Assembly (NCBI GenBank): GCA_026390775.1
Contig: JAPLFF010000007.1
Location: 806,001-870,000 of the forward strand
Source of the DNA: Ignavibacteriales bacterium
GTDB taxonomy: Bacteria > Bacteroidota > Ignavibacteria > Ignavibacteriales > Melioribacteraceae
Direction: 5' to 3'
DNA length: 64,000 nt
Shown here: in pieces, positions 1 to 64,000 of the stretch
Numbering within the stretch: position 1 is the first letter of the stretch
Layout: each line of letters opens with the position of its first letter
The notes under the pieces: model-generated
The model's database searches: none
The model's input: only the letters and a program-made list of their open reading frames with translations
Told to the model about the DNA's origin: nothing
Program-made: the position numbers and the translations under genes

Positions 1-828
1 CGAAATAACGGCGGCGGATCGCTTCAAGAAGCAATTCAATTAACCGGTTTGTTTATCAAAGATGGTCCAGTTGTTCAAGTAAAGAATTCCTCAAACATGG
101 TAGAAGTTGATCAAGACCCCGATCCAACTATTTTTTATGATGGACCGCTTGCTGTTATGACAAACAGATTTAGTGCTTCGGCATCAGAAATTTTTGCCGC
201 TGCAATTCAAGATTACGGCAGAGGACTTATTCTTGGTTCAAATACTTACGGTAAAGGTACTGTTCAAAATATGATTGACCTTAACCGGGCATTACCAATG
301 ACAAATAAGAAATTAGGTCAATTGAAAATAACTATACAAAAATTTTATAGGATAACAGGCAGCAGTACTCAACGTCTCGGCGTTAAACCTGATATTAGTT
401 TCCCTTCACAGTTCACAGCAAAAGAATTTGGAGAAAGTTCACAGCCAAGTGCATTACCCTGGGATCAAATTCAATCTGCACAGTTTAAACCGTACTCTGA
501 TCTATCAAAATATTTTCCTCTTTTGGAAAAGGAACATAACGATAGAATAAAAAATGATATTGAATTCAATTTTATGTTGGATGATATAAAAGCGTTTAAC
601 CAAAACAGAGATAAAAAAACACTTTCGCTAAACGAATCTGTTCGTAAGCAGGAGCGTGATCAAGCTGAAGTTAATAAAAAGAAGAAAGATGAAGAGCGGG
701 CAAAATATTTGGGATTAAAAATTGATGATAAAAAAGAAGTTGAAGTACCTAAAACAAAAGTGACTGATTTTGAATTAAAAGAAAGCGGAAGAATTCTAGC
801 GGATTTAATTTTAGCAAAAATTGGTTGA
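1..828 (+). CDS. S41 family C-terminal processing peptidase (Prc/CtpA type), 5' partial
   Basis: The reading frame is open from base 1, so the N-terminal part (signal sequence, PDZ domain, first half of the protease fold) lies outside the window. The visible part starts at the GGG strand of the S41 core. It carries the catalytic serine in FSASASEIFA and the general-base lysine in YGKGTVQ, about 26 residues apart as in tail-specific proteases. The roughly 130-residue C-terminal tail is rich in Lys and Glu, resembling the helical C-terminal extension of Prc/Tsp enzymes. The expected role is periplasmic cleavage of proteins from the C-terminus. The family call is firm; the substrate is unknown. 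The stop is TGA. Confidence 0.9.
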   Translation, partial: RNNGGGSLQEAIQLTGLFIKDGPVVQVKNSSNMVEVDQDPDPTIFYDGPLAVMTNRFSASASEIFAAAIQDYGRGLILGSNTYGKGTVQNMIDLNRALPMTNKKLGQLKITIQKFYRITGSSTQRLGVKPDISFPSQFTAKEFGESSQPSALPWDQIQSAQFKPYSDLSKYFPLLEKEHNDRIKNDIEFNFMLDDIKAFNQNRDKKTLSLNESVRKQERDQAEVNKKKKDEERAKYLGLKIDDKKEVEVPKTKVTDFELKESGRILADLILAKIG

Positions 829-1020
829 ACTCCTTCTCTCCTTTTATTCCCTCCCCTTACTAATGAGAGGGACGCATGGTTGGGATTCAAGTAAACATAT
901 CTCCCTCTGACTTGGCATTATTAATTAATGCTGACTTTCTCGATCTAATTTAAAGAGGCTTCCTTTTGCTGTTAAATGGATTTTTCTTAAATTTGCCATC
1001 AAAATTAATGGAGATAAACC

Positions 1021-1182
1021 ATGGCAAAGCAACAGTCCTTCGGTGATAAAGCGAAAGGAAAGGTTAAGTCAAGTGTTGTAAATGTGAAATTTATTAAAAC
1101 CGTAAAAAGCGGTAACAGTTATAAATTTCATGAGAAGTTTGTTAAGCTTGATGATATCAGCAAAGTGACAACCCTTAAATAA
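1021..1182 (+). CDS. Small basic protein of 53 aa, unknown function
   Basis: ATG is preceded by GGAG at 1010-1013 with good spacing. The frame runs 53 codons to TAA and is followed 23 bp later by a strong intrinsic terminator, so this is a credible gene. The product is Lys-rich (MAKQQSFGDKAKGKVK at the start), has no Cys, no signal peptide and no membrane segment. The second half alternates charged and hydrophobic residues (VKFIKTVKS, YKFHEKFVKL), which would suit a small beta-rich or nucleic-acid-binding fold. I do not recognise the family. It follows the S41 protease by 192 bp on the same strand. Confidence 0.7.
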   Translation: MAKQQSFGDKAKGKVKSSVVNVKFIKTVKSGNSYKFHEKFVKLDDISKVTTLK

Positions 1183-1205
1183 AAATTATTGCTTAAAACA
1201 AAGAA

Positions 1206-1228
1206 CCCCGACCTCGTCGGGGTTTTTC
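1206..1228 (+). terminator. Intrinsic terminator after the 53-aa gene
   Basis: A perfect 7-bp stem (CCCCGAC / GTCGGGG) with a 3-nt loop is followed by TTTTT. It lies between convergent genes and may also help end the minus-strand Nfu transcript. The same stem recurs at 17850. Confidence 0.88.
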
Positions 1229-1250
1229 ATTTTAAGGAAAAGTAATTCTG

Positions 1251-1799
1251 TTAATCTGCAGAAACTACTTCTATGGAAGGATTCACTTCCCGGCGTAATA
1301 AATTCTCAATTGCTACCAAAGTTCCTCTAATAGAACTGGGACAGCTGCCACAAGCGCCTTGATATTTAATCTTAAGTATATAACCTTCCATCCCGGTAAC
1401 TTCAAGTCCGCCGCCATCTCCTGCAAGCGCGGGGCGAACACGCTGATCTAATATTTCATTTACTTTTTTAAGAAGTGCAGTTTCTTCTTCGCTGTTGACT
1501 ATTGTACTTACATTTTCTGCCGGTATCAACGACTTATCAAAATTTTTGATGAACTCAACAAACGGACGCTGTATTTGTCCCCAGGCAACTTTAGCTTCTT
1601 TTTCGATCGTAATAAATTTATCCATATAAAAAACAGAAACAACTCCGGAAATTTCAAAAATGCCTTTTGCCAGCGGATCATTCTGAGCTTCTTCTTTTGT
1701 TTTAAAATTGCGCGTTTCTTTAATTAAAAGTTTTTCATTTATAACAAATTTAAGTGCCTGCGGATTCGGTGTAAGATCTACATCTTGAACTAGTAACAT
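1251..1799 (-). CDS. Nfu/NifU-type Fe-S cluster scaffold or carrier protein
   Basis: This 182-aa cytoplasmic protein has two domains. Residues 1-90 resemble the Nfu N-terminal domain (NPQALKF near the start, then FEISGVVSVFYMDKFITI). Residues 105-182 are the NifU-like C-terminal domain with RPALAGDGGGLE and the cluster-binding CGSCPSS (CxxC). Nfu proteins receive [4Fe-4S] clusters and deliver them to apo-proteins, which suits a genome with IspG and many Fe-S respiratory proteins. It stands alone, convergent with the 53-aa gene and separated from the upstream hydrolase by about 130 bp. The family is clear; whether it acts as scaffold or carrier cannot be told. Confidence 0.92.
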   Translation of the reverse strand: MLLVQDVDLTPNPQALKFVINEKLLIKETRNFKTKEEAQNDPLAKGIFEISGVVSVFYMDKFITIEKEAKVAWGQIQRPFVEFIKNFDKSLIPAENVSTIVNSEEETALLKKVNEILDQRVRPALAGDGGGLEVTGMEGYILKIKYQGACGSCPSSIRGTLVAIENLLRREVNPSIEVVSAD

Positions 1800-1930
1800 A
1801 TTTAACTCCTTTTCTTCCTAAACAAATAGTATTTCAAATTAGTTTCGCTGCAACATTATCAAAAATTGGTTAGGGATTCAAGTTATGAAGTGAGAGAAAT
1901 TAATTAACATGTTAAAATCTTTGTTTTGAT

Positions 1931-2776
1931 TCAGATGTTTGCAAGATATTTTCTAATCTCATAAACCACTTTTTTGCTATGAGTTCCTTTATTGGTCTCC
2001 ATATCAACATATGTTGCATTTTTCATTGATGATACAATTCTTTTTAAATTTTCCGGTTCATGCAGTTTATCTTTTGATCCACCAAGAATTAAAGTCGGAT
2101 ACTCAATTTTATCCAGTAAATTCCAAACAGAATATTTGTAAACAGAAAGTGCTGCTTTTTTCAGTTTCCAAGGATCTGCAAAATTCAAAACGCTGCTGTA
2201 CTTTTCATATTGTTCGTAATCATGTTTAACATTCATCCGAAAAGTTTTTAAATACCATTTTAAATACGGTTTAATAAAATTATATAGAGGAGGATAAAAT
2301 AATTTTATAACAAGAACGCCCCACGGCGGTATACGGAATTCTGCATTGGGACCAATGAGAATTAAACTAAATGGTTTCACTTGTAAATCTTTACAACAAT
2401 TCAATATTGATGTTGCTCCTAGAGAACTTCCCAACAAAATATATTTTCGGTTTTGCAGTTTTAAAATCTCAATTAGCCGAATTATATCATTACCTATTTC
2501 TTCAACGCTGTAATCGGCTTTCTCTTTTATCTGAGATGAAATTTTTTCTCTTGTCTCTAGATAATAAACCGTGAAATCTTTTGTCATCTCCTTCAAAACC
2601 TCATGCCAGCCTTTAATCATAGAAATCCATCCGGGAACGAAAACAACTGCCGGATTATTATTTATTAAAGGCGGAGTGAATGTGATTAGTTTGAGCTGAA
2701 CATTTTCAGAGATGGGAATCATCTCTTCTTTGAATATTGTTCCTGGTGCACAGAATTCTATTAAATTAATTTCCAT
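1931..2776 (-). CDS. Alpha/beta hydrolase
   Basis: This 281-aa protein has an alpha/beta-hydrolase fold. It shows the oxyanion strand VVFVPGW, the nucleophile elbow GSSLG (Ser118), the acid in GGSKDKLHEP and a His in GTHSKK near the C-terminus. There is no signal peptide. Its ATG lies one base after the TAA of the upstream sugar-kinase fragment (TAATATG), so translation is probably coupled to that gene. Substrate is unknown. A lipase-like or esterase role is only a fold-level guess. Confidence 0.82.
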   Translation of the reverse strand: MEINLIEFCAPGTIFKEEMIPISENVQLKLITFTPPLINNNPAVVFVPGWISMIKGWHEVLKEMTKDFTVYYLETREKISSQIKEKADYSVEEIGNDIIRLIEILKLQNRKYILLGSSLGATSILNCCKDLQVKPFSLILIGPNAEFRIPPWGVLVIKLFYPPLYNFIKPYLKWYLKTFRMNVKHDYEQYEKYSSVLNFADPWKLKKAALSVYKYSVWNLLDKIEYPTLILGGSKDKLHEPENLKRIVSSMKNATYVDMETNKGTHSKKVVYEIRKYLANI

Positions 2777-2777
2777 A

Positions 2778-3329
2778 TTAGAATTGAGATGAAGAACGAT
2801 TTTTGTTCATTCGTTTGTACCAACGCTTGTTGTTTTTGTAAATGTTTTTGAAGTTGACAAAAAGTTTATCGTACAAATCACGTTTTGTCGGATCAGGATA
2901 AAATGTTTTATCAATACTTATATATTTTTTGATATCATCGAATGATTGGATATAACCGAGCGTCATGCTAGCAAGCAAAGCGATTCCTCTTGCGCCGGCT
3001 TGTTGAGGATCGGAAACACGGTTGATTTTTCTGTTTAATATGTCTGCAAAAATTTGGCACCAGATATCGCTCTTTGCACCGCCGCCAATAATATTTAATT
3101 GTTCCACCTTCGAATATAAATTTTCAAGCGTCTCCATTGCCCATCTAGTATTGAAAGCAATTCCTTCGAACACAGCACGAACAAGATGTTCTCTTGAATG
3201 ATCCAGACTTACATTATATAATCCCGCTCTCACATGCTCATCATCAAGAGGACATCTTTCGCCAAACATCCAAGGAGTAAACATTAAACCATTTGCACCA
3301 GGACCGGCTTTAACTGCAAGTTCATCCAT
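2778..3329 (-). CDS. FGGY carbohydrate kinase, C-terminal fragment after an in-frame TAG
   Basis: This 183-aa piece is the second actin-like domain of an FGGY kinase (xylulokinase-like). It carries GANGLMFTPWMFGERCPL, the FEGIAFNTRWAMETLE helix and the adenosine-binding loop NIIGGGAKSDIWCQI. It is in the same reading frame as the fragment at 3354-4370. Only one TAG and eight sense codons (HRANLYEI) separate the two, so the original gene was one ORF of about 530 codons. An ATG 24 nt after the stop could allow re-initiation, but I see no good Shine-Dalgarno site. Alone it lacks the sugar-binding domain and should be inactive. Confidence 0.85.
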   Translation of the reverse strand: MDELAVKAGPGANGLMFTPWMFGERCPLDDEHVRAGLYNVSLDHSREHLVRAVFEGIAFNTRWAMETLENLYSKVEQLNIIGGGAKSDIWCQIFADILNRKINRVSDPQQAGARGIALLASMTLGYIQSFDDIKKYISIDKTFYPDPTKRDLYDKLFVNFKNIYKNNKRWYKRMNKNRSSSQF

Positions 3330-3353
3330 TATTTCATAGAGATTTGCACGATG

Positions 3354-4370
3354 CTATTCTTCTTTTAGTATTTCTTCGTGATAAAGAATTTTATTTTTCA
3401 ACCACTCTAGACAAATTCCCGCAGTTTCCTGATGTGCCATTCCCAAATAATATTTATCTGGATATGCACTTCCGATACAACCTGTATAATGTGCAAGGTC
3501 AATTTTTCTTTTTGAAAAATGCCCGGCAACCCAACCGCTTGTTCCTAAGCTGATGTGAAGTTCACCTTCATCAATAGCTGCGGAACCTAAAGCGGCAGAT
3601 GCCAAATCTCCGGCGCCGTTTACAATCGGAGTTCCTTCCAATAATCCGGTTTTAACAGATGCTTCTTTTGTAACATAGCCTGCAATGGCTGCGCTTGGTT
3701 TTACTTCGCTCAATTGATCGGGAGTAATCTCTGCATACTTACAAAGTTTTACATCCCACACATTTTTATTTTTTCTTGTATCTAGAAACCACCAGATTAC
3801 TGCAATATCAACAGATGTTACCATACTTCCGGTTAATTTATAAATGATAAAATCTTTTGCATCAATAAATTTTCTGGTCTTCGCAAATAATTCCGGCTCA
3901 TTATATTTCATCCATAAAATTTTTCCTATCTGATCTTTTCCGGTTGTACCCGGCGCTCCTCCGGTTTTAATTAAGAATTTAGGAAGCCGAAAGATGTTGT
4001 ATCCCATCACTCTTGGTTTCTTCCAAAACTTTTCGCGAATGATATCGGCACTTCTTCCATCGAGCCAGCTAATAGCATTACGAACCGGGTTACCGTCTTT
4101 ATCCAACGCAACAACATTTTGAGTTTGTGTTGAAAAAGTCATTCCGACAATATCTTTCGGATTGATCGAAGTTTTTTGAATTACATCTCTTGTTGTTTCG
4201 CAGACCGCATCCCACCAATCAAGCGGATCTTGTTCTGCATAATTTGGTTTTGGGTGATACAACGGATAATGTTTTTTTGCTGAATCAATAATCTTGCCGG
4301 TTACGGTAACAAGAATTGCTTTATCAGCACTTGTACCCATATCATGTGCAATTATATATTTCTCTGGCAT
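3354..4370 (-). CDS. FGGY carbohydrate kinase (xylulokinase-like), N-terminal fragment ending at a premature TAG
   Basis: This 338-aa piece contains the first actin-like domain: the phosphate-binding strand DMGTSADKAILV, the FGGY segments SWLDGRSADI and GAGDLASAALG, and LHISLGTSGWVAGH. It stops at TAG (3354-3356), just after MAHQETAGICLEWLKN, in the middle of the fold. The same frame continues without any indel into the C-terminal domain. FGGY kinases phosphorylate sugars such as xylulose, glycerol or gluconate; the substrate here is not determinable. Both halves look otherwise unmutated, which fits a recent nonsense mutation, a base-call error or readthrough. It sits in a minus-strand run after proS, rsmI and the DUF1569 gene. 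Confidence 0.88.
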   Translation of the reverse strand: MPEKYIIAHDMGTSADKAILVTVTGKIIDSAKKHYPLYHPKPNYAEQDPLDWWDAVCETTRDVIQKTSINPKDIVGMTFSTQTQNVVALDKDGNPVRNAISWLDGRSADIIREKFWKKPRVMGYNIFRLPKFLIKTGGAPGTTGKDQIGKILWMKYNEPELFAKTRKFIDAKDFIIYKLTGSMVTSVDIAVIWWFLDTRKNKNVWDVKLCKYAEITPDQLSEVKPSAAIAGYVTKEASVKTGLLEGTPIVNGAGDLASAALGSAAIDEGELHISLGTSGWVAGHFSKRKIDLAHYTGCIGSAYPDKYYLGMAHQETAGICLEWLKNKILYHEEILKEE

Positions 4371-4402
4371 TAGTTAATCCTTATACATAAAAAAATATAA
4401 AC

Positions 4403-4852
4403 TCAAACACCAAACTGTGTAAGATGATGATCAAGATGTTTATACTGCAATGAACCCCACTCGGCTGGCGTTAATTTTCCGAAAAAGGAATGCGGATTTG
4501 TAGTGCACTTTGCTTCTCCGCCTTGATGAAATTGATTAATCAATCCGATAAGATTTTGTTTTTCGTTTTCAAATGCTTCCGGGTTTTTAATAATAAAAGC
4601 TGGATTTGTGGGACTATTTTTCTTGATCGGTTTTTCTCCGACTCCAGAAGATTTAAAGAATTTACCAATTAACTTTCCTATAAGGAGTTGCGGAAAAAAT
4701 TTTGTACCGATTGCCGTTTCCAAACCGATTGAACAATGTGCCAGCATTTGATCAACATTCATCTTTCCCCATTGCCTTTGAATGTTAGGGGAAAGTTTAT
4801 TTACTCTGTTAATAATTCCATCAACAACTTCTTTTTGATATAGAGTCTTCAT
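4403..4852 (-). CDS. DUF1569 / DinB-superfamily protein
   Basis: This 149-aa soluble protein matches the DUF1569 pattern of the DinB-like four-helix superfamily. It has an N-terminal helix (INRVNKLSPN), then WGKMNVDQMLAHCSIGLE with a putative metal-ligand His, and a C-terminal HKHLDHHL-like segment (YKHLDHHLTQFGV) supplying further His residues. DinB-superfamily proteins often bind a divalent metal and some are thiol-dependent transferases, but DUF1569 has no settled function. It lies 12 bp downstream of rsmI and 32 bp upstream of the broken FGGY kinase, so it is probably in that operon. Confidence 0.82.
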   Translation of the reverse strand: MKTLYQKEVVDGIINRVNKLSPNIQRQWGKMNVDQMLAHCSIGLETAIGTKFFPQLLIGKLIGKFFKSSGVGEKPIKKNSPTNPAFIIKNPEAFENEKQNLIGLINQFHQGGEAKCTTNPHSFFGKLTPAEWGSLQYKHLDHHLTQFGV

Positions 4853-4864
4853 CGCGCAGCCCTA

Positions 4865-5539
4865 TTATTTATTATTGATTAATAGAACAAACTCACCTTT
4901 AAGATTTTTCTCGGATACTGATTTTAATATCTCAGAAACAGTTCCTCTAAAAAACTTTTCTGTTGGAAGTGTTAGATTGAATGCTACAACAATTTTTGTT
5001 GAACCGCCGAATATTTTTGAAATGTCAGTTAAGATTGCTTTTAACCGGTATGGCGTTTCCATTAGAACAATTAATTCTTTAACGCTCTTTAACCTAAGTA
5101 ATTCTTTCTTGCGCATATCACTTTTCTGTGAGAGCCAACCGGCGTAATAGAATTTATCAAGATTGAAACCCGAACCAACAAGTGCGGGCAGCAATGAACT
5201 TGCGCCGGGGATTGGAACAACGTCAATCTTTGCTGTTACACACATTTGGACAAGTAGGTTTCCGGGATCTGAAAAGAGTGGAGTGCCGCAATCAGAGATT
5301 AACGCAGCAGATTTTCCTTCTTTGATTTTTTGAAGAATTTCTTGAGAAGATTCTTTTTCGTTGTGTTCATTAAGTGAGATTAATTCTTTTTCTATTTGAT
5401 AGTGAGAAAGTAATCGTCTCGCTTCCTTGAATTCTTCACAAATAACAAAATCAACCGACTTTAGAACGTTGACCGCACGGAAAGAAATATCTTTGTAGTT
5501 ACCGATAGGTGTAGAAACAATGTACAGCTTTGAATTCAT
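4865..5539 (-). CDS. rsmI: 16S rRNA (cytidine(1402)-2'-O)-methyltransferase
   Basis: RsmI methylates the 2'-OH of C1402 in the decoding centre of 16S rRNA using SAM. The 224-aa product has the N-terminal signature YIVSTPIGNYKDIS, the FVICEE strand, the SDCGTPLFSDPG loop and the PGASSLLPAL segment, all typical of the tetrapyrrole-methylase fold of RsmI. I chose the ATG at 5539 (MNSKLYIVS). The frame is open ten codons further to 5569, but that part lies inside the intergenic hairpin repeat and adds residues (MNFANSAVKN) absent from the family. It follows proS by about 95 bp. Confidence 0.93.
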   Translation of the reverse strand: MNSKLYIVSTPIGNYKDISFRAVNVLKSVDFVICEEFKEARRLLSHYQIEKELISLNEHNEKESSQEILQKIKEGKSAALISDCGTPLFSDPGNLLVQMCVTAKIDVVPIPGASSLLPALVGSGFNLDKFYYAGWLSQKSDMRKKELLRLKSVKELIVLMETPYRLKAILTDISKIFGGSTKIVVAFNLTLPTEKFFRGTVSEILKSVSEKNLKGEFVLLINNK

Positions 5540-5545
5540 GTTTTT

Positions 5546-5621
5546 AACCGCAGAGTTCGCAAAGTTCAATGCAAAGATCGCAAAGTTTTTTCTCAGCGGA
5601 CTTTGCGTATTCTCCGCGGTC
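5546..5621. repeat. Intergenic hairpin repeat (ACCGCAGAG...CTCCGCGGT type)
   Basis: Two imperfect inverted arms face each other between rsmI and proS: ACCGCAGAGTTCGCAAAGT at 5547-5565 and ACTTTGCGTATTCTCCGCGGT at 5600-5620. The loop contains further GCAAAG direct repeats. The GC-rich, word-repetitive composition differs from the flanking AT-rich DNA and resembles dispersed intergenic palindromes. Confidence 0.7.
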
Positions 5622-5634
5622 TTTGCGTTTAGCT

Positions 5635-7320
5635 TTAAATCAATTCTTTTAGAATAGAATTCAATTGGTTAAGTTCAACTATTTTTTTCTCACCGGTTTT
5701 TCTGTTTTTCACTTCAACTTTGCCGTCCTTCAAATTTTTCTCGCCTACAATTAATTGAACAGGCATTCCAAGCAAATCCGCATCATTGAATTTGAATCCT
5801 GCACTCGCTTCAAGACGGTCATCAAACAGCACCTCGTAACCTTCTGCAATCAAATCAATGTAAAGTTTTTCACAAGTTTTGGAAACGAGATCGTTTTTCA
5901 TATTCAATCCGATCAAATGAATATCAAATGGGTTGAGAGGTTTTTTCCAAATAATTCCTTTCTCATCATAATTCTGCTCAAGGAAGCAAGCAAAGATTCT
6001 TTCCACACCAATACCGTAACTTCCCATCACTATCGGATGTTCTTTCCCGTTTTCATCAAGATAAAGTACGCCAAGCGCTACAGAATATTTTGTCCCGAGT
6101 TTGAAAATGTGTCCGAGTTCTATTGCTTTGAACACATCTAAAGTTGAACCGCATCGGATACATTTTTCTCCGTTCTCTGCTGTACGCAGATCAAAGTATT
6201 CACATTTCTGAACGTCACGCTTCAAATCTATTCCGCCGATGTGAAAATCATTTTTGTTCGCACCGCTGTAAAGATTATTTCCATCCTTCAATAGATTATC
6301 TGCAATTATTCTATGTGGAAATCCGATCGGACCGATTGAACCGGCATCTGCACCAGAAATCTCTTTCAGTTCTTCAGGATGTGCGGGACGAACATTCCCG
6401 CCGAGAACATTTGCTAGTTTTGTTTCATTCACTTCATCGTTACCGAGCATTAAAACTAAAACAGGTTTGCTATCGTGAATGTAAATTCTTGACTTAGCGG
6501 TTTCGTGTTCATCAATTTTTAAGAATTCGCAAAGTTCATCTATTGTGTGAACATTCGGTGTTGATATTTCAAAAAGTTCCTTCGATTCTTTTTGACGCTG
6601 AACTGATTGAGCAACAGACTGTGCAACTTCAGCATTGGAAGCATATCCGCACTTCTCGCAATAAGCAACAGTATCTTCGCCAGCATCACTCTTAACCATA
6701 AACTCTTCGGATTTACTTCCGCCCATTGCACCGCTTGAAGCACCTACAACAAAATATTTTAACCCGCAGCGGTCAAAAATTGCCCGGTAAGCTTTATCAT
6801 GAAGAGCATAACCAACATCCAACCCGGCTTCATCACGGTCGAGTGTGTAAGCATCCTTCATAATAAATTGTCTTCCGCGTATAACTCCGCTTCTCGGACG
6901 CGGTTCATTTCTAAACTTAGTCTGTATCTGATACCAGATTTGCGGCAGATCTTTGTAAGAAGCGATGGAACCCTTAGCATGATATGCAACAATCTCTTCG
7001 TGCGTCGGAGCTAAAACATAATCGCGGTTCTTAATATGAAAAAGAATATCTCCGAATGCTTCAACTCTTCCGGTCTGTTCCCAAATTTCTTTTGGATTTA
7101 ATGCCGGAAAATGAAATTCCTGTCCGCCGATTGCATTCATCTCTTCGCGGATGATATCCATAATTTTTCTTAGAACTTTATATCCAAGCGGCAGCCATGA
7201 ATATATTCCGGCTGATACTTGTCTTACTAATCCAGCACGGATCATTAAAATGTGACTCGGAATTACCGCATCATTAGGTACTTCTTTTAAGGTCGGAATA
7301 AACGATTTACTTACTCTCAT
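5635..7320 (-). CDS. proS: Prolyl-tRNA synthetase
   Basis: This 561-aa protein is a full-length bacterial-type (class IIa) ProRS, which charges tRNA-Pro. Motif 1 lies near residues 20-60 (HILMIRAGLVRQVSAGIYSWLP). Motif 2 includes FRNEPRPRSGVIRGRQF, and motif 3 is near MGSYGIGVERIFA. The region around residues 225-390 fits the YbaK-like editing insertion (INS) that hydrolyses Ala-tRNA-Pro. The C-terminal anticodon domain follows (FDIHLIGLNMKN, YEVLFDDRLEASAGFKFNDADLLGMP). It appears to head the minus-strand run proS-rsmI-DUF1569-FGGY-hydrolase. The upstream region holds a TATCTTTG box on the minus strand (7346-7353) that could be a -7 element. Confidence 0.97.
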   Translation of the reverse strand: MRVSKSFIPTLKEVPNDAVIPSHILMIRAGLVRQVSAGIYSWLPLGYKVLRKIMDIIREEMNAIGGQEFHFPALNPKEIWEQTGRVEAFGDILFHIKNRDYVLAPTHEEIVAYHAKGSIASYKDLPQIWYQIQTKFRNEPRPRSGVIRGRQFIMKDAYTLDRDEAGLDVGYALHDKAYRAIFDRCGLKYFVVGASSGAMGGSKSEEFMVKSDAGEDTVAYCEKCGYASNAEVAQSVAQSVQRQKESKELFEISTPNVHTIDELCEFLKIDEHETAKSRIYIHDSKPVLVLMLGNDEVNETKLANVLGGNVRPAHPEELKEISGADAGSIGPIGFPHRIIADNLLKDGNNLYSGANKNDFHIGGIDLKRDVQKCEYFDLRTAENGEKCIRCGSTLDVFKAIELGHIFKLGTKYSVALGVLYLDENGKEHPIVMGSYGIGVERIFACFLEQNYDEKGIIWKKPLNPFDIHLIGLNMKNDLVSKTCEKLYIDLIAEGYEVLFDDRLEASAGFKFNDADLLGMPVQLIVGEKNLKDGKVEVKNRKTGEKKIVELNQLNSILKELI

Positions 7321-7402
7321 TACAATATTGTTTTTGTTAGAAAATTATGGACAAAGATAAGAAATGAAGAAGCGAGATGGAAATTTTGAATGAATGAGTA
7401 AA

Positions 7403-7437
7403 TTGATTTCAGACAAATCTTTTTCTGCTTATCTTTG
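7403..7437 (+). promoter_or_regulatory. Possible Bacteroidota-type promoter for the hydrolase-decarboxylase pair
   Basis: A TTG at 7403-7405 and TATCTTTG at 7430-7437 resemble the -33 TTG / -7 TAnnTTTG promoter of Bacteroidota. The 24-nt spacer is at the long end of the usual range. The ATG follows 34 bp later. Confidence 0.3.
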
Positions 7438-7471
7438 AATAGAAGAAATGACAAATGCCAAGGTATGAGCA

Positions 7472-8311
7472 ATGACAGATTTTGATCCTGTAACTCAAGA
7501 TAACCCTAATGCCAATTCTAAATTTCCATCATCATTATCCCCAGCTGTTTTTATTAGCGGCGGATCAAAAGTTTTAGGTACAATGTTTATTACCTCCGGT
7601 GAAGGACTGCATCCAACTGTTTTGCTCTTAACCGGTTTCCCGGGCAATGAAGTGAATTACGATATTGCACACATGCTTCAGCGCCAGGGATTTAATGTGT
7701 TCACGTTTTATAGCCGCGGTTCATGGGGAAGTGAAGGTGAATTTTCCTGGAAGAATCTTATTGAAGATATACCTGCGGCAGTAACATTTTTAAAAGATAA
7801 TTTATGCAGAGAAAAATTTCAAGTAGATAAAAATAGAATTGTGTTTGTTGGTTATAGTATGGGAGGATTCTCTGCCCTCTTGAATTCGATTCAATTTGAT
7901 GATATAAAAAATGTTTGTGCGATAGCGCCGTTTAACTTCGGAATGTTTGGACAATTATTAACAATGACTGAAGAAATAAAAAAAAATAGTTCGGAAAGAA
8001 TGTTACGTGCAAAGGATTTTGTGAACTGTCCCTCTCCGGAAAAACTTTTAGATGAATTGATCCAACATAAAAACGATTGGGATCTTATTAATCATGCCGA
8101 AAAACTTTCACAAAAAAATCTTCTTATCATAAGCGCTAAGAATGATACAACAGCACCTATAGAATTGCATCATAAGCCTGTGGTTGGTGCACTCAAACTC
8201 GCAAATTCTAACGTTAAAGATTTCATACTTGAAGCCGGTCATTCCTTTTCCGAAAAACGGATTCAACTGATGAGACTAATTTCAGATTGGGTAAACCAAA
8301 TAAAATTTTAG
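7472..8311 (+). CDS. Alpha/beta hydrolase (dienelactone hydrolase / prolyl oligopeptidase-like fold)
   Basis: This 279-aa soluble protein has a complete alpha/beta-hydrolase core. It shows LLTGFPGNE for the oxyanion region, YSRGSWGSEG, the nucleophile elbow GYSMGG (Ser129), the acid in SAKNDTTAP and the catalytic His in EAGHSFSEKR near the C-terminus. It resembles short-chain serine peptidases or esterases annotated as alpha/beta hydrolases. It is followed 9 bp later by a PLP decarboxylase on the same strand, so they are probably co-transcribed. Substrate is unknown. Confidence 0.85.
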   Translation: MTDFDPVTQDNPNANSKFPSSLSPAVFISGGSKVLGTMFITSGEGLHPTVLLLTGFPGNEVNYDIAHMLQRQGFNVFTFYSRGSWGSEGEFSWKNLIEDIPAAVTFLKDNLCREKFQVDKNRIVFVGYSMGGFSALLNSIQFDDIKNVCAIAPFNFGMFGQLLTMTEEIKKNSSERMLRAKDFVNCPSPEKLLDELIQHKNDWDLINHAEKLSQKNLLIISAKNDTTAPIELHHKPVVGALKLANSNVKDFILEAGHSFSEKRIQLMRLISDWVNQIKF

Positions 8312-8320
8312 AGAAAGAGC

Positions 8321-9772
8321 ATGAGCAAGATCAAGAGTTATGGCGATATGCCTGCAGAAGAATTTAAAAAGTACGGATATGAATTAATTGACTGGGCGGC
8401 AAACTATATTGAGAATGTTGGTTCATTTCCTGTTCTGCCTAAAATTAAACCGGGAGATGTGAAAAACAAATTACCTAATCACGCACCGCAATCTAGCGAG
8501 CCGATAAATAAAATCATCGAAGACTTAGATAAAATTATTTTACCGGGAACAACTCATTGGCAGCATCCGAACTTTATGGCGTATTTCAATTCAACCGCAA
8601 GCGGACCCGGAATTCTTGCAGAACTTATCAGTGCCACGTTTAATGTTAACTCAATGCTTTGGAAATCCGCACCAGCATCAACCGAACTTGAAGAAACCGT
8701 TTTAAATTGGTTCAGAGAAATAATTAATCTTCCAAAAGAATTTTGGGGAATCATTTACGATACCGCTTCGGTGAGTTCAATGCATGCTATTGCAGCTGCA
8801 CGTGAAAATATTGGATTAGATATTCGAGCAAAAGGAATGTGCGGAGCGCCAAAGCTAAAGCTATATTGTTCCGAACAAGCACATAATTCAATTGATAAAA
8901 GTGCTATCACGCTCGGCATCGGTTTGGATGGAATTAGAAAAATTCAGGTTGATTCGGAATTCAGAATGATTCCATCCGAGTTGGAGAAAGCAATTAAAGA
9001 AGATCGTGCAAATGGCAGTGTTCCGTTCTGTGTTGTTGCGACAATCGGAACAACATCAACAACAAGCGTAGATCCGGTTGAAGAGATAGCGAAAATATGC
9101 ACGCGGGAAAAAATTTGGTTTCATGTTGATGCGGCACATGCCGGTGTAACTGCAATGCTGCCCGAGATGAACAAACATTTTAAAGGTGTAGAGCATGCAG
9201 ATTCGTTTGTTGTTAATCCGCATAAGTGGTTGTTCGTTCCGGTTGATTTAAGCATTTTATATACGCACAAACCGGAAGTTCTTAAGAAGGCATTCTCACT
9301 TTCTGCAGAATATTTAAAAACCGCAGAAGACTCATCAGTTAATAATTATATGGATTACGGAATACAGCTCGGGCGAAGATTTAGATCATTAAAATTTTGG
9401 TTTGTACTGCGTTACTTTGGTGTTGAAGGATTGCAGACAAGATTGAGAGAGCACATCCGTCTCGGACAACTTTTTGCAAAATGGATTGATGAAAATCCTA
9501 AATTTGAATTGCTGGCACCAACACCGTTCAGTACAGTTTGTTTCCGTGCAAAACCAAACGGATGGAATGATGAAGTAAAAATAAATGAGCTAAATGAAAA
9601 ATTATTGAACGCAGTAAACGCAACCGGAAAAATTTTTATTACTCACACAAAATTGAACGGAATATTTACAATACGATTATGTGTTTCGGGATTACGTACT
9701 GAAGAAAAACATGTTGAATTAGCGTGGAATGTAATTCAAGAAACATTTCAAAATATTTTGAATGAAGGTTAA
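8321..9772 (+). CDS. Pyridoxal-dependent decarboxylase (aromatic-L-amino-acid decarboxylase family)
   Basis: This 483-aa group II PLP decarboxylase is the full family length. The PLP lysine is Lys302 in NPHKWLF. Asp270 in FHVDAAHAG would contact the pyridine nitrogen, and His188 in SEQAHNSIDK would stack on the ring. The N-terminal segment THWQHPNFMAYFNST is characteristic of the aromatic amino-acid decarboxylase branch (Dopa, Trp and Tyr decarboxylases), which yields an amine and CO2. No signal peptide. Substrate among Tyr, Phe, Trp or Dopa cannot be set by eye. The preceding hydrolase gene is 9 bp away. Confidence 0.92.
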   Translation: MSKIKSYGDMPAEEFKKYGYELIDWAANYIENVGSFPVLPKIKPGDVKNKLPNHAPQSSEPINKIIEDLDKIILPGTTHWQHPNFMAYFNSTASGPGILAELISATFNVNSMLWKSAPASTELEETVLNWFREIINLPKEFWGIIYDTASVSSMHAIAAARENIGLDIRAKGMCGAPKLKLYCSEQAHNSIDKSAITLGIGLDGIRKIQVDSEFRMIPSELEKAIKEDRANGSVPFCVVATIGTTSTTSVDPVEEIAKICTREKIWFHVDAAHAGVTAMLPEMNKHFKGVEHADSFVVNPHKWLFVPVDLSILYTHKPEVLKKAFSLSAEYLKTAEDSSVNNYMDYGIQLGRRFRSLKFWFVLRYFGVEGLQTRLREHIRLGQLFAKWIDENPKFELLAPTPFSTVCFRAKPNGWNDEVKINELNEKLLNAVNATGKIFITHTKLNGIFTIRLCVSGLRTEEKHVELAWNVIQETFQNILNEG

Positions 9773-9791
9773 ACAACCTGGATAGAATTTT

Positions 9792-11270
9792 TCAATAAGT
9801 AAAAATGTGTGATTGGAAAGGTTTTAGCTCTATATATAAACCGCTATTATAAACTTCCTCTGCCGATCGCATATAGGATTGATCATTCAATAAATCTTTA
9901 ATTAAAAAATCTTCAGGGTAACCGCGAACATCCAATTTTATACGGCAAGTTGAAAGAGTTTCAGAATAATTAACCACTACAAGACGCTTCTCATCTTTAA
10001 AGCTCCAAATCCAAGCAAGGATATTTGAAAATGTAGTGTTATTATCCAAAGAAGATTCCGGTTCTAAAAGTATCCATTTACCTCTGTTAAAAATTTCGTG
10101 CGAAGTAATCGTTAGAAGCTTATTATAAAAATCTCTTAACTCAATGTTCGTTTGCTCTTCGGGTTCTCTTACAAGTTGTACCGGAAGTTTAATTTTCTTC
10201 CCCTCAAATTGTCCGTCATAATAAAAACGCATTCCTTGAATTGTGCTTATTATTACCGCCGCTGCTTTAGATTTTTCTTTTCCAAGAATAGCTGCTGCCC
10301 GTTCTTCATCATGGTTTTCAATGAAGCGCAATGATTTTTTTTGATAATCATAATCTGCAAGAAGATGATCGTGAATTTCTTTTTCCGGTGCATATTTCAA
10401 ACGATCGGTCAATTTCTTGTCATAAGTAAAATCGAACCCGATCTGTTGAAGATCATATTCAAGATCCCAGTAAGCTTCGGCAATAAAAATAAAATCCGCT
10501 CTCTCATTTTTAATTTCTGATATCGCTTCCGTCCAGAATTCTGTTTCATAATTATCAAAACCATTTTTACCTAACACTCCGCCCCAAGTATTCTTAAAAA
10601 TATTGTTAAGTAAAAGCATTGACATATCGCAGCGGACACCATCACACACTTTTGTTAATGAAATCAGAGTGTTAATATGGAACTGTCTTGCCTCTTTGCT
10701 GAAAATATTTATCTGGATAGTATCCTGCCATGCCGGGAAAAAAGGATCTCTGCCATGAGCATAATATTTCTGCTCATTATTATTTGGCTGGTAATACGTG
10801 TGCGGATCGCGGTTGAAGAGTTCTTTATCAACCGAAAGAAAAATACCGGGATTTGTTTTGATTAACCTGGTGTCCGCACTAAAATGATTTGGAACGAAAT
10901 CAAGAATGAGTTTCATTCCCTTTTTATTCAAGCGGGATTTTAATTCAAGCAAAGATTTATGATCGCCTAACTCATGATTGATTTCGTAAACATCTACTGC
11001 ATAAGGCGAACCGACCACATCTTCCCGTTTCCAACCCTTTAATGCACGGTCGTAACTTTTTTTTAATCCTTCTTCAAAACAACATCTGTCAATTACTGAA
11101 TTACATGTTTTCCAAATTCCCATTAACCAGATATAATCGATTCCCTTTTTCGCGAGATTGTCCCAGTATGAATTCGGCACATCGTTCAAAGTTGATTTGA
11201 TAATTCCTTGATCAAATCTTCGGAGCCAGATACGGGTATTAATTTCGTAAAGAGATTGATTGTAAAGCAT
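9792..11270 (-). CDS. GH13 alpha-amylase family glycosidase (cytoplasmic)
   Basis: This GH13 enzyme has the conserved regions in order: DFVPNH (residues 124-129), GVRCDMS with the nucleophile Asp215, IAEAYW with the acid/base Glu265, and ENHDEER with the transition-state Asp321. The C-terminal 100 residues form the usual beta domain (LAWIWSFKDEKRLVVVNYSE). It has no signal peptide, so it should act on internal alpha-glucans or maltodextrins. I start it at the ATG at 11270 (MLYNQSLYEINTRIWL), just after the dnaG stop. A longer frame to 11303 would overlap dnaG and adds non-family residues. Product specificity is not determinable. Confidence 0.92.
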   Translation of the reverse strand: MLYNQSLYEINTRIWLRRFDQGIIKSTLNDVPNSYWDNLAKKGIDYIWLMGIWKTCNSVIDRCCFEEGLKKSYDRALKGWKREDVVGSPYAVDVYEINHELGDHKSLLELKSRLNKKGMKLILDFVPNHFSADTRLIKTNPGIFLSVDKELFNRDPHTYYQPNNNEQKYYAHGRDPFFPAWQDTIQINIFSKEARQFHINTLISLTKVCDGVRCDMSMLLLNNIFKNTWGGVLGKNGFDNYETEFWTEAISEIKNERADFIFIAEAYWDLEYDLQQIGFDFTYDKKLTDRLKYAPEKEIHDHLLADYDYQKKSLRFIENHDEERAAAILGKEKSKAAAVIISTIQGMRFYYDGQFEGKKIKLPVQLVREPEEQTNIELRDFYNKLLTITSHEIFNRGKWILLEPESSLDNNTTFSNILAWIWSFKDEKRLVVVNYSETLSTCRIKLDVRGYPEDFLIKDLLNDQSYMRSAEEVYNSGLYIELKPFQSHIFTY

Positions 11271-11277
11271 CTTTAAT

Positions 11278-13152
11278 TCATAGTTGTTTGTTCTTTGAAC
11301 CAAGAAGCGATTTTTTTTCGTCCTGCAATTCTTGATTTCGTTTCATCATTTCTAAATGCAGCCGTTCATCCTTGGAATCAGTAATGAATTGATTATTCAG
11401 TTTGATTTGCTGATCAATTTGAAATAGAAGAAAGTTTTTTATTGTTTCAAGTGCATGATCGAGTGTATCTTTTTCAATTTTGCCGTTATAAGAAAGTTCA
11501 TCCCACTTTTTACTTATAGATTCATCGGCAAGAGTTAATTCAAAAATAAATTCTTGTAACTCTTCATCTTCAATTTTATCAATCAAATATGCAGGAGAAA
11601 ATTTCTGCTCATTGAACCCGTCTTGAACAATCTCGGCAAGTTTTCTTAGGCTATGATTATTATAATTTTCAATGGAAATTTTATTGAGAATGTGAGAAAT
11701 AATTTCTTCTTCACCGCTGTAAAGTAAGCGGATTAATTCTTTCTCGTAAGGATTTTCGTCGGCTGATTTTGAAGATAATGCAAGTTGTGATTGAGTTTGC
11801 TGAACTGCGTTTCTTTGTTCGGGACGTGCTGTTGAAGCAGTGCTCTTTTCTTTTTGCTGCTGTAAAAATGTGTTTAATTCCGACTCAATCAATTTTTCGC
11901 GTAAATTAAATCGCTTGGCGATGGCTTTCATTAAAAGATTCCGTTTTAATTCATCACCGACCAAAGCTAAAGTCTTCACAAGCTCGCGAATTGCTTTTGT
12001 CATTTCAGCCGGGTCTTCGAACAAACCTTGTTCTTCAAACTGTGCAGTTTGATATTCTAAGAAGTTATTTGCACGCGATACTTCTTCTTCAAATTTTTCT
12101 TTACCGTATTTGATGATATATGAATCCGGATCTTCGCCTTTCGGTAATGCAATAACTTTCACTTCAAAATCTTGCTTTAGTAATATTTCAATACTTCTAA
12201 GCGATGCTTTTTGTCCTGCCGGATCGGCATCAAAAAGAATTATAATATTTTTAGTGAATCGGGAAAGAAGCTGAACTTGTTCTTCTGTTAAAGATGTACC
12301 GGAAGATGCAACTACATTTTTTACTCCGGCTTGATACAAGGAAATCAAATCCATATATCCTTCAACAAGAATTGCGCGGTCTAATTTTCTTATATCGTCT
12401 TTGGAGTGGAACAATCCGTACAGAGATCGTCTCTTAGAATAAATTTGTGATTCAGGTGAGTTTAGATACTTAGCGGCATTCTCTTGATTTTCTAAAATTC
12501 GTCCGCCGAATGCAATTACTCTTCCGTTTGGTGAGAAGATTGGAAATATTATACGTCCGCGGAATTTATCGTAATACTCGCCTTTATCGTTGATGTCAAT
12601 CAGCCCAAGAAGTTTTGCTTTAGCAAGATCAACTTTATTTTCTTTAGCGTGAGAAAGAAAATTATCCCATCCGAACGGAGCGTAACCGATCCCAAATGTT
12701 TTTTGTGTCGGCTGTTTGATGTTCCTTCTTTTTAAATATTCCCGAGCTTCTTCGCCGTCGGTACTTTTCAATAAATTTTCGAAAAAGAATCTCGCAGCAA
12801 GAACATTTAATTCATATAGTTCTTCAAGTTCATTCTGTTGTGAATCGGAAGGATGGCTTTCATAATCTATCTTTATTCCGAGGTGTTCGGCTATTTCTTC
12901 AACAGCTTCAACAAAAGAAATATTTTTTAATTCCATTAAGAACTTAAAAACATTTCCTCCCGCTCCGCAGCCGAAGCAATGATAGATCTGTTTATTTTCG
13001 CTTACAGTAAATGATGGAGTTTTTTCTTGATGGAATGGACATAACCCAACAAAGTTTTTTCCACGCTTCCGCAAATGAACGTGACCGGAAATAAGATCCA
13101 CAATATCAGCGGAGTTTCTTATTTCTTCGATCTTTTGTTCGGGAATACGCAT
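11278..13152 (-). CDS. dnaG: DNA primase
   Basis: DnaG synthesises RNA primers at the replication fork. The 624-aa protein has the N-terminal CHC2 zinc finger (Cys38, His41, Cys59, Cys62) in GLCPFHQEKTPSF and YHCFGCGAGG. The RNA-polymerase core holds GRIIFPIFSPNGRVIAFGGR. The TOPRIM motif follows as LVEGYMD and LFDADPAGQKAS. The C-terminal 170 residues form a helical DnaB-binding region with a low-complexity Gln/Ser linker before it. The usual neighbours rpoD and rpsU are not adjacent; the GH13 gene follows instead. Confidence 0.97.
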   Translation of the reverse strand: MRIPEQKIEEIRNSADIVDLISGHVHLRKRGKNFVGLCPFHQEKTPSFTVSENKQIYHCFGCGAGGNVFKFLMELKNISFVEAVEEIAEHLGIKIDYESHPSDSQQNELEELYELNVLAARFFFENLLKSTDGEEAREYLKRRNIKQPTQKTFGIGYAPFGWDNFLSHAKENKVDLAKAKLLGLIDINDKGEYYDKFRGRIIFPIFSPNGRVIAFGGRILENQENAAKYLNSPESQIYSKRRSLYGLFHSKDDIRKLDRAILVEGYMDLISLYQAGVKNVVASSGTSLTEEQVQLLSRFTKNIIILFDADPAGQKASLRSIEILLKQDFEVKVIALPKGEDPDSYIIKYGKEKFEEEVSRANNFLEYQTAQFEEQGLFEDPAEMTKAIRELVKTLALVGDELKRNLLMKAIAKRFNLREKLIESELNTFLQQQKEKSTASTARPEQRNAVQQTQSQLALSSKSADENPYEKELIRLLYSGEEEIISHILNKISIENYNNHSLRKLAEIVQDGFNEQKFSPAYLIDKIEDEELQEFIFELTLADESISKKWDELSYNGKIEKDTLDHALETIKNFLLFQIDQQIKLNNQFITDSKDERLHLEMMKRNQELQDEKKSLLGSKNKQL

Positions 13153-13291
13153 GTTTATAAGTTTTTGCCTTCGTGGTGAACTTTATACAAACGAAATTAG
13201 AAATTTATTCCGTCAAACCAAACTTCCATAAGATTGCCGATCAAAATTTATATTTGTATTTTGATTACTGAAACAAGAAAGAGTTAAATTT

Positions 13292-13810
13292 TTGATTAAG
13301 AAAAGTGTTTTATTAATCCTTCCGGCACAAAAATTCAACGAAGAAGAATATCTAATTATTACCAATGCTCTCGAAAGAGCCGATATTAAAATATTCATTG
13401 CATCGGATTCATACTCACTCTGTATCGGTTCAAACGGATTAAAAGTTAAAAATGATGTCCAGCTTTATAACATTCACGAAAGTAATTTTGGCGGATTAAT
13501 ACTTATCGGCGGAAGCGGTATGAGAAATTATTGGAACGATCCAGTTATTCAATCAACTGCTCAAAAATTTTCTAAAAGTAAAAAGCCGATCGGCGCAATC
13601 TGCAGTGCAGCAATTATTTTAGCTAAAGCCGGAATACTTTCCGAATGTGCTACTTGCCATTCGGATGATAGGAAGGAACTTGAAAAACAAGGCGTTGATT
13701 ATAAAGATTCACCTGTTGTTATACAGAAAAATATTATTACAGCACAAAATCCCCCGGCCGCCCCTGAGTTCATCAAAACATTTTTATACGAACTTGCAAA
13801 AACAAATTAG
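13292..13810 (+). CDS. DJ-1/PfpI family protein
   Basis: This 172-aa protein has the DJ-1/ThiJ/PfpI fold. The reactive cysteine sits in the nucleophile elbow GAICSAA (Cys104), with Glu18 in the N-terminal EEEY segment positioned as the partner acid. GLILIGGSG is the conserved strand-loop. Family members act as chaperones, deglycases or peptidases, and the specific role is unclear here. The start codon is a TTG, preceded by a purine-rich AAGAAAGAG. There is no in-frame ATG nearby. It sits upstream of ispG on the same strand, 38 bp apart. Confidence 0.85.
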   Translation: MIKKSVLLILPAQKFNEEEYLIITNALERADIKIFIASDSYSLCIGSNGLKVKNDVQLYNIHESNFGGLILIGGSGMRNYWNDPVIQSTAQKFSKSKKPIGAICSAAIILAKAGILSECATCHSDDRKELEKQGVDYKDSPVVIQKNIITAQNPPAAPEFIKTFLYELAKTN

Positions 13811-13848
13811 AACTTCTCGCCATTTATTCTTGTTAGTTATGTTGTATC

Positions 13849-15807
13849 ATGATTGAAAAAATTACGAAATATTGTAATAGTCTAACTCAATATTCCCGCT
13901 ACAAAACACGCGAGGTTTTTATCGGCGATGTCCCTCTCGGCGCAAACAATCCGATCCGAATACAATCAATGACTACGACAGATACTATGAATACTATCGC
14001 AACCGTTGAACAATCTATAAGAATGATTAAAGAAGGTTGTGAGTATGTCCGCATCACGGCGCCAAGCATCAACGAAGCGGAAAATCTTCGCAACATTAAA
14101 AATGAATTACACAAGCGTGGATATAACACACCTCTTATTGCTGATATTCATTTCACTCCTAATGCCGCTGAGCTTGCAGCTCGTATTGTTGAAAAGGTAA
14201 GAGTGAATCCGGGCAATTATGCAGATAAGAAAAAATTTCAAGTTATTGAATACACAGATGCAGAATATAATTCCGAGCTTGATCGAATAAGAGAAAAATT
14301 TTCTCCGCTGGTAAAAATTTGTAAAGAGTACGGAACTGCAATGCGTATCGGAACTAATCATGGTTCGTTATCAGATCGTATTATGAGCCGTTACGGAGAT
14401 ACACCGTATGGAATGGTTGAATCTGCTTTAGAATTTTTACGAATATGTGAAGACTTAGATTATCATAACATTGTCTTGTCAATGAAGTCCAGTAATCCTC
14501 AGGTAATGGTTCAGGCTTACCGTTTGCTGATTCAAAGAATGGAATCTGAAAACATGAATTACCCATTACACCTTGGTGTAACAGAAGCAGGCGATGGTGA
14601 AGATGGAAGAATTAAATCTGCTCTTGGAATCGGAACATTACTCGAAGATGGAATTGGTGATACAATCCGCGTTTCATTAACAGAAGAGCCGGAGTTTGAA
14701 GTGCCGGTTGCAATTTCTTTGACGCAGAGATATAAAGGAAGAGAAAGCCATTCACAAATAATTTCAATTGATGAAATACCTAAAGATCCATACACTTACC
14801 AAAGAAGAGAAACGTTTGAGGTTGCCGGAATCGGCGGCGTAAGTGTTCCAAAAGTAATTTCGGATTTCAGTGAAGAAAGAATTATCAACTACAAAGATTT
14901 AACTCAAATCGGTTTTATTTATGATCCGAGAACAGATAAATGGAACATGACCGATCAGGCAAGCGATCTTTTATTCATAGGCAATAATGATTTACATTTT
15001 GAACCGCCGACCACTCTAAAAGTTATTTACAATTATGAAAAATTGTCAACGCTCGAAGATCAAACAAAAGGATTTCCTTTCTATTCATCCATTGAACAAT
15101 ACAAGTCTGTCGGGAATAAATCATTTATTCTAAATTTTGTTGAAATGAATCAGCAGTCAGCTTTCAGCGATCTGCTTTCAGTAATAGCAAATGATCAACC
15201 GGTTGTTTTAGTTTTATCAACAGATAATCTTCACGGTATGGCTGAACAGCGCCGTGTTTTTTTTGAGTTGATGCTTAGAAACATAAAAAATCCGGTTATC
15301 ATAAAAAGATCTTATGAAAAAATGGACGAAGATACTTTCCGTTTATATGCATCAACAGATTTTGGTTCTTTGCTTATAGATGGCTTTGGCGATGGTGTCT
15401 GGTTAACCGGGAAAGATCAATCGAACAATAATTTCGAAAAAGAATTTATCAATAGAACGTGCTTTGGAATTCTTCAAGCCGCGAGAACAAGAATTTCTAA
15501 AACAGAATACATCGCATGCCCTTCTTGCGGAAGAACTTTATTTGATCTCGTTGAGGTAACAAACAAAATTCGTAAACGGACCGAGCATTTAAAAGGTGTT
15601 AAAATTGCAATTATGGGTTGTATAGTAAACGGACCAGGAGAAATGGCGGATGCGGATTTCGGATATGTTGGTTCCGGAACCAATAAAATAACGCTATACC
15701 GCGGCAAAGATATTGTGCGTAGAAATGTGAATTCTGAAAATGCTGTAGATGAATTAATTGAAATTATTCGTGAAAAAGGGAGCTGGATAGAACCAGCTAA
15801 AATTTGA
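13849..15807 (+). CDS. ispG: 4-hydroxy-3-methylbut-2-enyl diphosphate synthase (long form)
   Basis: IspG (GcpE) converts MEcPP to HMBPP in the MEP isoprenoid pathway using a [4Fe-4S] cluster. At 652 aa this is the long form, with an extra domain between the TIM barrel (residues 1-290) and the cluster domain, as known from Chlorobi, Bacteroidota, Chlamydiae and plants. The barrel has PIRIQSMTTTDT, LIADIHF and RIGTNHGSLSDRI. The C-terminal domain has ACPSCGRTLFDL and MGCIVNGPGEMADAD, giving the three Cys and Glu cluster ligands. The ATG at 13849 gives the family N-terminus. A hairpin terminator lies 129 bp after the stop. Confidence 0.96.
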   Translation: MIEKITKYCNSLTQYSRYKTREVFIGDVPLGANNPIRIQSMTTTDTMNTIATVEQSIRMIKEGCEYVRITAPSINEAENLRNIKNELHKRGYNTPLIADIHFTPNAAELAARIVEKVRVNPGNYADKKKFQVIEYTDAEYNSELDRIREKFSPLVKICKEYGTAMRIGTNHGSLSDRIMSRYGDTPYGMVESALEFLRICEDLDYHNIVLSMKSSNPQVMVQAYRLLIQRMESENMNYPLHLGVTEAGDGEDGRIKSALGIGTLLEDGIGDTIRVSLTEEPEFEVPVAISLTQRYKGRESHSQIISIDEIPKDPYTYQRRETFEVAGIGGVSVPKVISDFSEERIINYKDLTQIGFIYDPRTDKWNMTDQASDLLFIGNNDLHFEPPTTLKVIYNYEKLSTLEDQTKGFPFYSSIEQYKSVGNKSFILNFVEMNQQSAFSDLLSVIANDQPVVLVLSTDNLHGMAEQRRVFFELMLRNIKNPVIIKRSYEKMDEDTFRLYASTDFGSLLIDGFGDGVWLTGKDQSNNNFEKEFINRTCFGILQAARTRISKTEYIACPSCGRTLFDLVEVTNKIRKRTEHLKGVKIAIMGCIVNGPGEMADADFGYVGSGTNKITLYRGKDIVRRNVNSENAVDELIEIIREKGSWIEPAKI

Positions 15808-15935
15808 CGCTATATATTAGTTTGAATCTTATATGCGTTTATGGTATATTTTGTGTGCAAATATGAGAAAATTTTTAATCAAATCAGGCAAAAGAAAGAA
15901 CACAGAACTTTTAAATAGAGGATTCTGATTACCAA

Positions 15936-15970
15936 ATGCACTCACAATATCATGAGTGCATTTTTTTTAT
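15936..15970 (+). terminator. Intrinsic terminator downstream of ispG
   Basis: A 9-bp stem (ATGCACTCA / TGAGTGCAT) with an 8-nt loop runs into a long T tract at 15961-15969. It ends only about 4 bp before the preferred NIF3-family start codon at 15973. Confidence 0.78.
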
Positions 15971-15972
15971 AT

Positions 15973-17085
15973 ATGATAGTTGGAGATTTGACAAAATATC
16001 TGGATGATTGGGCACCGCCTGGAGCCGCTTGGGAGAAGGACAACGTTGGACTTCAAATTGGCTCAAGGAGGCAAAAAATCAAAAGCATCATGCTCTGTCT
16101 TGAGCTTAATGATGAAGTCCTAAAAGAATCCCTTCAAAAAAAATGTAACTTTATATTTACCCACCATCCTCTCATATTCAAACCAATAAAAAAATTAGAT
16201 ACTGAAAATAATTCTTTAGCAGAACTGATTGAAAAATTGTTCAAGCATAACATCAGCGTTTATTCTGCCCACACAAACTTCGATTCCATAAAAGACGGTG
16301 TATCATTCGAACTTGCTAAAGTTTTAAAATTAAAGAATATTCGATTCCTACAAAATGAAGAGAACAATCAATTCAAAGTAGTTACATTTATTCCTGCAAC
16401 GAGCTTAGATAAAATTTCTGAAGCAATATTTTCGGCAGGTGGAGGAATAATCGGCGAGTATGAAAATTGCAGCTTTAGATCTTCCGGAGAAGGAACATTT
16501 AAGGGATCTCCTAAATCTAATCCACAAGTCGGGAAGAAAAATCGTTTTGAAAATGTGAATGAAATTCGACTGGAAGTTATAGTAGATTCTTGGAAATTAA
16601 ATAAAGTGATTTCTGCAATTTTAAAAACTCATCCTTATGAGGAACCAGCATATGATATTTATTCTCTAAAAAATAAAAATGTAAATTATGGCACCGGTGC
16701 AATCGGTGAACTTGAAGAAGGAATGAATGAAAATAAATTTTTATCGTTCGTTTCAAAATCGTTAAAAACAAAAGTATTGAAATATTGCGAAGGAACGGGG
16801 AAAGCAATTAAAAAAGTTGCCGTCTGCGGTGGATCTGGTTCCGAACTATTGATAAAAACTATTTCAGAAGGAGCGGATGCTTTTGTAACTGCAGATATAA
16901 AATATCATACTTATCAAGAAGCCGAAAGAAAAATTTTGTTGATTGATGCCGGTCATTATGAAACTGAAATTATTTCACTAAAAGCTGCTCAACAAGTAAT
17001 TAATAGTTTTATTCCAAAAAGCAACGGTATAAAAATTTTAAAATATTCGGGCAGTACCAACCCGGTCAAATTTTATAAACAATAA
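15973..17085 (+). CDS. NIF3-family dinuclear metal-binding protein with PII/CutA-like insertion
   Basis: This 370-aa protein belongs to the NIF3/YbgI/YqfO family, which forms toroidal hexamers with a dinuclear metal site. Metal ligands are seen in FTHHPLIF, SAHTNFDS and the C-terminal DAGHYETE. The middle region (about residues 125-230) is the CutA/PII-like insertion, ending in THPYEEPAYDIY. Function is debated; GTP cyclohydrolase activity has been proposed for some members. I start at MIVGDLTKYLDDWAP. An in-frame ATG at 15952 lies inside the terminator hairpin and adds a nonconserved tail. It overlaps the SD of the next gene. Confidence 0.9.
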   Translation: MIVGDLTKYLDDWAPPGAAWEKDNVGLQIGSRRQKIKSIMLCLELNDEVLKESLQKKCNFIFTHHPLIFKPIKKLDTENNSLAELIEKLFKHNISVYSAHTNFDSIKDGVSFELAKVLKLKNIRFLQNEENNQFKVVTFIPATSLDKISEAIFSAGGGIIGEYENCSFRSSGEGTFKGSPKSNPQVGKKNRFENVNEIRLEVIVDSWKLNKVISAILKTHPYEEPAYDIYSLKNKNVNYGTGAIGELEEGMNENKFLSFVSKSLKTKVLKYCEGTGKAIKKVAVCGGSGSELLIKTISEGADAFVTADIKYHTYQEAERKILLIDAGHYETEIISLKAAQQVINSFIPKSNGIKILKYSGSTNPVKFYKQ

Positions 17086-17089
17086 GGAG
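17084..17089 (+). promoter_or_regulatory. Strong Shine-Dalgarno that sets a TTG start
   Basis: AAGGAG at 17084-17089 ends 6 bp before the TTG at 17096. It overlaps the stop of the NIF3-family gene, coupling the two, and supports the TTG start of the zinc-ribbon protein. Confidence 0.7.
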
Positions 17090-17095
17090 TCCACT

Positions 17096-17833
17096 TTGAT
17101 AGAAAAGCTCTCGGTTCTCTACGAACTTCAATTGATCGATAACCAACTCGATGAACTTGAAGAATTGCGCGGTGACCTTCCCGCAGCAGTTAATGATCTG
17201 AAATTTCAGATCAATACTATTGATGAGCAAATTGAAACTAAAGAAGCTGAAAAGAAAGGCTCTATCAATAAACGCAAACAGAATGATGAAGATGTTGACC
17301 GGATTAAAGCCAATCTTAAAAAGTTCAAATCCCAGCTTTACCAGGTCCGCAATAACAAAGAGTATGACGCTCTTACAAAAGAAATTGATCATAGCGAGGC
17401 ACAAATTACAAAATTTGAGGCGGAAAGTTCTGCGCTTGAAGATCTTGTTCAGAAATTGAAAAAAGAAATTAGTGAAGTTGAACCGCAGCTCGATACTCTT
17501 TCAAAAGATTTGAAGGAGAAAGAAACGGAACTAAAACAAATCATCAAAGCTAATGAACGCGAAGAAGCTCGGTTAAAAGATAAACGCGATAAGGTTGCAA
17601 CAAAAGTCCGCAAACCAGATTACAATACATACAGCAGAATCCGTAAAGCTCTTGGCGGAAAAGCTGTAGTTACAATTATAAGAGCAGCGTGTTCCGGGTG
17701 TCATAATGTGGTACCCCCGCAGCGACAGCTTGAGATCAAATCGAGCAAGAGATTATTTTCTTGTGAATCATGCGGCAGAATATTAGTATCACCCGATGTT
17801 GCTGCTGAAGTTGAAAAGAAAATTAAGTTTTAG
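17096..17833 (+). CDS. Coiled-coil protein with C-terminal C4 zinc ribbon (DUF164 / zf-RING_7 type)
   Basis: This 245-aa protein has a long antiparallel coiled coil (about residues 1-180, rich in Glu and Lys, with LYQVRNNKEYDALTKEI as the conserved hairpin). A C-terminal zinc ribbon follows, with two CxxC pairs (CSGCHNVVPPQ and CESCGRIL). The family often lies beside NIF3-family genes, as here. Related proteins have been implicated in nucleic-acid or ribosome-linked functions, but the role is not settled. TTG start is supported by AAGGAG. It ends one base before the convergent pabC stop. Confidence 0.88.
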   Translation: MIEKLSVLYELQLIDNQLDELEELRGDLPAAVNDLKFQINTIDEQIETKEAEKKGSINKRKQNDEDVDRIKANLKKFKSQLYQVRNNKEYDALTKEIDHSEAQITKFEAESSALEDLVQKLKKEISEVEPQLDTLSKDLKEKETELKQIIKANEREEARLKDKRDKVATKVRKPDYNTYSRIRKALGGKAVVTIIRAACSGCHNVVPPQRQLEIKSSKRLFSCESCGRILVSPDVAAEVEKKIKF

Positions 17834-17834
17834 C

Positions 17835-18470
17835 TTATATAATTAAAGACCCCGACCTAGTCGGGGTTTTTTCTATCCTAATTATTTTTTCTATTGGAAT
17901 TTTATTCTCTTCGCTTAAATCCAGGAAAGCATTAATCAAATAAACAAACTTGAACTTTTGAATATCATTTAATCTAATCTCTTCTTCTTGAATAATGCCA
18001 TTAGCAATAAGCTTTGCTCTTTTAGTTCCTTTTAGTAGAGGTGATGAAGGCGTGAAATATTTTGTTCCGTCAAAAAAAACAACATTTGAAAAACTCGTAT
18101 CAGTTACAAATCCGTTTTTGATAATTAATATTTCATCAGCTTTAGATTTTGTAAGATGATCTTCAAATATGGTTCTGTTTTCAAATTTAAGGGAATAAGT
18201 AATTTCATTATCATGTACAATTTGTAAGCAATTTATTTTTTCCTTGTTGTATTTCTGAAAGTCTACGCTAATAATTTCTTGGGAATAAATAACACGGCAT
18301 TTGTAAAGTTCATTTGATAAATCATCCGGTAATAAAATGATCTGGCTAAGATCAATTTGATCTTTTGCATTCAAGAGTTCAGCACGTGAGTTATTCATCC
18401 GAACATTATGGTATTCGATATTATACAATCTCTTGTTATATACTTTTATACTTTCAATTAATCGGGACAT
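17835..18470 (-). CDS. pabC: Aminotransferase class IV, 4-amino-4-deoxychorismate lyase-like
   Basis: PabC removes pyruvate from aminodeoxychorismate to give p-aminobenzoate for folate. The 211-aa product is short for the family. The PLP lysine is probably Lys95 in KFENR (compare KHLNR in E. coli PabC), followed by ADEILII and GFVTDTSFSNVVFF, the conserved cofactor-phosphate region. It overlaps the upstream pabB-like gene by 17 bp, supporting a shared pathway. Its last codons (KTPTRSGSLII) are encoded by the terminator hairpin of the convergent gene, an unusual tail. D-amino-acid or branched-chain aminotransferase activity is less likely given the pab context. Confidence 0.82.
   Translation of the reverse strand: MSRLIESIKVYNKRLYNIEYHNVRMNNSRAELLNAKDQIDLSQIILLPDDLSNELYKCRVIYSQEIISVDFQKYNKEKINCLQIVHDNEITYSLKFENRTIFEDHLTKSKADEILIIKNGFVTDTSFSNVVFFDGTKYFTPSSPLLKGTKRAKLIANGIIQEEEIRLNDIQKFKFVYLINAFLDLSEENKIPIEKIIRIEKTPTRSGSLII
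17850..17872 (+). terminator. Intrinsic terminator inside the 3' end of pabC
   Basis: The stem CCCCGAC / GTCGGGG with loop CTA is followed by TTTTTT. It ends the plus-strand NIF3-zinc-ribbon operon. Read on the minus strand it is coding for the last residues of PabC and is preceded by GAAAAAA. The stem is identical to the one at 1206. Confidence 0.87.
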
Positions 18471-19431
18471 AAACTTTATCTATTAATTCTTGGTATTCAG
18501 ATTTAGCATCACTCAAAAAAGTAATTCCCCCACCGCTCTTGTAGAAATATTTTTCATCTTCCCTTTCAATGAATCGTATCATAACAGCGCTATCTAGAAC
18601 CGAACCGTCATAGTACCCAAAAATACCGGTGTAGAAACCTCTTGAATATATTTCCGCTTCTCTTATTATCTCAACAGTTTTTTTCTTTGGGGCACCGCTA
18701 ATAGAACCTGCGGGAAGTAAAGTAAATATCATTTCGCCTATTTTAGTGTTGTAATGTTCTTTTAGTGTTCCAGTTATTTTTGAACTTACCTGCAATAATG
18801 ATTTATCATTCGTAACTATTTTTTCGACATACCGGTATTTCTCAACTTGCACATTACTTGAGATTATACTTAAATCGTTCCTTATCAAATCAATAATTGT
18901 ATTATGTTCTGCCGTTTCTTTTTTATCGCTAAGAATAATTTCTTCAGCATTAGGAATCGAACTATCTATAGTTCCTTTCATGGGATATGATGAAATAGTG
19001 TTTCCTTCTATTCTTATAAACGATTCCGGTGAGAATACAATGAATTTGTTTTTATAAAACAATTTATATTTTGCGTTACTTAACAAAAACATCTCTTTCA
19101 GTGTAAGATTCGTTTTTATCTCGGTCGGAAAAGTTAGGTTGAGAAGATAGGTGTTGCCGTCTCGAATTTGTTTTAATACTTTGTCAAACGATTTTTTGTA
19201 AGTTTCGAACGGAACTGGATATTTTTCAAATTGAATATTTTTGTCCGGGAGTAATGTTACTTCGTAATTTTTTCTCCCGTTAATATTGAAGAGAATCTCC
19301 AATGGATTTATTTCATTCAGTTTAATGATTTGCGGTTCAAGCATATCAAAATCAATAATGAATAGAAAAGGAATTTTATTCTTCCCATATTCATTCATTG
19401 TTTCTAGTGCAAGTGATTTATTAATGTTCAT
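18454..19431 (-). CDS. pabB: Aminodeoxychorismate synthase component I
   Basis: PabB aminates chorismate with ammonia from PabA. The 325-aa protein is the chorismate-binding domain with little of the N-terminal domain found in about 450-residue homologues. It shows SYPMKGTID (the Lys typical of PabB and salicylate/ADC synthases), AEHNTIIDLIRNDLS, LLPAGSISGAPKKKTVEIIREAE, GFYTGIFGYYDG and the closing SGGGITFLSDAKSEYQE. pabC overlaps its 3' end and pabA diverges 12 bp from its start. The PMKGT motif and neighbours favour PabB over TrpE. Confidence 0.92.
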   Translation of the reverse strand: MNINKSLALETMNEYGKNKIPFLFIIDFDMLEPQIIKLNEINPLEILFNINGRKNYEVTLLPDKNIQFEKYPVPFETYKKSFDKVLKQIRDGNTYLLNLTFPTEIKTNLTLKEMFLLSNAKYKLFYKNKFIVFSPESFIRIEGNTISSYPMKGTIDSSIPNAEEIILSDKKETAEHNTIIDLIRNDLSIISSNVQVEKYRYVEKIVTNDKSLLQVSSKITGTLKEHYNTKIGEMIFTLLPAGSISGAPKKKTVEIIREAEIYSRGFYTGIFGYYDGSVLDSAVMIRFIEREDEKYFYKSGGGITFLSDAKSEYQELIDKVYVPIN

Positions 19432-19443
19432 ATTTTAAAGATA

Positions 19444-20016
19444 ATGAATAGCAAAATATTAATAATAGATAATTACGATTCCTTCACATTTAATTTAAGA
19501 CAAATCGTTGAAGAATTTCATTACGATTATACTATTATTAAAAATGACGAACTTACTCTAGATGAGATAGATAAATTTTCAAAAATATTAATCTCACCCG
19601 GACCAGGAATTCCCGCACAAGCCGGACTTGTGAAAGAAGTTATCAAACAATTTGCTTCTTCAAAAAGCATTTTGGGAATTTGTCTCGGTCATCAAGCAAT
19701 AGCTGAGGTATTCGGCGGAAAACTTTATAACTTTTCAGATGTCTGCCACGGCATTTCAACTAATGTAAAAGTAATTGATTCGGATGATTACTTATTCAGT
19801 AGTATTCCGCAAAATTTTGATGCCGGATTGTACCATTCATGGGCTGTCTCTAAAAATAATTTCCCGGATTGCTTAAAAATCACTTCGGTCAGTAAAGATG
19901 ATGTAATTATGTCCCTCTCACACATTGAATATGATGTTAGGGGTGTTCAATTCCATCCTGAATCGATTATGACGAAATACGGCGGACAACTAATACAGAA
20001 CTGGTTACAGCGTTGA
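19444..20016 (+). CDS. pabA: Aminodeoxychorismate/anthranilate synthase glutamine amidotransferase
   Basis: This class I glutamine amidotransferase of 190 aa supplies ammonia to PabB. Catalytic residues are Cys80 in GICLGHQ, and His171 and Glu173 in VQFHPESI. It begins with ILIIDNYDSFTFNL and SPGPG, the TrpG/PabA signatures. It could serve anthranilate synthase as well, since many bacteria share one subunit; no trpE is visible here. It is transcribed away from pabBC with start codons only 12 bp apart, so its promoter must overlap the pabB coding sequence. Confidence 0.93.
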   Translation: MNSKILIIDNYDSFTFNLRQIVEEFHYDYTIIKNDELTLDEIDKFSKILISPGPGIPAQAGLVKEVIKQFASSKSILGICLGHQAIAEVFGGKLYNFSDVCHGISTNVKVIDSDDYLFSSIPQNFDAGLYHSWAVSKNNFPDCLKITSVSKDDVIMSLSHIEYDVRGVQFHPESIMTKYGGQLIQNWLQR

Positions 20017-20048
20017 ACTCCTCATTTTTTGATAGTAATTCCTTATCG

Positions 20049-20933
20049 TTATCTATCGGCATTCCCCGAAAAATTGAAGACAATGCTTTTTAAAAAATCT
20101 TTATCCCAAATTTCTTTCACAACGCCTTCCTTCAGCCAGTATATTCGAGGCGGTGATTGCCCAATCAAATTAAAAAATTGGTTGACATCAATCATCTTAT
20201 AGGGGAGATCATAATTTGTTATTACTTTAAATGAATCCACCGAAATGCTTCCCTCACTAAAAAACAAAGTATATATCTCCGGGAACCATTTCATTTTTTT
20301 CTTCATGCCGGCCAAATCTCTTGCGAGAAATTGACAATGATCGCATTCGGTATTCATTATCGCAATCAATTTATCACCACGGGAAAGATCTACTCTCCCC
20401 GGTCCCACAAAATTAATGTACTCGGCAAATTTGAAATCCTTTTGAGATTTTACAGGAACAGTAATAAAGACCATAGCAACAGAAAGAATTATTATCAGTG
20501 GTGCTGCTAAATAATTTTTTTCCTCATCACTCCATCTGAGAAGTAAAACGAGCAGACTCATCAATACAATATTTTTAATTATTGATTCAAGCGGAGACAT
20601 TTTTATCATTTCGCCAAAGCATCCGCAGTTCTGTGTGTCTTTTAATATGAATCCGGTGTAAGCTAAATATCCGGTGAAAATAAGAAGAAAAATAATTGCC
20701 GCGGGTATAACAATCGTTTTTAAGGAATACGGCAGGATGAGTAAAATACCTAAAGCGAATTCAAAACCAATTAACACCCGGACAATTATTGTCGCTGTTT
20801 CGCGTGTGGAAACAATTCCATGATCAACTAAAATTATTTCTGTTAAACCGGGCGAAATAAATTTTGCATATGCTGAAAAAAGAAATATTGCTCCAATTAC
20901 AATTCTAAGGGCTAAAGCAATTTTATTTTTCAT
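20049..20933 (-). CDS. MauE/DoxX-like membrane protein fused to a thioredoxin-like domain
   Basis: This 294-aa protein has four or five membrane segments in residues 1-160. These include the DoxX/MauE signatures FLFSAYAKFISPG and NCGCFGEMI (CxC) at the end of the third helix. A periplasmic C-terminal domain (about 180-294) has a CDHC redox motif in NTECDHCQFLARDL and PPRIYWLKEG, resembling thioredoxin-fold AhpC/TlpA proteins. MauE-type proteins support disulfide or cofactor maturation of periplasmic proteins. The fusion suggests transfer of electrons from the membrane domain to an extracytoplasmic thiol carrier. That reading is inference. Confidence 0.82.
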   Translation of the reverse strand: MKNKIALALRIVIGAIFLFSAYAKFISPGLTEIILVDHGIVSTRETATIIVRVLIGFEFALGILLILPYSLKTIVIPAAIIFLLIFTGYLAYTGFILKDTQNCGCFGEMIKMSPLESIIKNIVLMSLLVLLLRWSDEEKNYLAAPLIIILSVAMVFITVPVKSQKDFKFAEYINFVGPGRVDLSRGDKLIAIMNTECDHCQFLARDLAGMKKKMKWFPEIYTLFFSEGSISVDSFKVITNYDLPYKMIDVNQFFNLIGQSPPRIYWLKEGVVKEIWDKDFLKSIVFNFSGNADR

Positions 20934-21061
20934 ATAAATTTACTTATATCAGTTAAAAAGAAACAATGGTTATACTTTGTCATCCCAATCTTCTAGTAAT
21001 ATTCGATAGCGGTAGGCTCCGCAAACTGTTATTACCATTGCAGTTTCAGATACTTCTACTT

Positions 21062-21520
21062 TTATCCGCCGTGATCACCAATCATCAGCCACTTGTCGCC
21101 TTGCTTCAATAAAATATCAGTCCACCGGCCTGAACTGCTTGTTGTTTTACCTTCATTCTCCTTTTCAATCATTTTAAAATAGTAATGAACGAAAGCATAA
21201 TTGCCATAGATTTGAATTGCGACCGGTGTGATATCGTAAACGAGAATTTTAGAATTCTCCATACTGTATTCAAGAAATTTTCCATGAGATTTTTTTGTGG
21301 TTGGCATGGCACTGCTGTTTGACCAGCCGCGATAATCCGTATGAATGTAGGATTGAAATCCATCGAAATCGCCTTTAGCAAAAAGTGCCCAATAGGCTTC
21401 TACATTTTTCCAAACCTCTTTTTGTGCGGATGACCATTCCTGCGCGGCGAGAGGCGATGCTTGAATCAAAAACATGTATATAACTACAATCGTGATAGAA
21501 AAATTTTTAAAATGTTTCAT
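21062..21520 (-). CDS. Secreted SnoaL/NTF2-like (DUF4440-type) protein
   Basis: This 152-aa protein has a signal peptide (MKHFKNFSITIVVIYMFLIQ, ending near SPLAAQE) and a single cone-shaped NTF2-like domain. Diagnostic segments are VEAYWALFAKGDFDGFQSYI, YGNYAFVHYYFKMIEKE and GRWTDILLKQGDKWLMIGDHGG. Such domains bind small ligands or act as lyases and isomerases, but most DUF4440 proteins have no known role. A periplasmic or extracellular location is expected. It stands between radA and the MauE-like gene, probably as its own unit. Confidence 0.78.
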   Translation of the reverse strand: MKHFKNFSITIVVIYMFLIQASPLAAQEWSSAQKEVWKNVEAYWALFAKGDFDGFQSYIHTDYRGWSNSSAMPTTKKSHGKFLEYSMENSKILVYDITPVAIQIYGNYAFVHYYFKMIEKENEGKTTSSSGRWTDILLKQGDKWLMIGDHGG

Positions 21521-21610
21521 TTTATATTATCTCCTTCTCGAAATTGTCTTTAAATTATCTTTTTCCTTCTTACAACATAACTACACATTAACTATAGACG
21601 AACCACTTGT

Positions 21611-22960
21611 TTAAGCAAGAATTTCTTTTATTGCAGAAGGAAGATTTTCAATCGGTATAATATCTATCGAGTTTTTAATCTTAATGGATTTAAAATTATT
21701 TGAGGGAATAACAACTTTTTTAAAACCAAGTTTTGCGGCTTCTTGAATTCTCTTATCAATATTACTTACGCTTCTTACTTCACCGCCAAGGCCGACCTCA
21801 CCAATAACAACCGTATCATTATTTGCAAACTTATTAGTAAAGTTTGATGCGATTGCACAGCATACAGCAAGGTCAACAGCCGGTTCATCAATCCTAATTC
21901 CACCAGCAATATTTAGAAAAACATTTTGAGCCGATAACCGAAGGTTAGCTCTTTTTTCTAGTACAGCTAGAAGAATTGAAAGTCTGCGGTAATCAAATCC
22001 CGTTGCAACTCGCTGAGGATTTCCATACGAAGAAGGTGTAACTAATGCCTGCACCTCAAGAAGGATTGGACGTGTGCCTTCAATACTGGAAGTTACAACT
22101 GAACCGGTAATTTCTTTTTCGCGCTCGCTTAAAAATATTTCGCTCGGATTTTTAACTTCATGCAATCCGTCATCATTCATTTCAAAAATGCCAATCTCAT
22201 TTGTACTGCCGAAACGATTTTTCTGTGCACGCAATATTCTGTACGAATAACTTCTTTCTCCTTCAAATTGTAAAACAGTATCAACAATATGTTCAAGAAC
22301 TTTTGGTCCTGCAATCGCGCCATCTTTCGTAACATGTCCGACAAGTATTATCGCACAATGTTTTTTCTTAGCAAGCTGCATCAACTCGGAAGTACATTCA
22401 CGGATTTGTGTAATGGTCCCTGGAGGATTATCAAAATCCGGTTTATATGTTGTTTGTATTGAATCAACTATCACGACATCCGGTGCATATTTTTCAATTG
22501 CATTCAATATAATATCAAGGTCTGTTTCCGTTAGGACAGAAATTTTTTCTGAGTGTGATTTTAATCTTTTTGCGCGGAGATTGATTTGATTTGCAGATTC
22601 TTCACCGGTTACATATAAAACTTCGCCGTTAATTTTTGCCGCTGCCTGCATAACTAAGGTTGATTTACCAATACCCGGATCACCTCCGAGCAATACAACA
22701 GAACCGGGCATTAATCCGCCGCCAAGTACGCGGTCAAACTCAACTATATTGGTTTTTATTCTTTCTTCGTCTTGTTCAGTGATTGTGTTCAATTTAGAAA
22801 TATTTAATTCACCTCTGTATTTCTTTTTGCCAGATTTTTTTTCTTCGATCAATTCTTCTGTAAATGTATTCCAGCTATCGCACGTAGGACATTTACCAAG
22901 CCATCTTAATGATTCATGCCCGCAACTTGAACAAATATATTTTATTCTACTCTTTGCCAT
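21611..22960 (-). CDS. radA: DNA repair protein RadA/Sms
   Basis: RadA is a RecA-like helicase that promotes branch migration in recombination. The 449-aa protein has the N-terminal C4 zinc finger (Cys10, Cys13, Cys24, Cys27; CSSCGH and CPTCDSW). Walker A is GGDPGIGKST around 92-101 and the RadA-specific KNRFGSTNE motif is present. The C-terminal Lon-like domain includes NVFLNIAGGIRIDEPAVDLAVCCAI. Its ATG overlaps the TAA of the upstream ABC ATPase gene (TAATG), so the two are translationally coupled. Confidence 0.96.
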   Translation of the reverse strand: MAKSRIKYICSSCGHESLRWLGKCPTCDSWNTFTEELIEEKKSGKKKYRGELNISKLNTITEQDEERIKTNIVEFDRVLGGGLMPGSVVLLGGDPGIGKSTLVMQAAAKINGEVLYVTGEESANQINLRAKRLKSHSEKISVLTETDLDIILNAIEKYAPDVVIVDSIQTTYKPDFDNPPGTITQIRECTSELMQLAKKKHCAIILVGHVTKDGAIAGPKVLEHIVDTVLQFEGERSYSYRILRAQKNRFGSTNEIGIFEMNDDGLHEVKNPSEIFLSEREKEITGSVVTSSIEGTRPILLEVQALVTPSSYGNPQRVATGFDYRRLSILLAVLEKRANLRLSAQNVFLNIAGGIRIDEPAVDLAVCCAIASNFTNKFANNDTVVIGEVGLGGEVRSVSNIDKRIQEAAKLGFKKVVIPSNNFKSIKIKNSIDIIPIENLPSAIKEILA

Positions 22961-23691
22961 TACAATCCTGTACGCTGAATGAATTTTTGTATTACATGAT
23001 CTTTACTGTTTAGTACTTCCTCATACGTTCCGGTAAAATAAATTTTCCCTTCGTGCATCATTGCAATTACATCCGCGGTGTTCTTTACGCTAAACATATC
23101 ATGTGTTACAATAATTGAAGTAACATTAAGTTTCTCATTTAATGATTTGATCAGCTCATCTATGGAATCAGACATTATCGGGTCAAGTCCTGTTGTGGGT
23201 TCATCATACAAAATATAATCCGGGTTTGTTACTAATGCGCGTGCAAGTCCGACACGTTTTTTCATTCCGCCGGAAAGCTCCGAGGGTTTAAATTTTTGTG
23301 TCCCGGGTAAACCAACAAGCTCAAGTTTTTCTGCAACTATTGTTTGAATTTTTTCTTTTGAATAACCAAAATTATTCTCGACTAAAGCAAGAGCAACATT
23401 TTCTTCAACGGACATAGAATCAAAAAGAGCACCGCCTTGAAACAAATATCCAAACCGGCGGCGAACTTCATAAAGTTCTTTTCGATCCAGTTCATTAACA
23501 ATCTTACCTTCAAATTTTATAAATCCTTCATCAGGAAATAATAGACCAACAATATGTTTTAAGAGAACACTTTTTCCGCAACCGCTTCTACCAATTACGG
23601 CAAGTGATTCCCCCTCTTTAATATTTAGATTGATCCCGCGTAAAACGTGATTGCTTCCAAAACTTTTGTGAAGATTGTTAATTTCTATCAT
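22960..23691 (-). CDS. ABC transporter ATP-binding protein, MlaF/Mkl type
   Basis: This 243-aa ATPase has Walker A GRSGCGKSVLLKHIVG, Q-loop FQGGALFDSMSVEENV, signature LSGGMKKRVGLARAL, Walker B YILYDEPTTGLDP and the switch His in VTHD. The GALFDSMSV and LSGGMKKR forms are characteristic of MlaF/Mkl ATPases that power MCE-type lipid transport between the two membranes. No MlaE permease or MCE protein gene is adjacent, so its partners must be encoded elsewhere. It is coupled to radA by a TAATG overlap. Confidence 0.9.
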   Translation of the reverse strand: MIEINNLHKSFGSNHVLRGINLNIKEGESLAVIGRSGCGKSVLLKHIVGLLFPDEGFIKFEGKIVNELDRKELYEVRRRFGYLFQGGALFDSMSVEENVALALVENNFGYSKEKIQTIVAEKLELVGLPGTQKFKPSELSGGMKKRVGLARALVTNPDYILYDEPTTGLDPIMSDSIDELIKSLNEKLNVTSIIVTHDMFSVKNTADVIAMMHEGKIYFTGTYEEVLNSKDHVIQKFIQRTGL

Positions 23692-23787
23692 GGTGTGCAG
23701 AAACCTGTTAATGTCTTAAGTGAATATATAAAAGAAAAGAATTCAATTCGACCTCGTGAGTTCGTTCAATATTATATGTACAAAAAT

Positions 23788-23822
23788 AACAAAGCCCGAT
23801 TAGTATTTGTAATCGGGCTTCA
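23788..23822 (-). terminator. Intrinsic terminator of the cytochrome operon
   Basis: A perfect 11-bp stem (AAGCCCGATTA / TAATCGGGCTT, 23792-23802 and 23810-23820) is followed on the minus strand by TGTTATTTTT. It lies 23 bp after the stop of the heptaheme gene. Confidence 0.85.
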
Positions 23823-23844
23823 TTCACTTAATAATAACTTATGA

Positions 23845-25353
23845 TTACGGATTCAACCCGGTATGGCACTCGGCACAAGACATTTCTTTCCAAGAATCTC
23901 CAGCTTCTTCGCCGGGATGTTTGAATTGTAGGAAAGAATTAACAGAAGAAAGTTCTAGTTTATCCGGTGGTCCCTGTGCATTTATACTATGACAAAGATT
24001 GCAATCTTTCTTTATCAATCTACCTTGCGGAGCCGCGTGATTATCATTATGACACCGGAAGCATCCCATAAATTCCATGTGCCCGATATTATTCGGGTAA
24101 ACACTCCACTTAACTTTCATTTCGGGAAAAATATTTTTCTTATATGCTTCTTGAATTCCGCTTACAGCTCTATCAATCAAATATTTTTTATTGGCGTAAA
24201 TCTCCGGATATTTTTCTTTATAAAATGAATTGATCTTGTTCTTAATAACAATCATTGCTGTATCAGTTGTTGAATAATCGGTACCTAAAATATCCATTGC
24301 TTTAGATTTGATCGAAGGAAGTTCTTTCGGAATAGACCCGGCAGTGATTGCATTGTTAATAAAAAATGCGGGCGGTTGATAATTATGAGATGGGCGGTTA
24401 TGGCAATCCATACAATCCATTACGCGAGTTGCCATCGTATCAAGTGCTTTCGTACCTGCGCTTTCATTCTTATCTTGATAAATAAAAACTTCACCAGTTT
24501 TTAAGTTGGTATATCTAACCCAAGGAATTTTATCTCTCTTTTCATCTGAAGATTTATATTCGATTCTCACATTTGGATTTATGTGCCAGTGAATTCCTTC
24601 TTGCAGACCTAAAGCGCTTAACGGCGCACCGATCTTCATTGTTAACGTAACATCCCACTCAGTATTTTTTTCATCTGCTAGATAATGTTTTTGTGTTACT
24701 AGTTTTCTTGAATAAAATTTTTGAGGCCAATGGCATTGTTCACATGTTTCGCGTGCCGGGCGTAAATTTGATATTGGAGTTTCTATCGGTCTTGGAACAG
24801 TGCCTAACGTAACGGCATATACTTGATATAAACCGGAAAGTTTGGATCTCACATACCAATCGGCACCCTCACCAACATGACAGGCAACGCAAGCGACTTT
24901 AGCATGGGGAGAATTTTGATATGCGGTATATTCAGGCTGCATAACACTGTGACAAAGTTTACCGCAAAACTCAACCGACTCTGTGTAATGAAACGCTTCA
25001 TAACTGCCAAAAGCAGTAAGAAAAAGAAAAATTGTTGTTCCTATTGCAAAGATGAAGAATGCATGTCTGTGGTGAATATCATTTAAATTAACTTGCGGCC
25101 ATTGAGTAGGAGGAAGAAGATGTTTTTTTCTATCACGTCGAACTTTCAAGAACATTCCAGTTGGAATTAGTATCAGTCCAAAAGCCAAAAATCCCGGAAG
25201 AATAATATATACTACCAATCCTAAGTAAGTTCCTCCTCCGGATGTGAAGGTTATTACAAATAAAAAGATTATCATAAAAAGACTGATCAATGCAATAGTT
25301 GCGCCAATAAGAGAAACCCAGTTCTGAGTTGAATGAGGTAATTTTAATTTCAT
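23845..25353 (-). CDS. NapC/NirT-like multiheme cytochrome c, seven heme motifs
   Basis: This 502-aa protein starts with three predicted membrane helices (residues 10-35, 40-68 and about 93-118). A periplasmic part follows with seven heme-binding sites: one CxxxCH (CGKLCH), then CVACH, CEQCH, CMDCH, CFRCH, CNLCH and CAECH. The CGKLCHSVMQPEYTAYQNSPHAKVACVACH segment begins as in NapC/NirT/NrfH quinol dehydrogenases and related Geobacter cytochromes; the rest is longer than NapC. The probable role is passing electrons from the membrane to periplasmic or outer-membrane acceptors. It is the last gene of the seven-gene respiratory cluster and is followed by a terminator. Terminal acceptor unknown. 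Confidence 0.87.
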   Translation of the reverse strand: MKLKLPHSTQNWVSLIGATIALISLFMIIFLFVITFTSGGGTYLGLVVYIILPGFLAFGLILIPTGMFLKVRRDRKKHLLPPTQWPQVNLNDIHHRHAFFIFAIGTTIFLFLTAFGSYEAFHYTESVEFCGKLCHSVMQPEYTAYQNSPHAKVACVACHVGEGADWYVRSKLSGLYQVYAVTLGTVPRPIETPISNLRPARETCEQCHWPQKFYSRKLVTQKHYLADEKNTEWDVTLTMKIGAPLSALGLQEGIHWHINPNVRIEYKSSDEKRDKIPWVRYTNLKTGEVFIYQDKNESAGTKALDTMATRVMDCMDCHNRPSHNYQPPAFFINNAITAGSIPKELPSIKSKAMDILGTDYSTTDTAMIVIKNKINSFYKEKYPEIYANKKYLIDRAVSGIQEAYKKNIFPEMKVKWSVYPNNIGHMEFMGCFRCHNDNHAAPQGRLIKKDCNLCHSINAQGPPDKLELSSVNSFLQFKHPGEEAGDSWKEMSCAECHTGLNP

Positions 25354-25492
25354 TACTTGCCTTATATATTAATGGTTCATTGATGTCTTTAAAACGATAT
25401 CACTTCCGAAAATTAATTAGAGCGAGATGGAATTCCAACTTATAATTATTGGAATACTTCAACTTCACACGGTAGGAAAATATTTTCTTTAG

Positions 25493-26767
25493 TTATGAAG
25501 CTTTTTTCTCTTTATCCTTAATTTTAAAATACAGTGCAATAACAAAAACCAAAAAAGCTAAAGTAGCTATAGCAAATCCATTTCTTCTAGTAGAATAGTC
25601 GTCAATTTCTTTTTGAGCCAACAGAGACGCTTTATTTGAAAATTCAATTCCTTCTTTTGTTTTATCGCCAACCTTAGCTGAATCAAAAGTATGAATCAAA
25701 GTCCTGGATTGAATCAATGCCTGTTTTGCATCTTGAAGCTGGAACCCGATTTCTACATCGTTCATTCCTTTTTGTCTAACTTCCAAATATTTTGCGTTAG
25801 CTGCATCGTATTCATTTTTCAATTGAGTAAGTGATGAATATATTTTTTTAGAAACTGCAAAACCTTTATCGCCCTCAGTATGGCAATCAATACACTTTGA
25901 ATCTTTTCCTACACCAATCATTTCATCGTTTGGTTTTTGAACACCATGATTTCCATGGCATTGCTCACATCCGTGAAAATCTTGTTCTTCAAATGCTTTT
26001 GCCATTCTTGTGGCGTTGAAAAATTCCATATTGCTAACGTGGCATGTTCCGCATACATGCGAGATAGATTTAAGTCCAGGAGGAGTAGCGCCATGATTAC
26101 CATGACAATCATTACAAGCCGGCGCACTAATATCTTTATTTTTAAGCAAAGCAATACCATGTACACTTTTTGAATATTCTTCCAACTGATTTACAGGAAT
26201 ATTATAATTTTTCATCAGAGTGGAATTACCGTGACATTTGTTACAAGTATTCGGAACGTTTAATGCATATACGGATGAACGCGGATCTTTTGCGGGAAGA
26301 ATTGAATGTGCTGTGTGGCAGCTGGAACATTCGGCAACATTCTCGTCTCCAGCCAATAGTTTTTTGCCGTGAACACTTGTGTAATATTGTTCAACTTGAT
26401 CTGTAGCGATTCTCGGCTGATATACTCTCATAATATTAATATTCGAATGACACTTTCCACAAAATTTTGGAATGTCTTTTCTTTTTGGTGTGCCAACAAA
26501 ACCTTTCGATGGGCTCATTGCAATATCTTGATCATCACTATTTGGATCCCCGCCATGGCATGAGGAACAGGAAAGATTTGCGTGGCGATGAATATCATTT
26601 TCAGTAAAATCTTTGGGTAGGTTTTCTATTTCCTTATGGCATGCAAAACATTGATCTACTTTAGTACCTTGTTTAGTTTTGTCGCCTTTCTTTTCACTGA
26701 GAACGAAACCAAATAGGAACAAGATTGTTATTGCATATATTGATAAATAAAAAAATCTTTTTCTCAT
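25493..26767 (-). CDS. Nonaheme cytochrome c with C-terminal membrane anchor
   Basis: This 424-aa protein has an N-terminal signal or anchor (MRKRFFYLSIYAITILFLFG) and nine CxxCH sites: CFACH, CSSCH, CGKCH, CSSCH, CNKCH, CNDCH, CGTCH, CEQCH and CIDCH. A heme-free helical region (STLTQLKNEYDAANAKY onward) follows, then a final membrane segment near residues 398-416. YYTSVHGKKLL and YSKSVHGIALL show an internal repeat with distal His ligands. I start at MRKRFFYLS; a longer frame runs back into the cytochrome b gene and is not credible. Its start lies 11 bp after the cytochrome b stop. It likely accepts electrons from the Rieske/b module. Confidence 0.87.
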   Translation of the reverse strand: MRKRFFYLSIYAITILFLFGFVLSEKKGDKTKQGTKVDQCFACHKEIENLPKDFTENDIHRHANLSCSSCHGGDPNSDDQDIAMSPSKGFVGTPKRKDIPKFCGKCHSNINIMRVYQPRIATDQVEQYYTSVHGKKLLAGDENVAECSSCHTAHSILPAKDPRSSVYALNVPNTCNKCHGNSTLMKNYNIPVNQLEEYSKSVHGIALLKNKDISAPACNDCHGNHGATPPGLKSISHVCGTCHVSNMEFFNATRMAKAFEEQDFHGCEQCHGNHGVQKPNDEMIGVGKDSKCIDCHTEGDKGFAVSKKIYSSLTQLKNEYDAANAKYLEVRQKGMNDVEIGFQLQDAKQALIQSRTLIHTFDSAKVGDKTKEGIEFSNKASLLAQKEIDDYSTRRNGFAIATLAFLVFVIALYFKIKDKEKKAS

Positions 26768-26778
26768 ATCGTTGTTCC

Positions 26779-27861
26779 CTATAATATGTAACCTAAGACT
26801 GTCATTATCACGATAAACGCAACAATAATAATTCCGATTAAGGTTAATGGTTGAATTTTCCAATTAGGTTTGTGTTTCACTTTTATGTAAGGAATTAACA
26901 TCCAGACAAAACCGGCAACACCAAAGAACAATACACCGAGCAATTCACCTTCCAGGAATAAAATATGAGCGGGAAGAAGTTTTAACGATTGGAACATGAA
27001 CATAAAATACCATTCAGGTCTAATTCCAGAAGGAGCCGAAGCAAACGCATCTGCTTTGTTTCCCAATTCCCACGGAGAATAGAGTGCTAAAAAAATCAGA
27101 ACATTAAAAACAATAACCCATAGTAACAGATCCTTCAAAGCAAAATCCGGGAAAAACGGAATATATTTTTTCTTTTCTTCGGGTAGATTCTTAAAATGTT
27201 CAGGTTCATGCATACCTTGCCGTTGAATAAACAATAAGTGCATAACTAAAAATAACGTAAAGATGGCGGGAAGAATCGCAACATGAATTCCAAAGAATCT
27301 TGAAAGTGTTGCACCAGTTACCTCTTCGCCACCTCGTAAAAATATCTTCAACGGCTCTCCAATTACAGGAACTACTCCAACGATATCTGTTCCAACCTTC
27401 GTTGCAAAAAATGCTAATTCATTCCATGGTAATAAATAACCGCTAAATCCGAATGCGAGTGTAAGAACCAAAATAATAAAACCGGTAATCCATGTTAACT
27501 CTCTTGGTTTTACATATGCCTTTGAAAAGAATACACTGAACATATGAATGAACGCGAATAGGACTAAAAGATTAGCAGACCAACTATGAACATTTCTTAT
27601 TAACCAACCGAACTTAACTTCGGTAACTATGAAGCGAACGCTTTCATAAGCGCTGTCTTCACCGGGTCTATAGTATAAGAGAAGAAGTATCCCTGTAAAT
27701 AGCTGAACTAAAAACAGGAAGAGTGTTACACCTCCCATATAATACCAAATAGAGTGTCTATGTTCCGGAACTTTTTTGTGTAGAAGTAAATTGCGTACCG
27801 GAGTTAGATCATACCGTTCATCTATCCAATCAATTAATTTTGATCCGATTTTCTTCATCAT
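26779..27861 (-). CDS. Cytochrome b (bc/b6f type) of a quinol oxidoreductase
   Basis: This 360-aa integral membrane protein has about eight helices, so b6 and subunit IV are in one chain. Heme ligands appear as two His pairs: RNVHSW / FAFIHMF (13 residues apart) and FFGIHVA / LVMHLLF (14 apart, the spacing of b6f and menaquinol enzymes). The quinol-oxidation motif PEWY is present in GIRPEWYFMFMFQSLK. It lies 3 bp after the Rieske gene and 11 bp before the nonaheme gene. It should oxidise menaquinol and split electrons between the Rieske centre and the low-potential b hemes. Confidence 0.95.
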   Translation of the reverse strand: MMKKIGSKLIDWIDERYDLTPVRNLLLHKKVPEHRHSIWYYMGGVTLFLFLVQLFTGILLLLYYRPGEDSAYESVRFIVTEVKFGWLIRNVHSWSANLLVLFAFIHMFSVFFSKAYVKPRELTWITGFIILVLTLAFGFSGYLLPWNELAFFATKVGTDIVGVVPVIGEPLKIFLRGGEEVTGATLSRFFGIHVAILPAIFTLFLVMHLLFIQRQGMHEPEHFKNLPEEKKKYIPFFPDFALKDLLLWVIVFNVLIFLALYSPWELGNKADAFASAPSGIRPEWYFMFMFQSLKLLPAHILFLEGELLGVLFFGVAGFVWMLIPYIKVKHKPNWKIQPLTLIGIIIVAFIVIMTVLGYIL

Positions 27862-27864
27862 TTT

Positions 27865-28296
27865 TTAACCCACTTTAGTAATAACAATTTCATCTTTAAC
27901 TATTTTTACTTCGTATTCTTCCAGAGGTCTGGGCGGCGGACCGGAAACATTACGACCACTTAGATCATAAATACCGTTATGACAAGCACACCAGATCTGC
28001 TTTGTATCATTCTTGTATTGAACGATGCAATCTAAATGAGTGCAACTGGCAGATAACGCCTTGTATTCATTATCGTCGGTCTTAATAAGAATTACCGGCT
28101 TTCTTCCAAATTTAATTATCTTGGAACTATTGGTAGGAAATTCGGCACTCATTCCCGCCTTAACAGAATTTACTTTTGGCTCGGTAGTTTTAGGAGGAAT
28201 TAAAAATGAGACGACAGGATAAAAAACGGAAAGAATACCGCCTATACCGCCAAATCCCAAAAGCATATTTAAAAATTTTCTTCTATCCAATTTCAT
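27865..28296 (-). CDS. Rieske [2Fe-2S] protein, low-potential type
   Basis: This 143-aa protein has a twin-arginine start (KLDRRKFLNML) with an uncleaved anchor and a Rieske domain. The cluster ligands are Cys85-Thr-His87 in CTHLDC90 and Cys103, Cys105-His106 in CACHNGIY. The residue that is Ser in CHGSxY of high-potential proteins is Gly here, and the first box reads CTHLDC instead of CTHLGC. Loss of the Ser hydrogen bond lowers the midpoint potential in studied Rieske proteins and suits menaquinol. It is directly upstream of cytochrome b. Confidence 0.94.
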   Translation of the reverse strand: MKLDRRKFLNMLLGFGGIGGILSVFYPVVSFLIPPKTTEPKVNSVKAGMSAEFPTNSSKIIKFGRKPVILIKTDDNEYKALSASCTHLDCIVQYKNDTKQIWCACHNGIYDLSGRNVSGPPPRPLEEYEVKIVKDEIVITKVG

Positions 28297-28351
28297 ATCT
28301 AATTCTAATTTTAATGATCAATTTAATTATTTAACCGTTCAAATTATTTAA

Positions 28352-29545
28352 TTACGGATTCCTTGCTTCTTCCCAAGGTGGAAGAATCTTTGTAAGGACA
28401 TAAAGTAATATGAACGGAAGGCAAAATACGATTACAGAAGCAAAAAATCCTTCCAACCCGAAAAAAGTTATTTTGTAAACGGTTAATCCTCTAAAACTTT
28501 TTGAAAACAATTGTCCTCCGATTACAATATTCCAACGAGTTGAAAAAATTCCAACTTGTACAAGAATTGCAGAGATAAAATAAACCATTTTCTTTAAATC
28601 TGGCGGTGATTTTAAAATTTTAATGAGTGCAATCATGGCAAGCGGAATAAGCATGCCCATGAAGAGTTGAATTACTACTAAGCTGATGAATAATTTATTC
28701 GAGACAAGATAAGCTAAGATTTTAATGGATTCTTCCGATTCATAAACACGGTGCACAAAATCCAACGCTTCCAATGAAAAATCTATGATCATTACGTAGA
28801 ATAAGTAACTTGCTAATTTATCCAGACACAAAATATCTAATTGTTTTCCGCGAACGGGTGTTATGATCATATAGAGAATTAAAACCATCGCAATGCCGGA
28901 AACAATTGCAGAGAACAAGAAAACGATTGGCATTAGTACGCTTGACCACCATGGGTTTGCTTTGATCGAACCAAAAATAAATCCTACATAACCATGCAAT
29001 AGAAATGCAGAAGGAATTCCTATAATTGTAACAATCTTTACCCACTTTTTATCGAAGTGGATTGCCTTTTCTGAAATATCTTTTGAAAAGAGAGAAATGA
29101 TTTTGTGAATCCATTTTTTGATTCCAGTTTCTTTCTGCGACCAAAGAATTATATCTCTTCTATACTCAAACCAAATTTCTAAACATAATACCGCCATCAA
29201 ATACCAAGCGTAAACAAATCCGAACATAGCCATGGCAGATGTGCTATTTGGAGTAATCAAAATCTCGTAAGCTTTTTCAGGATGACCTAAGTGAGCAAGT
29301 AAAGGAAGTGGTGCTACAATTAAAAATGCCATCGCTGTAAGCATTGCTAAGCGGTATGTTGGTTGAAGTTCTTTTACGTTGAATACTTTCACCAGCGATG
29401 CCAAGATAAAAGCGCCGGCAACTAATCCTGTTAAGTAAGGATATAATACTATAAGAATGCCCCAATGGAGTTCAATTTCGTTTGGAAAAATGTAGCCCCA
29501 TACTTCTTTTAGTATTGGCGTCAAATGTTGAATGAGCTCTTCCAA
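28352..29545 (-). CDS. NrfD/PsrC-family membrane quinol-binding subunit
   Basis: This 397-aa polytopic protein has about ten helices and matches NrfD/PsrC/ActC-type subunits, which lack heme and exchange quinol with a partner Fe-S protein. Segments LTGLVAGAFILASLVKVF, PLPLLAHLGHPEKAYEILITPNSTSAMAMFGF and SAFLLHGYVGFIFGSIKANPWW are typical. The start is TTG (MEELIQHL). The gene follows the four-cluster Fe-S protein by 2 bp and precedes the Rieske gene, so an NrfD-Fe-S module is physically merged with a Rieske/b module. Direction of electron flow is not evident from sequence. Confidence 0.92.
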   Translation of the reverse strand: MEELIQHLTPILKEVWGYIFPNEIELHWGILIVLYPYLTGLVAGAFILASLVKVFNVKELQPTYRLAMLTAMAFLIVAPLPLLAHLGHPEKAYEILITPNSTSAMAMFGFVYAWYLMAVLCLEIWFEYRRDIILWSQKETGIKKWIHKIISLFSKDISEKAIHFDKKWVKIVTIIGIPSAFLLHGYVGFIFGSIKANPWWSSVLMPIVFLFSAIVSGIAMVLILYMIITPVRGKQLDILCLDKLASYLFYVMIIDFSLEALDFVHRVYESEESIKILAYLVSNKLFISLVVIQLFMGMLIPLAMIALIKILKSPPDLKKMVYFISAILVQVGIFSTRWNIVIGGQLFSKSFRGLTVYKITFFGLEGFFASVIVFCLPFILLYVLTKILPPWEEARNP

Positions 29546-29547
29546 TT

Positions 29548-30345
29548 CTACCTTACCTCCATATCTAAATTAGAGTAATAAACTTTTGGTTCTGTGTTGA
29601 GCGATGGTTTAAGAATTCCGATTTTATTCATTCTTAAGAAACGTACTAATGGACTTGATTTTTTGTTCAACTCGCCGAAAACTCTTGCTTGAGTCGGGCA
29701 CACTTCAACGCATGCCGGCAATTTATCTTGAACAATTCTATGATAACAGAAAGTACATTTCTCGGCAGTATGTGTTTCGGGATGTAAGAATCTTGCACCG
29801 TAAGGACATGCTTGTATGCAATATCTGCAGCCGACACAGTAATCTGAATCCACAAGTACTACTCCATCCTCCCCTTTAAATGTTGCACCAACAGGACAAA
29901 CTTGAACGCATGGAGGATTGTCACAATGATTACAAATTTTTGGAACAAAGAAACTTCTTAACATTTTTTGATTTGTTGTGCGAGAATTATCGAAACCGTC
30001 TATTGAACCATTTGGACTGTCAACTTGTACATCACCATCTTCATAGATTCTGTAACGTTCAACCCATGTTCTAAAAAAGAATGGTTCTTTTGGAACATTG
30101 TTTTCGTTTTTACATGCTACAGCACATCTTCCGCATCCAATACATTTATTAATGTCTATTCCCATTCCCCACTTGTGGTTGCTGGGTATATAACCGTTTA
30201 TGAGCATCCATTTTTTTATAGTCTTTAATTTGTCCGTTGAGCCTAGAAATCCAAATGCAATTGATGCAAGCGCAAGTATGGCAATTTTTTTTAGAAAACT
30301 TCTTCTTTCAACTTTTTTATCTGTTTCAATTATATTGTTTTCCAT
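29548..30345 (-). CDS. Tat-exported 4x[4Fe-4S] ferredoxin-like subunit (HybA/DsrO/ActB type)
   Basis: This 265-aa electron-transfer protein has a Tat signal (VERRSFLKKIAILALAS). Four Cys groups follow, each giving ligands for cubane clusters: CIGCGRCAVAC, CNHCDNPPCVQVC, CVGCRYCIQAC, and CTFCYH with CVEVC. The layout is that of NrfC, HybA, DsrO and PsrB, partners of NrfD-type membrane proteins. I start at MENNIIETDKK, whose ATG overlaps the TAA of the upstream octaheme gene (TAATG). A longer frame to 30387 is within that gene. It should link the NrfD subunit to the periplasmic cytochromes. Confidence 0.92.
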   Translation of the reverse strand: MENNIIETDKKVERRSFLKKIAILALASIAFGFLGSTDKLKTIKKWMLINGYIPSNHKWGMGIDINKCIGCGRCAVACKNENNVPKEPFFFRTWVERYRIYEDGDVQVDSPNGSIDGFDNSRTTNQKMLRSFFVPKICNHCDNPPCVQVCPVGATFKGEDGVVLVDSDYCVGCRYCIQACPYGARFLHPETHTAEKCTFCYHRIVQDKLPACVEVCPTQARVFGELNKKSSPLVRFLRMNKIGILKPSLNTEPKVYYSNLDMEVR

Positions 30346-31094
30346 TATTGTGCCTCCGGTAAATGTGGATAGTGACATTGCCAGCAAACATATCTCGGCT
30401 CGTGTGTAGTCATATTGATCCTTGGAATAAATTCATCACCTTTTGCATCTTGGGAATGACACTGACCACAAAATTCTCTGTTTGCAGGTTTGGTTGGTAA
30501 ATATTCCCTCGGGTGTAATTTATGTTTCTCCGTAGATTCATGACATTTAGTACAAGGAATATCCATGTGACTCGAAACCGATTTTGCACTTGAAATTTCA
30601 GCATGGCAAGCGGAACATTCTTTTGGTGTTTGTGGCGGAGTTGGATTGTGCGGATTATGACATGTTACGCAAATTTTTCTCGGATTGTGCGATGCAGATA
30701 CAATTTGTGGAAAGCCTGTAGGTCGAGATGGATTATATTCATGACAAACAGGGCAAAAAATCCTATCCCGCGGTTTTTCCGGTTTGAATTGATCCGGCTC
30801 ATTAACGTGATTAACAGAAGGTCCATGGCAAACTTCGCAAGAAAGATTTTTATGATACCCTGCATTTTTAGTTTTCCATATATCATCATGACAATCGGCA
30901 CATGCTTCCTGTCCTGCATATTGCATTTTTTTATCAGCATTATTTTGAATAGCTCCGGCACGATAATGACCGACCAAGCCAAAATCTTTCGGAGTGAGAA
31001 GCGAAGTGGCTAAAATAAATGCAGTGACTACTACAAGTAAAAGTACAGACAATCGTTTAACCTGTTCCGGAATTTTTTGTAAAAAATTTTTCAT
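30345..31094 (-). CDS. Octaheme cytochrome c with N-terminal anchor
   Basis: This 249-aa protein has one N-terminal membrane segment (VLLLVVVTAFILATSLL) and eight CxxCH sites: CADCH, CEVCH, CPVCH, CVTCH, CSACH, CTKCH, CGQCH and CWQCH. It resembles small multiheme subunits next to NrfD/Fe-S genes, such as ActA-like proteins and the c-type subunits of Geobacter Cbc clusters. It is the first cytochrome gene of the cluster and is coupled to the Fe-S gene by TAATG. It lies 49 bp downstream of the DUF2339-like gene, which could share its transcript. Confidence 0.87.
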   Translation of the reverse strand: MKNFLQKIPEQVKRLSVLLLVVVTAFILATSLLTPKDFGLVGHYRAGAIQNNADKKMQYAGQEACADCHDDIWKTKNAGYHKNLSCEVCHGPSVNHVNEPDQFKPEKPRDRIFCPVCHEYNPSRPTGFPQIVSASHNPRKICVTCHNPHNPTPPQTPKECSACHAEISSAKSVSSHMDIPCTKCHESTEKHKLHPREYLPTKPANREFCGQCHSQDAKGDEFIPRINMTTHEPRYVCWQCHYPHLPEAQ

Positions 31095-31143
31095 GAATAC
31101 ACTCGTTTTTGCTTTAAGTATTTTTATTTATTTTTCAATCGGT

Positions 31144-32787
31144 TCAATTGTTTATTAACTCGCTTCCTTTCTTTCTTCTTGCGTATAAAATTGAAATTGC
31201 CAACAGCACAATTCCTAAAAACATGAAAGAAATAATTCGGTAGCTTGGATCTAAATTTGTTGTTCCAACAAATAGAATGTACACCACCGTTAATAAAAAT
31301 GTTAAAAGCGCCAGCCACCGGTATTTTTTATTCTTAAGAATAATACTCATTACATAGTAACCGATCGCAACTATCGTCCAAGAGAGCCCGACATAATCTT
31401 TAGGAACTATATGATAGAGTGCATAAGGAAAGATGATAAACGCGGAGCCGAGATAAGATAATCTCATTGCGTCAGTTGTTAAATCAAGTCTATGCTTTTG
31501 CCAATTTAAAATACGAGCGCTTATTAATGCCACAATACCAAAACCGAGTGCGATTACACCAATTTTTTCTTCTAATACTAAATAGGAAAAGAATATCATC
31601 AGATACATTATAAAGTTTGCTACTATTATAATTTTTGAACGGAACCAGAGCGCGGTAGCCACTACAACTAAACTCTGCCAGCTTAACCAAACAAAGTATT
31701 CCGGCTTAGGAAAATTATTTACTATTGCAACACTCAATGCCGTGTAACCAAGAATGGCATAAAAGAAAGTTGAATATTTACTTTTTTGTCTCTCATAAAA
31801 CATAATTGAAAGAAGCAAGAAAACACTCGAAGCTATTAACTCAGATAAAGCCGCCGTGCTGCTGAATTTAGAAAGTGCGATTATTAATAATAGAAAAAAA
31901 CATAGAAATGAATTCAATAAAGTATTTAGTATTGAATTAACAGATTCTTTTTCGTTTCGATTTCCGGATAAATTGCCGTAAGCATAAATTAAGCAGTACA
32001 AAAGAAGAAAATAAATATTAATCAATGGAGAACTTTGGAGAGCAATTTTATTACCAGCAACAGGATTACCGATGAACCAAACAAAGTGAGTTATATAGAC
32101 CAAAAGTATTGCATAGGTATAGAACGAATTCCAATCTAAAATTCTTTTTAAGTAAACCGACCACCCGCTGATCAAAACTAGAATAAAAAAGATCAACCAA
32201 TAAAAATCACCGATCAAAGCTGTAATGGAAATTAGCGAGATGCCAAAAGCCATTAGATATATAGATTTTCTCTTAAAAGAAAAAGAAATGTGAAAGATCG
32301 ATACTGCTATCAGCATAAGTAATTCAAGTGTCGGATTTTCAACTGTGGGATTGTTTGAGAAAAAGTGTAACCGTAAAGTTGAAAAGAAAAGAAGAAGTAA
32401 CGCTCCGCCAAAAATATATTGGGAAATAAATTGAAGCGAGCTTTTCCAGTAATTCGATAACCAGAAAAGAAATCCAACTAAAACATATCCTATAAGACTA
32501 GGAAAAAAGGAAGGTAAATTTTGATACGGAAATGTCATTAGAAAAATTATTCCGATCGCAAGAATTACAATTCCAACTTTTGCAAACCAGAATTGTCCTA
32601 TCTGAGTTTCTAATGAATCCGCTCGTTCTGAAATATTTTGAGGCATCAATGAAGGTAATTCAAAATTATCTTCCGAAGGAAGATTCTCAAGATTAAGTTT
32701 CTCTTCAATCCGGGAAATTCTTGCTTCCAAATTTTTCAAGTATGTAATTAATTGATTGTTTACTTCCGATTCGGAGGAAGAATCCAT
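31144..32787 (-). CDS. DUF2339-like polytopic membrane protein
   Basis: This 547-aa protein starts with a soluble coiled coil (residues 10-40, LEARISRIEEKLNLE). The sequence IGQFWFAKVGIVILAIGIIFLM then opens a series of roughly 14-16 hydrophobic helices up to the C-terminus. That layout (coiled coil, then a KVG motif, then many helices) matches the DUF2339 family of unknown function. No catalytic motif is visible. It lies upstream of the respiratory cluster on the same strand; whether it belongs to it functionally is unclear. Confidence 0.72.
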   Translation of the reverse strand: MDSSSESEVNNQLITYLKNLEARISRIEEKLNLENLPSEDNFELPSLMPQNISERADSLETQIGQFWFAKVGIVILAIGIIFLMTFPYQNLPSFFPSLIGYVLVGFLFWLSNYWKSSLQFISQYIFGGALLLLFFSTLRLHFFSNNPTVENPTLELLMLIAVSIFHISFSFKRKSIYLMAFGISLISITALIGDFYWLIFFILVLISGWSVYLKRILDWNSFYTYAILLVYITHFVWFIGNPVAGNKIALQSSPLINIYFLLLYCLIYAYGNLSGNRNEKESVNSILNTLLNSFLCFFLLLIIALSKFSSTAALSELIASSVFLLLSIMFYERQKSKYSTFFYAILGYTALSVAIVNNFPKPEYFVWLSWQSLVVVATALWFRSKIIIVANFIMYLMIFFSYLVLEEKIGVIALGFGIVALISARILNWQKHRLDLTTDAMRLSYLGSAFIIFPYALYHIVPKDYVGLSWTIVAIGYYVMSIILKNKKYRWLALLTFLLTVVYILFVGTTNLDPSYRIISFMFLGIVLLAISILYARRKKGSELINN

Positions 32788-33013
32788 TATGATACCTCCA
32801 AGGTTATTGTATTTGTTTTATCCTTTCTAAAATTATTTGGGTGTGAAGTTTGAATCATTCTAAAGAAGTATTCTTATTTTAATCAGATATACACACACGA
32901 ATTCCGATTTAAAAATAATTTTATCTGATTCTGAAATCAACATAAAACTTAAAAACATTTATGACAAAAAGATGTTGAGTCTGAAAAAAATAATGAAAAA
33001 ATAATCATAAATA

Positions 33014-33043
33014 AAAAAGGGAACCTTTTGGATTCCCTTTTCT
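33014..33043 (-). terminator. Intrinsic terminator after the Met/His/Cys-rich gene
   Basis: The stem AAAGGGAA / TTCCCTTT (33016-33023 and 33033-33040) has a 9-nt loop. It is followed on the minus strand by a T-rich stretch and lies 30 bp after the stop codon at 33073. Confidence 0.75.
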
Positions 33044-33072
33044 TTACTGTAAAAAAATAAAAGATAAAATTT

Positions 33073-33762
33073 TTATTTCTTATCTACTTTCTTTTCAGAT
33101 TTTTCATCGTCTTCTTTTTCTTCAATTATCATATGCTTCATATTCTTACCCATGGAATGCTTTCGCATCATCTTCTCGCCGCCACAGCATGAACATCCGC
33201 AATTGTTTCCGCCCATATGCTTAAAGAACATTAATTTCTCTTTCGGCATGTCTTCATCGCCATCAATCTGAATATTAAAATGTTTCATGCCATTTTCATC
33301 TTTCAAAAACTTCTCAGCTTCATCACCTTCGTAAGTTTTTGTTTCTTCTTTACCGTCTTTCATAGTTGTAACAGTAATTTTTTTGCCACTGTCGTTAACT
33401 TCGACTTTTATATTCTTTTTGTTTTCACCATCTTTTTCATCAGCATCATTATCTTCAGATCTAAACATCATAACGTTGCCGCCTCTCATCTTCATCATTT
33501 TTCCGTCATCACTTTTAAACATAAATCCTTTACGCGAACTACTTCTTAACATACCGACTAATTTTTCAGCATCCTTTCCTTCAAAGACAACATCTTTACC
33601 ATCAGCTTTAATCGTAAGTTTTTCAATCTTACCTTTCAAATTATCAAGTTTAGATTTTGTTTCGTCTTTTTCCTGAGCTAAGATCTTCATTGAGAAAAAT
33701 CCGAGTATCAGAATAATCATTATAGCTAAGAACTTTGATTTGTTTGTTTGAAGTAATTTCAT
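33073..33762 (-). CDS. Secreted acidic Met/His/Cys-rich protein, unknown function
   Basis: This 229-aa protein has a signal peptide (MKLLQTNKSKFLAIMIILIL, cleavage near ILAQE). The mature chain is strongly charged (Asp, Glu and Lys). It shows two similar strand-rich units: LTIKADGKDVVFEGKDAEKLV and ITVTTMKDGKEETKTYEGDEAEKFL. A C-terminal cluster reads NNCGCSCCGGEKMMRKHSMGKNMKHM. The Cys/Met/His cluster could bind a soft metal such as copper, but this is inference. It is transcribed away from a two-component system 128 bp upstream, as envelope-stress or metal-response targets often are. I do not recognise the family. Confidence 0.75.
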   Translation of the reverse strand: MKLLQTNKSKFLAIMIILILGFFSMKILAQEKDETKSKLDNLKGKIEKLTIKADGKDVVFEGKDAEKLVGMLRSSSRKGFMFKSDDGKMMKMRGGNVMMFRSEDNDADEKDGENKKNIKVEVNDSGKKITVTTMKDGKEETKTYEGDEAEKFLKDENGMKHFNIQIDGDEDMPKEKLMFFKHMGGNNCGCSCCGGEKMMRKHSMGKNMKHMIIEEKEDDEKSEKKVDKK

Positions 33763-33877
33763 TTTATTCTCCTAATTGTTTGTGTAAATATACTTTTCGT
33801 ACAACCCAAATACGGAAAACGATCCCTAACTATTAGTTAAAAATTGTTAAAGTAAAGATTTCTTATTTAGATTAAGT

Positions 33878-33885
33878 TAAATTTG
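33878..33885 (+). promoter_or_regulatory. TAAATTTG box just upstream of the sensor-kinase start
   Basis: The octamer fits the TAnnTTTG -7 element of Bacteroidota promoters. It ends 5 bp before the ATG, which would give a leaderless or nearly leaderless mRNA. No TTG at normal -33 spacing is visible. Confidence 0.22.
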
Positions 33886-33890
33886 CGATT

Positions 33891-35459
33891 ATGAAAGAAC
33901 GAAAATTAAAAATTATTATCGCTTTGATGACTATTTCGGTAATTGGACTAATTGCCGTACAGTTTTATTGGATGGCAAATATTATCAAAGTTGAAGAGGA
34001 TCGTTTTCGTAGAACGGTTTTTCATTCTCTGAGAAAAGTTTCTGAAGAAATTGAAAAGAAAGAAGCTGCAACTACAGTTGTTAAAAAGGTATCCAGTGGA
34101 AAAGGGAATGTTTTATTCTTTCTACAGGATGAATCTAAAAATAAACCGATACACTTAGATTCTCTTAGAAAAATGAGTTATCTAAGGATTGATACAAACA
34201 ACCATGGATTTAATTATGAAGTAAAATATTTTGCCGATAATGATACTATGGTTGACCGATTAAAAGCATTCTCGGGCAACAGAAATGCACGTTACTTTAT
34301 TCCTCCCTCTTCATTCGATAAATCAGTTAAGGACACTTCTATTCAGAAACGTCATTTGCTTGTGCAGAATGTTGTTACAGAACTAATGGCTATCAATGCT
34401 AGGAAAAAAATTGAGGAAAGGATCAGCACCGATCAGCTTGAAAAAGATTTGTCGTTTGAATTCAGCGGCAACGGAATCTCCTCCGAATTTTACTTCGGAG
34501 TTAACAGAGCAAACAAAGACAGTTTAACTTTGCTAAAAAAAGGAACAGATACTACAGAATTAAAGAAATCTATTTTTAAAGTAAATTTGTTCCCTGACGA
34601 AATCTTTTTTAATCCAAATCAACTTATTGTTTATTTCCCTCACCAGAAAAGATATATTCTCGCAAGCGTCGGCGGTATGCTTGTTCTCTCAGTAGGTTTG
34701 ATTCTTGTAATTGTGGGTGTTTTTTACAAAACTGTTGAAATGTTTTTAAGTCAGAAAAAAATTACGGCTGTAAAAAACGATCTTATAAATAATATTACTC
34801 ACGAATTTAAAACTCCAATCTCAACTATTTCGATTGCTTGTGAAGCATTAAACGAACCCGGTTTGTTAATTGAAAAGAATTCCGTTACCAGATATTCTAA
34901 AATTATTAAAGAAGAAAACGACCGATTGAAAATGATGGTTGATGCTCTTCTTAATACAGCTGCGCTTGAGAAGAGCGAGTTTAATCTAACGAAAGAGAAA
35001 ATAGACCTACATGAACTAATTCTTTCCGCTGCATCAAAGTTTGAAAATATTATTAATCGAAAAAGCGGTAAAATTAATTTAGAACTTAATGCAAGTCGAG
35101 CCGTTATAACCGGTGATAAATTTCATCTCACAAACATTATGAATAATCTGATCGACAACGCGATCAAGTACAACGAAAGGGCGCCGGAAATTAGAATATC
35201 AACCCGAGATGAGAACAGGACAATAATAATAACAATAAAAGATAACGGCATTGGTATTTCCAGAGAACATCTAATTAAAATATTCGAAACATTCTACCGA
35301 ATTTCCAGCGGCAATATTCAGAACGTACGTGGAAATGGAATTGGCTTGAGCTATGCTAAAAAAATTGTTGAAACATTAGGCGGTGATATTTCTGTAACAA
35401 GTGAGGTTGGTGTTGGTAGTGAATTTAAAATTATTCTTCCAAATAATGGTGTTGAGTGA
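33891..35459 (+). CDS. Two-component sensor histidine kinase
   Basis: This 522-aa kinase has a transmembrane helix at residues 9-28, a periplasmic sensor region of about 230 residues, and a second helix near 257-278. The dimerisation/phosphoacceptor helix has ITHEFKTPISTIS (His near 303). The ATPase domain has the N box NNLIDNAIKYNE, G1 DNGIGISREH, F box FETFYRISSGN and G2 GNGIGLSYA. There is no HAMP domain. The stop overlaps the GTG start of the response regulator (GTGA). The sensor domain has no recognised ligand; the divergent secreted protein is a candidate target or partner. Confidence 0.94.
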   Translation: MKERKLKIIIALMTISVIGLIAVQFYWMANIIKVEEDRFRRTVFHSLRKVSEEIEKKEAATTVVKKVSSGKGNVLFFLQDESKNKPIHLDSLRKMSYLRIDTNNHGFNYEVKYFADNDTMVDRLKAFSGNRNARYFIPPSSFDKSVKDTSIQKRHLLVQNVVTELMAINARKKIEERISTDQLEKDLSFEFSGNGISSEFYFGVNRANKDSLTLLKKGTDTTELKKSIFKVNLFPDEIFFNPNQLIVYFPHQKRYILASVGGMLVLSVGLILVIVGVFYKTVEMFLSQKKITAVKNDLINNITHEFKTPISTISIACEALNEPGLLIEKNSVTRYSKIIKEENDRLKMMVDALLNTAALEKSEFNLTKEKIDLHELILSAASKFENIINRKSGKINLELNASRAVITGDKFHLTNIMNNLIDNAIKYNERAPEIRISTRDENRTIIITIKDNGIGISREHLIKIFETFYRISSGNIQNVRGNGIGLSYAKKIVETLGGDISVTSEVGVGSEFKIILPNNGVE

Positions 35460-36148
35460 AACAGATTGCAAAAATACTTTTAGTTGAAGATGACACAAAC
35501 CTTGGAACAATTTTAAAAGAATTTTTATCCGTTAAGGGATTTGAAATCGTTCAAGCCATTAATGGAGAAGAGGGGTTTGAGCAATTCAGAAAAAAGAAAT
35601 ACGATATTTGTTTGATAGACATAATGATGCCGAAAATGGACGGCTTTACTCTTGCAAAAAAAATCCGCATGATAGATAAACAAACTCCGTTTCTTTTTCT
35701 TACAGCTAAAGCAATGCTTGATGATAAGGTCGAGGGTTTCAAAATCGGCGCCGATGATTATGTTACTAAACCATTCAGCATGGAAGAATTGATCTTGCGT
35801 ATCAATGCAATACTAAAGCGAAGTAAGATACCGCAAGACGAAATTGAAAAAATAGAATTTAAGATCGGCTCTTATTTATTTAATTATGATAGACGTACAT
35901 TAGTTATCCAACACATTGAACAAAAACTTACACCAAAAGAATGTGAACTTCTTCGGTTGTTATGTTTATATGAGAATAAAGTTCTTGAAAGATCTGAAGC
36001 GTTGACAAGGATATGGCGCGATGATAATTATTTCAATGCCAGAAGTATGGATGTGTATATAACAAAACTTCGTAACTATCTTAAACAAGATAAATCAATT
36101 GAGCTGGTAAATGTTCACGGGACCGGCTACAAATTAATGACCAAATAA
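35456..36148 (+). CDS. OmpR-family response regulator
   Basis: This 230-aa protein has a receiver domain with the acidic pair in LLVEDD, phospho-acceptor Asp55 in CLIDIMMPKMDG, Thr in FLTAKA and Lys in YVTKPF. A winged-helix DNA-binding domain follows (LTPKECELLRLLC, then SMDVYITKLRNYLKQD and NVHGTGYKL). The start is GTG within the kinase stop (overlap of 4 bp), so it is the cognate regulator. Likely controlled genes include the divergent 33073-33762 gene; this rests on position only. Confidence 0.95.
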   Translation: MKQIAKILLVEDDTNLGTILKEFLSVKGFEIVQAINGEEGFEQFRKKKYDICLIDIMMPKMDGFTLAKKIRMIDKQTPFLFLTAKAMLDDKVEGFKIGADDYVTKPFSMEELILRINAILKRSKIPQDEIEKIEFKIGSYLFNYDRRTLVIQHIEQKLTPKECELLRLLCLYENKVLERSEALTRIWRDDNYFNARSMDVYITKLRNYLKQDKSIELVNVHGTGYKLMTK

Positions 36149-36149
36149 A

Positions 36150-36824
36150 TTATTTATCCACCGCCAGTAATTTATTGACTGATTTAACTCTATCAAAAAA
36201 CAATTTCAATTTTTCTTCATCAAGCCTTGAATTAGTTCTAACACCGGAACAAATATCAACGCCATACGGTTTTACTTGTAAAATTGCTTCAACAACATTT
36301 TGCGAATTTAATCCGCCTGCTAAATAAACCGGAATTTTTACTGACTCAACTATTTTTCGGCTGATACTCCAATCATGTGTTCTTCCTGTCCCGCCAAGTT
36401 CTTTCGTAACTAATTTTTGATTTCCGGAATCGAGTAATATTGCGTCAACGAAATTTGATGTCTCTATTGCTTCGTTAATTGATTCGTCATCCGTTACATG
36501 AATAACTTGAACTATTTTGATCCTTGGTAAAGCTTTTTTTAATTGAAAATGAGAGCCGGTAATTATTTTGTCACAAAGCTGAATTGTATTTGTTCCGCAG
36601 CGATGATGCTGTTCGATAATTTCATCTACATTTTGTTTGCTCGTAAGCAGGAATGTTGAAATTGATGGTGAAGTTTGTTCGGCAATTTTTTTTATTGTTT
36701 TTTCTGAAATTACACCCGGTCCGCTGGGCATTTCCGAGACTAATCCTATTGCAGACGCTCCGTACTTAACAGCTATGTTAGCTTCTTCAATACTAGAAAT
36801 ACAGCAAATTTTTACATGAGTCAT
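36150..36824 (-). CDS. TrpF-like (phosphoribosylanthranilate isomerase family) protein
   Basis: This 224-aa beta/alpha barrel matches TrpF. It has VKICCISSIEEA at the N-terminus (family consensus VKICGIT, catalytic Cys present), the catalytic Asp in ILLDSG, then GGTGRTHDWS and VYLAGGLNSQNV, and GVDICSGVRT for phosphate binding. The segment after strand 1 reads GLVSEMPSGPG instead of the usual GFVFYPKSPR. No other trp gene lies nearby. The ATG at 36824 overlaps the TGA of the upstream acetyltransferase (ATGA). It may be an isolated TrpF or a paralogue with altered substrate. Confidence 0.82.
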   Translation of the reverse strand: MTHVKICCISSIEEANIAVKYGASAIGLVSEMPSGPGVISEKTIKKIAEQTSPSISTFLLTSKQNVDEIIEQHHRCGTNTIQLCDKIITGSHFQLKKALPRIKIVQVIHVTDDESINEAIETSNFVDAILLDSGNQKLVTKELGGTGRTHDWSISRKIVESVKIPVYLAGGLNSQNVVEAILQVKPYGVDICSGVRTNSRLDEEKLKLFFDRVKSVNKLLAVDK

Positions 36825-37387
36825 AATTCTTTCCATTCTCTTTTAAGTATGGAATACATTTTCATCGAACGGAATCTTTCTTTAATAAATACTTTTTCCC
36901 GAAGTGTACCTTCATATTTCATTCCGCATTTTTCCATAACTTTCCACGAACCAATATTTTCTTCTTCGCAATGCGCTTCAATTCTATTCAAGTGTAATAC
37001 TTCAAAGCCAAATTTAATTACCACCTTTATTGCTTCCGAAACATATCCTTTATTCCAATATTTTTTTGAAATTACATAGCCAATTTCACCACAATTATGA
37101 ATTGTATTCCAATTACGGAGATCAATTGTCCCAATTAATTTATTTTCGCTTTTGATTACGATTCCCCAAATGAGTGATATATTATTATTGAATTGTTCAT
37201 CAGCAATTTTTACAAAATCAATTGAGTCTTGTTTGGTTTTATGTGTATCCCACAAAACAAACGTTGTAACATCCGGAATAGATGCGTATTCAAAAATATC
37301 ATTTACGTCATCAACAGTAATTTTTCGGAGAATCAACCGTTCTGTTTCAATTTTAGGAATTTCCTGCGGTCTTTTATTTTGTAACAT
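36821..37387 (-). CDS. GNAT-family N-acetyltransferase (RimJ/RimL-like)
   Basis: This 188-aa protein is a typical GNAT of the RimJ/RimL/SpeG-like branch. It has ETERLILRKITVDDVNDIFEYA at the start, LIGTIDLRNWN, IGYVISKKYWNKGYVSEAIKVVIKF for the acetyl-CoA pyrophosphate site, and NRIEAHCEEENIGSWKVMEKCGMKYEGTLR. It should acetylate an amino group of a protein N-terminus, amino acid or small molecule. It is coupled to the TrpF-like gene by a 4-bp overlap. Confidence 0.9.
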   Translation of the reverse strand: MLQNKRPQEIPKIETERLILRKITVDDVNDIFEYASIPDVTTFVLWDTHKTKQDSIDFVKIADEQFNNNISLIWGIVIKSENKLIGTIDLRNWNTIHNCGEIGYVISKKYWNKGYVSEAIKVVIKFGFEVLHLNRIEAHCEEENIGSWKVMEKCGMKYEGTLREKVFIKERFRSMKMYSILKREWKEL

Positions 37388-37485
37388 AAATTGGCTCGAA
37401 TATTTGTAAAAAAATTAGTTAGATTTATTGGAGAAAATCTTAATATAAATTTACCAATTAAACAGATTAGTTTTGAGAGGCAATT

Positions 37486-37701
37486 ATGATTTCAAAAGAA
37501 CTTTTAGATATTCTCTGCTGTCCGGAGACAAAAGCAGATTTAGTATTAGATGATAATTATTTGGTGTCAACGGACAAAGCTACACGCAGACGATACCGAA
37601 TCGAGGATGATATTCCTATTATGCTTATTGATGAATCAGAGCAACTCAATCTTGAGGTTTGGAAAAAGATAATGAAGAAACACGGCAAACCAACTGAATG
37701 A
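37486..37701 (+). CDS. Trm112/UPF0434-like small protein
   Basis: This 71-aa protein resembles YcaR/UPF0434 and the Trm112 fold. It starts ISKELLDILCCPETKADL and continues with RRYRIEDDIPIMLIDES, the conserved second half (family consensus YPIRDGIPVML). Only the first Cys-Pro pair is present, so it should not hold a full zinc site. A Shine-Dalgarno-like GAGAGG precedes the ATG. It overlaps the FAD-linked oxidase start by 4 bp (ATGA). Trm112 proteins activate methyltransferases; the bacterial role is unsettled. Confidence 0.85.
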   Translation: MISKELLDILCCPETKADLVLDDNYLVSTDKATRRRYRIEDDIPIMLIDESEQLNLEVWKKIMKKHGKPTE

Positions 37702-39179
37702 TTATTAAGAACGATCCTGAACAATTTCAAAACTATCTATCGGACGCTTCCAATTATAAAGGTAATGCTGATTCAATTTATCTTCCTGAAAGTGAAAAAG
37801 AGATAGTTGGCCTTCTCAAAAAATTTAGTAAGGAAAATATTAGAGTAACCGTTTCCGGCAACGGCACAGGATTAACCGGCGGCCGTGTGCCGGAAGGTGG
37901 AATAATTATTTCTCTTGAAAAGTTTAATCGAATTCTTGAATTGAACCTTGAAAAAAAATTTGTAATTGTTCAACCTGCGGTTGTGTTAAAAGACTTTCAA
38001 GATTTTGTTGAAGCGCAAAATTTATTTTATCCGCCGGATCCCACAGAGCGAAATTGTTTTATCGGCGCGACTGTTTCAACAAATGCATCCGGTGCCAGAA
38101 CATTTAAATACGGCGCTACCAGAAATTACGTATTCGGGTTAAGAATTATTTTGTCTGATGGAGAAATAATCGCAATCGAGCGGGGGCAATATATTGCTAA
38201 TCAGTATGAGGCAAATATCAAGACTGAATCCGGTAAAGTTATTTCGATTAAGATCCCGAATTATAAAATGCCCAAGACGAAAAACGCTGCCGGATATTAT
38301 TGTAAAAAAAATATGGATTTGATAGATCTTTTTATTGGATCAGAAGGAACACTGGGAATAATTTCAGAAATAAAATTGGAATTGATTGGTCTGCCTAAAA
38401 AATTTTTATCCTGTGTTGCATTTTTCCAAACAGAGAATAATGCTTTAGATTTTATTGATGAGGCGAGAGAGCTAAGACAAAATAATTCTCCATTTCCAAA
38501 AGCACGCGCATTGGAATTCTTTGATGAAAAAGCTTTAAGATTTCTACAAAAAGACTATCCTAACATTCCAAAGCTTTCGCAAGCCGCTGTCTGGTTTGAA
38601 GAAGACTACAACACGAATAACGATGATATCGTTGAAAATTGGGTCTCTCTTTTAAATAAATATAATTGTAACGATGATTCTGTCTGGTTTGCTTTTGATA
38701 AAATTGAACAAGAAAAATTTCATGAATTCCGCCATGCCATTTCCTGGAAAGTAAATGAGTTTATTTCACAACACAATTTTAAAAAAGTTGGAACGGATGT
38801 ATCCGTTCCGGTAATCCATTTCAGGTCATTTTATTATTGGATGAAAGAAACAGTAAAAAAAGAAAATATTGATTACGTTGTATATGGTCACTTCGGTGAT
38901 TGCCATCCTCATCTAAATATGCTGCCAAAGAATGAATTGGAATATTTTAAATCAAAACAGATCTACGCTAATATTTGTGCGGAAGCAGTCCGACTGGAGG
39001 GAACAATTTCAGCCGAGCATGGTATAGGCAAATTGAAAAGAGATTACTTAAAAATGATGTATGGGGAAAATAATATTCTAAAGATGGCAAAACTAAAATT
39101 AGTTTTTGATCCGAACAAAATTCTAAATGTTGGAAATATTTTCGACGAGAAATATTTGGACTCAGCTAATGGTAGGTAG
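37698..39179 (+). CDS. FAD-linked oxidase / D-2-hydroxyacid dehydrogenase (GlcD/Dld family)
   Basis: This 493-aa flavoprotein of the VAO/PCMH family has the FAD-binding segment VSGNGTGLTGGRVPEGG, GATVSTNASGARTFKYGATRNYV and LFIGSEGTLGIISEIKL. The C-terminal substrate domain has YGHFGDCHPHLNMLP with putative metal and substrate His residues, and closes with EGTISAEHGIGKLKRDYL, the GlcD/Dld signature. Members oxidise glycolate, D-lactate or other D-2-hydroxyacids. No GlcE or Fe-S GlcF gene is adjacent, so a single-subunit enzyme is likely. Substrate not determined. Confidence 0.92.
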   Translation: MIIKNDPEQFQNYLSDASNYKGNADSIYLPESEKEIVGLLKKFSKENIRVTVSGNGTGLTGGRVPEGGIIISLEKFNRILELNLEKKFVIVQPAVVLKDFQDFVEAQNLFYPPDPTERNCFIGATVSTNASGARTFKYGATRNYVFGLRIILSDGEIIAIERGQYIANQYEANIKTESGKVISIKIPNYKMPKTKNAAGYYCKKNMDLIDLFIGSEGTLGIISEIKLELIGLPKKFLSCVAFFQTENNALDFIDEARELRQNNSPFPKARALEFFDEKALRFLQKDYPNIPKLSQAAVWFEEDYNTNNDDIVENWVSLLNKYNCNDDSVWFAFDKIEQEKFHEFRHAISWKVNEFISQHNFKKVGTDVSVPVIHFRSFYYWMKETVKKENIDYVVYGHFGDCHPHLNMLPKNELEYFKSKQIYANICAEAVRLEGTISAEHGIGKLKRDYLKMMYGENNILKMAKLKLVFDPNKILNVGNIFDEKYLDSANGR

Positions 39180-41019
39180 ATCTTTACTCATAATAATTGT
39201 TTTGTCTTTTGCTGCTGTATTAAAAGCACAGGATGCAAATACCGATGTTCATTTACGTATTGCACAGACTTATGAACAAGCAGGTCAATTCGATAAAGCA
39301 GAAATTATTTACCGCGAGTTGGTTGAAATCCAGCCTATGAATAATGTTTTTTTTGAATCATTGAACAAAATTTTTATCTCAAAAAAAAAATATAACGAAT
39401 CAATAAAACTGCTACTTCAAAAAATTAATCAGGTCCCTAATGATTACAACCTCTACGGCCTGCTCGGCTCAACATATTTTATTATGGATCAATCGGAGAA
39501 AGCATTTGAATCGTGGGAAAAAGGGATAGCTATAAATCCATCCTCTTATATAGGTTATAGAGTAATTGCAAATTATGCTATAGAAAATAGAGCATACGAG
39601 AAAGCAATTGATGTTCTGAAACGCGGTAAAAAGATTTCAGGCGATCCTATCATGTTTTCAATGGATCTGGCTAATATTTATGCAGCAAATTTTAAATTCT
39701 CAGACGCTGCAATTGAATTTTGTAGTTTGATTGAAGCTCATCCCGAACAGATCCAATCCGCAAAAGCAAGAATAAGCAGTTACTTGAACAGACCAGGAGC
39801 TGCAGAACAAACAATCCGTGCAGTAAAAGATTATTCTGAATCAAAATCACAAATCGAACTTTTCGATTTATTAACATTTGTATATCAATCAACAGATGAT
39901 TACAAAGATGCTTTCGAGAACGTAATTGAAATTGAGAAAAAATATAAAGTTAATGGAACTTATGTTTTTATATTTGCTCAAGAAGCTTACCGTAATAAAC
40001 AATATAACTGGGCATCGGAAGCTTACAATTTTATCACTAAGAATTATTTAAACTCACCTTATTATCAGATCTCAAAAATCGGTTATGCAAGAACTTTGGA
40101 AGCGTCGTTAGATCAAAAATTTTTTGAGCGTAATGATTCTTGGAAACCATTTATAAAACACGAACCACTTTTTACAGACGAGTACAAAAAAATTATTAAT
40201 GCATATGAAGAATTTATTATAACAACACCGGGGAATGCGGTCAATATAGAAGCATTATTTAGAATAGCTGAAATTTATAGAACTAGAATTTTTGATTATC
40301 AAAAAGCAGATTCTTTCTATAAAAAACTTTCTCAAATATCTCCAAACACTAACTATGGTGTTCAATCACTTATTGCGCAGGGAGAAATTGCAATCCAAAG
40401 AGACGGTTTGGATATAGCAAAAGTTTATTTTCAAAAAGCATTATCATCTCAACGTATTGATTCAAATGATTTATCAGAAACAAACTTTTATTTAGCAAGA
40501 ATAGAATTCTGGAAAGATAATTTTTCTAAATCAATCGGCTTATTTAGAGAAGTATCAAAAAATCTTTCCGCTGATTTCGCTAATGATGCAATCGAACTTT
40601 CATCAATTATTAGTACAACTAAAAAAGATTCATTAAATCTTACTTTGTATGCTCATGCAGATCTTCTTGCAATACAAAATAAACACAAACAGGCGGCGAT
40701 TGAATTTAAAACTCTAAGTGATCGCCCCAACTTATTTGTTCTAAATGATTTCGCAAAAATATATTTTGCTGAAATGTTGTTGGCTGAAAATGATCTACTA
40801 TCTGCTATTAAAATTTTTGAAGAGATAACAAAAGATGGGAATAATTCGATTTTCGGTGAAAAAGCCACTTTCTTGCTTGCCCAGTGCTATCAATACGGAA
40901 CTAAAGATCTTCAAAAGGCTACTCAAATCTATCAGAAATTACTTGAAACTTTCCCAAACTCACTCTATTTTGACCGTGCGCGTGAAGCGTTAAATAGTCT
41001 TCCAACAAAAAATGGTTAA
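39169..41019 (+). CDS. Secreted tetratricopeptide-repeat protein
   Basis: This 616-aa protein has a signal peptide ([21 protein letters not shown]) and about ten or more TPR-like helical pairs throughout. Examples are [62 protein letters not shown] and [24 protein letters not shown] start at the ATG at 39169, which overlaps the end of the oxidase gene. An in-frame ATG at 39127 lies deeper inside that gene and would bury the signal peptide. TPR proteins are scaffolds for envelope complexes. It is followed 2 bp later by clpX. Confidence 0.87.
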
Positions 41020-41021
41020 AA

Positions 41022-42275
41022 ATGAGCGATCCTCGAGAACCTCGTACAGTTAAATGTTCCTTTTGCGGAAGGGATGGCAGTGAAGTTACATCAATGGTTG
41101 CAGGTCCTGATGTCTATATCTGCGACATCTGCATCAAGACCAGTATAGATATTTTAAAGAATAATATTACTGCAACACCAAAAAAAGAAACCTATCATTC
41201 CTCACTAACTCCTGATCTAATCAAGAAAAGTTTGGATGAATATGTTATAGATCAAGATCTTGCAAAAAAGATTCTAGCGGTAGCAGTTTACAATCATTAC
41301 AAAAGAAGCAATGCAACAAATTCTCTTTTTGAAATGGATGATGTCGAAATAGAAAAAAGCAATATCCTTTTGATCGGGCAAACAGGCGTTGGGAAAACAT
41401 TATTAGCCCAAACGCTCGCAAGAATTTTAGACGTTCCGTTTGCTATTGCAGATGCAACAACACTTACCGAAGCAGGCTATGTTGGTGATGACGTAGAAAC
41501 TGTTTTAGTTCGTCTGCTTCAAGCAGCCGATTATAATTTAGAGAAAGCTCAAAAAGGAATTGTCTACATAGATGAGATCGATAAAATTGCCAGAAAGAGT
41601 GAAAGCACTTCTATTACTCGAGATGTTTCAGGTGAAGGTGTACAACAAGCACTTTTAAAAATTTTAGAAGGAACTGTTGCCGGTGTTCCGCCTCGCGGAG
41701 GAAGAAAGCATCCGGAACAAAGTTTAATAAATGTTAATACAAAAAATATTTTGTTTGTCTGCGGCGGCGCATTTGACGGAATCGAATCTATTGTTGCTTC
41801 CCGCATAAACAAAAATACAATCGGGTTTGATACCAGCATTTCAAATTCGTCAGAAACAGATAGAGATAATCTTATTCAGAAAGTTCAGCCGGAAGATTTG
41901 GTGAAATACGGATTGATTCCTGAACTGGTTGGACGATTACCAATCATTGCACCGCTTGCTTCACTAAATTCTAAAGCAATGAAAAATATCCTAACCGAAC
42001 CTAAGAATGCGATCATTAAGCAATATCAAAAATTGTTTATGATGGAAGGCGTGGAATTAAGTTTTGATCAAAATGCTTTGGAAGAAATTGTAAAGAAAGC
42101 AATGGAGAGAAAAACCGGTGCACGTGCTCTACGTTCTATAGTTGAAGGAATTTTGCTTGATATCATGTATGAACTTCCAACAAAAGAAAACATTGATAAG
42201 TGTATGGTTACTCGCGATACTGTTACCAAAGGCGAGAAGCCGGTTTATATAGAAAGTGATAGAAAAACAGCGTAA
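41022..42275 (+). CDS. clpX: ATP-dependent Clp protease ATP-binding subunit ClpX
   Basis: ClpX unfolds substrates for ClpP. The 417-aa protein has the N-terminal C4 zinc-binding domain (Cys12, Cys15, Cys34, Cys37), Walker [16 protein letters not shown], pore loop 1 in GYVGDDVET, Walker [14 protein letters not shown], and sensor 2 in [19 protein letters not shown]-type C-terminal and IGF loop regions (NKNTIGFDT) are present. clpP is not next to it, which is uncommon; the gene follows the TPR gene closely instead. A hairpin terminator follows. Confidence 0.97.
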
Positions 42276-42294
42276 GAACTTTATATAATTTTTC

Positions 42295-42342
42295 CCGGCT
42301 TGATTCATTTATTAATTGAGTATGGATTAAGCCGGTTTTATT
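42295..42342 (+). terminator. Likely intrinsic terminator after clpX
   Basis: CCGGCTTGA (42295-42303) pairs with TTAAGCCGG (42327-42335) with one G-U pair, around a 23-nt loop, and is followed by TTTTATTTT. The loop is long, so strength is uncertain. Confidence 0.55.
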
Positions 42343-42368
42343 TTAAGCCCGCCAATTAAATTTATTAA

Positions 42369-43622
42369 ATGAAAAAAATTCTTTTTATAATCTTATTTGT
42401 TTCATCATCACTTTTTGCGCAGGCAAAACTTCTTATTTATATGGACCTGCATCAAACAGATCATCTTAAAGCATATGGAATAACTTTCAATGCTCTGAAA
42501 GATGGGATTACTTCTGATTGGCTTCTTAACTACCGCGGCGGATCTTTTATGTTCGATTACTCCGAACAGCTTGCTCTGCGATGCAGATTAAAAGGTGTTG
42601 CCTTCCTAACTCTTTCAAATCAAGATGCTGTACAAATATATTCACTCGTACAAAGTGAAGATCAAAATATGGAAGTTGTGCGGCTTGAGAAAGCACCTAA
42701 AATTGCTGTTTATGTCCCGCCTGGGTTCCAACCATGGGATGATGCTGTTATACTAGCGCTAAACTATGCGGAAGTTAGTTATGATAAAATTTGGATTGAA
42801 GAAATTCTTCGCGGCGATCTTGAAAAATATGATTGGCTTCATTCTCATCACGAAGATTTTACGGGGCAATATGGAAAATTTTATGCGTCATTCAGCGGTG
42901 CACAATGGTACATTGAACAACAGATGCTCTACGAAAATGAAGCTAAAAAATTAGGATTCAAAAAAGTATCGGATATGGAAAAAGCTGTTGTTCAGACAAT
43001 TAAAAATTATGTAGCTCAAGGCGGATTCATGTTTGCTATGTGCTCTGCAACTGATTCATATGATATTACTCTTGCAGCAATGAATGTAGATATAGTTGAT
43101 CGAATGTATGACGGCGATCCGCCGGATGTTGATGCACAAAATAAATTAGATTTTTCTAACACTTTCGCTTTCCAGAATTTTAAGTTAGAGATGAATCCGC
43201 TTATCTATGAATACAGCGATATTGATATTCAACCGTTGGAAGTTGGAGACCAAAGAAATGATTACTTCACGTTATTTGATTTCTCGGCAAAATATGATCC
43301 TGTGCCAACAATGTTGACGCAAGATCATGTGAATGTAATTCACGGGTTCATGGGTCAAACCACTATGTTCCACAAAAAATTTATTAAGAACTCTGTTTAT
43401 ATTTTAGGTGAACGTGCAGGAACAGATCAAGTAAAATATATCCACGGAAATTACGGACGCGGTACATTTACTTTTTATGGCGGGCACGATCCTGAAGATT
43501 ATCAGCATGCTGTTGGCGATCCACCGACCGATCTAAGTTTATATAAAAATTCTCCTGGTTATAGATTAATTTTGAATAATATTCTTTTCCCAGCAGCTAA
43601 GAAAAAAGAACAGAAAACATAG
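42369..43622 (+). CDS. Secreted protein of a family often labelled 'asparagine synthetase B', real function unknown
   Basis: This 417-aa protein has a signal peptide (MKKILFIILFVSSSLFAQ) and then LLIYMDLHQTDHLKAYGI. From memory, similar secreted proteins in Bacteroidota carry the automatic name asparagine synthetase B, but no Gln-amidotransferase Cys2 or ATP-pyrophosphatase SGGxDS motif is visible, so that name is doubtful. Conserved-looking parts are VYVPPGFQPWDDAV, GGFMFAMCSATDSYDITLAA and NYGRGTFTFYGGHDPEDYQH, reminiscent of GATase1-like or ThuA-like folds in their Gly/His content. It follows the TPR gene and clpX. Confidence 0.75.
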   Translation: MKKILFIILFVSSSLFAQAKLLIYMDLHQTDHLKAYGITFNALKDGITSDWLLNYRGGSFMFDYSEQLALRCRLKGVAFLTLSNQDAVQIYSLVQSEDQNMEVVRLEKAPKIAVYVPPGFQPWDDAVILALNYAEVSYDKIWIEEILRGDLEKYDWLHSHHEDFTGQYGKFYASFSGAQWYIEQQMLYENEAKKLGFKKVSDMEKAVVQTIKNYVAQGGFMFAMCSATDSYDITLAAMNVDIVDRMYDGDPPDVDAQNKLDFSNTFAFQNFKLEMNPLIYEYSDIDIQPLEVGDQRNDYFTLFDFSAKYDPVPTMLTQDHVNVIHGFMGQTTMFHKKFIKNSVYILGERAGTDQVKYIHGNYGRGTFTFYGGHDPEDYQHAVGDPPTDLSLYKNSPGYRLILNNILFPAAKKKEQKT

Positions 43623-43657
43623 AAACCAATTTTAATAACTATCATCTAATAAATATC

Positions 43658-44314
43658 ATGAAATATCTAAAATTCAAAAATAATAGTGAACAAGTTCCGA
43701 TTGGTAAGTTGGTTTGCGTTGGCAGAAATTACGCGGCACATGCAAAAGAACTAGGTAATGAAGTACCCGAATTTCCAATTATTTTTTTAAAACCCGCTTC
43801 AAATGTAATCTACTCAGGAGAATCTGTCGTTCATCCGACTTATTCAAATGAATTACACCACGAAGTTGAACTAGTTCTTTACATAGGTGAACCGGTTAAG
43901 AATGCAAATAACGAACAAGCTGAAAATGCGATCCAAGGCTATACAGTTGGACTAGATATGACTTTACGAGATCTACAGATGGAGTTCAAGAAAAAAGGTG
44001 AGCCGTGGACACTTGCAAAATGTTTTGATACTGCGGCGGTTCTTACTGATGTTGTATTTAAAAAAGATTATCAGTTACGCGGTGATGAAAACATTTCTCT
44101 TATGGTGAATGGAATTACAAAACAAAATTCGTCTATTAAAAATATGATTTTTTCTCCGGTCGAAATTGTAAAATATATTTCCGCAAAAATGACTCTTGAA
44201 AAAGGAGATTTAATATTTACCGGAACACCCGAAGGAGTTAGTAAAGTTATTCCCGGTGATAAGATTGAAGCTGAAATAGAAAATATTGGAAAGATAAAAA
44301 CACAAGTAAAATAG
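43658..44314 (+). CDS. Fumarylacetoacetate hydrolase (FAH) family protein
   Basis: This 218-aa enzyme has the FAH core: LVCVGRNYAAHAKELGNE, HHEVELVLYIG (metal-binding Glu residues), GYTVGLDMTLRDLQ (metal Asp), WTLAKCFDTAAVL and GDLIFTGTPEGVSKVIPGD. Short FAH proteins of this length include acylpyruvases, oxaloacetate decarboxylases and 2-hydroxyhepta-2,4-diene-1,7-dioate isomerases, which act on 2,4-diketo or enol acids with Mg. Exact substrate unknown. Soluble, no signal. Confidence 0.92.
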   Translation: MKYLKFKNNSEQVPIGKLVCVGRNYAAHAKELGNEVPEFPIIFLKPASNVIYSGESVVHPTYSNELHHEVELVLYIGEPVKNANNEQAENAIQGYTVGLDMTLRDLQMEFKKKGEPWTLAKCFDTAAVLTDVVFKKDYQLRGDENISLMVNGITKQNSSIKNMIFSPVEIVKYISAKMTLEKGDLIFTGTPEGVSKVIPGDKIEAEIENIGKIKTQVK

Positions 44315-44315
44315 A

Positions 44316-44439
44316 TTTGTCATTCTGATAACGACTCTGAGCAAAGCCGAAGAGTCGGGAGAAGAATCTCAAAGTAATTATTGAAAAGATTCGTCGCGGA
44401 GTTTACACTGAACGAAGTGAATGTGCTCAACATGACAAA
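44316..44439. repeat. Intergenic palindromic repeat bounded by TTTGTCAT / ATGACAAA
   Basis: The 124-bp element is bounded by inverted TTTGTCAT and ATGACAAA. Inside it are further inverted pairs: CGACTCT / AGAGTCG (44332-44357) and GAATCT / AGATTC around 44364-44390. The sequence resembles the CATTCTGAGCGAAGCGAAGAATCTC repeats scattered in many genomes. It lies between the FAH-family gene and the FmdB-like gene. Confidence 0.7.
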
Positions 44440-44443
44440 ACAC

Positions 44444-44449
44444 AAGGAG
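44444..44449 (+). promoter_or_regulatory. Shine-Dalgarno that decides the FmdB-like start
   Basis: AAGGAG ends 6 bp before the ATG at 44456, supporting this start over an in-frame one at 44381 that would translate the intergenic repeat. Confidence 0.7.
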
Positions 44450-44455
44450 AATCAC

Positions 44456-44704
44456 ATGCCAATCTTTGAATACAAATGTAACAATTGCAATAAAAAATTT
44501 GAAGTACTTCACAAATCATCTGCAAATCTTGAAGAAGTAATCTGTCCCGATTGCCAATCGAAGAATTACAAAAAACTTCTTTCATCGTTCAGCGCTTCTA
44601 CCGGTTCATCAAATTTTGATAGCGGTCCATCATGTGCAGACGGAAACTGCGATATGTCTTCTTATGGCGGAGGCTGTGCTAACGGAATGTGCGGATTGAA
44701 TTAA
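44456..44704 (+). CDS. FmdB-type zinc-ribbon protein
   Basis: This 82-aa protein is of the FmdB/CxxC_CxxC_SSSS regulatory family. It starts MPIFEYKCNNCNKKFEVL with the first CxxC and continues with ICPDCQSKN (second CxxC), then a Ser-rich segment (LLSSFSASTGSSN) and a Cys/Gly-rich tail CADGNCDMSSYGGGCANGMC. The domain probably binds one zinc. The family is named after a putative regulator of formamidase; function is otherwise unknown. It converges with the thioredoxin-like gene, the two ends overlapping by 4 bp. Confidence 0.9.
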   Translation: MPIFEYKCNNCNKKFEVLHKSSANLEEVICPDCQSKNYKKLLSSFSASTGSSNFDSGPSCADGNCDMSSYGGGCANGMCGLN

Positions 44705-45717
44705 AACTTTAATAGAGCTTTTACCTCTTCAACTGTCATCGGCTTGCTAATTATCTTTTTGTCCTTATCTACTAAAAACATTGTTGGTGTAGCATAGATA
44801 AAATAATCTGCGCTTGCTTTTCCATCCCATCCTTTTAAATCCGACACATTTATTAATGATGGACAATTTGCAGTAATAAAATTCTGCCAATCATCTTTTT
44901 TTGAATCTAAAGAAATGGCAAGCACTTCAATTTTATTTTCTATTAGAGTTTTATAAAATTCATTCAGTTTTGGTAAAAGTTCTTTACAGTGCGGACACCA
45001 GCTTGCATAAAATACAATTAATGTTTTCTCTGCTTTCATTTTGTTCAATTCAATTTGCTTGCCGGATAAATCAGAGATAATAATATTTGGAACAACATTT
45101 CCGATCTTCAAAAACTTGGCTTGGTCTATTCTTCTTTTTATTAGTCCTTCTGTTTTTACATCCAAACAGAGATCATCTTTTATTACATAATTCTCAACGA
45201 TGTAATCCAAAACTTTATCAAAACCGAATTTCTTAAATCCGTCAATCAGATATTCCACAACATGCTGATAGACAAGTTGGTTTACTTTTGCTTTGTTTAG
45301 AATTAAATCAACAGCAGACATAAATTCTTTTTCTAAAAGCTCAAGCGGCAATTGAGGGTTACGGAAATATGTTAAGTACTCTATTGTTTTATTTGTGAAT
45401 ACATCTGAATTAATCAGCGATGAATTATTAAAATCAACATTGTCTAATGCATGCGACTTTAGATATGAAAGCGGCGGCTGAACTATATTATCAATAACCG
45501 GAAGCTGAGCTGATTTAATATACTTTGCTATAAATGATGACGGACTTGCTTGAGCAGTTACATTTATAAATTCTATGTATTCGTTTTGTATTTGGGTTAA
45601 TCTGTCTTGAGTTGTCTTGTAATAGTTATCTTCTTTCGGGTAACGGGTTAAAATAAGTTGTAATAATTCAGTTTTGATTTTGTACTGTTTGTTTAGTTTA
45701 ATAAAAGAATAATACAA
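44701..45717 (-). CDS. TlpA/ResA-type thioredoxin protein, C-terminal fragment after an in-frame TAG
   Basis: This 338-aa frame starts at a TTG three sense codons after the TAG that ends the fragment at 45727-46071, in the same frame. The C-terminal 140 residues form a TlpA-like thioredoxin fold with VVPNIIISDLSGKQIELNKMK and the redox motif WCPHC in FYASWCPHCKELLPKLNEF, then ATPTMFLVDKDKKI. The preceding 190 residues are helical and uncharacterised, as in envelope TlpA proteins of Bacteroidota. The intact protein would be a periplasmic thiol-disulfide reductase of about 455 residues. This half lacks its own signal peptide, so it could not be exported. Confidence 0.82.
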   Translation of the reverse strand: MYYSFIKLNKQYKIKTELLQLILTRYPKEDNYYKTTQDRLTQIQNEYIEFINVTAQASPSSFIAKYIKSAQLPVIDNIVQPPLSYLKSHALDNVDFNNSSLINSDVFTNKTIEYLTYFRNPQLPLELLEKEFMSAVDLILNKAKVNQLVYQHVVEYLIDGFKKFGFDKVLDYIVENYVIKDDLCLDVKTEGLIKRRIDQAKFLKIGNVVPNIIISDLSGKQIELNKMKAEKTLIVFYASWCPHCKELLPKLNEFYKTLIENKIEVLAISLDSKKDDWQNFITANCPSLINVSDLKGWDGKASADYFIYATPTMFLVDKDKKIISKPMTVEEVKALLKF

Positions 45718-45726
45718 TTTGTTGCT

Positions 45727-46071
45727 CTAAGAACTTACTACTTGCAGACTATCTAATACATTATTTGCATTTGTTGTTATGATAACATCTTCGCCATCAT
45801 TTACAAAATCAATCCATTTGTTTTTATCGAAAGATAACCGATAAAGGCCAATGTGGTATTTGGGGTTATCAAGATTGAATTTAAATTTCTCTTTTCCAAT
45901 TGCGTTTATAGAATCAATAAGCGTAATCTTTTCGCCGCTTAACGATGAGAAATATGCTTTCTCATTCTCTAAATTTTTTATTTCAACACTTATATGTTGA
46001 GCAACTGAAGTGTTTACAGTAAAACCAAAAAGAATTAAAAAAAATATTTTTCCTTCTATGTTTCTTTTCAT
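45727..46071 (-). CDS. N-terminal fragment of the TlpA-type thioredoxin protein (signal peptide and DUF4369-like domain)
   Basis: This 114-aa piece has a signal peptide (MKRNIEGKIFFLILFGFTVN, ending near SVAQ) and a beta domain resembling DUF4369: ISVEIKNLENEKAYFSSLSGEKITLIDSI and GLYRLSFDKNKWIDFVNDGEDVIITT. It ends ...LQVVSS then TAG (45727-45729). The next codons, read in frame, continue SNKLYYSFIKLN, which fits the usual join to the helical part of such proteins. I start at MKRNIEG; the longer frame to 46134 overlaps the upstream gene. Together with the downstream frame it is one gene broken by a nonsense codon. Confidence 0.8.
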   Translation of the reverse strand: MKRNIEGKIFFLILFGFTVNTSVAQHISVEIKNLENEKAYFSSLSGEKITLIDSINAIGKEKFKFNLDNPKYHIGLYRLSFDKNKWIDFVNDGEDVIITTNANNVLDSLQVVSS

Positions 46072-46090
46072 TTTTGTTTCATCTTTTTTT

Positions 46091-47950
46091 CTAATCCTTA
46101 ATGCACCTAACACTAAAACCGGCATTTTTTCCATTCTCGGTTACGTCAATGGTGCTATTGTTAGCGGTTAGAACCATAGTATATGCGAAATACGTCTGAC
46201 TAGAATACGAACTCCAAAAAGTAGTTTTACTCCCTAGATCCTGGAATTCCATTGAAGTCCAATGCATACCTACAAGTAATGCGGAAAAACCGCTAGCATT
46301 TGTACCAGTTCCGTTTGAAGTTGGCTGTATAGCTGCCTTCAATAAGTTACTGTTACCATTTACAGCGGCACTTAATGTTTGGAATTCAACTTGTGTGGGT
46401 ATATGCCATCCGGTTGGACAGATACCTTTATTGCCCGCTGTTCCATATTGCATTGCTTCATCCCACAGGTACAAGCCACCATAAGTAGTACAATTAGTAG
46501 TGTCGTTATTGATGCAGTATTTTTCTATTATTCCATTACCGCTTTGGTTTTGGTTCCCTTGTACCATAGTTCCTACATTAAGGTTTTCAGTTAACCAACA
46601 TTGAGTTCCTATTTGTACTGTGTTGTATGTTTTACCTTCATAATAAACTGTCGGTGTTCCTGGGCATGGTAGTCCTCCTGTCGTAGTAAATAACCATAAA
46701 GGTGAATAAGCAGAAGTACCGTAACTATTTGTTGCACTTACACGCCAGACATATTTTGTAGAATAATAAAGACCGGTTAATTGTTGGTTTGTATTATTAC
46801 CTACATCACCATTACAAATAATTCTGTTTTCATTAAAATTATTTGCGTTGTCTGGAATTGATACTTGTAATGTATAGCTTGTTGCGTAATTGCTAGCATT
46901 CCAACTGAGCGTTGGAGAAAGCGAAATATTTTTCTCGCCATTTGATGGGGATGATAATATTGGTGTAGATGGTGGAACATGTGGTGTTTCTTGAGTAGTA
47001 AATGACCATGGCGAAGACCAATCGGAAGTAACGTTATTATTAGTTGCACTTACTCGCCAGTAATATGTTGCAGAATAATTGAGACCGGTTATTTGTTGGT
47101 TAAAGATATTGCCTACATTTTGATTAAAAATAATAGAATTAGAAAACGAACTGTTCGCTGATACTTGTAATGTATAACTTGTTGCACCACCAACTGCATA
47201 CCAGTTCAGTGTTAGTGGAACAGAAATATTTGTTGCGCCATTTACTGGAATATATAATAATGGAACTTGTGGAGGTATCCCAATAACTAAATTGCCGAGA
47301 TTCATAGGACTGACTGTAAAATCTTGCAGATTTGTGAATACTTTTCTTGAAATCGAAGTCCCGGTAACTACAAGACTATCAATTCTTGCATGAAGTGTTG
47401 ACTTGTTCAACCTGAAATTCGATACACCAATTGAAGGAGATAAATGCTGGCCTCCATAAATCAACATCAGTTTTCTTATAACTGAATATTTTTCACTTAA
47501 TGTGATCCTAGCGAGGTAAAAACCATTCGGTAATCCGTTCAGTTCTAAATCAATGTAACTTTCGCCAACACTAAAATATTTTTCAATCTCATCTCGAACA
47601 CTTTGACCGAGCAAGTTGTAAACTTCAACTCTAACATTACCACTGTTTGGTAGTGTAATGTCTATTCTTGTCTTAGGATTAAATGGATTTGGATAATTAG
47701 CTGAAACAATATAACCGGTTGGAAGTTGTTCGTCTTTAACATTAGAAATATTATTAAAAGTAAAAGAACCGTCCGGCATTGAGGTAATAGGCGGATAATC
47801 TCTTGAAGAAATGTAAAGCTTAAGTTGTAATCCCCCTAAACCAATTCCGTTTTGATCAACTAATTTTCCGGTTATAGTTCCTGTGTCTTGTGCAGATAGG
47901 ATGAGAGTTTGTAAAAACAGCAAAGTAAGTATTAGAAAACACTTTTTCAT
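46091..47950 (-). CDS. Secreted FISUMP-domain protein with internal T9SS-type module and Fn3-like repeats
   Basis: This 619-aa protein has a signal peptide (MKKCFLILTLLFLQTLILSAQ) and a carboxypeptidase-regulatory-like strand domain (GTITGKLVDQNGIGLGGLQLKL). Residues about 82-165 form a T9SS sorting-like module: SANYPNPFNPKTRIDITLP, VRVEVYNLLGQSVR, NGFYLARI and IRKLMLI. Two similar Fn3-like domains follow, each with a TSYTLQVS strand and YWRVSATN or YVWRVSATN. The C-terminal 180 residues are the FISUMP domain (Fibrobacter major paralogous domain): IGTQCWLTENLNVGT, CPTGWHIPTQVEF and GFSVRCIKD. It is probably a surface protein. The start is followed 19 bp downstream of its stop by the broken TlpA gene. 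Confidence 0.87.
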   Translation of the reverse strand: MKKCFLILTLLFLQTLILSAQDTGTITGKLVDQNGIGLGGLQLKLYISSRDYPPITSMPDGSFTFNNISNVKDEQLPTGYIVSANYPNPFNPKTRIDITLPNSGNVRVEVYNLLGQSVRDEIEKYFSVGESYIDLELNGLPNGFYLARITLSEKYSVIRKLMLIYGGQHLSPSIGVSNFRLNKSTLHARIDSLVVTGTSISRKVFTNLQDFTVSPMNLGNLVIGIPPQVPLLYIPVNGATNISVPLTLNWYAVGGATSYTLQVSANSSFSNSIIFNQNVGNIFNQQITGLNYSATYYWRVSATNNNVTSDWSSPWSFTTQETPHVPPSTPILSSPSNGEKNISLSPTLSWNASNYATSYTLQVSIPDNANNFNENRIICNGDVGNNTNQQLTGLYYSTKYVWRVSATNSYGTSAYSPLWLFTTTGGLPCPGTPTVYYEGKTYNTVQIGTQCWLTENLNVGTMVQGNQNQSGNGIIEKYCINNDTTNCTTYGGLYLWDEAMQYGTAGNKGICPTGWHIPTQVEFQTLSAAVNGNSNLLKAAIQPTSNGTGTNASGFSALLVGMHWTSMEFQDLGSKTTFWSSYSSQTYFAYTMVLTANNSTIDVTENGKNAGFSVRCIKD

Positions 47951-48130
47951 TTTACCCTCAACTTTTTATCGTAATAAAAACTAATGAAGTAATTTCATTC
48001 ATTCAATCAAAATCAAATGTCACCCAAAGTCCTTTTAATTGCGAGCCTTAAAGGTCAACCGAATATCTTCAGGGTTTGCCAGGAAAAACAATTTTGGGGT
48101 TTTTGAGTAATTCCTTAAAAGGAGAGGCAG

Positions 48131-48847
48131 TTATTTTGCATCAACAAAAGAATATCCGGCACTGCGGATACTTTTTATATAAACAGGGTTATTAGGATCG
48201 GGTTCAAAATATTTACGCAGCCGTGCAATAAAATTATCAACTGTTCTTGTTTCAATTTCCGGATTTAGATGCCAGACATTTTCCAGAAGTTCTTTTCTGG
48301 AAACAATCTTCCCTTTTCTTTCGATCAAATATTTTAATACCATCGCTTCACGCTGCGTCAATGCAATTTTTTTTGATCCGCTTAAACAATTCAGATTTTC
48401 AAAATCAATTTTGTTATTACCGAATTGATATAATGGTGGTAACCCGGCAAACGATTGATACCACATCTTTCGCTTTAACATTCCCTTTACACGAAGCAAT
48501 AGTTCCTGCAGATTGAACGGTTTTGTTAAATAGTCATCCGCTCCTGCTTCAAGTCCTCTAACTTTATCTGCAGCTGTAGTTCTTGCTGTCAGCATAAGAA
48601 TCGGCATCTGAGGAGATTTAGCACGTATTTTTTCCGCTACTTCATAACCATCAAAATACGGAAGCATTATATCTAGAATGATCAGATCATAAACCTTAGA
48701 ATCAAAAAAATTCAATGCCTGTTTTCCATCTTTTGCGCAATCAATAATATAACCTTCGTCGGTTAAGTTATATTCAAGACCAACAGCAAGTGTCTCTTCA
48801 TCTTCAACCAATAAGATCTTTGAATTCTTAAATGAATTATTCTCCAT
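48131..48847 (-). CDS. OmpR-family response regulator
   Basis: This 238-aa regulator has a receiver domain with ILLVEDEE, phospho-acceptor Asp59 in IILDIMLPYFDG, LTARTTAADKVRGLEAGADDYLTKPF, and a winged-helix domain (ALTQREAMVLKYLIERKG, TVDNFIARLRKYFEPD, IRSAGYSFV). The start overlaps the kinase stop by 11 bp, pairing it with the upstream sensor. Targets are unknown; nothing divergent lies nearby. Confidence 0.95.
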   Translation of the reverse strand: MENNSFKNSKILLVEDEETLAVGLEYNLTDEGYIIDCAKDGKQALNFFDSKVYDLIILDIMLPYFDGYEVAEKIRAKSPQMPILMLTARTTAADKVRGLEAGADDYLTKPFNLQELLLRVKGMLKRKMWYQSFAGLPPLYQFGNNKIDFENLNCLSGSKKIALTQREAMVLKYLIERKGKIVSRKELLENVWHLNPEIETRTVDNFIARLRKYFEPDPNNPVYIKSIRSAGYSFVDAK

Positions 48848-49862
48848 CTTGCTTTTCCAAATATTTCTGTTTTTGAGCAGTCTTTCTCAATAATGAATTA
48901 ATATAAAACTTTTTAGATGTTTGATATATCGGCAATTCAATTCTTATGCACGTCCCTTTATTTATTCCTTCACTATAAGCTGAAACTTTTCCGCCATGCT
49001 GTTTAATTATTCCTTTCACCCAATATAAACCAAGCCCTGTACCTTTAACATTAGGAATATTTTTATTACTGATCCGCAAAAATTTATAAAATATTTTTTT
49101 CTGATATTTTGCAGAGATACCAATACCATTATCAATGAACTCTATCAATATATGTTTTTGATGTGTTGACAGCTTAACCAATATTTCAGCATTGCCTGAT
49201 GAATATTTTTTTGCGTTGTCGGTTAAATTATCAAATACTATCTGCATGGAATCTTTATCAATCACGCAATTACACAATGTGCTTCCTTCTATTTTTACAT
49301 TTGCCTTTGGGATCCGGAATTGTTCAATAGAGTTTTCTATTAATTGCCGGAATATGCTGTCTGCATCATATACTTGATAATTGTGCACAATTCTTTTTTG
49401 TTCCAAATGCGATAGTTCTAAAATTGAATTAATAAGTTTCTTCAGCCGGTTTGCATCACGAGTCATTAAGGCATAAAATTCTTTTTGTTTTTCTTTTGGA
49501 ACATCTTTGGTGTCTAAAGTTTCGAGATAAAGTTGAATAGACGCAAGCGGTGATTTTAATTCATGTGTTACATTCGCAATAAAATTATCATAAAGACGTG
49601 TGAGTTTCATCTGCACCGTAAGATTTCTAAAAAACAAAAAAATAGCAACAGCAACACAAGCAATTAAGATGATACCGAATACAAAAACGCCAACATTGGG
49701 GCTGTCCAAAATTATTTTGGGGGAAAGTTTATCACCAACCTGCTTAAAGATTAGATAATTGGAAACATACCAATAAATCCAAAGCCCCAATAATCCCATC
49801 CAGGCAATTTGTGCAAATACAAATGCGAATATTAAAAATAAAAGAGAACGGCTTTTTTTCAT
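48837..49862 (-). CDS. Two-component sensor histidine kinase
   Basis: This 341-aa kinase has two membrane helices (residues 5-33 and 57-78) with only a short periplasmic loop between. The phospho-acceptor is His100 in NVTHELKSPLASIQLYLETL. The ATPase domain has DNLTDNAKKYS, DNGIGISAKYQ, KFLRISNKN and GTGLGLYWV. The small external loop suggests sensing within the membrane or through a partner. I start at MKKSRSLLFL (49862), 16 bp after the M49 peptidase stop. A longer frame to 49982 overlaps that gene. Confidence 0.93.
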   Translation of the reverse strand: MKKSRSLLFLIFAFVFAQIAWMGLLGLWIYWYVSNYLIFKQVGDKLSPKIILDSPNVGVFVFGIILIACVAVAIFLFFRNLTVQMKLTRLYDNFIANVTHELKSPLASIQLYLETLDTKDVPKEKQKEFYALMTRDANRLKKLINSILELSHLEQKRIVHNYQVYDADSIFRQLIENSIEQFRIPKANVKIEGSTLCNCVIDKDSMQIVFDNLTDNAKKYSSGNAEILVKLSTHQKHILIEFIDNGIGISAKYQKKIFYKFLRISNKNIPNVKGTGLGLYWVKGIIKQHGGKVSAYSEGINKGTCIRIELPIYQTSKKFYINSLLRKTAQKQKYLEKQDGE

Positions 49863-49878
49863 TTCACTAAACCAAAAT

Positions 49879-51924
49879 TTAATTATACGTTGGTAAGAAA
49901 GAATATTCTTTTGCATACTCCAACATTTGTTTTGTAAAATCTTCCGGGTATTCAATTTTAATATCAATGATCTGGCTGCCATTCATAACGGGGACTAATT
50001 TGGGGTTTATAAATCCAGCATAAGGTGAAATATTTAGTTTCTTGTATCGCTCAAGAACTTCTTTATGAATTTCCAGATCTACCTTCACGCCGTAATTTTC
50101 AACTAAGTTTTTACCTGCCGCATAATCTCCTTCCGATTTGATTCTCTGAATTTCCCTCAGCAATTGACCGAATAAATTTTTCAATTTATTGTAATCATTA
50201 ACCACAAAATAAGTTTTGCTGTCTTTAACTTTTTTCTCAATCACTCTCTCTTGTAATCCTTTTTCATAAACCCATTTAGCAATTAGCTGGCGGTTCCTCA
50301 TGTGTGCCTCTTCAACATTTTCTCCGGGTTGAATCCGTGCAAGCTGAATCATCAATCCATTTTTAATATATCCATCGTACTGTGCTTTGCCTGCATCAAG
50401 ACTTGGCATTACTCCAATATCAACAAGTTTTTGATCAAACACATAATAGAGTGCCACAAGATCAGCGCGTGCTTCTTCCAATGTTGATGCATAATTTTTA
50501 AGCGTCTCGTTTGTTTCGCCAACGCCTGGATTAAGTTGACCTGACGCATGGCCTATTACTTCATGCATATCCGTATGTAGATCATCTGAGAGTGCGCCGT
50601 ATTTTTTTGCACGTTCTATTTCTTCCTGGGAATAAGCAAATTCTTCCAATACTCCGCTTGTATTTGCAAACATATTATATGAGTGAACTATGTTTCCAAG
50701 ATTAACAGATTTCGAACCATGTTCTTTACGGATCCAATTTGCATTCGGTAAATTTATTCCGATTGGTGTTGATGGTGAAGCATCGCCGGATTCAACTACA
50801 ACTGTAATTACTTTTGCGCTGATACCTTTTACATTTTTCTTTTTATGCTCGCTCATTATCGGAGAATTATCTTCGAACCACTGAGCATTATCACTGATCG
50901 CTTTAATACGTTTTGTGGCTTCATTATCTTTTATAGAAACAATTGATTCATAATTTGCCCGGTAACCAAGAGGATCGTTATATGTTTCGATAAATCCATT
51001 TACAAAATCTACCACTGAAGTTGTATCTTTTACCCAAGCGATGTTGTATTCGTCCCATTTTTTTAGATCACCTGTTTCATAATATTCAATTAATAGCTGG
51101 AAACATTTTTTCTGCTGTTCATTTTCCGCAACTTCCGCTGCTTTTCCTAACCAATAGATAATTTTTTGAATCGGTGCCGCGTACATACTGTTTGCTTTCC
51201 AATGCCGTTCAAACACTTCTCCTTTTTCTCTTAACAATTTTGAATTCAATCCGTAAGAAACCGGTTCCAAGTCATTTGGATCTACTATTTTTTTGTAAAA
51301 GGCTTCAACTTCTTTTTGTGTAACACCTTCATAAAAATTTACCGCTGATGATTTAACTAAATCCATATTAGGATTTTGATTGACCTTCATTCCGTCAACT
51401 TTAGGATCGAAAAGTATTGGCGTGAGTTTTTTTATCAGATCGTTTGGCGTCTCCATATTTTGGAGCGGTAGTTCGTACTCATCTGCACCTTGTACAAGCT
51501 GTGCAAAATATTCTTTCGAGAATTCCGGAATAATTTTTTTGTTGGCGTAATGATGATGTATCCCGTTGGAAAACCAAACTCTTTTTACGTATATCATAAA
51601 TTTTTGAAAATCCGGTGTAGATTTATCACCGTTATAAGTTTTTATTATTCCCTCAAGTGTTCGCCGAATATATAAATTGTGTTTGTAGTTTTGATCATAA
51701 ATCATATCGCGCCCTGAAAGCGATGCTTGATACAGATAATATGCCAGCTGTTTCTGTCTTAAACTGAGTTCTTCAAAACCCGGAACTTGATAGCGTTGGA
51801 TTCTTAGATCTGCAAATTGCTCGGTTACATACTTAAAATTGTCGTCTTTATTTTTTTGATTTGGAGAACAGCTCATGATAGATATTCCAATAATGATGAA
51901 TAAAATATTTTTAAGTAGCTGCAT
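49879..51924 (-). CDS. M49-family dipeptidyl peptidase III-like lipoprotein
   Basis: This 681-aa zinc peptidase has a lipoprotein signal with the lipobox ISIMSCS (Cys19), so it is envelope-anchored. The M49 motifs are HEVIGHASG (HEXXGH, the family's six-residue form of the zinc site) and EEARAD (second zinc Glu). DPP III removes N-terminal dipeptides from short peptides. Upstream of the motif there is a long helical domain with NWIRKEHGSKSVNLGNI. The neighbouring two-component genes run in the same direction and may share the transcript. Confidence 0.9.
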   Translation of the reverse strand: MQLLKNILFIIIGISIMSCSPNQKNKDDNFKYVTEQFADLRIQRYQVPGFEELSLRQKQLAYYLYQASLSGRDMIYDQNYKHNLYIRRTLEGIIKTYNGDKSTPDFQKFMIYVKRVWFSNGIHHHYANKKIIPEFSKEYFAQLVQGADEYELPLQNMETPNDLIKKLTPILFDPKVDGMKVNQNPNMDLVKSSAVNFYEGVTQKEVEAFYKKIVDPNDLEPVSYGLNSKLLREKGEVFERHWKANSMYAAPIQKIIYWLGKAAEVAENEQQKKCFQLLIEYYETGDLKKWDEYNIAWVKDTTSVVDFVNGFIETYNDPLGYRANYESIVSIKDNEATKRIKAISDNAQWFEDNSPIMSEHKKKNVKGISAKVITVVVESGDASPSTPIGINLPNANWIRKEHGSKSVNLGNIVHSYNMFANTSGVLEEFAYSQEEIERAKKYGALSDDLHTDMHEVIGHASGQLNPGVGETNETLKNYASTLEEARADLVALYYVFDQKLVDIGVMPSLDAGKAQYDGYIKNGLMIQLARIQPGENVEEAHMRNRQLIAKWVYEKGLQERVIEKKVKDSKTYFVVNDYNKLKNLFGQLLREIQRIKSEGDYAAGKNLVENYGVKVDLEIHKEVLERYKKLNISPYAGFINPKLVPVMNGSQIIDIKIEYPEDFTKQMLEYAKEYSFLPTYN

Positions 51925-52018
51925 AAGTTTCCTATCATTTATTTATAATTGTTCAAAAGAAAAATAAACTTTTTGAAGTCTCTAAACAATGAAGTATCAA
52001 TGCATCTAAGGAATTATT

Positions 52019-52351
52019 ATGAACATTCAAATAATAGGTGTAAAAAGCTGCAGCGATACCCGGAAAGCTGAACGGTATTTTAAGGAAAGAAGAATTCAGT
52101 TTCATTTCCGCGATCTGAATGAAAAAGGTCTGGCAAAAGGAGAACTTGAAAATATTGTGCGCGCTATTCCGTTAGAAGAATTGATTGACCGTGAAGGAAA
52201 GCAATTCAAAAAAAGAAATCTTCAATTCATGGTTTTTAATATAGAAGAGGAATTGTTAAACGATTCGCTTCTGTTAAGAACACCGATTGTTAGAAATGGA
52301 AAGGGAGTTACTATTGGATATCAACCATCTATTTGGGCTTCATGGCAATAA
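52019..52351 (+). CDS. ArsC/Spx-family thioredoxin-fold protein
   Basis: This 110-aa protein has the ArsC-like start IQIIGVKSCSDTRKAERYF with Cys11 followed by Ser, Asp and Thr, then HFRDLNEKG and RTPIVRNGKGVTIGYQP, the conserved cis-Pro loop region. It resembles YffB/ArsC-like small proteins. True ArsC activity needs several Arg residues near the C-terminal half that I cannot confirm, and no ars genes lie nearby. It converges with the HAD gene, the two ends overlapping by 12 bp. Confidence 0.85.
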   Translation: MNIQIIGVKSCSDTRKAERYFKERRIQFHFRDLNEKGLAKGELENIVRAIPLEELIDREGKQFKKRNLQFMVFNIEEELLNDSLLLRTPIVRNGKGVTIGYQPSIWASWQ

Positions 52352-52954
52352 AATATTTTTTTCTTGAAGAATGGTTAAAAGCTGTTCATAATTCTTAAAC
52401 TGAATTCCATCCCAACCGCACTTTTTAGCTCCATCAACATATTCTTGAATATCATCAATAAAAAAATGTTCGGATGATTTTTTTTGAGTATAAGATTCAA
52501 CCGTGCGGTAAATTTTTTCTTCCGGTTTAACCGCGCCAATCTCGTGTGAAAGAAAGATTTGATCGAACCATTTTAGAAAATCAAGATGACCGTAGCCGTA
52601 ACGCTTATGAATACTGTTAGTATTGGAAAGCAGAACTACTTTGTATTTTTCTTTTAGTAATGGTATTAACTCAACAACATTTTTGTCCACAGTAAAAATA
52701 TCGGAGAATATTTTACAGAATTGTTCTTCGGTAACTGTGTGTTCAAGCCATGTTAACACTGTTTTTAAATATTGTTCCTTGCTTAATATGCCACCTTCAA
52801 ATTCTCTATGAACGTGATAGTTCTCCCGATACAACTTTGCAAAATTATCTCCCAATCCTTTTTTAAGTCCGTTGAAATAACTTATCGGTTTCGAATAATC
52901 AAAGGGAAGCAGAACATTTCCAAGATCGAATACAATTACAGAATATCTTTTCAT
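52340..52954 (-). CDS. HAD-superfamily hydrolase (subfamily IA, YihX-like)
   Basis: This 204-aa HAD phosphatase has motif I DLGNVLLPF (nucleophile Asp; the +2 position is Gly-Asn as in YihX rather than the usual DxD), motif II LLSNTNSIH, motif III Lys in EIGAVKPEEKIYR and motif IV FIDDIQEYVDGAK. YihX-type enzymes dephosphorylate sugar phosphates such as glucose-1-phosphate. Substrate not determined. Confidence 0.88.
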   Translation of the reverse strand: MKRYSVIVFDLGNVLLPFDYSKPISYFNGLKKGLGDNFAKLYRENYHVHREFEGGILSKEQYLKTVLTWLEHTVTEEQFCKIFSDIFTVDKNVVELIPLLKEKYKVVLLSNTNSIHKRYGYGHLDFLKWFDQIFLSHEIGAVKPEEKIYRTVESYTQKKSSEHFFIDDIQEYVDGAKKCGWDGIQFKNYEQLLTILQEKNILLP

Positions 52955-52970
52955 AAGTATTTTAGGTAAT

Positions 52971-53001
52971 AAAAAAACCGCAACCGAATTGATTGCGGTT
53001 T
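52971..53001 (-). terminator. Intrinsic terminator of the efflux operon
   Basis: Stem AAACCGCAA / TTGCGGTTT (52975-52983 and 52993-53001) with a 9-nt loop, followed on the minus strand by a run of T (A run at 52971-52977). It lies 21 bp after the RND stop. Confidence 0.82.
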
Positions 53002-53021
53002 ATTTTTAATCATTTGTATTG

Positions 53022-56000
53022 TTATTTACTCAATCCCAAATCTTCCGCTACTGAATTTGGAACTACACTTTTTTTCTTTAGTCTTAAAATTTCACTAACC
53101 CGTTTGAATAAGACCGGAATTCTTAGGCGGTATTCTTCAACTTTAGTATAAACAAGCGGGACAATGATCAAGGTTAAGAGAAGCGAACTTATTAATCCTC
53201 CGATCAAAGCCCAAGCTAAACCGGATTTCCATTCCGCACCAGATGCTGTTGAAAATGCGACCGGAGTCATAGCAAAGATCATTGTTAATGTTGTCATAAA
53301 GATCGGTCTAATTCTCATTCTTACACCATCAATCAAAGCATCAAAAACACTTTCACCTTGAGAGCGCATAAAGTTTGTTCTATCTACCAATAGAATTGCA
53401 TTCTTGGCTACAAGTCCCGTCAGCATTATGATTCCAAGTATTGTAAATATGTTTAACGCTTTTAATGTTAAACCAAGCGCCAATATAGCACCTATCATGG
53501 CAAGAGGAATCGAAAATAAAATTACAAGTGGATAAACAAACGAATCATACAGCGCGACCATAACCATGTAGGTGAACAAAATTGCGGCAAGCATTGCTAG
53601 ACCTAAATCTCCAAACGAATCGCGTTGACTTTTAATATCACCCTGCCATGAATAAGTAACGCCCGGGGGAAATTTATAATTCTTAAATTGTTTTTCTATG
53701 TCTTGCGAAATAGCGCCTGTAGTTCTTCCGCCTTGAACCTGAGAATAAATTGTTACAGCAGCGCTTCTTGCCTCACGTGATAATTTTGTTGGGCCTGTTG
53801 CACGATAAACATTTGCAAATTGTTTTAAATAAATTTGCTGCCCTTTTCTATTAGTAAAACTGATGTTACCGAGGTTATCGGTTTTAGAACGATCAAATTG
53901 ATCGAGAGCAATTCTAATATCGTATTCTGTTTCGCCATCGCGAAGCTTTGAATCATTATCGCCCGTAAGTGCAATTTGAAGAGCTTGTCCTACTTCAGCT
54001 ACCGATAATCCGAAGCTTGTTAATTTTCTTCTGTCAATTTCAATTCTTGTTTCCGGATTACCATCCTGCGCTGAAAGGCGAACATCGGCAGTTCCGGGAA
54101 TTACTTTTATAATATTTTGAATTTCATGAGCGGTTTTTAACACGCCCTCATAGTCCGGACCATTAATTATTAACATTAGCGGTGTTTGATTAGCAACGCC
54201 GAAAATACCAATAGGATTAATACGTACCTTTACACCGGGAATTGTTTGCACCATTTGTTTAATCTCATTTCCAACGTCATCAGTAGATTTAATTCTTTTT
54301 TCTTTCGGAATAAGAGTAACTGTGATTTCCGTTGTATTGCTTGACGAGAAGCCAACTAATCCTTCGGAAGAAACACCAACATTAGCATACATTCTTTCAA
54401 CTTCCGGCATTTTGCCAATCATCTTTTCAACTTTCTGTGAAGCAATATTTGTCTGTTCGATTGTAGTGCCGGGAGCTAATTCCAATGCAACAGCAAATTC
54501 TCCGCGGTCTGTTTGAGTCATAAACTCAGCTCCAATAAATCCGAGAGGAATTAACGAAGAGGTTGCAATAAAAGCTGCAATGGTTAACAGAGCAACTTTC
54601 ATTCTGTTTTTTAATGCCCACTTTAATAGAAGAACATAATTTTCTGTAAGCTGTTTAAATTTCTTTTCGAACCAGACAGCGAAGCTTCCAACCAATGTTC
54701 TCGAAGTAAGTCTTTCCAATTTTGCAAATCTTGAAGCAAGCATTGGAGTAACGGTAAACGAAACGAATAAACTCATTAAAGTAGAAACCACAATTACTGC
54801 AGAGAACTCGCGTAAGATATTTCCAATCATTCCTCCGACTAAAGTTAGCGGGAAAAAAACTGCAACATCAACAAATGTTATTGCTAGAGCGGCAAAACCG
54901 ATTTCATTTCTACCGCGTAAAGCAGCAACCTTGCTCTCTTCACCTTTTTCAAGATGATGATAAATATTTTCCAAAACTACTATTGAGTCATCTACAAGTA
55001 TTCCCACAACAAGAGAGAGCCCGAGTAATGTCATCAAGTTTAAAGTAAAACCTAGCGCCCATATTGCAATGAATGTTGAAATAAGCGAACATGGAATTGC
55101 TATAAGAACAATCAATGAATTTCTTATACTATGTAAGAACATTAACATTACCATAGAAACGAGCAAAACCGCAAGTGCCAAATCGCTTTTTACCGCATTC
55201 GCTGCATCAATAGTAAAGAGAGATCCGTCCTGTGCAATTTCAAATTTTAGATTATTGTTTTTGTAAACATTTTCTATTCTCTGAATTTCATTTCTTACAA
55301 GCTTTGAAACTTCAACCGAATTGGCATCGGTTTGTTTCTGAAGAACAACACCGATTGTGTTGCGGAAATTTATCCGTGCAATATTTGTATAATCTTTAAT
55401 TCCATCTTCAATTTCGGCAACCGCTGAAAGTTTTATCTCGCCGCCTGATCTTGATTCTCCTATTGTAAGATTTTTTAAATCTTCAACCGATGTTAATTTT
55501 CCAGCAATACGAACGATGAACTGACCGTCTTTATCTTTAATCTTTCCGGTAGGAAAATCTAAATTTGCTGTTTTAATTACTTGTGTAACTTGTGGAATGG
55601 ATAAGCCGTACGCGCGAAGTTTTTGCAAATCTAAATTAACTTTTATCTCGCGTTCTTCTCCGCCGATAAGTGCAATCTGTCCTACTCCAGGTACACGTGA
55701 TAGTAAAGGTTGGATTTTATCTTTCACAAATTGATATAAAACTCGTGAATCCATATCAGCAGAAATACCCATTCTTAATATGGGAATTTCATCTAAAGCG
55801 ATTTTAGAAATTGTTGGAGCTTTTGCGCCTGACGGAAGTTGTGATGTAATTTGTCCAACTTTTCTTTGAGCATCCTGAAGGGAAAGATCCGTATTGGCCG
55901 ATTGTAATAGCTCTATAATAACAAATGATACACCTTCAGAAGATGTAGAACGTACATCCGATACTTTATCCATTCCGGAAACAGCATCTTCTATCGGTTT

Positions 56001-56192
56001 GGTAACGCCCGTTTCAACTTCATTAGGAGATGCACCTGGATAGATAGTTGTAATCGTAATAACAGGCGCAGAAATTTTCGGCAGCAATTCATACTTTAAC
56101 TGACGGTACGCAAACAAACCTAACACAATCAATGCGGAAAATATAATGATTATAAGCGACGGCCGTTTTATTGATAATTCTGTAATTGTCAT
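53022..56192 (-). CDS. RND efflux pump inner-membrane transporter (AcrB/MexB-type)
   Basis: This 1056-aa protein is the full length of HAE-type RND permeases, with twelve helices and two large periplasmic loops. Helix 4 has the proton-relay pair in VVGILVDDSIVVLENI, and the matching region in the second half is GLVAKNAILLVD. It also shows the N-terminal ELSIKRPSLIIIIFS, PGASPNEVETGVTKPIE and VDIYSQVQ-like periplasmic segments (AVTIYSQVQGGRTTG). It takes up drugs, detergents or other amphiphiles from the periplasm. It follows MFP and TolC genes on the same strand, forming a tripartite system. Confidence 0.95.
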   Translation of the reverse strand: MTITELSIKRPSLIIIIFSALIVLGLFAYRQLKYELLPKISAPVITITTIYPGASPNEVETGVTKPIEDAVSGMDKVSDVRSTSSEGVSFVIIELLQSANTDLSLQDAQRKVGQITSQLPSGAKAPTISKIALDEIPILRMGISADMDSRVLYQFVKDKIQPLLSRVPGVGQIALIGGEEREIKVNLDLQKLRAYGLSIPQVTQVIKTANLDFPTGKIKDKDGQFIVRIAGKLTSVEDLKNLTIGESRSGGEIKLSAVAEIEDGIKDYTNIARINFRNTIGVVLQKQTDANSVEVSKLVRNEIQRIENVYKNNNLKFEIAQDGSLFTIDAANAVKSDLALAVLLVSMVMLMFLHSIRNSLIVLIAIPCSLISTFIAIWALGFTLNLMTLLGLSLVVGILVDDSIVVLENIYHHLEKGEESKVAALRGRNEIGFAALAITFVDVAVFFPLTLVGGMIGNILREFSAVIVVSTLMSLFVSFTVTPMLASRFAKLERLTSRTLVGSFAVWFEKKFKQLTENYVLLLKWALKNRMKVALLTIAAFIATSSLIPLGFIGAEFMTQTDRGEFAVALELAPGTTIEQTNIASQKVEKMIGKMPEVERMYANVGVSSEGLVGFSSSNTTEITVTLIPKEKRIKSTDDVGNEIKQMVQTIPGVKVRINPIGIFGVANQTPLMLIINGPDYEGVLKTAHEIQNIIKVIPGTADVRLSAQDGNPETRIEIDRRKLTSFGLSVAEVGQALQIALTGDNDSKLRDGETEYDIRIALDQFDRSKTDNLGNISFTNRKGQQIYLKQFANVYRATGPTKLSREARSAAVTIYSQVQGGRTTGAISQDIEKQFKNYKFPPGVTYSWQGDIKSQRDSFGDLGLAMLAAILFTYMVMVALYDSFVYPLVILFSIPLAMIGAILALGLTLKALNIFTILGIIMLTGLVAKNAILLVDRTNFMRSQGESVFDALIDGVRMRIRPIFMTTLTMIFAMTPVAFSTASGAEWKSGLAWALIGGLISSLLLTLIIVPLVYTKVEEYRLRIPVLFKRVSEILRLKKKSVVPNSVAEDLGLSK

Positions 56193-56206
56193 TTTAAAAA
56201 TCCTTT

Positions 56207-57268
56207 TTACTTATTGAGTATCTCAACTTTTAAATTGTCCACTAAATTATTTTGTCCATTTACAACAATTGTTTCGCCTTCCATTAGCCCTTGCAATACT
56301 TGAATATATATTCCGGATTGATTTCCTACAGTTAAGCTGCGGAGTTTGGCAATTCCATTTTCAACAACAAATACTTGTGGCTCTTTCACACTACCAACTA
56401 ACGACTCGCGGGGAATTACAATTATGTCTCTATTTTTTAATGAAGTAAATTCAACGCGCGCAAACATACCGGCTTTTAACGGATGAGCACTTTCATTATT
56501 TATGGTAATCTCGATAGGGTAAGTGTGTGATTCATCACCTTTAGAACTGATTGATTCGATTCTTCCCTTATAAATTACACCAGGATAGATATCAACTGTA
56601 ACTGAAACTTGATCTCCTGGTTTTATAAGAAATGCATCTCGTTCAGCGAGATTAAGTTTTACTTTTAATCTACCGATATCAACAACATTTGCAACAACAG
56701 TTGATTGCGGTGCACCTTGAACCATTGAACCTATATCAACGTAAAGTGCTGATACATAACCGGAAATTGGAGTTTTTATTTGTGTATCATCCAATTGTCT
56801 TTTTGCCATTATGTATTGTGCTTCAGCCATAGCAGCATTAAGTTTTGCTTGATCTAATTGCGAATCGGAAACTGATTTTTGCTGATATAGAGTTTTAAAT
56901 CTCTCATAATCTTTTTTTGCTTTTTCATAATTAGCTTCGGCACTCATAAATGCAGCTTTCTTTAATTCATCATCAACTTGAAACAAAACTGAGCCTGCTC
57001 GTTTATAATCGCCGACTTTTGTAAACACTGCTGTAATTTTTCCGGATGTTTCAGAAATAATATTAACATCGTTGTTCGCGGTAATATTTCCAACAAGGGA
57101 CAAGGTTTCTGCAAGATCTTTCTTTGCTACTTTATCAACTGAGACGAAATAAACATCTTTTATTCCGCCAGCCGTTGTTGCAGCCATTTTTCTTTTGTTC
57201 ATAAATAGTATTGCAATAATAATTACAAGAATCACTATCACCGAAACTATTACTTTCCATTTCTTCAT
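56207..57268 (-). CDS. RND efflux periplasmic adaptor (membrane fusion protein)
   Basis: This 353-aa protein has an N-terminal membrane anchor (VIVSVIVILVIIIAILF, no lipobox Cys). Next come a lipoyl half-domain (ANNDVNIISETSGKITAVFTKVGDYKRAG), an alpha hairpin of about 45 residues, the second lipoyl half (TQIKTPISGYVSALYVDIGSMV) and beta-barrel and membrane-proximal domains. It bridges the RND permease and TolC. It lies 14 bp upstream of the RND gene. Confidence 0.94.
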   Translation of the reverse strand: MKKWKVIVSVIVILVIIIAILFMNKRKMAATTAGGIKDVYFVSVDKVAKKDLAETLSLVGNITANNDVNIISETSGKITAVFTKVGDYKRAGSVLFQVDDELKKAAFMSAEANYEKAKKDYERFKTLYQQKSVSDSQLDQAKLNAAMAEAQYIMAKRQLDDTQIKTPISGYVSALYVDIGSMVQGAPQSTVVANVVDIGRLKVKLNLAERDAFLIKPGDQVSVTVDIYPGVIYKGRIESISSKGDESHTYPIEITINNESAHPLKAGMFARVEFTSLKNRDIIVIPRESLVGSVKEPQVFVVENGIAKLRSLTVGNQSGIYIQVLQGLMEGETIVVNGQNNLVDNLKVEILNK

Positions 57269-57295
57269 AATTTATATCTCCAAATAATTAAATTT

Positions 57296-58621
57296 TTATT
57301 TACCTATTGATTTTTCAAGTTTTGCTTTGGACAGTTCATAATCGACTACAGCTGTGGTATTATTTGTCTTGGAACCGATTAAAGCTGTTTCTGCATCTAC
57401 TAATTCTGTTGTAGTAGCTAAACCATTTTTAAATTTATCGTTTGTTACTTTTAAATTTTCTGTAGCCTGTTTAACAGAAAGTTCGGCAATTTCAATTTTT
57501 CTTTTGGCCTGACTAAAACTCAAATAATTTTGAGTTACTTCTAAAGTAATTCCATCTTTAATCATTCCCATTGCATCAACCGCCTGAGAAAGTTGCGTCT
57601 CTGCTTGATCGGTTTGATGTTTTGTTGTAAGCCAATCCCACACATTCAAACTTAGGTTCACTCCCACATCCCATGTTGCATCGAATTGATCTTTAGAAGG
57701 CTGTATTCTTTGGTTAGGACGAGAGTAATAGTAATTTCCGACAACACTTACCTGCGGATACCATGAAGATTTTGCAAGTGTAACGCCAGCTTCACTTGCC
57801 TTAACTCTTGAATCTGCGGCTTTTATCTCTGATCTTTTTGTAATTGCATCACCAACAAGTTTATTCAATTCATCAAACTGTGCAGAGCTCATATTAGCAG
57901 ATGATAAAATTTCTATCCTAGTTTCAAGTGAAATTCCAAGAGTATTACACAAAGCAACTGCTGCAAGCTTTACAGAATTTTCAGCATCAACTTGTTGATA
58001 TAAAGTATTGGAAAGCTGAACCTCGATCTTCAGAATATCATTTGTTGTCATCATTCCTACTTTCTCAAGGTTTTTTGCATCAGCAACGTGAGCTTTGATT
58101 TGATCAACAGTTTCATCCATCACTTTCTGAAACTGAGTTGCTTTAAACAATCCCCAGTAAGCATTTTTAATATTAAAAATTAATTCGCTCTTATCTTTAT
58201 TGTAATCTTCATTTACAGCATTCGAAAGTTGTTCGTTCATATCGGAATTACCAAGCAATCTGAATCCTGTAAAGATTGGTTGAAACAAAGTAAGCTGCGC
58301 TGAATAGTTATCAAGAATAACCGATGAAATATTGAAGGTACCCATTCCCGGTATAGTAACGGAAAAAGGATCAATCGGGCTCAGCCTTCTGTAACCGGAG
58401 CTTAACTTCAAAGAAGGAAGACGCATTGCATTAACTTCTCTAACTTTAGCTTCGGCGCCTTTCACTTTCATCAGAGAAGAGTGAAGCAATTTACTGTTCT
58501 GCAAACCGATTTCGATTGCCTGTTCAATCGTAAGAGAAAGTTTTTCTTGAGCATAAATTTTAACATTGAACAATAGTAAGATGGTAACCCAAAAAATTAC
58601 ACTACGATTAGATCTGTACAT
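57296..58621 (-). CDS. TolC-family outer-membrane efflux protein
   Basis: This 441-aa protein has a signal peptide (IFWVTILLLFNVKIYAQE) and two repeats of the TolC fold. Each pairs beta strands (LKLSSGYRRLSPIDPF; YPQVSVVGNYYYSRPNQ) with long helices (VKGAEAKVREVNAMRLPSLK; VKASEAGVTLAKSSWYPQVS). The EIADA-like GLATTTELVDAETALI segment near the C-terminus is typical. It forms the outer-membrane channel of the RND system. Confidence 0.93.
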   Translation of the reverse strand: MYRSNRSVIFWVTILLLFNVKIYAQEKLSLTIEQAIEIGLQNSKLLHSSLMKVKGAEAKVREVNAMRLPSLKLSSGYRRLSPIDPFSVTIPGMGTFNISSVILDNYSAQLTLFQPIFTGFRLLGNSDMNEQLSNAVNEDYNKDKSELIFNIKNAYWGLFKATQFQKVMDETVDQIKAHVADAKNLEKVGMMTTNDILKIEVQLSNTLYQQVDAENSVKLAAVALCNTLGISLETRIEILSSANMSSAQFDELNKLVGDAITKRSEIKAADSRVKASEAGVTLAKSSWYPQVSVVGNYYYSRPNQRIQPSKDQFDATWDVGVNLSLNVWDWLTTKHQTDQAETQLSQAVDAMGMIKDGITLEVTQNYLSFSQAKRKIEIAELSVKQATENLKVTNDKFKNGLATTTELVDAETALIGSKTNNTTAVVDYELSKAKLEKSIGK

Positions 58622-58646
58622 ATTATTGATTCTCCATATTTATCTT

Positions 58647-59261
58647 TTATTGAATTTTGTTTTTGAATTTTTTTCTGCCTTCAGTGGTAAAAATCCCCTC
58701 AAATAAAACCCTAACTATGATCTTATAAGCCTCGTCCGCTGTAACTGGTAATTGCGAAAGTGTTTCTAAATTTAGCATACCATGAACTGCAGAAAAATAG
58801 AGCATAGTAACCACTTCGCTGTTTATATCATCTCTGAAGATTCCGCTTTTAATTCCCTGTTGGATTAATCTAGTGAAACAATCCTGTGCATTCTTTTTGC
58901 GGAATTCCTGAATCTCTTTCCAAACTTCCGGCTGGTTTTTTACAAGGTCTTGCACAATCGGATTAGATAGACGGGAAAAATGCGAGACTACAAACGCCAT
59001 AAAATTTTGTAGCTTTGTAATAAATTCTGTTTTTTTATCGTCAATTAAATTATCAACGTATTCTTCTATCTCGCATTTAGCGCCGTTAACGATTTCTTTT
59101 AAAATATGTTCTTTGTTAGAGAAATGTTTGTAAAGTGTTCTCTTGCTAATTCCAAGATCGGCTGCTATTTCTTCCATGGTTACTTTTGAATAACCGTACT
59201 TATAGAACATTTCTTTAGTTGTTTGAAGAATTCTTTCTTTTATTTCAATATCTCGAATCAT
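58647..59261 (-). CDS. TetR-family transcriptional regulator of the efflux operon
   Basis: This 204-aa regulator has the TetR helix-turn-helix at residues 8-55 (ILQTTKEMFYKYGYSKVTMEEIAADLGISKRTLYKHFSNKEHILKEIV). A helical ligand-binding domain follows with CFTRLIQQGIKSGIFRDDI and the TetR_C-type tail. It is the first gene of the tetR-tolC-mfp-rnd run and probably represses it; its operator may be the inverted repeat at 59309-59346. Confidence 0.93.
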   Translation of the reverse strand: MIRDIEIKERILQTTKEMFYKYGYSKVTMEEIAADLGISKRTLYKHFSNKEHILKEIVNGAKCEIEEYVDNLIDDKKTEFITKLQNFMAFVVSHFSRLSNPIVQDLVKNQPEVWKEIQEFRKKNAQDCFTRLIQQGIKSGIFRDDINSEVVTMLYFSAVHGMLNLETLSQLPVTADEAYKIIVRVLFEGIFTTEGRKKFKNKIQ

Positions 59262-59308
59262 TTTTTCTTTGTTTAATGCTTATTATAAAACACCATTTGT
59301 CCAATAAT

Positions 59309-59346
59309 GGTTCCGATGGAAACATATATTGTATAAGTCGTTTCCA
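59309..59346. promoter_or_regulatory. Candidate TetR operator upstream of the efflux operon
   Basis: TGGAAAC (59317-59323) and GTTTCCA (59340-59346) form a perfect 7+7 inverted repeat with a 16-nt spacer. A third near-half-site, GGTTCC, lies at 59309. TAAGTTTG on the minus strand at 59345-59352 could be a -7 box. The repeat lies 56 bp upstream of tetR. Confidence 0.35.
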
Positions 59347-59387
59347 AACTTATAAAAGTTCCGTTTAATAAAAAAATATTTGTAGAA

Positions 59388-59424
59388 AAAAAAGAAGCCC
59401 GGCTTTTTTGATAAAGTCGGGCTT
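59388..59424 (-). terminator. Intrinsic terminator of the M16 peptidase operon
   Basis: AAGCCCGGC (59395-59403) pairs with GTCGGGCTT (59416-59424, one G-U pair). On the minus strand it is followed by CTTTTTTTTCT. It is 21 bp after the stop at 59446. Confidence 0.85.
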
Positions 59425-59445
59425 TGGTGGTTTATTAAGTATGGT

Positions 59446-61503
59446 TTATTTTACTTCAAAGAGCGAATTATTTGGATTAGTGTTCACTTCGACCGAAGTG
59501 GCAACCATCTCGAGCACACCGTTCGGCGTACCGACGCTCAACTTAAATGCATATTTAACACCTTGAACATCGCGGTAGTCATCAAAATCAACCGTCTGCA
59601 CCCCGCTGCCTTGTTCAGCTAGTTGTCTTATAATGAATCCAGTATTTACATCATAATAACTTGTCCCCTTCTTGCCGGATGGATATGTGGAAGTAACACG
59701 ATAAGCATCTTTATTATTAATTGTTTCCATTCCGGTTAACTCATATTTAATTCCATTCTCTTTGTGTTCCAGCATGGAATAGAGAGAGCCAAATTTCATT
59801 TGTTCTACTTGTTCTACAGGCATCGGTTGTTCCTGTCCCATAGCGCTAATCTTTCCCTTCTCTCCGTCAAAGACCATTATTTGTTGCCCAACTCCAAAAT
59901 CAATTAATATATAGGATTTGTTTGGAGCTTTTTGTGTTTGAGTCATTGTAATATTCATTCCCTGCATGGCTCCAGACATTTTAGTTGTTCTGTCTTTTAC
60001 TTTAAGAATGTTTTCTTTGCCGCCGATTACTTCAATATATTTATTTAAAACCAAATCTACCGTTACTCCTTCGGGCACTTTTTTTACATTTGGATCAATC
60101 TTCTCACCAAAAACATCATAGTAATCAATTTTTCCACTGACACTAAATTTGGAAAGGTTCTTTGCAACTTCTTCTCCGTTTCCAACGACAAAAACGATTG
60201 CGTTATTTGGTTTGATATATTTCTTTGCAATCATTTGAACATCCTCAACTGTAACAGCGTTAATATTTTTCAAATAATTTTTGTAATACTCTTTTGGAAG
60301 ATTATAAAGTGCTGTATTGATAGCAAAACTTGCAATGGTTGATGGCTGTTCTAAACTACGGATAAAATTTCCCGATAATAAATTTTTAGCACTCTGCAAT
60401 TCTTTCTCGGATACTTTTTCGTTTCTTATTTTTTTCATCTCAATAAATATTTCTGTAATTGCACTATCGGTAACAACATTTCTAACTTTTGCTGAAGCAC
60501 TAAAACTTCCAACAAGTTTATCGGGATTTAAACTTGAGTAAGCTCCGTAAGTATATGCTTTGCTTTCTCTAAGATTCATAAATAATCTTCCGGTTGCACT
60601 ACCGCCAAGAATTGAATTGGCAACTTTCGCTTTCATTGCATCTTCACTTCCAATTGCCAAATCAACCGGATAACAAATAGATATAACAGATTGAACTGAA
60701 TTTGATCTATCAACCAATGCAACTTTATTTACAATTGGCGCTTTCGGATTTGCAAACGTGTTCTTGGGAACATCTTTTTTCTGCCATTTGCCAAGATATT
60801 TTTCCACAAGCGATTTTGCTTTTGCTTTGTTAATATCACCAACAATTGCTAAGTAAGCTATGTTAGGTCTGAAATACGTTTCATAATATTTGTTACACAT
60901 ATCAAGTGTTACTGATTTAACACTTTCTTCAGTTTCAAATTCACCATAAGGATGTTCTTTACCAAATATCAATGTCATTTTAACGCGGTTGGAAATTTCA
61001 TCCGGATCATCTTTTGAATAAGCTAAATTCGACAAAGTTTCTTTGGTTATTTTATCTAATTCTTCTTGCTTAAAATCTGGATTCAAAATAACATCTGCCA
61101 TTATATTCATAATCTTATCTGTGTACTTAGATAAACCCGAAGCGAAAACACTTGTAGAAGACGTAGATAAAAATGCACCGAGGAAATCAATTTCTTGTTC
61201 AAGTTTGTCTTTGGGTCTGTTCTTTGTTCCTTTACGTAATAACTCGCCCGCAGCTGATGTATACCCAGCATTCTTACCTTCAATGATCGGGTCACGATCA
61301 ATTAGCAAGCTAAATGTAACTTTAGGCAGTTTATGATTTTCAACTACAAATACTTTGAGACCATTTGGTAACACAAAAGATTCTGCATTGCCAATTTTAA
61401 CTTCCGGCGCTGGTCCGGCTTGCGGAAATTTTGTTCTATCAACTTGAGCAAAAGATCTTGCTGCCATGCTCAAGAATAAAAGTAATATCAGAATACGTTT
61501 CAT
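59446..61503 (-). CDS. M16-family peptidase-like protein (no HxxEH) with C-terminal LolA-like domain
   Basis: This 685-aa protein has a signal peptide (MKRILILLLFLSMAARSFAQ) and the M16 peptidase fold in two halves (residues 30-250 and 260-460). Where the zinc motif HxxEH should lie, the sequence reads YTSAAGELLRKGTKNR, so it is the non-catalytic partner type. Residues about 490-685 form an extra beta domain (GKENILKVKDRTTKMSGAMQG, PNKSYILIDFG, YDVNTGFIIRQL) resembling outer-membrane lipoprotein-sorting/LolA-like folds. It follows the catalytic M16 gene by 59 bp, so the two probably form a heterodimer in the periplasm. Confidence 0.88.
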   Translation of the reverse strand: MKRILILLLFLSMAARSFAQVDRTKFPQAGPAPEVKIGNAESFVLPNGLKVFVVENHKLPKVTFSLLIDRDPIIEGKNAGYTSAAGELLRKGTKNRPKDKLEQEIDFLGAFLSTSSTSVFASGLSKYTDKIMNIMADVILNPDFKQEELDKITKETLSNLAYSKDDPDEISNRVKMTLIFGKEHPYGEFETEESVKSVTLDMCNKYYETYFRPNIAYLAIVGDINKAKAKSLVEKYLGKWQKKDVPKNTFANPKAPIVNKVALVDRSNSVQSVISICYPVDLAIGSEDAMKAKVANSILGGSATGRLFMNLRESKAYTYGAYSSLNPDKLVGSFSASAKVRNVVTDSAITEIFIEMKKIRNEKVSEKELQSAKNLLSGNFIRSLEQPSTIASFAINTALYNLPKEYYKNYLKNINAVTVEDVQMIAKKYIKPNNAIVFVVGNGEEVAKNLSKFSVSGKIDYYDVFGEKIDPNVKKVPEGVTVDLVLNKYIEVIGGKENILKVKDRTTKMSGAMQGMNITMTQTQKAPNKSYILIDFGVGQQIMVFDGEKGKISAMGQEQPMPVEQVEQMKFGSLYSMLEHKENGIKYELTGMETINNKDAYRVTSTYPSGKKGTSYYDVNTGFIIRQLAEQGSGVQTVDFDDYRDVQGVKYAFKLSVGTPNGVLEMVATSVEVNTNPNNSLFEVK

Positions 61504-61562
61504 TTTAACTCCATTATGTTTTCAAATTTATATTTTTATCTAAACCTTTTAGAAAAACAATC

Positions 61563-62888
61563 TTATTTCTTTTCCATTGATTTAGGCAGATAATAAAGAA
61601 CAACTCTGTTTTCTTTGGATAAATATTTATTTGCAACTCGTTTTAAATCTTCGCGTGTGACTTTCATAAAACGCTGTATTTCAGTATTGATAAGATTTGG
61701 ATCGCCATAGTAAACCGAATAATTAGCAAGACTTTCTCCGATACCTGCAACAGTTGAATATCTTGTTACAAAACTACTTTCAATTTGATTCTTCACTTTT
61801 TGAAATTCTGTTTCGCCAACTAAATCTTTTTTAACTTTATCAATTTCGTTATCAATTGCAGTTTCCAAATCCTCTGCTTTACCGCCAACATTACATAAGC
61901 CAAAAGTTATGAATAAACCCGGATCTTCAAGAGCAAATGGAACTGATCCTACTTGCATTGCTTTTTGTTGTTTGTCTTTAATTTCTTTTGTGAATCTTGA
62001 GCTTTCCCCGCCGGATAAAAGAGTGGTCAACATACTTAGTGCGTAATAATCCGGTGTACCTTGTGCCGGCATGTGATAAGCTTGAGCTACTAATGGAAGC
62101 TGAACTTTATCGTAAACTATTTCTCTAACTTCTGCAGTTTTTACCGGTTCAATTTCTTTAGGACGTACAATCTCTTCTTTCCCCAAAGGGATTTCACCAA
62201 AATATTTTTTTATCAATTCTTTTGTTTTGGGAACATCAATATCGCCCGCAATAGTTAAGGTAGCATTATTGGTGACATAGAATTTTTTATAAAAGGCAAT
62301 AAACTCATCTATTGTTGCTTGATCAATATATTGTGCGGAACCGATCGGCATCCATCTATATGGATGAACTTTGTAAGCATTGCTGAATATTTTCTCTACT
62401 AAAGTTCCGTAAGGTCTGTTATCTAAAGATTGTTTTCTTTCTTCTTTAACTACCTTACGTTGTGTTTCCACGCCTATGCTATCAATCTTTAATTGAAGCA
62501 TTCTTTCTGATTCCATATACAAACCAAGTTCAAGCTGATTTGACGGAAGATTTTCATAATAATATGTTCTATCAAAAGAAGTATTAGCATTTAAATTTCC
62601 GCCAGCTGATTCAACTATTTTCATATACTGACCACGTTTTATGTTAGGTGAACCTTCAAACATTAAATGTTCAAAGAAGTGAGCAAAACCTGTTCTTGCG
62701 GGATCTTCATTTTTACTTCCAACATGGTAAAGCACAGATACATGAACAATTGGATTTGTATTATCTTTATGTAAGATTACACTCAATCCGTTATCAAGCT
62801 TATACTGTTCATATAGAATCTTATTAGACTGAGCTGTTATGCTAATAAATCCCATTAGCATAAAAAATATTATGAGTTTGCGTTTCAT
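61563..62888 (-). CDS. Secreted M16-family zinc peptidase, catalytic subunit
   Basis: This 441-aa protein has a signal peptide (IIFFMLMGFISITAQ) and the inverted zinc motif HFFEH (His70, Glu73, His74) in GFAHFFEHLMFEGS. A later Glu that completes the site lies in the LESERM-like segment (GLYMESERMLQL). It includes TLTIAGDIDVPKTKELIKKYFGEIP and QAYHMPAQGTPDYYAL, typical of PqqL/YmxG-type peptidases. It degrades unfolded or short peptides outside the cytoplasm, with the downstream partner at 59446-61503. Confidence 0.93.
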   Translation of the reverse strand: MKRKLIIFFMLMGFISITAQSNKILYEQYKLDNGLSVILHKDNTNPIVHVSVLYHVGSKNEDPARTGFAHFFEHLMFEGSPNIKRGQYMKIVESAGGNLNANTSFDRTYYYENLPSNQLELGLYMESERMLQLKIDSIGVETQRKVVKEERKQSLDNRPYGTLVEKIFSNAYKVHPYRWMPIGSAQYIDQATIDEFIAFYKKFYVTNNATLTIAGDIDVPKTKELIKKYFGEIPLGKEEIVRPKEIEPVKTAEVREIVYDKVQLPLVAQAYHMPAQGTPDYYALSMLTTLLSGGESSRFTKEIKDKQQKAMQVGSVPFALEDPGLFITFGLCNVGGKAEDLETAIDNEIDKVKKDLVGETEFQKVKNQIESSFVTRYSTVAGIGESLANYSVYYGDPNLINTEIQRFMKVTREDLKRVANKYLSKENRVVLYYLPKSMEKK

Positions 62889-63111
62889 TAAATCCGCTCC
62901 TTATAAATTAATTGATTTGTCTTTAAGAGGTTTATTGATTTGTTAAATTACGAAATTCTTCCTTTTTTGTGAATAATAAGACGACTTCATTTTACAAAAG
63001 TTGTTTTTAATACGCACTTAGAATTATCGTATGTTATTCTATAAATTAAGGAATGAAAATCAACAAGTTGATAAATACTGCCTCGACTGGTTTGGAGTAA
63101 ATTAATATTGT

Positions 63112-64000
63112 TTATTTCTTCTTGAACTTTGGCAGCAGCAACAAGATAATAACTACAAGAACAATAACTCCGCTAACAACAAACGCCCAAACATTTACAA
63201 CTCTTGATTGAACCGTCATATTAAAGTCTTCGTAGCAAAATCTATTTTCATCAAATTCCCAAACTACTTTATTCCCTTCAACTGTTTTCGCATTTGTACT
63301 TAAAATTATACCCGGCATTGTTATTTCGTTTTTAAACGATCCATTTGCAGTGCTGAAATGATTCATTTGATCCTTGATTGATTTAAAAATATTTTCAATT
63401 CCATCCTTCAATCTCCAAACAGATTTTGTTCCTAGAACTTTCTCCAAATATTTCATTAGATCTTCGGTTTTGTCTCCATATTCGCTAATGTGTTCTTTAA
63501 TAACACTTTTCTTTCCGGCGACGAAATCCGGGGTTAGATCTGCAATTTTATTTTTGCCCAGCAGTGTTATAAATTCATCTAAGAAATATTCGAAATAATT
63601 TGCTTCTGCAAATTTGTCCAGTTTCTTCTTGAAAGCTTTGGTTGTGTCATTTTTTAAATATAGTTCATACTCCTGAGGTGTAAGAAAATTTTTTAAAGGA
63701 ATATTCCTAAATGGAAAATATGAACGATAGCCTTCCTCATAATCAAAGTAAGTGTAAAACCATCTAAACTTTTTCTGCAGATTTACGGCAAGACCGATTT
63801 TTCTTTTATTCTTATATTCATTATTAAGACTATTAACATCCTTAAAATATTTTGTTGCTGTGTAAACTGTTTGAGTTGTATCGTCCTTAGCTTTTGTCCT
63901 TTCTATCTTCCAACTATTATCTGCAGGAACTGGAAACACAATGCTGTCCGGTTCAATGGTTTTGTCCTTCACAATTACTGTCCTTACGCATGATCCATCA
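63112..64000 (-). CDS. Membrane-anchored extracytoplasmic protein, unknown family, 5' partial
   Basis: The frame is open to the window edge, so the N-terminus (probably with a signal or lipobox) is missing. A GTG at 63970-63972 is not needed as a start because upstream codons (GSCVRTVIVKDK) continue the frame. The visible 290 residues are rich in Lys, Phe and Tyr. They contain FRWFYTYFDYEEGYRSYFPFRNIPLKNFLTP and a C-terminal membrane helix (VVNVWAFVVSGVIVLVVIILLLLP) followed by KFKKK, so the bulk is outside and the end is cytoplasmic. The family is not recognised. Confidence 0.72.
   Translation of the reverse strand, partial: DGSCVRTVIVKDKTIEPDSIVFPVPADNSWKIERTKAKDDTTQTVYTATKYFKDVNSLNNEYKNKRKIGLAVNLQKKFRWFYTYFDYEEGYRSYFPFRNIPLKNFLTPQEYELYLKNDTTKAFKKKLDKFAEANYFEYFLDEFITLLGKNKIADLTPDFVAGKKSVIKEHISEYGDKTEDLMKYLEKVLGTKSVWRLKDGIENIFKSIKDQMNHFSTANGSFKNEITMPGIILSTNAKTVEGNKVVWEFDENRFCYEDFNMTVQSRVVNVWAFVVSGVIVLVVIILLLLPKFKKK

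Follow-up and report, generated by a model that had tools for sequence, protein, structure and literature searches.

A direct-repeat box common to an envelope-type two-component system and its divergent secreted partner in Ignavibacteriales

ZraP/ZraSR and CusRS each place a secreted, metal-linked protein with a His/Met/Cys-rich stretch beside a two-component system. In the Cpx system of Enterobacteria and Vibrio, the CpxA kinase and the OmpR-type regulator CpxR are accompanied by cpxP, a divergent gene for a secreted accessory protein. In its excerpted text, one account includes CpxP, Spy, DegP, and DsbA among the Cpx targets, and describes CpxP as damping CpxA while being non-essential for most cues (PMC6737893). 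For the RprXY system of Bacteroides and Porphyromonas, excerpts of two accounts describe rprX as adjoining rprY in Bacteroidetes (PMC6032018), and RprY of Porphyromonas gingivalis as governing stress genes, binding chaperone promoters, and being a likely repressor of cytoplasmic chaperones (PMC3646045). Among OmpR/PhoB regulators, those of the PhoB type bind head-to-tail direct repeats about 11 nt apart, according to the excerpted text of PMC4415409.

The locus considered here lies in a window of 64,000 nucleotides (positions 806001-870000 of contig 7, G000:C7) from the 3.0-Mb genome of an Ignavibacteriales bacterium. Open reading frames and Pfam matches confirm the layout read by an initial annotation: a sensor kinase with a large extracytoplasmic domain and its OmpR-type regulator, divergent from a 229-residue exported protein, here called SEC (Table 1). 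The locus is real, conserved, and more organised than that annotation could see, an envelope two-component theme with an unrecognised family of secreted partner. New here is the direct-repeat box common to SEC and the kinase and, within one genus, to secreted-peptidase genes. None of the titles and abstract openings retrieved from open-licence PMC papers describes the system; an earlier description elsewhere is possible.

Table 1. Features of the SEC/kinase/regulator locus, in window coordinates
Feature	Position	Strand	Basis and remarks
SEC, exported protein, unrecognised family	33073..33762	-	ORF, 229 aa
Sec-type signal peptide of SEC, about residues 1-29	33676..33762	-	By eye from sequence
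SEC unit 1, residues 38-78, bba-like	33529..33651	-	hhalign to unit 2; low-confidence model
SEC unit 2, residues 112-158, bba-like	33289..33429	-	Alignment, hhalign
Clade-specific Cys/Met/His-rich insert of SEC, residues 185-212, CGCSCC at 188-193	33127..33210	-	Alignment, Cys count, tree
TATTTGGG, possible promoter element, 23 nt downstream of box	33805..33812	-	By eye, weak
Direct-repeat box TTTAACAATTTTTAAC, presumed regulator operator	33836..33851	-	Alignment; 39 nt to kinase start codon
Sensor histidine kinase	33891..35459	+	ORF, 522 aa
Extracytoplasmic sensor region, about residues 30-257 of kinase	33978..34661	+	Sequence, model
OmpR/PhoB-type response regulator	35456..36148	+	ORF, 230 aa; nearest NCBIfam model RprY, below cut-off

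The trio and its conservation

The kinase carries HisKA and HATPase_c domains (Pfam), with a presumed phospho-acceptor, His304, in NITHEFKTP. Its sensor region spans about 230 residues between two helices interpreted as membrane helices. No second match to this region was found in the genome, where the 34 other kinase matches are restricted to the core and start at residue 262 or later. A Foldseek search with the region returned no match at E<=0.001. In a comparison with PDC/PAS-like periplasmic sensor domains, its predicted model aligned (VIA-align) with a WalK model (9a5d; Z 8.3, 160 residues, rmsd 4.1) and, weakly, with the CusS sensor domain (5ku5; Z 6.3, 108 residues, rmsd 3.7), the latter score lying in a range that may reflect just a common arrangement. 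With the heavy-metal sensor kinase model TIGR01386, the kinase scores 107.6 bits against a cut-off of 292.55, through the core only (residues 300-514).

The regulator is of the OmpR/PhoB type, matching both a receiver (Response_reg, PF00072, 103.7 bits) and a winged-helix C domain (Trans_reg_C, PF00486, 61.4 bits); its GTG start codon overlaps the kinase stop. Its likeness to RprXY lies in the RprY model (NF051850), which it matches best in its genome (311.5 bits) and among NCBIfam models (312 bits; next model, 187), although it stays under the cut-off of 370. Orthology with CpxR is not indicated (123 bits with NF008199, against a cut-off of 341).

Adjoining SEC is a gene for a DUF2339 membrane protein (31144-32787, minus strand), orthologues of which lie beside SEC in loci L031-L038 of the genus and in L063. 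The window also encodes a multihaem cytochrome (Cytochrome_C7) adjoining a 4Fe-4S ferredoxin-like protein, recognised by eye (29548-31094, minus strand), and a second two-component pair, a kinase and a regulator, the latter with 157 bits to the RprY model (48140-49691, minus strand).

A class sample of 391 genomes was searched with profiles of SEC (E<=0.001) and of the sensor (E<=1e-10; full-length set, E<=1e-45). SEC was matched in 40 genomes, two of them at merely about 1e-3, and the sensor in 65, many partially and 25 at full length. Conservation of the trio, which the initial annotation had proposed as a check, is borne out: by coordinates, SEC lies upstream of the kinase in 24 of the 25 full-length-sensor genomes, at a distance within 0.3 kb in 22, of 0.9 kb in G243, and of 1.5 kb in G075. 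Seen from the SEC side, the kinase is adjacent in 25 of the 40 genomes, counting G025 with its broken kinase, and SEC has no sensor match alongside in the other 15. The annotation would have been contradicted by homologues always lying away from two-component genes, and they do not. The trio is more than a chance arrangement: together with the shared box, it recurs in relatives.

The twenty-fifth full-length-sensor genome, G010, keeps the kinase, the regulator, and the box, with SEC reduced to its C-terminal tail (L158, about 2600-2990). It belongs to the same genus, and its SEC loss is either a natural deletion or a MAG artefact. Because G010 also keeps two target boxes, SEC would seem dispensable for the circuit; by analogy, this agrees with the non-essentiality of CpxP. 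In three f19 genomes, the sensor is matched over nearly its full length (E 1e-33 to 1e-40) and SEC is missing.

Local rearrangements were seen as well. The SEC/kinase junction is duplicated in tandem (L060:5229-5874 and G243:C6:1675-2284), so that in G243 the gap between SEC and kinase holds a short second SEC copy and an N-terminal kinase fragment. A 465-codon frame, by eye a serine hydrolase with TPRs, separates kinase and SEC in L062 (4437-5979), with the box still 39 bp from the kinase.

A phylum sample of 395 genomes yielded 23 with SEC, all in the window's own order and none outside it. Beyond this order, the class sample gave one clear match (G067, E 5e-41) and one doubtful match (G241, E 8e-4). 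The 24 SEC relatives that carry names are all MAGs, titled Melioribacter, Melioribacteraceae, Stygiobacter, or Ignavibacteria, -iales, -iaceae, or -iae, with a few 'Bacteroidetes' or 'Chlorobiota'.

The intergenic box and its copies elsewhere

TTTAAC-N4-TTTAAC is invariant in an alignment of ten SEC/kinase intergenic regions. All but one of the 26 linked loci have the box, whereas shuffles predict 0.0035 loci; these 26 include L048, L050, and L070, with the kinase cut or broken, and L060, for which the region by the kinase fragment was taken. The first half-site lies 38-40 bp from the kinase start in 23 of the 25 box loci (111 bp in L041, 59 bp in L043), and many linked loci contain three to five TTAAC at steps of 10, 10, and 11. 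Among ten SEC loci without an adjacent kinase, two of which are one locus fetched twice, nine lack the box upstream of SEC, L040 being the sole exception. The possible promoter element downstream of the box resembles, weakly and by eye, the TAnnTTTG element of Bacteroidetes. With the trio conserved and an operator-like box shared, the initial proposal that the secreted protein is a target of the divergent envelope system is well supported.

The pattern TTTAACANNNTTTAAC occurs at 68 sites in 15 sensor-bearing genomes, compared with 12 of the reversed pattern. No enrichment is seen in 16 family genomes that lack the sensor (16 sites versus 26); of these 16 sites, 3 are intergenic and none adjoins a reference target. 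Ten genomes of the window's genus hold 51 exact sites: the ten SEC/kinase boxes and 41 others, all of which were inspected. By our own ORF calls, 39 of these 41 are intergenic; the remaining two lie inside ORFs in L144 and in L151, the latter 87 bp short of the ORF's end, with an LTXXQ gene downstream. Of the reversed-pattern control sites, 6 of 10 are inside ORFs. The 41 sites precede genes for S46 peptidases (9), M28 peptidases (8, one of which, L139, lies at a contig end and was assigned from the likeness of its promoter), Tricorn/PA-M28 pairs (6), LTXXQ proteins (4), M13 peptidases (2), TonB/outer-membrane proteins (8), and others (4), classes being assigned by BLAST to one reference protein each, with the references named by Pfam. 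The window's own genome has four exact sites, all intergenic: at SEC/kinase, M28, S46, and TonB. Its S46 frame (L131:1885-2904; G000:C7 near 615,000) encodes 339 residues versus 726 in a close relative (L155), so this gene looks interrupted or wrongly assembled.

At several targets the box has been kept while its flanks diverged. Its orientation is opposite before three target classes. Before SEC, M28, and S46 it lies on the gene's strand, upstream of an element that by eye is AT-rich and promoter-like. Outside the window's genus, the box was found at SEC/kinase alone: of 10 non-SEC sites in four other genera, 7 fall within ORFs and none adjoins a reference target. The SEC box is also the only site in G018 and, within the window's genus, in G004. 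By the exact pattern, a candidate regulon is demonstrated for most of one genus only. With one mismatch allowed, the window's genome gives 27 sites, barely above the 19 of the reversed-pattern control; intergenic positions account for 8 of its 23 one-mismatch sites, and the targets so added are therefore weak on their own. These are a Tricorn/PA-M28 pair, a gene resembling LTXXQ and Metal_resist below both cut-offs, an M16 peptidase, and a thioredoxin-like gene (L189), which has a one-mismatch site only.

SEC and its Cys/Met/His-rich insert

SEC consists of a signal peptide, two related units, and a tail. Its predicted structure is poor overall (pLDDT 43.6), and includes a hydrophobic helix at residues 7-26. 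The two units are related to each other (hhalign probability 81, E 1.2e-5), and the tail showed no relation to either by hhalign. Unit 2 has most of the invariant columns of the homologue alignment outside the N-terminal third, and several homologues contain more than one matching stretch. SEC falls below every Pfam cut-off (best SCP2, E 0.058), matches no NCBIfam model, and has no convincing relative among solved structures in the PDB (best E 0.63); the family is indeed unrecognised, as first noted. LTXXQ (PF07813, CpxP/Spy) is absent from its Pfam matches at E<=1. The protein had been called acidic, wrongly (44 D+E versus 48 K+R). It had also been described as ending in CGCSCCGG and a Met/His-rich tail: this stretch is real (residues 188-211), but the last 18 or so residues are chiefly Lys, Glu, and Asp.

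Of the 33 SEC proteins in the count, 19 have a Cys cluster, defined as at least three Cys in ten residues; the set leaves out L050 (broken frame), L051 (cut), L053 (doubtful), L078/L049 (nine scattered Cys), and second copies of twice-fetched loci. In a midpoint-rooted tree of 24 kinases, 23 of which carry a SEC label, one branch (support 100/99) parts the 16 with Cys-plus SEC from the 7 with Cys-minus SEC, and linkage and box are found on both sides. Gain of the insert in one clade is the simpler reading, though not the sole one given midpoint rooting. The cluster also occurs in L067 and L069, where SEC has no kinase beside it, and so is independent of linkage. The Cys and Met residues, whose lack of conservation was to count against the initial annotation, are kept within one clade and not across the family. 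As only one clade has the insert, an ancestral metal-binding role for SEC is unlikely.

A proposed circuit and its alternatives

The reading toward which we lean, modestly, is an envelope two-component system resembling RprXY. Its regulator would bind the box and control both SEC, as a feedback or buffering accessory, and a regulon of extracytoplasmic peptidases. The kinase would sense a condition outside the inner membrane, and the regulator would bind tandem TTTAAC half-sites on a 10-11 bp phase, one common box governing both SEC and the kinase-regulator operon. In the genus, further copies would govern secreted peptidases (M28, S46, Tricorn-like with PA-M28, and M13), LTXXQ proteins, and outer-membrane receptors, together a putative regulon of extracytoplasmic proteolysis or proteostasis. 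Box strand and promoter-like element suggest that the regulator may activate SEC, M28, and S46; a repressing role is conceivable too, as RprY of P. gingivalis is described as a likely repressor. SEC itself would be an accessory in the periplasm under the same control, most likely damping the sensor by feedback or buffering it by binding clients or peptides, and in one clade the thiol- and Met-rich insert may add metal or redox input. A bolder version is doubtful: that SEC represents a new class of periplasmic accessory, setting the threshold of an envelope system over a secreted-peptidase regulon, which one clade turned into a metal or thiol-redox input by Cys/Met insertion.

The analogy first drawn with CpxP and CpxAR was one of layout. 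As such it stands, and it is strengthened because LTXXQ genes sit behind exact boxes; Spy/CpxP-type proteins and proteases are among the targets of Cpx and the candidate targets here, going by the excerpted Cpx account (PMC6737893). It does not extend to SEC, which is no LTXXQ protein, nor to the peptidases, which are of M28, S46, M13, and Tricorn type here and DegP in Cpx. The Cpx box differs in sequence from the TTTAAC box. The RprXY accounts, as excerpted, contain no SEC-like gene or binding-site consensus (PMC3646045, PMC6032018). Pho boxes (PhoB/PhoP) are alike in their head-to-tail repeats about 11 nt apart (PMC4415409, excerpted), whereas the half-site here is TTTAAC and the first step 10 bp. 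A Pho-regulon reading was dropped, as no phosphate gene was recognised among the classified targets.

A secreted protein beside a two-component system, with a His/Met/Cys-rich stretch, recalls ZraP/ZraSR and CusRS, ZraP being likened by description. The locus might accordingly serve metal homeostasis, with SEC scavenging copper, silver, or zinc through its insert and the kinase sensing metal. The Cys cluster, found throughout one side of the kinase tree (all 16 loci with SEC), speaks for this, as do the weak alignment with the CusS sensor domain, the LTXXQ-like gene near a one-mismatch box that also resembles Metal_resist, and the presence of M28, M13, and M16, which are metallopeptidases, among box-bearing or one-mismatch targets. 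The insert is limited to one clade, however, and linkage and box persist in the 7 of 23 labelled loci whose SEC has no Cys cluster, which lowers a pure metal-sponge reading and weakens the metal sensing first suggested. Moreover, the CusS score may mean merely a common arrangement, the kinase is far under the heavy-metal cut-off, and no metal-efflux gene was recognised among the classified targets (the four 'other' sites lie outside the classification). We consider metal homeostasis unlikely. Also improbable is nutrient scavenging, in which peptides or starvation would be sensed, secreted peptidases and TonB receptors deployed to feed on protein, and peptides bound or delivered by SEC. The sharing of the box by M28, S46 (Dpp7-like), M13, and Tricorn-like peptidases and TonB-type receptors fits this, but LTXXQ targets suit envelope stress better, and SEC reaches no transporter or binding-protein family.

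That the regulator binds the box is something we infer. The box could instead belong to a different regulator, or be a general promoter element whose co-occurrence with the kinase is a phylogenetic accident: at least two further regulators encoded in the genome match the RprY model at E<=1e-40, and in L040 the box occurs although no kinase is adjacent. Against this, the box follows the kinase through nearly all linked loci, is absent from nine of the ten unlinked SEC promoters, and is not enriched in the sensor-less genomes; its head-to-tail repeats also suit OmpR/PhoB regulators, by the excerpted PMC4415409. We regard such separate ownership as very improbable.

Together, these results outline a predicted envelope circuit in Ignavibacteriota, including its operator and regulon, and point to an unrecognised family of secreted proteins whose promoter can be tested. 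Moreover, the box, the trio, and what may be a natural loss of SEC in G010 make it possible to test outside Proteobacteria what divergent secreted partners do for their kinases.
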